Source of the DNA: Lactobacillus sp.
GTDB lineage: Bacteria > Bacillota > Bacilli > Lactobacillales > Lactobacillaceae
NCBI GenBank assembly: GCA_003482405.1
Contig: DMZB01000110.1
Span: forward strand, 1-6,868
Length of the DNA: 6,868 bases
Direction of reading: 5' to 3'
This document shows, in pieces, positions 1 through 6,868 of the stretch (positions are counted from its first letter, which is position 1; each line of letters opens with the position of its first letter). The notes beneath the pieces were generated by a model, which worked only from the letters and a program-made list of their open reading frames with translations, was not told the DNA's origin and did no database searches. A program made the translations under genes and the position numbers.

Positions 1-627
1 AAGGGCTGCACAAAATAAATACTGAATAAATGCTAGGTTTGTTGGAGATGCATGAAGTAGTGCAAATAACAAACTGCTGACTATTATCGAAGTCATAACT
101 TTCTTTGACGTTGATTGATCCGCAAAAAGTAGTCTCATCAATATGCCTCGAAAAATCAGCTCCTCAATCACTGGTGCAATGAATATTGTCAGTAAGACCG
201 CAAACACTGGTACTTGCCCAAACATTTGATTGAGATGCGTCTGATTTGCTGGAGTGCCGGTTGACTGCCTGGTTGGTGACATTACATATCTAAATCCGAT
301 ATACAGCACTTCAAACAAGAACCATGTCATAACATACAGTGAAAACACTTTAACTGGATGGTTTGATGGCGCCCAATATCTTCGAACTGGTGGTAAACGT
401 TTATATGTCCGATAACATAACCAAATAAATCCACACACTGCCAAGACACCAAACACAGCGACAGCGATCCACATCAACATTTTTGTACCTGAGGCTTTAG
501 TGAACATAGAAAAGCCAATCAAACTAGGCAATTGGATAATTTGATATAGAAAAAATAATCCAATTAATAGTAATGTCTTCTTCAAAGCAGAACCAACCTG
601 GGTCGAAAATTGCGTCGTACTTTCCAT
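1..627 (-). CDS. CPBP family intramembrane metalloprotease, C-terminus cut off by window edge
   Basis: This is an Abi/CaaX-protease-like (CPBP) integral membrane protein, of a family thought to cleave peptides within the membrane. 209 codons are visible and the reading frame is still open at base 1. The family motifs are readable: EELIFRG at residues 155-161 (the EExxxR motif) and FxxxH at 188-192 (F188, H192). The later motif lies outside the window. Hydrophobic stretches fall near residues 19-33, 50-72, 94-111, 138-151, 177-193 and 198-209. The ATG at 625-627 is preceded by AAGGA (637-641) with 9 nt spacing, and a promoter lies just upstream. In lactic acid bacteria such proteins are often linked to bacteriocin self-immunity or are orphans. 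No bacteriocin gene is visible here, so the substrate is unknown. The family call is firm; the role is not. Confidence 0.9.
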   Translation of the reverse strand, partial: MESTTQFSTQVGSALKKTLLLIGLFFLYQIIQLPSLIGFSMFTKASGTKMLMWIAVAVFGVLAVCGFIWLCYRTYKRLPPVRRYWAPSNHPVKVFSLYVMTWFLFEVLYIGFRYVMSPTRQSTGTPANQTHLNQMFGQVPVFAVLLTIFIAPVIEELIFRGILMRLLFADQSTSKKVMTSIIVSSLLFALLHASPTNLAFIQYLFCAAL

Positions 628-645
628 AAATTCACGTCCTTGTAC

Positions 646-661
646 AAATATTTCAATATTT
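646..661. repeat. AT-rich inverted repeat at the predicted transcription start
   Basis: AAATATT (646-652) and AATATTT (655-661) are perfect 7-base arms separated by TC. The dyad lies between the -10 box and the ribosome binding site of the CPBP gene, where a repressor could act. In AT-rich sequence such a dyad can arise by chance, so an operator role is only inferred. Confidence 0.3.
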
Positions 662-663
662 TT

Positions 664-691
664 ATTATACTAAACAAATAGTTTTAGGCAA
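664..691 (-). promoter_or_regulatory. Promoter of the CPBP protease gene
   Basis: Read on the minus strand, a perfect -10 TATAAT (664-669) sits 16 nt downstream of TTGCCT (686-691, 4 of 6 to TTGACA). The predicted start of transcription is near 657, about 30 nt before the ATG at 627. An AT-rich dyad (646-661) overlaps that start point and could be an operator. Confidence 0.6.
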
Positions 692-720
692 TACTAAAAT
701 AAATGTAATCACAAGAACAG

Positions 721-762
721 AAAAAACGCAGGTAATGGAAATAACTTCCGTTGCCTGCGTTT
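721..762 (-). terminator. Rho-independent terminator of the 96-aa hypothetical gene
   Basis: Arms 724-740 and 746-762 form a 17-position stem with a 5-nt loop (741-745). Read on the minus strand the stem has two A/C mismatches and ends in TTTTTT, the orientation needed for the gene ending at 787. Read on the plus strand the same two positions become T-G wobbles, but there is no good T run. It separates this gene from the downstream CPBP promoter. Confidence 0.85.
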
Positions 763-786
763 CAACTTCCAATTTTCAACATTCAA

Positions 787-1077
787 TTACTTTATTTGCC
801 GACGTTTGATTTCATCCAACTGCCGACTATAGATTTGATGGGGCGCGTCAACTTTACCATCCTGTTGTTCTAAAAATTCAGATGGAATTTCATGCTCAGA
901 TAGCACCCGCACAACACGCCGCATGTCACCCGTGAACCATTCAATATCGTCTTCAACATATGGCTGTGTACTTAAGCCAAACTCGTATACGCGCAACGGA
1001 TTAATCACAACCAGCAACTTTTTCTTACCCGAATCGGTGATGCGATCAACGTGCCGCAACAATTTCTGTGGAGTCAT
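787..1077 (-). CDS. Hypothetical protein, 96 aa
   Basis: I do not recognise this family. The product is small, soluble and rich in charged residues, with no signal peptide or membrane segment. It has a hydrophobic strand (KKLLVVINPLRVYEFG, near residues 19-34) followed by acidic and basic helical segments and a basic tail ending RRQIK. An in-frame GTG at 1086 would add three residues, but it directly abuts the Shine-Dalgarno AGAAAGG (1087-1093). The ATG at 1077 has a 9-nt spacer and is the better start. The gene is a single unit between a 190-base divergent spacer and its own terminator. It diverges from the LytTR operon, so the two could share regulation, though nothing shows this directly. 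Confidence 0.75.
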   Translation of the reverse strand: MTPQKLLRHVDRITDSGKKKLLVVINPLRVYEFGLSTQPYVEDDIEWFTGDMRRVVRVLSEHEIPSEFLEQQDGKVDAPHQIYSRQLDEIKRRQIK

Positions 1078-1212
1078 TCTTTTCACCCTTTCTTCTAACC
1101 AGTTTAACAGACATTACAGTGAACTTTCTGTCATTTTGCTCGAAAATTCGAAAGACCAATACGCATTTTGTGACCGAATATCCCGTCAAACGAACCATTT
1201 GTCCGTAAACCC

Positions 1213-1241
1213 ATGACAATCGTGTCAACACTGCGTATTCT
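1213..1241 (+). promoter_or_regulatory. Candidate promoter of the LytTR operon
   Basis: ATGACA (1213-1218, 5 of 6 to TTGACA) and TATTCT (1236-1241, 4 of 6 to TATAAT) are separated by exactly 17 nt. They sit 26 nt before the ATG of the LytTR gene. The -10 is only moderate, which suits a promoter that needs an activator. An inverted repeat overlaps the -35 and the spacer. Confidence 0.45.
1214..1227. promoter_or_regulatory. Inverted repeat over the LytTR operon -35 region (operator candidate)
   Basis: TGACA-ATCG-TGTCA is a perfect 5-base dyad with a 4-base centre. It overlaps the candidate -35 box of the LytTR operon. Another dyad, TCGAA-AA-TTCGA (1140-1151), lies further up the same spacer. 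The position fits control of the operon, but LytTR proteins usually bind direct repeats, so the binding protein is open. Confidence 0.35.
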
Positions 1242-1267
1242 TAAATCAAGAGAGGGGGGTGAAATCA

Positions 1268-1711
1268 ATGAAAATTGAATTTGATATTCTCACAACTATT
1301 TTGGAACCGTTCATTACCATTCACGCTGCCAAGAAAACGCAACAGCTGGAGCAACTGGGAGACGAAATTCAACGATTAACCACTAATTTAACCCTAACAG
1401 GCTATCGTGAGGACACGCGGAAAGTACTCTCCGTCTTAGAAATCAACCGAATTCAGACAAATGGTAAACATGTTGTTTGCCAAACACTAGATGGTGCATT
1501 TGAATTACACCAACGCCTTTATGAACTCGCCGATACCCTACCGCATGATTTATTTATTCGTATATCAAACAGTGAAATCATCCGCATCGCATGGATCAAG
1601 GAATTTGCGCTAACACCCACAGGCATGTACAAGGTCATTCTCCGTGATGGCCAGCAAACGTACACGTCGCGGCGATATGCCCGTCAAATCAGAAAGGAGT
1701 TGCTCTCATGA
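1268..1711 (+). CDS. LytTR-family DNA-binding transcriptional regulator
   Basis: This 147-aa regulator has a short N-terminal segment (residues 1-50) without a receiver domain, followed by a LytTR DNA-binding domain (about 50-147). Typical LytTR features are FIRISNSEIIRIAWIKEF (96-113) and the strand-turn-strand GMYKVILRDGQQTY followed by SRRYARQIRKEL at the C-terminus. With no phosphoacceptor it is not a classical response regulator. A GTG at 1259 is in frame, but it is part of the G-rich Shine-Dalgarno (AGAGGGGGGTG); the ATG at 1268 has a 6-nt spacer and is preferred. It overlaps the DUF3021 gene by ATGA, so the two are translationally coupled. This matches the known LytTR regulatory systems, in which a membrane protein restrains the LytTR activator. 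Autoregulation is likely but inferred. Confidence 0.9.
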   Translation: MKIEFDILTTILEPFITIHAAKKTQQLEQLGDEIQRLTTNLTLTGYREDTRKVLSVLEINRIQTNGKHVVCQTLDGAFELHQRLYELADTLPHDLFIRISNSEIIRIAWIKEFALTPTGMYKVILRDGQQTYTSRRYARQIRKELLS

Positions 1712-2154
1712 AAAAAATCGTGCATTATCTTACTCAAGGTGCCACAATCGGCATTGCAGTCGGTTTCCTGATTAGTCTAGTCTTTTCATTTATTTATCAA
1801 AGTAAGGACTACGCCCCATCAGCACCGATCTTCATGGCTCACTTCTCGTCCTCAACAATTGCCACTGCAGTATCAGGTTTATTATGGGCACTAATTGGAT
1901 GTGTTTTTGGAGTATCATCATTAGTGTTTGAACAAGATCAGTGGAGCATTACCAAACAGACGGTGGTCCACTTTCTAATCACTTATATTGGTTTCACGCC
2001 ACTGGCCATTCTGTGCGGTTGGTTCCCACTGAATTTCTTCTGGCTACTCTTTTTCACCATTACCTTCATCATCATTTATGTGATTATTTGGGCCATCTCT
2101 ATGATTAGTGCACGAAGAGAAATTCAAGCCTTCAACGCCAAGTTACACGAATAA
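1708..2154 (+). CDS. DUF3021 family membrane protein, probable partner or inhibitor of the LytTR regulator
   Basis: This 148-aa protein has four predicted membrane helices, near residues 10-30, 50-73, 86-104 and 108-131. The EQDQWSITKQTVVHF segment (75-89) between helices 2 and 3 is the family signature, followed by a GWFPLNFF turn. The tail after residue 132 is short and charged. Translation starts inside the LytTR stop (ATGA overlap), with AAAGGAG (1693-1699) placed 8 nt before the ATG. DUF3021 genes usually sit directly downstream of a LytTR gene. By analogy to characterised LytTR systems the membrane protein probably sequesters the regulator until a membrane-related signal arrives. The signal is unknown. 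Confidence 0.88.
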   Translation: MKKIVHYLTQGATIGIAVGFLISLVFSFIYQSKDYAPSAPIFMAHFSSSTIATAVSGLLWALIGCVFGVSSLVFEQDQWSITKQTVVHFLITYIGFTPLAILCGWFPLNFFWLLFFTITFIIIYVIIWAISMISARREIQAFNAKLHE

Positions 2155-2211
2155 TGTTTTTGGTCCAGAATGCAATTTAAAAATCTAATGACATCCGGAG
2201 TTCACCACAGT

Positions 2212-2790
2212 ATGCAAAATATTGATTTAACCAACATCGTTCTCGCGATTTTCGTTTTATACCTCGTGTTGAAACGTCAACTGTCGCCTAGACGGATTCA
2301 ACTTAATTTAAATGTTTATTTGTTCCTGATTTTATTTGGCGCCGCCTCAGTTGGCGATGCAATTATGCACAATCAATTAGTCGTCACCTCTGGAATTTGG
2401 CTCTTTGTGCTAGGAGCGCTAATCAGTGCCGTGCTGTTTGGTTACCTTCGGACACTTTCCTATCAACTATGGGTTGCCGACGATGGTTCCGTCATGCGGC
2501 AAGGAACGTGGCTAACTATCGTACTATGGATTGTCGGTTTACTCATTCATGGCGTTGCAGACCTAGCTTGGCATGGAAGTAATGCAACAATCTTGCTATA
2601 TCTCGGTGTCACCCTATTAGTTCAACGAGGATTCGTTTGGCTTCGTGCAAAACGACTCTATCCTGAAGCCACGGCGAAAACGGCTGCCATGCATGAGCAA
2701 CGCCACGAGGATCATAATCAGCGTCACATCGAACGGGAAGAACGACGACAACAACGGCATGAGGATCATGCATCACGCCACCATAGATAG
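2212..2790 (+). CDS. CcdC/DUF1453-like membrane protein with histidine-rich C-terminal tail
   Basis: This 192-aa integral membrane protein has hydrophobic helices near residues 6-20, 33-52, 58-78, 100-116 and 124-142. An RQLSPRRIQ turn follows helix 1 and a VADDGSVMRQGTW segment lies between helices 3 and 4, both reminiscent of CcdC/DUF1453 proteins. The family call is tentative. The cytoplasmic-looking tail (160-192) is very polar and holds eight histidines, with RHEDH occurring twice (164-168 and 182-186). In-frame ATGs also occur at 2170 and 2188, but neither has a Shine-Dalgarno. The ATG at 2212 has GGAG at 2197-2200 with an 11-nt spacer and starts just before helix 1. If 2170 is used, 14 residues are added. 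The gene follows DUF3021 closely and ends before a shared terminator, so it belongs to the LytTR operon. Confidence 0.75.
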   Translation: MQNIDLTNIVLAIFVLYLVLKRQLSPRRIQLNLNVYLFLILFGAASVGDAIMHNQLVVTSGIWLFVLGALISAVLFGYLRTLSYQLWVADDGSVMRQGTWLTIVLWIVGLLIHGVADLAWHGSNATILLYLGVTLLVQRGFVWLRAKRLYPEATAKTAAMHEQRHEDHNQRHIEREERRQQRHEDHASRHHR

Positions 2791-2816
2791 ATTAGCTTAG
2801 AATGGCTTAAATTCAT

Positions 2817-2892
2817 AAAAACGCTCTTAATTATTGACCATTTAAAACTGGTATTGCCCAGTCCAAAACGTCAAATTTAAGAGCGTTTTTTT
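2817..2892. terminator. Bidirectional rho-independent terminator between convergent operons
   Basis: Arms AAAAACGCTCTTAA (2817-2830) and TTAAGAGCGTTTTT (2877-2890) are perfect complements. The plus strand continues to seven Ts (2886-2892), and the minus-strand copy ends in five Ts. It can therefore stop both the LytTR operon and the nreC-like gene. The 46-nt interval is not unstructured: TTGAC (2834-2838) pairs with GTCAA (2870-2874), and ACTGG (2847-2851) pairs with CCAGT (2858-2862). This gives a long, interrupted rod. Confidence 0.85.
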
Positions 2893-2924
2893 AATCTCAA
2901 AACTTGCTAATGTTGCAGTCACCG

Positions 2925-2940
2925 TGTTTCACATGAAACA
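2925..2940. promoter_or_regulatory. parS-like ParB-binding site candidate
   Basis: TGTTTCACATGAAACA differs at one base (position 9, A for G) from the bacterial parS consensus TGTTTCACGTGAAACA. The arms TGTTTCA and TGAAACA are perfect. It lies in the convergent intergenic region, two bases after the nreC-like stop codon, outside the terminator. A chromosome-segregation role is inferred from sequence only; the central mismatch may weaken binding. Confidence 0.5.
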
Positions 2941-2942
2941 TT

Positions 2943-3596
2943 TTAAAAATCAATCAAATGATGCTTTACCGCGTACCGTACCAAATCCACATGAGCATGA
3001 ATGTCCAATTTACGCATAATGTTTGCTTTATGTGCTTCAACCGTCTTTGTCGAAATAAACAGTTTGCCAGCAATTTCCTTATTTGAATAGCCTAAAGCAA
3101 CTAATGGCAACACTTCTCGTTCACGGTTTGACAGTCCTTGATAACTCCGTAACTCCACATCTGTATCATCGGGATTAATTTCATCTAGGTCACGAGTTGT
3201 CATTAAAATACTGTGATCAAGATACTTTTTACCGTTCATAATCGCGTTCAGTGCGTTGACAACCTCACTGTCAGGCGAACTTTTAAGCACATAGGCCATC
3301 GCACCGTTTTTGATTGCCTGAGTGATATAGACGCGTTCATCATGCATGGAAAGAATCACAATTTTGGTTCGTGGATAAGAATCATGCAGTCGCTTGGTGG
3401 TTACTAATCCGTTTTCACCAGGCGGCATGCTTAAATCCATGATCAAAATATCAATATCTCCTTCTTCAACGCGTAATGATGCCTCTGTACCAGTGGTCGC
3501 CTCACCAACTACCTTCAGACCGGGCTGCTGACCGATTAAATATTTCAATCCGGAGCGTACCACCGCGTGATCATCAGCAATTAAAACCCTAAGCAT
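2943..3596 (-). CDS. nreC: NreC-like response regulator (NarL/LuxR type)
   Basis: This 217-aa two-domain regulator has a receiver domain (residues 1-120) with acidic pocket D8/D9, phosphoacceptor D54, S83 and K105. The segment DLSMPPGENGL (54-64) closely resembles staphylococcal NreC. A LuxR-type helix-turn-helix occupies about 153-215 (LSNREREVLPL, YSNKEIAGKLFIS, KTVEAHKANIMRKL). When phosphorylated by the kinase encoded just upstream it should bind DNA and activate transcription. In staphylococci NreC turns on nitrate and nitrite reduction without oxygen. The ATG at 3596 lies inside the kinase gene, 8 bp before its end, so the pair is translationally coupled. All catalytic residues are intact. 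The target genes are not in this window, so the nitrate role is only by homology. Confidence 0.85.
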   Translation of the reverse strand: MLRVLIADDHAVVRSGLKYLIGQQPGLKVVGEATTGTEASLRVEEGDIDILIMDLSMPPGENGLVTTKRLHDSYPRTKIVILSMHDERVYITQAIKNGAMAYVLKSSPDSEVVNALNAIMNGKKYLDHSILMTTRDLDEINPDDTDVELRSYQGLSNREREVLPLVALGYSNKEIAGKLFISTKTVEAHKANIMRKLDIHAHVDLVRYAVKHHLIDF

Positions 3597-4638
3597 CCGG
3601 AAGACTTCCTTCCATAACTTTTACCGGAAACTTGACTGTTATTGTTGTCCCAACACCAATCTTAGATTCAATTTCAAAAACGCCGTTTAATGACTCAATT
3701 CGATCGGCCATGTCATGAAGGCCTAACGAGTGCCCGTTAAAGGACTGATGCTCAGTGACATTAAATCCGACACCATTGTCAACGATTTGAAGGGAGACAT
3801 GATTCTGATGTTCAACCAGCAGTAACAAAACCTCAGTGGCATCAGCATGTTTCAGCACGTTATTAATTGCTTCCTGAGCGATTCGATACAGTGTGTTCTG
3901 AACGGTTGGCGTTAAGTTTTGACCCTTGGCATTCCCAGCCACACTAATTTTAACGCCCGTAGCCGTTTCAATCCGTTCAGCCAAAGTTTTAAGTGCTTCA
4001 ACTAAACCAAACGTATCTAGCACTGAAGGTCTTACATTGAGTGCCATGTCCTTAACTTCTCGCAAAGTGTCACGCAATTGTGCTTCGATAACTGACGTTT
4101 GTTTGTGCATTGTTTCGGCGCAATCGCACGGCTCATTTAATTTACGAACGCCCATAATGGCCGCGTAAACACCTTGCGCAATGCTATCATGCAAGTCTGC
4201 CGAGATTGTCCGGCGCGTCTCTTCTTGTGCATCATTAATGGCACAATTTTGTTTCAAACGATCAGCAACAACATTAATTCGACCAATCGCACCATAGTTT
4301 TTAAGTGTTAAAGAAAAAGTGTTTGATTGCTTGTCCAACATCGTGTAAGTCATATAATAATTTTTCAACGGACTGTCGGTACATTGAGACAGCACGGGCA
4401 TCGATACATCTGTCATCGTATTCATTACCTGACAGTGCGGACAACAGCCTGTTGACTTTGATTGACGCTTCAAAGTGGCTTGCGCGATTTCAGCCAAATA
4501 TTGTGGTGAAAAGTTCAATTCTGTTTCTAATGACTGTGCTAAATCATTGCTTTCAATCAATTCATCATTTTGAAAAATAAGAATTGCGACTGGTGCTTGC
4601 TTAAAATACTGATTAATTAACTCATTTTTATGAGACAC
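3589..4638 (-). CDS. nreB: NreB-like soluble sensor histidine kinase with altered cysteine motif
   Basis: This 349-aa kinase has no membrane segments, so it should be cytoplasmic. A PAS-like N-terminus (about 1-120) holds cysteines at 65, 66, 69 and 86. A HisKA_3 domain follows, with ADLHDSIAQ around phospho-accepting H150 and the RPSVLDTFGL X-box (203-212). The HATPase domain has the N-box QEAINN (255-260), DNGVGF (287-292) and SLGLHDM (304-310). In staphylococcal NreB four cysteines in two CxxC pairs carry an oxygen-labile 4Fe-4S cluster. Here the second pair is reduced to one cysteine, while extra cysteines occur at 132, 171 and 173. The start is GTG (4636-4638), set by GAGGGGG (4646-4652) with a 7-nt spacer. 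A nearby ATG at 4654 is out of frame. It overlaps the regulator gene by 8 bp. I see no strong promoter directly upstream. Confidence 0.85.
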   Translation of the reverse strand: MSHKNELINQYFKQAPVAILIFQNDELIESNDLAQSLETELNFSPQYLAEIAQATLKRQSKSTGCCPHCQVMNTMTDVSMPVLSQCTDSPLKNYYMTYTMLDKQSNTFSLTLKNYGAIGRINVVADRLKQNCAINDAQEETRRTISADLHDSIAQGVYAAIMGVRKLNEPCDCAETMHKQTSVIEAQLRDTLREVKDMALNVRPSVLDTFGLVEALKTLAERIETATGVKISVAGNAKGQNLTPTVQNTLYRIAQEAINNVLKHADATEVLLLLVEHQNHVSLQIVDNGVGFNVTEHQSFNGHSLGLHDMADRIESLNGVFEIESKIGVGTTITVKFPVKVMEGSLPDA

Positions 4639-4857
4639 AAAATAACCCCCTCATAACACTAAACGACTGTCACTGTGTCCGACAAACTCACACACTAACT
4701 AAAATCGCTCAAGAGGAGAGGGCTGAACTCCGGCAAAACATAAACCTTTTGATTAGAATAGCTCATCATTTCACAATTAGATAAACTATAATCCCCGAGC
4801 ACGACTACGAAATCAGTAGTCATATTGATATCCATTAGCTTAACATATTCAATCGTG

Positions 4858-4872
4858 TTGTAAACGGTTACA
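4858..4872. promoter_or_regulatory. Catabolite response element (cre) candidate
   Basis: TTGTAAACGGTTACA fits every position of the CcpA-site consensus WTGNAANCGNWNNCW. TGTAA and TTACA (4859-4863, 4868-4872) form perfect arms around ACGG. It lies inside the short ORF, about 220 bp upstream of the kinase start. Carbon control of the nreBC-like pair or of the short ORF is possible, but no clear promoter overlaps it. Confidence 0.45.
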
Positions 4873-4947
4873 CATAACATTTTTATCCCGTTTTTTTGAT
4901 TGTGTGCATTTAAATTGCCTTCTTTAATCACGTACAGCCCAAGTGTT

Positions 4948-4970
4948 GTACCATTTTTCTGAAATGGTAC
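4948..4970. repeat. Perfect 9-bp inverted repeat
   Basis: GTACCATTT (4948-4956) and AAATGGTAC (4962-4970) are perfect complements around TTCTG. Neither strand has a following T run that would make it a terminator. It sits immediately beyond the Rgg terminator, so it could be an operator or part of a longer 3' structure. No protein is assignable. Confidence 0.45.
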
Positions 4971-4975
4971 GAAAT

Positions 4976-5023
4976 AAAAAAACATTTCTCATCGAAGCAA
5001 TCTTTCAGCCGATAAGAAATGTT
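4976..5023 (-). terminator. Rho-independent terminator of the Rgg-like gene
   Basis: On the minus strand, AACATTTCT (from 5023) pairs with AGAAATGTT (to 4981) as a perfect 9-bp stem. After one mismatch it is extended by ATCG/CGAT (4991-4994 with 5010-5013). The stem runs into seven Ts (4976-4982). It begins 13 nt after the Rgg-like stop codon. Confidence 0.85.
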
Positions 5024-5036
5024 GATTTCATTTGAA

Positions 5037-5921
5037 TTACTCAGCACACTGCTGTTTAAATTGACACTTTAAGGCCGCAAGTTTAACTTGCACCACTTCG
5101 TTTTGATTAATCCTTGCAAACGCAAGTGTATCTTCGAGCAATTGCTGGATTTCGTTTGGATCGTGACGTAAGTTAATCGCATTTTGTGCGGCCAAAAATT
5201 TGATTCGCGGTAAATAGTACGTCACGTGTTCGCCACAACAGATTTTTAATCCTGCTTCAATTAGCCAATTGCTACGACGATAATTTTCCTGCCCAGCATA
5301 GAATTCCGCCGTAAAGAAGATCAGTGTTAGAATTCGCAGGTAATACTGATTTTTATCATCGTAAACTTCCCCGCTTTGAATCTCTTTGACATACTGATAC
5401 ACCTTGTCAAAATAGAAACTCGCCTGTGTTAACTGTTGATGACGGGCGTACATAATCCCAGATCCAAGAAAGGCCAGTTGTGTAAAAATCGTTTGATGTT
5501 TTTCATCCAGATCATTTAAAATTCGTGAAAAATCAAACAAAATATCGTCAGGCTGTCGGTTGATAAGTGCATTTACCATGCCTCGCAAATAGCAGAGTTG
5601 CATTTGACTATTTAGGGCGTCAATTTGCCGTTCGTCAACCTTCGTCAATCGTTTGAGCACACCCTGATAGTCTTCCACCATCAGTTCACGTTCAATATCA
5701 TTTAGTTCAGTCTGTAGCGTTGCTGCAGACGATTGGTCCTGGTATAAGTCATCCACCGTCAGTCCCAAACGCACACAGAGTTTACTCAAAATAGAAAGTG
5801 CCGGCACCCGGCGATTGCTTTCAAACTTACTAAGGGTCGCTTGCGTGCAAATTCCTTGGCAGAGCTTTACTTGTGAAATTTTAAGGGCTTTCCGCCGCTG
5901 AACAAACACTTGAGTTTCCAT
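5037..5921 (-). CDS. Rgg/GadR/MutR-like transcriptional regulator (XRE HTH plus helical repeat domain)
   Basis: This 294-aa protein has an N-terminal XRE helix-turn-helix (residues 5-60), including ISQVKLCQGICTQATLSKFE and VPALSILSKLCVRLGLTVDDL. The remainder is all-helical and TPR-like (about 70-290), as in Rgg and related peptide-responsive regulators of Firmicutes. Length and layout fit that family. An upstream in-frame ATG (5969) would add 16 residues, but the ATG at 5921 has AGAAAGG (5929-5935) with a 7-nt spacer. Cysteines are frequent (C21, C25, C49, a CC pair and two near the end), which is unusual but unexplained. It is a single-gene unit with its own terminator. No convincing small hydrophobic pheromone gene lies on either side, so a peptide ligand is not shown. 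Confidence 0.82.
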   Translation of the reverse strand: METQVFVQRRKALKISQVKLCQGICTQATLSKFESNRRVPALSILSKLCVRLGLTVDDLYQDQSSAATLQTELNDIERELMVEDYQGVLKRLTKVDERQIDALNSQMQLCYLRGMVNALINRQPDDILFDFSRILNDLDEKHQTIFTQLAFLGSGIMYARHQQLTQASFYFDKVYQYVKEIQSGEVYDDKNQYYLRILTLIFFTAEFYAGQENYRRSNWLIEAGLKICCGEHVTYYLPRIKFLAAQNAINLRHDPNEIQQLLEDTLAFARINQNEVVQVKLAALKCQFKQQCAE

Positions 5922-5984
5922 TTTGTCGCCTTTCTGTGTTGAGTAGGAACTGAATGTAATGGGAAGCATTGTTTAGGAACAAGG

Positions 5985-6082
5985 ACGCGCTCCGGCTACA
6001 GAGCCATAACGCGCTCGCACCCCCAAGAGCCTCCACATAACCCGAAGCTAAAGTATTCGGAAAACCGCCGAATTCTTCACCT
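5985..6082 (-). repeat. Structured tandem repeat, copy B
   Basis: This is the Rgg-proximal copy of a direct repeat. The aligned part is 6002-6082. It shares an exact 18-mer (plus strand AGCCATAACGCGCTCGCA, 6002-6019) with copy A at a 98-base offset. Minus-strand RNA could form ATTCGG-CGGTTTT-CCGAAT (6 bp, perfect). At the end it could form GGCT-CTGT-AGCC within flanking CGCG/CGCG (5986-6013). A small dyad TTGTT-TAGG-AACAA (5969-5982) follows. Confidence 0.7.
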
Positions 6083-6099
6083 CTCGTGACCTGCTCTGT

Positions 6100-6181
6100 A
6101 GCCATAACGCGCTCGCAAACTCAGAAATCTGTGCATAAGCTGGAAGTCAAATCATCCGGAAAACCACCGAATGTTTCGCCT
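6100..6181 (-). repeat. Structured tandem repeat, copy A
   Basis: This is the suf-proximal copy, about 82 bp, roughly 70 percent identical by eye to copy B. The 18-mer is at 6100-6117 and CGGAAAACC is at 6157-6165 (copy B: 6058-6066). Minus-strand RNA could form ATTCGG-TGGTTTT-CCGGAT. One A-U pair of copy B is a G-U pair here, so the stem is kept. The two copies fill most of the 306-base gap between the Rgg-like and DUF59 genes. Confidence 0.7.
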
Positions 6182-6227
6182 TCCTTCTTATTGCTCGATT
6201 TCTACCGAGTTTACTCACGCTCAAATT

Positions 6228-6554
6228 TTATTCATGAATTCCCAGCGCTACCTTGGCGTAACGGGTCATCATACCCATGTTCCACGCGGGCTCCCACACC
6301 AAATGGATGTCGCAATCTGTGACGCCGTCCACCGACGTGGCTGCCTCCGTGATCGCGTCATCTAACATGTTGCCGAGGGGGCAGCCCATCGTCGTTAAGG
6401 TCATCGCGATATCACAATGCCCATCCACGACAGTCACGTTATAGATCAGGCCCAAATTGACCATGTCGATTCCTAGTTCAGGATCGATCACTTCAGCCAA
6501 AGCTGTCATCACGGCCGTTTCAGTCTCTGACAGTGCGTTTGCTTCTCTTAACAT
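6228..6554 (-). CDS. sufT: MIP18/DUF59 family Fe-S assembly protein (SufT/PaaD-like)
   Basis: This small single-domain protein of 108 aa probably helps mature or deliver Fe-S clusters in the cytoplasm. It shows the family core DPELGIDMVNLGLIYNV (residues 24-40), then a strand, then TTMGCPLGN (54-62) with the conserved cysteine C58. The usual motif is TTPGCP, so methionine replaces proline. The ATG at 6554 has GAGG (6563-6566) with an 8-nt spacer. A GTG one codon earlier (6557) is possible but closer to the Shine-Dalgarno. It starts 41 nt after the sufB stop on the same strand, a common arrangement in Firmicutes suf operons. I see no T-run terminator before the tandem repeats that begin about 46 nt downstream. 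The symbol is by context; the family call is firm. Confidence 0.85.
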   Translation of the reverse strand: MLREANALSETETAVMTALAEVIDPELGIDMVNLGLIYNVTVVDGHCDIAMTLTTMGCPLGNMLDDAITEAATSVDGVTDCDIHLVWEPAWNMGMMTRYAKVALGIHE

Positions 6555-6595
6555 CACGCATTCCTCACCTTTCTAATTTACCGGTTAACAAATTA

Positions 6596-6868
6596 TTATC
6601 CGATCGAGCCTTCCATTTCAAAACTAATTAACCGGTTTAGTTCTACGGCATATTCCATTGGCAGTTCCTTCGTAAATGGCTCCACAAAGCCCATAACGAT
6701 CATTTCAGTAGCCTTTGCCTCAGAAATTCCACGGCTCATCAAGTAGTACAATTGTTCCTCAGAAATCTTAGAAACCTTCGCTTCGTGCTCCATTGACACG
6801 TTAGCATTATTGATTTCGTTATACGGAATGGTATCTGATTTTGATTGATCATCCATGATAATCGTGTC
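6596..6868 (-). CDS. sufB: SufB, Fe-S cluster assembly scaffold, C-terminal part only
   Basis: The 90 visible codons are the extreme C-terminus of SufB. The frame is open through the right window edge (first visible codons give DTIIMDDQ), so the internal methionine at 6856 is not the start. Recognisable SufB sequence includes [31 protein letters not shown] and [19 protein letters not shown]. SufB forms the scaffold with SufC and SufD that builds Fe-S clusters from sulfur supplied by SufS-SufU. The rest of the operon should lie to the right of the window. The typical NE(V/I)H segment reads NEIN here, a histidine-to-asparagine change from the sequence I recall as typical, of unknown consequence. 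Confidence 0.95.

What the first reader, a model, noticed from the sequence alone, without database searches (positions are those of the whole stretch)
2925..2940. Near-perfect parS palindrome just past the nreC-like stop codon
TGTTTCACATGAAACA matches 15 of 16 bases of the ParB-binding parS consensus TGTTTCACGTGAAACA and has perfect 7-base arms. It sits in a convergent intergenic region, separate from the terminator. If used, it would be a ParB loading or secondary site and would place this locus within the segregation region of the chromosome.
Basis: partly seen in the sequence, partly recalled or inferred. Interest (0 to 1): 0.7.

Follow-up and report, generated by a model that had tools for sequence, protein, structure and literature searches.

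The report
Conserved origin-region ParB docking site
A 16-letter DNA palindrome just past a regulator gene in a Furfurilactobacillus-type bacterium is likely a docking site for the chromosome-segregation protein ParB: close matches cluster near the replication origin in a related species and a match is kept at this same spot in four relatives, so it is a well-supported but ordinary member of a known kind.

Summary
TGTTTCACATGAAACA lies at 2925-2940, one base off the parS consensus, two bases past the nreC-like stop. The window's genome (an unnamed, 87.5% complete draft, same genus as Furfurilactobacillus milii) has 12 matches at <=1 mismatch (0.13 expected) and 17 at <=2 (2.4 expected; reversed control 0). 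In the relative G001, 18 of 19 such sites lie on one contig, -55 to +165 kb from dnaA. The nreC block sits 55-120 kb from dnaA in the four relatives that have it. All four keep a parS-like site past the nreC stop (2 mismatches in three, 3 in one), though the terminator sequence has turned over and the site lies 50 rather than 2 bases past the stop. Their versions do not fold into the RNA hairpin that the window's copy can form, which speaks for a DNA-protein site. The CA-centred variant recurs at other origin-region sites. Caveats: ParB binding is inferred; the only parB contig in the window's bin looks like a Lactiplantibacillus contaminant, so the host's own ParB is missing from the assembly, though five of five relatives have two ParB-family genes. 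Verdict: a genuine, ordinary parS; a new member of a known kind.

The parts
2925..2940 (.). parS-like palindrome TGTTTCACATGAAACA, predicted ParB nucleation site
   Evidence: 1 mismatch to the consensus; parS-like site kept past nreC in 4 of 4 relatives with a close NreC; CA/TG centre recurs elsewhere
2943..3596 (-).
   Evidence: 81% identical in 4 relatives
3589..4638 (-). NreB-like sensor histidine kinase (HisKA_3 + HATPase_c)
2817..2892 (.). hairpin with A/T-tract-flanked arms, probable shared bidirectional terminator of the convergent genes; separate from the palindrome
   Evidence: sequence and fold of the 156-nt nreC 3' region, -43.5 kcal/mol, z -4.7; relatives have a different stem at this place (by eye)
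2170..2790 (+). convergent gene, 206 aa, no Pfam family at E 0.001; 77% identical counterpart (166 aa aligned) at the same place in G001

Best explanation
The palindrome at 2925-2940 is likely a chromosomal parS site, one of 17 close matches in the window's draft genome, at which ParB would load onto DNA. Shown: the sequence match, the excess of such sites, their clustering around dnaA in G001, a kept match at this locus in four relatives, and two ParB-family genes in each of five relatives. Inferred: a ParB dimer binds both half-sites, closes as a CTP-dependent clamp and slides into flanking DNA, helping ParA and SMC to move and align the newly copied origin region. Its place between the nreC stop and the probable terminator would put the site in transcribed but non-coding DNA, where sequence is free to hold the motif.
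For: 12 places at <=1 mismatch against 0.13 expected, 17 at <=2 against 2.4; reversed control 0 at <=2. G001: 18 of 19 sites at <=2 mismatches on the dnaA contig, -54.8 to +164.8 kb from dnaA. A parS-like site past nreC in 4 of 4 relatives with a close NreC, at 2, 2, 2 and 3 mismatches. In the 140 bases after each of 217 mechanical ORF ends (both strands, so one site can count twice) in G001's origin region, the best match is <=2 mismatches in 12, 4 in 1 and 5-9 in 204. 9 of the draft's 17 sites project to within 100 bp of a <=2-mismatch site in G001 or G005, this one included. The letters 2, 7, 10 and 15, which separate parS from NBS, are of the parS type; among 46 sites of three genomes, picked at <=2 mismatches, letters 6 and 7 never vary. 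The CA/TG centre occurs in 8 of those 46 and in 6 of 7 sites of the family member G064. In G001, ParB aligns with R and G and Noc with Q, K, K and R at the residues that decide parS versus NBS (PMC7383237, passages read).
Against: No binding data. The host's own ParB is not in the assembly, because the only parB contig looks like a contaminant; with about 5% contamination a few of the 17 sites may be foreign too. The relatives' versions carry 2-3 mismatches, so the site may be weak or secondary. At <=3 mismatches the genome count (36) is only about three times the backwards control (13), so G002's 3-mismatch copy counts only because of its place. Nearness to oriC in the window's own genome is by synteny only. 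Outside the genus, none of the other 78 of the 80 NreC-like loci kept (533 relatives were found; the best 80 are kept) has a match at <=3 mismatches past the gene's end.
Confidence: 0.88

Rival explanations
1. A decaying or very weak parS: descended from a ParB site but no longer loaded to a useful degree; the other sites do the work.
For: One mismatch here and 2-3 in relatives; with about 17 sites in the genome any single one could be redundant.
Against: The intergenic DNA around it has turned over while a match was kept in the 5 genomes that have the locus, the window's included. The CA centre is common among other sites; the site 8 kb from dnaA has it in the window's genome and G001, where G005 has the perfect CG centre.
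Confidence: 0.1
2. An RNA hairpin in the nreC 3' UTR (processing or stability element), with the resemblance to parS incidental.
For: The window's copy can form a 6-bp hairpin, -4.5 kcal/mol, just past the stop; 12 of 200 shuffles fold as well.
Against: The versions of all 4 relatives fold at 0 kcal/mol, yet keep most parS letters. The same motif recurs away from nreC in the origin region, inside ORFs too (7 of 18 in G001).
Confidence: 0.02
3. A binding site for another factor, such as Noc or a transcription regulator.
For: Noc sites (NBS) resemble parS and NBS-like places also occur in the origin region.
Against: The four letters that separate parS from NBS (2, 7, 10, 15) are all of the parS type, and the site is not among the 12 NBS-like places listed for this genome. 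It lies between a stop codon and a probable terminator, unlike a usual operator; no promoter scan was run.
Confidence: 0.03
4. A chance palindrome.
For: AT-rich intergenic DNA readily gives palindromes.
Against: 0.0004 expected in the window at <=1 mismatch; a match kept at the locus in four other species-level genomes.
Confidence: 0.01

Closest known systems
Chromosomal parS sites of Firmicutes (Bacillus subtilis Spo0J/ParB type)
   Same: 16-bp palindrome of the same consensus, multiple copies, origin-proximal, partly between genes and partly inside ORFs
   Different: One central base differs (CG to CA); 18 places over 220 kb in G001, more than the 10 reported as bound by Spo0J in B. subtilis (PMC7022226, passages) but within the 20-23 reported for Listeria innocua and Streptomyces coelicolor (PMC7333895, passages)
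Noc-binding sites (NBS)
   Same: Related 16-bp palindrome read by a ParB paralogue; NBS-like places are also found in this origin region
   Different: NBS has A at letter 2 and C at letter 7; this site has G and A, the parS type (NBS consensus recalled)
parS(-1.6 deg) near comCDE of Streptococcus pneumoniae
   Same: A parS near a two-component regulatory operon
   Different: There, mutating the parS changed comCDE expression (review PMC7022226, passages; the original paper is not held); no effect on the nre genes has been tested, and here the site is at the 3' end of the operon

Membership tests
chromosomal parS site | Match to the 16-bp parS consensus with both half-sites | tested here: met
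   15 of 16, perfect 7-base arms
chromosomal parS site | parS-type rather than NBS-type letters at the specificity positions | tested here: met
   Letters 2, 7, 10, 15 are G, A, T, C; residue logic from PMC7383237 (passages); the mapping to letters is mine
chromosomal parS site | One of a set clustered near the replication origin | tested here: met
   18 of 19 sites in G001 within -55 to +165 kb of dnaA; 6 of 19, 8 of 20, 13 of 21 and 12 of 16 on the dnaA contig in G002-G005; for the window's own genome by synteny
chromosomal parS site | Conserved at the locus in relatives | tested here: met
   4 of 4 relatives with a close NreC, 2-3 mismatches; 1 relative lacks the gene
chromosomal parS site | A cognate chromosomal ParB in the same genome | tested here: inconclusive
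   Own bin: one ParB, on a contig that looks like Lactiplantibacillus; relatives: two ParB-family genes in 5 of 5
chromosomal parS site | ParB binds or loads there | not testable with these tools
   Needs ChIP-seq or a loading assay
Noc-binding site | A at letter 2 and C at letter 7 | tested here: not met
   The site has G and A; not among the 12 NBS-like places of this genome

The most novel reading that the evidence does not exclude
In Furfurilactobacillus nearly all strong ParB sites and strong Noc sites are packed and interleaved in one origin domain of about 280 kb, making it a joint segregation-and-division-control centromere; the nreC 3' site is one conserved ParB entry point of that domain, and ParB sliding from it brings the nre two-component operon under chromosome-segregation control.
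Probability: 0.15. Interest if true: 0.55.

Novelty: new member of a known kind. Interest (0 to 1): 0.3.

Why it matters
It ties a small unplaced contig of a draft genome, by synteny, to the origin domain. It also gives a case in which a parS match was kept through a 48-base shift and terminator turnover, which points to selection on the site and not on its surroundings, and it shows that the CA-centred form is a recurring variant in Lactobacillaceae that exact-consensus scans would miss. A search for Furfurilactobacillus together with ParB found no paper in the held library.

Tried and rejected
Chance match: rejected by expectation, reversed control and conservation. RNA hairpin: rejected because the four relatives' copies do not fold. 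Noc site: rejected on specificity letters. A wider nreC-parS link: none past the gene in the other 78 of 80 loci kept; 5 of the 78 have a 3-mismatch place elsewhere in the locus. Own parB as proof of function: withdrawn after C111 proved closest to Lactiplantibacillus. Literature: searches listed 1 and 3 papers, none about parS in Lactobacillaceae as far as titles and abstract starts show; none for 'Noc binding sites' with 'parS sites', 'origin' and 'Firmicutes'; the parS survey by Livny et al. and the pneumococcal paper are not held. One search listed 7 papers with the consensus; of these I looked only at passages of PMC7022226. Not resolved: C314 carries two sites at its very edge (positions 2 and 171), but its first gene maps in G001 to contig C21, where no site at <=2 mismatches is listed. 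C28:3498 has as its nearest partner in G001 a site 1.0 kb off that already pairs with C28:4504; C326 has only a 3-mismatch place 1.2 kb off in G005; C134 had no anchors. These may be chance.

Full report
Observation. The 16-mer TGTTTCACATGAAACA is at 2925-2940, one mismatch from the parS consensus, with perfect 7-base arms around a CA centre. It lies two bases past the stop codon of an NreC/NarL-type response regulator (2943-3596, - strand), itself downstream of an NreB-like kinase (3589-4638); the facing gene (2170-2790, + strand) has no Pfam family. A probable shared terminator hairpin (about 2817-2892) lies between the palindrome and the facing gene.

Whole-genome count. The window is one entire contig (C218, 6,868 bp) of a 347-contig, 87.5% complete unnamed draft with 5% contamination. 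The draft has 2 exact, 10 one-mismatch and 5 two-mismatch places; the pattern read backwards gives 0 at <=2. At <=3 it has 36 against 13 backwards. A first-order Markov model of the window expects 0.13 at <=1 and 2.4 at <=2 in 2.35 Mb. The five relatives of the genus have 19, 19, 20, 21 and 16 places at <=2, with backwards controls of 0, 0, 0, 2 and 1.

Origin placement. In G001, dnaA is at C11:171945 and 18 of 19 places lie on C11 at 117100-336744, that is -54.8 to +164.8 kb, with gaps of 0.5 to 26.4 kb. Of the 18, 11 lie between mechanical ORFs of at least 150 aa and 7 inside one. In the other relatives the dnaA contig holds 6 of 19 (G002), 8 of 20 (G003), 13 of 21 (G004) and 12 of 16 (G005); the remaining places lie on contigs whose position I did not work out. 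The site past nreC is 54.8, 54.7, 58.5 and 120.2 kb from dnaA in G001, G002, G003 and G004. Several contigs of the window's genome that bear sites map to the same region of G001 or G005. Of its 17 sites, 9 project to within 100 bp of a <=2-mismatch site in G001 or G005 (this one 45 bp off), 3 more to within 1.6 kb with anchors 2-2.8 kb away, 2 find no partner of their own, and 3 have no anchor.

Conservation at the locus. NreC is 81% identical in G001-G004, and all four carry a parS-like site 50 bases past its stop: TGTTACACGTGAAACC in G001, G003 and G004, and TGTTACACGTGGAACC (3 mismatches) in G002. G005 has no close NreC (best match E 4e-7, 28% identical) and no sufT-like protein. In the window's copy the site is 2 bases past the stop. 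A short upstream flank is shared (TTTAAAAATGTT in G001, G002 and G004, TTAAAAATGTT in G003, TTTTTAAAATGTT here), so a single 48-base deletion or insertion between stop and site is the simplest history (my reading; MAFFT itself did not align the sites with each other). The terminator stem has changed sequence (by eye). Thus a match was kept while its neighbourhood turned over. Among 217 mechanical ORF ends in G001's origin region, best matches are either <=2 mismatches (12) or >=4 (205).

DNA site, not RNA. The window copy can fold as a small hairpin (-4.5 kcal/mol; 12 of 200 shuffles fold as well), but the four relatives' copies fold at 0 kcal/mol.

Centre variant. The CA/TG centre occurs in 8 of 46 sites from three genomes (16 of G000, the window's left out, 18 of G001's C11 and 12 of G005's C1, all picked at <=2 mismatches), in 6 of the 7 sites of the family member G064, and in other genera. 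At the site 8 kb from dnaA, the window's genome and G001 have CA where G005 has CG, so the two centres interchange at one place.

The protein. All five relatives have two ParB-family genes. In G001 they flank a parA-like gene (the neighbours rsmG and ychF are named by eye). The first scores over the NCBIfam cut-off for Noc and matches solved nucleoid occlusion proteins best. G005 holds the same set at 82% (Noc), 97% (ParA) and 84% (ParB) identity. In G002-G004 I rely on equal lengths and spacing. At the residues that decide specificity (PMC7383237, passages), G001's ParB aligns with R and G and its Noc with Q, K, K and R (numbering by my alignment). In the window's own bin the only ParB-family gene is on C111. 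It matches Spo0J best among solved structures, but it is 91% identical to Lactiplantibacillus garii and 88% to L. plantarum (best 120 of 7,999 scored hits seen; identical unnamed copies sit on contigs of up to 3.27 Mb) against 67% to G001, and its ychF is 82% identical to G001 where G001 and G005 share 93%. I take C111 as contamination; the host's own locus is missing from the assembly.

Mechanism. From established knowledge of ParB (reviews PMC7333895 and PMC7022226, passages read), ParB nucleates at parS and spreads into flanking DNA and stimulates ParA; the need for CTP in spreading is from the title and abstract start of PMC7053999 in a search listing; the sliding clamp and SMC loading are recalled. 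That this site is used so is inferred. Effects on nre genes are untested: the review reports no change in genes near parS in B. subtilis without Spo0J, but an effect on comCDE, 5 kb from one parS, in S. pneumoniae (PMC7022226).

Wider domain. NBS-like places (<=2 mismatches) number 12, 14, 10, 13, 13 and 8 in G000-G005, with backwards controls of 0 or 1. In G001, 13 of 14 lie on C11 at 90019-368877, interleaved with the parS places; in G005, 6 of 8 lie on the dnaA contig. In S. aureus all but one of 41 Noc loci lie within 700 kb of the origin, and B. subtilis Noc sites are enriched over the origin-proximal two-thirds (PMC5540599, passages), so confinement here looks tighter; weaker Noc sites would escape this scan.

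Verdict. A real, conserved, origin-region parS with inferred ParB binding; a new member of a known kind, of modest interest.

Noticed in passing
G000:C111 (L187) 6805-9361: The only parA-parB-ychF contig in the window's bin is closest to Lactiplantibacillus (ParB 91% to L. garii), next to a gene with a primase C-terminal domain; probably a contaminant contig, so the bin lacks its own par locus.
   Followed up: yes
G001:C11:90019-368877; counts also in the other genus genomes: Noc-binding-site matches (TATTTCCCGGGAAATA, <=2 mismatches) are interleaved with the parS region around dnaA: 13 of 14 in G001, 6 of 8 on the dnaA contig in G005.
   Followed up: partly
G005:C1:16286-18506 against dnaA at C1:273326; G001:C24 against C11: The noc-parA-parB locus lies about 255 kb from dnaA in G005, outside the <=2-mismatch parS places of that contig (167-292 kb); in G001 it is on a different contig from dnaA and the parS sites.
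   Followed up: partly
G000:C314:2-17 and 171-186 (L174): An exact and a one-mismatch parS at the very edge of a contig whose first gene (pyruvate-oxidase-like by my reading) maps in G001 to a contig without listed sites; rearrangement, misassembly or species-specific sites.
   Followed up: partly
G064:C1:70559-138255: A Lactobacillaceae genome in which 6 of 7 parS matches at <=1 mismatch carry the same CA/TG centre as the window's site: the variant is the dominant form there.
   Followed up: no
G020, G057 (genus g16), G042: 19, 21 and 15 parS matches at <=1 mismatch, the highest counts among the 61 Lactobacillaceae genomes scanned.
   Followed up: no
window 1259-2154: A LytTR-domain regulator overlapping a DUF3021 membrane protein gene; a similar gene pair appears to lie on C314 (L174:3704-4566, by eye).
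   Followed up: no
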